Shown piece by piece: positions 1 to 5,981 of a DNA stretch of 5,981 nt (its first letter is position 1; each line of letters starts with the position of its first letter). The notes beneath the pieces are model-generated. The model made no database searches, had not been told where the DNA came from, and saw nothing but the letters and a program-made list of their open reading frames with translations. The position numbers and the translations under genes were made by a program. Source of the stretch: Gammaproteobacteria bacterium. Lineage in GTDB: Bacteria; Pseudomonadota; Gammaproteobacteria; Steroidobacterales; Steroidobacteraceae. The DNA is taken from positions 1-5,981 of the forward strand of contig JAQGOD010000381.1 in assembly GCA_028293775.1 (NCBI GenBank), written 5' to 3'.

Positions 1-714
1 TTCGGTGGTTTATTGCCGGCGCTCATCTTGTACGTGCTGATCCTGACGGTGACCTATGTACTCGATTCGAAGGCGAGGGCGGCAACGATGCAAACCGTTA
101 CGGCCCGCCTCAACGAGCAGCTTTCGTATGCTCAATTGAATGCCTTGCAGCGGCAGCTAGAACCTCATTTCATTTTCAATGCGCCCAACTCAATTTCGGG
201 GCTTGTGCGCGAGAACAAGAATGATGCCGCGGTCAGCATGATCGTCGCGTTGAGCGATTTCCTGCGGCAGGTTGCAATGAGCTCCAACGAGTCTCAAGTG
301 CGGCTCGCGCAAGAGGTGGAATTCCTCGAGCGCTATTTGCAGATTCAAGAAGTGCGCTTCGGCGGGCGCCTGAAACTGGACCTGCAAATTCCCAACGAAC
401 TGCGCCAGGCGCGAATCCCCAGCCTCACCCTGCAGCCTTTGGTCGAGAACGCGATCAAGCACGGGATAGCGAAACGCACGCAGGGGGGCGAAGTGCGCGT
501 GGAGGCTGCCAACTCGGAGGGCAGGCTGCGCTTGAGTGTGTATAACGACGGGCCGTTGCTCGAGACAAGCCACACCACGTCCAAAGACGGTATTGGCCTT
601 TCAAACCTGCGCACGCGTCTTAAGCTTCTCTACGGCAACGATTTCGAGTTGCGGCTCGAGAACTTCGGTATCACCGGTGTGCAAGTGTCCGTGTCAGTGC
701 CCTACTGCGCCTGA
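1..714 (+). CDS. LytS/YpdA-type sensor histidine kinase, 3' part (5' end outside window)
   Basis: This is the C-terminal part of a membrane sensor kinase that would autophosphorylate on histidine and pass the phosphate to the regulator encoded just downstream. The frame is open to base 1, and the TTG at 13 falls inside a hydrophobic helix (LILYVLILTVTYVL), so I treat the gene as cut by the window edge. Counting residues from that TTG, a helical linker leads to the His_kinase H-box QLEPHFIFNAPNSI with the phospho-accepting His at 52. The N-box LVENAIKHG is at 143-151, a YNDGP motif at 177-181, and the G-box DGIGLSNLRTRL at 192-203; the last three are the HATPase_c ATP-binding elements. The family H-box is normally PHFLFN(T/A)LN, so the proline at 58 (CCC where CTC/CTG is usual) is odd and may impair the helix. 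The stop TGA overlaps the ATG of the next gene by one base, suggesting translational coupling. The sensory N-terminus and the signal are unknown. Confidence 0.93.
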   Translation, partial: FGGLLPALILYVLILTVTYVLDSKARAATMQTVTARLNEQLSYAQLNALQRQLEPHFIFNAPNSISGLVRENKNDAAVSMIVALSDFLRQVAMSSNESQVRLAQEVEFLERYLQIQEVRFGGRLKLDLQIPNELRQARIPSLTLQPLVENAIKHGIAKRTQGGEVRVEAANSEGRLRLSVYNDGPLLETSHTTSKDGIGLSNLRTRLKLLYGNDFELRLENFGITGVQVSVSVPYCA

Positions 715-1025
715 TGGCCGCACGGTTGCCAAAACTTCGTGCGCTCATCGTCGATGACGAGCCCCTGGCGCGCAGCAATTTGCGGATACTTTTGCGGCGG
801 GATGCTGATATAGAGTCGATCGAGGAGTGCGGTTCGGGCGCGGAAGCGGTCGCGGCGATTCGAAAAGCTGCGCCCGACCTGGTGTTTCTCGATGTTCAGA
901 TGCCCGAATGCGATGGGTTCGAGGTGCTCAAAATCTTAAAAGGCGACGAATCTTTGCCCGTCATCGTGTTCGTGACCGCCTACGACGAATATGCCCTGCG
1001 AGACTTCGACACCGGCGCCCTTGAT

Positions 1026-1034
1026 TAACTGTAG
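1026..1034 (+). other. Paired nonsense codons TAA-CTG-TAG in the YLLKPF motif
   Basis: The nine bases read TAA CTG TAG in the regulator frame. The flanking residues (GALD before, KPFED after) align directly with the conserved ALDYLLKPF motif, so the ancestral codons were most likely TAT or TAC, CTG and TTG. One substitution each would make the two stops. No length change occurs, because both sides remain in the same frame. Confidence 0.9.
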
Positions 1035-1459
1035 AAGCCCTTCGAAGACGCCCGCTTCCACTTGGCCATGCAGCGCGCCAAGCAAAAGATAGCCGCACAA
1101 GAATCCGTGTTGCCCCAGGAAACGCCGCGCCTTACCGTGCGCAGCGCGGGTCAAGTGGCGTACGTGCGGATCCCGGATATCGATTGGGTGGAGGCAGCCG
1201 ACTACTACGTGTGCTTACACGTCGGGCTTAAGTCGCATCTGTTGCGCAAGAGCATGGCCGAACTGGAGCAGGAATTGGATCCGCAGATCTTTTGCCGCAT
1301 CCATCGTTCGACCATCGTCAATTTGCGCAGGGTGCAATCCCTCGAAGTCGACGAGGCGGGAGAATATGAGGTGATTCTCGACGGCGGCCGGAAATTGCGC
1401 TTGAGCCGGCGCTTTCGCAAGGACTTGCAATCGCGCATGCGCGAATTCGGTTGGCCGCC

Positions 1460-1463
1460 CTAG
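1460..1463. other. Shared CTAG holding both convergent stop codons
   Basis: The palindrome CTAG supplies TAG on the + strand (1461-1463, end of the regulator) and TAG on the - strand (1462-1460, end of the dehydrogenase). The two reading frames therefore overlap tail to tail by four bases. No room remains between them for a separate intrinsic terminator. Confidence 0.93.
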
Positions 1464-2239
1464 AACGCAGCCGGGTACTCGCCACCGTCCATGAGGACGT
1501 TCTGGCCCGTAATGAATCCGGCATGCACGCTGCATAAGAATGCGCAGGTTTGTCCGAATTCCGCCGGAGTACCGAAACGCTTCGCGGGGATGCTGGCCAT
1601 CCCTCGCGAGGCCGCTTCCGCCTCACTCACCTGTGTGCGCTTGGCGGCAGCGCTTAAATTGCTGCGCAAACGCGCCGTGTCGAAACTGCCCGGCAGTAAA
1701 TTGTTGATCGTGACGTTCTTGTCGGCAACGCTGCGTGCGATCCCCGCCATGAAGGCGGTGAGGCCGGCCCGTGCACCGCTGGAAAGGTCGAGCCCCACGA
1801 TGGGCATCTTGACGCTCTTCGAGGTGATATTGACGATCCTGCCGAAGCCGCGTGCCGTCATGGAATCTATCACCTTCTGGATGAGTTCGATGGGCGTGAC
1901 CATGTTCATGGTCAGCCCCTCCAACAGGGCCTTGCGGTCTAGCTCGCGAAAGTTGCGAAGCGGCGGACCGGCGTTGTTATTGACCAAGATATCGGGGGTT
2001 GGGCAGGCCTGGAGCAGGGCGTTCTGACCTTCCGGACTGGACACATCGGCTACCACCGGCGTCACCGAAACCTTCCACGCGTCGCGAATCTGCTGCGCGG
2101 TTTTCTCCAGCAGCGCCTGATTGCGGCCATTGATCACCAAGTCGACTCCGGCCTCGGCAAGGGCTTGCGCGCAGCCTTTTCCCAGGCCCTGGCTGGAGGC
2201 GCAGACTATGGCGGTACGGCCGCGAATGCCTAAATCCAT
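1460..2239 (-). CDS. Short-chain dehydrogenase/reductase with non-canonical active site
   Basis: This is a 259-residue cytoplasmic Rossmann-fold oxidoreductase of the SDR superfamily, normal length for a classical FabG-like SDR, probably NAD(P)-dependent. Visible elements are the cofactor loop ASSQGLG (14-20), the acidic VVADVSSPEG turn (62-71), LVNNNAG (85-91), RIVNITS with the presumed catalytic Ser140, the LLPGSFDT loop (181-188) and the C-terminal ITGQNVLMDGG (243-253). The catalytic Tyr-x-x-x-Lys is absent: thirteen residues after Ser140, where Tyr is expected, stands Ser153, and Arg157 takes the Lys place (LSSGARAGL). As I recall it, an SDR subgroup annotated 3-oxoacyl-ACP-reductase-like shows this pattern together with the GPP stretch seen here at 91-93. 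I place the start at ATG 2239 rather than the upstream in-frame ATG at 2296, because AGGGG lies 7 nt before it and homology begins there. The substrate is unknown. It is divergent from the ABC importer and convergent with the regulator. Confidence 0.9.
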   Translation of the reverse strand: MDLGIRGRTAIVCASSQGLGKGCAQALAEAGVDLVINGRNQALLEKTAQQIRDAWKVSVTPVVADVSSPEGQNALLQACPTPDILVNNNAGPPLRNFRELDRKALLEGLTMNMVTPIELIQKVIDSMTARGFGRIVNITSKSVKMPIVGLDLSSGARAGLTAFMAGIARSVADKNVTINNLLPGSFDTARLRSNLSAAAKRTQVSEAEAASRGMASIPAKRFGTPAEFGQTCAFLCSVHAGFITGQNVLMDGGEYPAAF

Positions 2240-2246
2240 GATGTTT

Positions 2247-2251
2247 CCCCT
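2247..2251 (-). promoter_or_regulatory. Ribosome binding site deciding the dehydrogenase start
   Basis: On the - strand this reads AGGGG, seven bases before the ATG at 2239. It supports the shorter dehydrogenase start over the in-frame ATG at 2296, which would add 19 residues with no resemblance to an SDR N-terminus. Confidence 0.6.
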
Positions 2252-2258
2252 GGAACAC

Positions 2259-2307
2259 TTGCACTGGAGGGGCAGGGATCGTATAGCCTTAGGCAATACT
2301 CATGCAA
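2259..2307. promoter_or_regulatory. Possible overlapping divergent promoters between dehydrogenase and ABC importer
   Basis: On the + strand TTGCAC (2259-2264) and TATAGC (2282-2287) are 17 bases apart, about 30 bases before the ATPase ATG. On the - strand TTGCAT (2307-2302) and TATACG (2285-2280) are 16 bases apart, about 40 bases before the dehydrogenase ATG. The two -10 candidates share the same TATA. Both -35 boxes match the sigma-70 consensus poorly (3 of 6), so this is a suggestion from spacing and gene layout, not a firm call. Confidence 0.3.
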
Positions 2308-2321
2308 CCGCATCCCACCTC

Positions 2322-3068
2322 ATGCTGACACTGCAGAACATCTATAAGACCTTCGAGGGCAAGCCGGTGCTGTCTGACATCAATCTCCAAGTGCCGCAAG
2401 GGGCGACGCATGCGTTGATCGGCTCGAGCGGCTCCGGGAAAACCACGCTGCTGCGGATCACTCTCGGACTGATTCCCTTCGACAAGGGGTACGTGAAGAT
2501 CAATGATCAGCCCTTGCTCTCGTTCACGCAAGTGGAGTGGGCTGACCGCATCGGCTATGTGCCGCAGGATGGCGGGTTGTTCCCGCATATCACGGGTTTC
2601 AACAACGTTTCGTTGATTGCTAAGCTACGCGGTTGGTCAAAGCAAAAGGTCGCCGATCGCGTCGAGAAATTGCGCACGCTCGTGGATTTGGACCCCGCGA
2701 TCTTGAGGGAATTCCCGTTCGAGATGAGCGGGGGGCAGCAGCAGCGTGTCGCCATCATGCGAGCGGTGATGATGGACCCCCAAGTCATGCTGCTGGATGA
2801 ACCGATGGCAGCGTTGGATCCGCTCATTCGAAGCAGCTTGCAGGAGGAACTGAAAGCTATTTTTCAGCGCCTCGGCAAAACGGTTTTGCTGGTGACCCAT
2901 GATCTGGGAGAGGCGGTTTATCTCGCTGATCAAATCACGCTGCTGCACGAGGGCAGGATCGTGCAAAGCGGCAGCTATCGAGAACTGCTGCTGCATCCTA
3001 AGGATCCGTTCGTGACGCAATTCATCAATGCGCAGCGCACCCTGCCCGATGCGGCGCAGGTCGCGTGA
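2322..3068 (+). CDS. ATP-binding subunit of a glycine betaine/osmoprotectant-type ABC importer
   Basis: This 248-residue cytoplasmic ATPase would energise uptake through the permease encoded by the overlapping next gene. Motifs in order: Walker A GSSGSGKT (34-41), Q-loop YVPQDGGLFPH (79-89, Gln82), signature MSGGQQQR (135-142), Walker B VMLLDEP (155-161, catalytic Glu160), D-loop AALD (163-166) and H-loop His193 (VTHD). The sequence style and the partner gene point to the OpuCA/ProV branch. Relatives such as ProV and OpuAA extend past the ATPase with CBS domains that sense ionic strength; this protein ends about 20 residues after the ATPase fold, so it has none. The start ATG 2322 fits the family N-terminus (MLTLQNIYKTF). 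The frame is open further upstream, but that extension runs into the dehydrogenase. No clear Shine-Dalgarno sequence precedes the start. The stop TGA overlaps the next gene's GTG by four bases (GTGA). The substrate is not settled; betaines, choline or ergothioneine-like compounds are possible. Confidence 0.93.
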   Translation: MLTLQNIYKTFEGKPVLSDINLQVPQGATHALIGSSGSGKTTLLRITLGLIPFDKGYVKINDQPLLSFTQVEWADRIGYVPQDGGLFPHITGFNNVSLIAKLRGWSKQKVADRVEKLRTLVDLDPAILREFPFEMSGGQQQRVAIMRAVMMDPQVMLLDEPMAALDPLIRSSLQEELKAIFQRLGKTVLLVTHDLGEAVYLADQITLLHEGRIVQSGSYRELLLHPKDPFVTQFINAQRTLPDAAQVA

Positions 3069-4558
3069 AGCGCGTCGCGGCCTTCGTGCTCTTGATGGCG
3101 ACACTCGCGGTTTCGCCCGCCGGCGCGTGGGCCGCGGATGCCATCGTGGTGGGCTCGAAGGCTTTTACGGAAGGCTACATACTGGGAGAGATTTCGGCGC
3201 AGGCCATCGAGTCCGCATCGAGCGTGCCGGTCACGCGCAAGCTCGGCATGGGCAGCACCGGGATCTTGTTCGCGGCCTTGAAGAGCGGGGCCATCGACGT
3301 GTATGCCGATTACACCGGCACCTTGGCGGAAGCCATCTTGAAGCGTCCGGATTTGCGCTCCATCGAGGACATTCGCCGCGCACTGCTCTCTATGGATCTC
3401 GTCATGTCGGGGCCGTTGGGTTTCGATGACACCTACGCGCTGGCCGTGAAGGAATCCTTTGCCGATCAGCATCATTTGAACGCCATCAGCGATCTGGCAG
3501 GGATCGAAGGCAGCCTCCGCGCAGCATTCAGCTACGAGTTCATGGACCGCAAGGACGGTTATCAGGGGATGGTGCAGGCCTATGGGTTGCACTTTGCGCC
3601 CGAAAAGGTGAGCCGCATGGAGCACAGCCTGACCTATCAGGCCATCGATGACGGCGCGGTGGATTTGATCGACCTGTATTCCACCGATGCCAAGATCGAG
3701 AAGTCCCATTTGCGGGTGCTCAACGATGATCGGCATTATTTTCCGGTCTACCAAGCGGTTTGGGTGGCGCGCAAGGCGTTTACCGAGAAGCATCCACGCG
3801 AGTGGCAGGCGTTGTTGGATTTGCAGGGTTCCATCCGCGAACAGGCCATGATTGACATGAATGCGCAAGCTGACATTGGGCACGTCACCTTCGCGAAAAT
3901 CGCGGCTCAGCATTTGGGATCCGAAGCGCCGCGTTCACAGAGCTTGAAGAGCAATATCCTGCAGCGCACGCGCGAGCATCTGTGGTTAGTCGGAATCTCG
4001 CTGTTGTTTTCGGTGCTGGTGGGCATACCCTTGGGGCTCGCCGCCGTGCGCTTTCACGCCGCCGGTCAAGCCATATTGATCGTGAGCGCGGTGATTCAAA
4101 CCGTGCCCTCGCTGGCGCTGCTGTGTTTTCTCATCCCGCTGTTCGGCGTGGGCATGAGGCCGGCGCTTGCAGCCCTGTGCTTGTACAGCTTGCTGCCCGT
4201 CGTGCTCAACACCTTTACCGGCATCCGCGGCATTGATCCTAAGCATTTGGAAAATGCGCGCGCCTTCGGTCTGACACGCAGGCAAATTCTGTGGCGCATC
4301 GTGTTGCCGCTGGCAAGCCCCACGGTGCTTGCGGGAATCAAGACCGCGACCATCGTCAGCATTGGCACCGCGACGCTGGCGGCTCTTGTCGGGGCAGGGG
4401 GCTATGGCGCCCCCATCGTGTCCGGACTTTCCTTGAATGACGTGCCCACCATCCTGACCGGTGCCATCCCGGCGGCTCTCATGGCCTTGGTTGCCTACGG
4501 TGTTTTTGAGGTACTGGGTTTCATACTGATTCCCGCGGGGCTGCGCAAACAGACTTAA
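3065..4558 (+). CDS. Fused substrate-binding protein and permease of a glycine betaine/osmoprotectant-type ABC importer
   Basis: A single 497-residue chain carries both remaining importer parts. Residues 1-23 form a signal peptide (KR, hydrophobic core, AWA|AD). Residues about 26-285 are an OpuAC/OpuCC-like periplasmic binding domain: VVGSKAFTEGYILGEI (28-43), GSTGILFAALKSG (63-75), DVYADYTGT (78-86), GFDDTYAL (119-126), YEFMDRKDGYQGM (157-169), IDLYSTDA (202-209) and DDRHYFPVYQAVW (221-233). The Tyr-rich motifs resemble ligand pockets that hold quaternary amines. Residues about 297-492 are an OpuCB-like permease with helices near 306-328, 335-360, 366-385, 417-445 and 464-490, and the ATPase-docking EAA loop at 397-426 (ENARAFGLTRRQILWRIVLP and following). 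The start GTG 3065 lies inside the ATPase stop, implying coupled translation. In known fusions such as lactococcal OpuABC and pneumococcal EgtU the permease comes first; here the order is reversed. Ligand identity is inferred only at family level. Confidence 0.93.
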   Translation: MKRVAAFVLLMATLAVSPAGAWAADAIVVGSKAFTEGYILGEISAQAIESASSVPVTRKLGMGSTGILFAALKSGAIDVYADYTGTLAEAILKRPDLRSIEDIRRALLSMDLVMSGPLGFDDTYALAVKESFADQHHLNAISDLAGIEGSLRAAFSYEFMDRKDGYQGMVQAYGLHFAPEKVSRMEHSLTYQAIDDGAVDLIDLYSTDAKIEKSHLRVLNDDRHYFPVYQAVWVARKAFTEKHPREWQALLDLQGSIREQAMIDMNAQADIGHVTFAKIAAQHLGSEAPRSQSLKSNILQRTREHLWLVGISLLFSVLVGIPLGLAAVRFHAAGQAILIVSAVIQTVPSLALLCFLIPLFGVGMRPALAALCLYSLLPVVLNTFTGIRGIDPKHLENARAFGLTRRQILWRIVLPLASPTVLAGIKTATIVSIGTATLAALVGAGGYGAPIVSGLSLNDVPTILTGAIPAALMALVAYGVFEVLGFILIPAGLRKQT

Positions 4559-4569
4559 AGTGAGGCGGT

Positions 4570-4574
4570 GGGAG
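4570..4574 (+). promoter_or_regulatory. Ribosome binding site deciding the VOC protein start
   Basis: GGGAG lies five bases before ATG 4580. It favours that start over the in-frame GTG at 4568, which has only a poorly spaced purine stretch before it and would add four residues not typical of the family. Confidence 0.6.
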
Positions 4575-4579
4575 CGACG

Positions 4580-5002
4580 ATGTTTACTTACGTTTGTCTG
4601 GGTACGAATGATCTGGTCCGCGCTTGCCGCTTTTATGATGCAACCATGGATGCTTTGGGATACACGCGCTGCGACATCTCTGGTGAGCCCAGTTGGGAAG
4701 GTGTGTGCGGCTGGGGAACCTACCAACGACAGGGCCAAATCGAGCTGGCGCTGTGGGTCTGTAAGCCATTTGACGGCCGGCCGGCGACGTTTGGAAATGG
4801 CACGATGGTGGCGCTTGCAGCCAAGTCATGGCGCGACGTTGAAGCATTTCATGCCGCGGCGCTGTCGCATGGCGGCACCTCGGAAGGGGCGCCAGGTCTG
4901 CGGCCGCAGTACAACCCAGATTTTTATGCTGCCTATGTGCGGGACCCGGACGGAAATAAGCTAGCGGTCGTTTGCCGAGGATTTACGGAGCCTCAGATCT
5001 GA
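4580..5002 (+). CDS. VOC-superfamily (glyoxalase/bleomycin-resistance fold) protein
   Basis: This 140-residue cytoplasmic protein has the paired beta-alpha-beta-beta-beta layout of the vicinal oxygen chelate fold. The N-terminal module begins MFTYVCLGTNDLVRACRFYDA. The C-terminal module runs from GNGTMVALAA (72-81) through VEAFHAAALSHGG (87-99) to PGLRPQYNPDFYAAYVRDPDGNKLAVV (105-131), a run typical of small glyoxalase-like proteins. The usual first-strand metal-binding His is Tyr4 here, and the last-strand Glu position reads LAVV, so classical glyoxalase I metal chemistry is doubtful. Substrate and reaction are unknown. It starts 21 bases after the importer permease with no visible terminator between them, so it may be read from the same transcript. 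It ends 61 bases from the end of the convergent SnoaL-like gene. The family call is firm; the function is open. Confidence 0.88.
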   Translation: MFTYVCLGTNDLVRACRFYDATMDALGYTRCDISGEPSWEGVCGWGTYQRQGQIELALWVCKPFDGRPATFGNGTMVALAAKSWRDVEAFHAAALSHGGTSEGAPGLRPQYNPDFYAAYVRDPDGNKLAVVCRGFTEPQI

Positions 5003-5063
5003 CGGGGTCGGGCGTCGCGGTCGCTGCTTCGCCTGATTCGATCAACGGCACACGGCGTCTTTG
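5003..5063. other. Convergent intergenic gap without a recognisable terminator
   Basis: The 61 bases between the ends of the VOC gene and the SnoaL-like pseudogene are GC-rich. I find only short, weak inverted matches (for example GGCG with CGCC) and no T-run, so no intrinsic terminator can be supported for either strand. Confidence 0.4.
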
Positions 5064-5452
5064 TCAGGCACTGCTACTGAGGATCTCGTACACCGGTTTG
5101 TTGTCCGCGTACACTTGCCACTCCGCGATAAATGCTCGGACACCAGCGCACGCCATGCCGCAGGGATTCGCCAGGACCGCCCTGTTGCGCGATGTGTCGC
5201 CGACGCCGATCCCGTCAACAGTACGAGCGCGTCTCTGGAAAGCATTGTTTCCACGTCAATTCGATAGTCGGGGAACAGAGCAAAGTAGCCCGCCCAGCCG
5301 GACTCGAGTTTCGCGAGGTCCGAGAGACGCGTACCGAGGCTGTCGATAAACACATGATCTCGTGTGCAGCAGGCGACGACACCACGGGCGTCGTGTGCAT
5401 TGATTCTCGCGAGTAAATTGCCCACCGCGGTTTGCGGCGAAATTGGCGGCAC
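5064..5452 (-). pseudogene. SnoaL/NTF2-like protein gene with a -1 frameshift
   Basis: The gene would encode a small alpha+beta-barrel protein of the SnoaL-like/NTF2 superfamily, whose members include cyclases, isomerases and many proteins of unknown role. The first 106 residues read well: NLLARINAHDARGVVACCTRDHVFIDSLG, then GWAGYFALFPDYRIDVE and GRSWRIPAAWRALVSE. Past about base 5135 that frame becomes Arg/Thr/Ser-rich nonsense and runs to 5042. The neighbouring frame gives FIAEWQVYADNKPVYEILSSSA and a TGA at 5066-5064, exactly the expected family C-terminus. The interval is 389 bases, one short of 130 codons, so a single lost base near 5131-5137 explains it. The start is GTG 5452, preceded by GAGGG at a 7-base distance; an in-frame stop lies further upstream. 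It lies 54 bases downstream of the membrane-protein gene on the same strand and could share its transcript. A sequencing error is the alternative to a real lesion. Confidence 0.83.
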
Positions 5453-5506
5453 GGATAAGCCCTCAGTTGATGCTCATGACGTCTAACTCACCACATGGCA
5501 CAAAGC

Positions 5507-5866
5507 CTACTTAACGCAATTGCGCTTGTCTGACTGTTCCGCCAACTCAAGCAGACGCCGCTGCAAATAGCGGCCTTCCTCCGGCGAATCGGTTTTGTGG
5601 GACGCGCCTTCAATCTCACGTTGTTCAGTCTTGATTGCGACACACGCGGAGTTACCGCTGTCCGCTGAATCCGCCGGTGCCTCTACGGGATGATCCACAG
5701 CCGAGGGCGGGAGAAGTTTATTCTGGTCGTGCACGCTGAGAAAGGATTCCGACGCCGGATGCTGATAGCCGCTGATCACCTTGTAAGCGAGACCAGCGAG
5801 GCCTGCCAACAACAGAGCCGCACCCAAAGTTGGCGGAAGCCAGTCACGCATTGAACCCGCTTTCAT
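5507..5866 (-). CDS. Hypothetical single-pass membrane protein
   Basis: I do not recognise this 119-residue protein. It has a short basic start, one hydrophobic helix at about 13-32 (TLGAALLLAGLAGLAYKVIS), a Pro/Ala/Asp/Ser-rich linker (about 52-72), and a charged C-terminal segment likely to be helical (EEGRYLQRRLLELAEQ, 96-111). Two cysteines, Cys75 and Cys117, flank the C-terminal region. If the tail is periplasmic they could form a disulfide; that is inference. The C-terminal pattern, one Cys before and one after a charged Arg/Leu/Glu helix, loosely resembles small uncharacterised proteobacterial envelope proteins. The start could be ATG 5866 or ATG 5851 (MRDWLPP); neither has a strong ribosome binding site. 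The absence of stops over 119 codons, the membrane helix and the same-strand position next to the SnoaL-like gene support it as a real gene. Confidence 0.7.
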   Translation of the reverse strand: MKAGSMRDWLPPTLGAALLLAGLAGLAYKVISGYQHPASESFLSVHDQNKLLPPSAVDHPVEAPADSADSGNSACVAIKTEQREIEGASHKTDSPEEGRYLQRRLLELAEQSDKRNCVK

Positions 5867-5981
5867 CGCATTGATTTCCAGCTAGCCTAATTGCCTGGAT
5901 GCCGCGCCGTTGGCCGTGACCCCTCGCTCACCTATCGCATACTACGCTTCAATACCTGCCGGGACGATACCGGATCATGAG
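5867..5981. other. Upstream region of the membrane-protein gene; no gene seen
   Basis: These 115 bases should contain the promoter of the - strand membrane-protein gene, but I find no -35/-10 pair worth marking. A short CCGG-GACGATA-CCGG inverted match lies near the right edge. An ATG at 5977 on the + strand has too little sequence after it to judge. Confidence 0.4.

Follow-up and report, generated by a model that had tools for sequence, protein, structure and literature searches.

Two stop codons in a LytTR-family response regulator gene form part of a short patch of private codons, most probably a local sequence error or a very fresh lesion

The window, i.e., the whole stretch of DNA that was analyzed (5,981 bases), carries an ordinary LytTR-family two-component response regulator gene of a Steroidobacteraceae-like gammaproteobacterium, broken in frame by two stop codons. 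By the sequence as read, this copy is a broken or misread member of the family and not a working one. The stops are half of a patch of four codons in states that none of the close relatives listed shares, and a single local event seems to fit all four best. The likeliest reading of the patch is a sequence error confined to this place or a gene broken very recently, not a new kind of split regulator, and we regard an error in the consensus of this short metagenome contig as its probable cause. Private changes packed in this way into a short invariant stretch of a single metagenome contig should be taken as one local event, and a sequence error should be suspected before decay or a split gene.

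Gene content of the contig

The window is very probably the whole contig, since the contig assigned to the truncated receiver described below also has 5,981 bases. The features that matter for the regulator are as follows.

1..714, plus strand: 3' part of a LytS-type sensor histidine kinase, the partner of the regulator (His_kinase PF06580)
714..1463, plus strand: LytTR-family response regulator, a single frame with two stops inside (Pfam; 120 intact homologues listed)
714..1028, plus strand: truncated receiver ORF of 104 residues, ending ahead of the Y-L-L-K-P-F motif
1002..1046, plus strand: patch of four regulator codons (97, 105, 107 and 111) in states absent from the 120 listed relatives
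1026..1028, plus strand: TAA stop at codon 105, Tyr in all 120 listed relatives
1032..1034, plus strand: TAG stop at codon 107, Leu in 119 and Met in 1 of the 120 listed relatives
1062..1463, plus strand: open frame 3' of the stops, with a TTG start and a near-complete LytTR domain (Pfam)

The kinase lies directly upstream, and its stop overlaps the regulator start at 714; its HATPase_c domain scored slightly under the Pfam cut-off. After the regulator there is a convergent short-chain dehydrogenase, the stop of which overlaps that of the regulator, followed by an ABC ATPase, an OpuAC/permease fusion, a glyoxalase-like ORF, a SnoaL-like ORF and an ORF without Pfam match. The fusion (3065-4558), a protein of 497 residues adjoining its ATPase, unites an OpuAC substrate-binding domain with a permease domain; within the order, 7 of 392 genomes keep it (E 1e-120). 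The ORF without Pfam match (5507-5866, minus strand, 119 residues) has a relative at the same place in genome G226, with 47% identity over 148 aligned positions. Source names on close relatives of the kinase and the regulator include Gammaproteobacteria and Steroidobacteraceae.

The regulator as read

Pfam Response_reg covers 714-1025 (profile positions 2-93 of 111), and LytTR (PF04397) covers 1062-1460 (E 1.2e-22, profile positions 4-96 of 98) in the same frame as the receiver. The copy in the window therefore has the DNA-binding domain in register with its receiver, and it lacks both an uninterrupted reading frame and a receiver with an intact Y-x-x-K-P-F end. An earlier note, made from the sequence alone, had placed TAA and TAG in the 714-1463 frame with one CTG codon between them, at the Tyr and the second Leu of YLLKPF. 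Both statements are accurate: the frame is otherwise open to 1460, so that these are the sole stops ahead of the terminal TAG (1461-1463), and the residues of the relatives at 105 and 107 confirm the positions within the motif. When the nearest listed relative (P0001) was aligned to the solved receiver 6m8o_A, both stop positions fell within the D-Y-x-L-K-P stretch of the latter. The Tyr at 105 and the Lys that follows are what we take to be the counterparts of CheY Tyr106 and Lys109.

Four private codons in the receiver

A total of 7,999 regulator homologues were scored, and the best 120 (79-99% identical) were used for comparison. All of them read through both stop codons, including the closest, P0001-P0015 (93-99% identical), every one of which is intact at the motif. 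The orthologous codons in close relatives, the check proposed beforehand, are thus intact at 105 and 107 in 120 of the 120 listed. Exactly four residues or stops of the window were absent from this set. Besides the two stops, they are codon 97, GAC (Asp) in the window and Ala in all 120, and codon 111, GAA (Glu) in the window, Asp in 119 and Val in 1. Every other residue of the regulator was found in at least one listed relative, the next rarest being Thr100 (3 of 120), and P0001 (ca. 99% identical) equals the window at 245 of 249 positions, differing only at 97, 105, 107 and 111. The four codons all lie inside 15 codons; when four codons of 249 were drawn at random, so short a span came up in 0.053% of 200,000 draws (p 0.00053). 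The picture of two stops within nine bases is therefore correct for the stops but too narrow for the lesion, which extends over ca. 45 bases with codons 97 and 111 also private.

A more distant set of 87 loci (L001-L087, of which L081-L086 come from one genome and L081 is the same gene as L006) gave a similar result at the invariant positions, with Ala at codon 97, Tyr at codon 105 and Lys at codon 108 in all 87, and Leu (79), Val (4) or Met (4) at codon 107. Codon 111 is variable here, with Glu in 14 loci, so that Glu111 is unusual among close relatives only. Stops occurred in 7 of the 87 aligned stretches, six of them at residues 243-247, the natural end. The seventh, at residue 21 of L060 (a Gammaproteobacteria MAG), is the one premature stop among the 87 and lies elsewhere in the gene than those of the window.

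The claim that there is no decay elsewhere holds for the regulator, judged against the 120 listed relatives, but in the adjacent kinase Pro62 (184-186, in the numbering of the part present in the window) replaces a Leu found in 120 of 120 listed relatives and is the sole kinase residue absent from all of them. It lies inside the HFIFNxxN sequence, a HisKA-type box, and might mean that the operon carries a further lesion or error. Elsewhere the contig seems to be in order. The window departed from a unanimous column in 1 case of 258 for the dehydrogenase (19 rows), 3 of 248 for the ATPase (8 rows) and none of 497 for the OpuAC fusion (9 rows). As controls, these counts carry less weight than the comparison of kinase and regulator with 120 proteins, the rows being loci, few and not independent, several from the same genomes. 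Duplicates and rows below 55% identity were dropped, columns with fewer than 5 rows were skipped, and the glyoxalase-like ORF, with a single row, was left out.

Base changes in the patch

Genome G270 (78% protein identity) allowed a comparison at the nucleotide level. Of the 13 differences inside 999-1048, 5 were pyrimidine-to-A, against 12 of the 163 outside (Fisher p 0.0037), but this value flatters the case, as the class was picked after the changes had been seen and stops necessarily contain A. One of the five (at 1001) is synonymous, and its private status is not established. The total number of differences in bin 1002-1049 (13) is not unusual, as bins range from 5 to 18. At least two stops arose in 0.8% of draws when four random substitutions were placed in the matching G270 patch and in 5.2% when the four were pyrimidine-to-A changes, so that any reading as a single event needs a little bad luck to yield two stops. 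A stop-prone motif was considered and rejected: in G270, there are six ways in which one step turns a codon among 105-108 into a stop, yet the 15-codon stretch as a whole is nothing out of the ordinary, since 112 of 235 stretches score at least equally high.

The kinase-regulator pair in syntenic genomes

Kinase and regulator are kept in one of the four syntenic loci read, that of G270. In the 9-11 kb read from G226, G372 and G300, no match to either gene was found at E 1e-5. G226 is the closest genome found for the neighboring genes (89-91% in the dehydrogenase, the ATPase and the OpuAC fusion), and it aligns with the window from 1430 onward only. Its DNA at this point (L112, 4013-4046), translated by eye, gives RMREFG and then another three residues before a TAG that is in register with the regulator end, about ten codons resembling the 3' end of the gene. 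We read this remnant as a probable stub from loss or replacement of the pair. The genes upstream of it in G226 had no match in the G270 locus, and the regulator was not found elsewhere in G226 at E 1e-90. The orthologue appears to be patchy, since a search of 396 genomes of the order at E 1e-100 recovered it in one.

Origin of the patch

Among the causes that had been suggested beforehand (clustered mutation, local consensus error or a genuinely split regulator), the private four-codon patch and the intact relatives keep the first two as a pair and leave the split aside. A split into a free receiver fragment (714-1028) and a LytTR protein that starts at 1062, 1068 or further on would be compatible with the near-complete LytTR domain inside the open frame 1062-1463. 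However, the same split is conserved in 0 of the 120 listed close relatives, so that the situation named in advance as favoring it, the same stops fixed in several relatives, was not found among them. The 104-residue fragment formed a cluster of one member from one contig, i.e., itself. In a search of short proteins (ca. 57-182 residues, clustered at 90% identity), no other among the best 120 of 3,182 was above 81% identity to the fragment, and 110 of these 120 have the motif by pattern. The fragment also ends ahead of two conserved receiver residues, Tyr and Lys, and a split leaves codons 97 and 111 unexplained. No Shine-Dalgarno-like motif was found in the 20 bases upstream of the 1062 and 1068 starts, or at usable distance from the in-frame starts listed from 1062 to 1188, which is weak evidence because the start of the regulator itself at 714 also lacks a visible motif of this kind. 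Failing its main test, conservation in relatives, a functional split seems very unlikely, and a LytTR protein started at 1062 or 1068 is unsupported. Five other short receivers do end at the same motif, four at regulator position 105 (P0250, P0286, P0297 and P0300) and one at 107 (P0270). They are probably unrelated frameshifts, judging from the proteins alone, since they are 68-74% identical to the window, their last residues differ and the ends of the 119 other listed short receivers spread over positions 101-186 (mean ca. 1.4 per position, 16 in the fullest). Gradual pseudogene decay through independent point mutations could invoke the two stops and the private Pro of the kinase, but it is highly improbable as well, given that independent changes are not expected to fall inside 15 codons and to leave no other private residue in 249.

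The two single-event readings share the tight cluster in an otherwise undamaged gene. A consensus error is favored because a single metagenomic contig is the source of the patch, all listed near relatives have the gene intact and no further private residue occurs in the window's copy. The truncated protein, limited to one member on one contig, the apparent soundness of the rest of the contig and the lack of a template of at least 10 bases for a copied tract within the window fit this cause too. For example, ca. 45 bases of consensus might rest on one poor read, and the cell's own regulator gene would then be intact and act normally: from what is known of the family, the kinase would phosphorylate the receiver domain, and the LytTR domain would then bind DNA. 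Against an error, the private Pro62 of the kinase and the absence of the pair at the G226 locus, with a stub kept, would suit a true loss, and two stops from four random changes are the stroke of bad luck already mentioned. On account of the kinase change and the loss in G226, a real and very recent clustered mutation retains a third of our confidence: one error-prone replication or repair event would have changed at least 4 bases within ca. 45 in this strain and inactivated the regulator, in a lineage able to lose the kinase-regulator pair. The tight cluster, the excess of pyrimidine-to-A differences, the position of Pro62 in the HisKA box and the retention of the pair in one of four syntenic loci speak for this mutation. 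On the other side, P0001-P0015 are all intact, no second copy of the broken form turned up among the best 120 of 3,182 short proteins, the base class was chosen after the fact, and the patch offers no notable hairpin (single-strand fold ordinary, z -0.48), the one inverted repeat reported within 900-1160 lying outside the patch. The fuller scenario, in which one event rewrote at least four bases in ca. 45 of the receiver, all of them to A if G270 shows the older state, and the kinase was also damaged, as a first step in discarding the pair with the G226 stub as a later stage, is rather unlikely. Were the change real, it would show cleanly how a clustered mutation can set off the loss of a two-component system dispensable in relatives.

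Three other origins were tried and rejected. A different genetic code does not apply, as the kinase, regulator and OpuAC ORFs end in TGA, TAG and TAA as expected and none of the 120 relatives has stops at the positions concerned. Template switching, or a copied tract, would leave a template, and no exact direct or inverted match of at least 10 bases overlaps the patch in the window searched, although a shorter tract may have served. A contig chimeric inside the gene is at odds with P0001, which matches every codon on either side of the patch.

Comparison with known systems

The gene resembles LytTR-family response regulators (PF00072 plus PF04397) in domain order, length (249 residues), upstream kinase and 99% identity to P0001, and its close relatives are named "two-component system LytT family response regulator" by their sources. 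It differs from them in the two in-frame stops and the two more private residues in a 45-base patch. Assembly errors that fragment genes are similar in that a broken gene appears on one contig when the listed near relatives are intact, but the window has substitutions instead of indels; a paper on errors of this gene-fragmenting kind concerns long-read assemblies (PMC12007338). The clustered or collateral mutations of translesion synthesis are similar in placing several substitutions close together, and one paper on them concerns chicken cells (PMC8870599), an organism different from that of the window.
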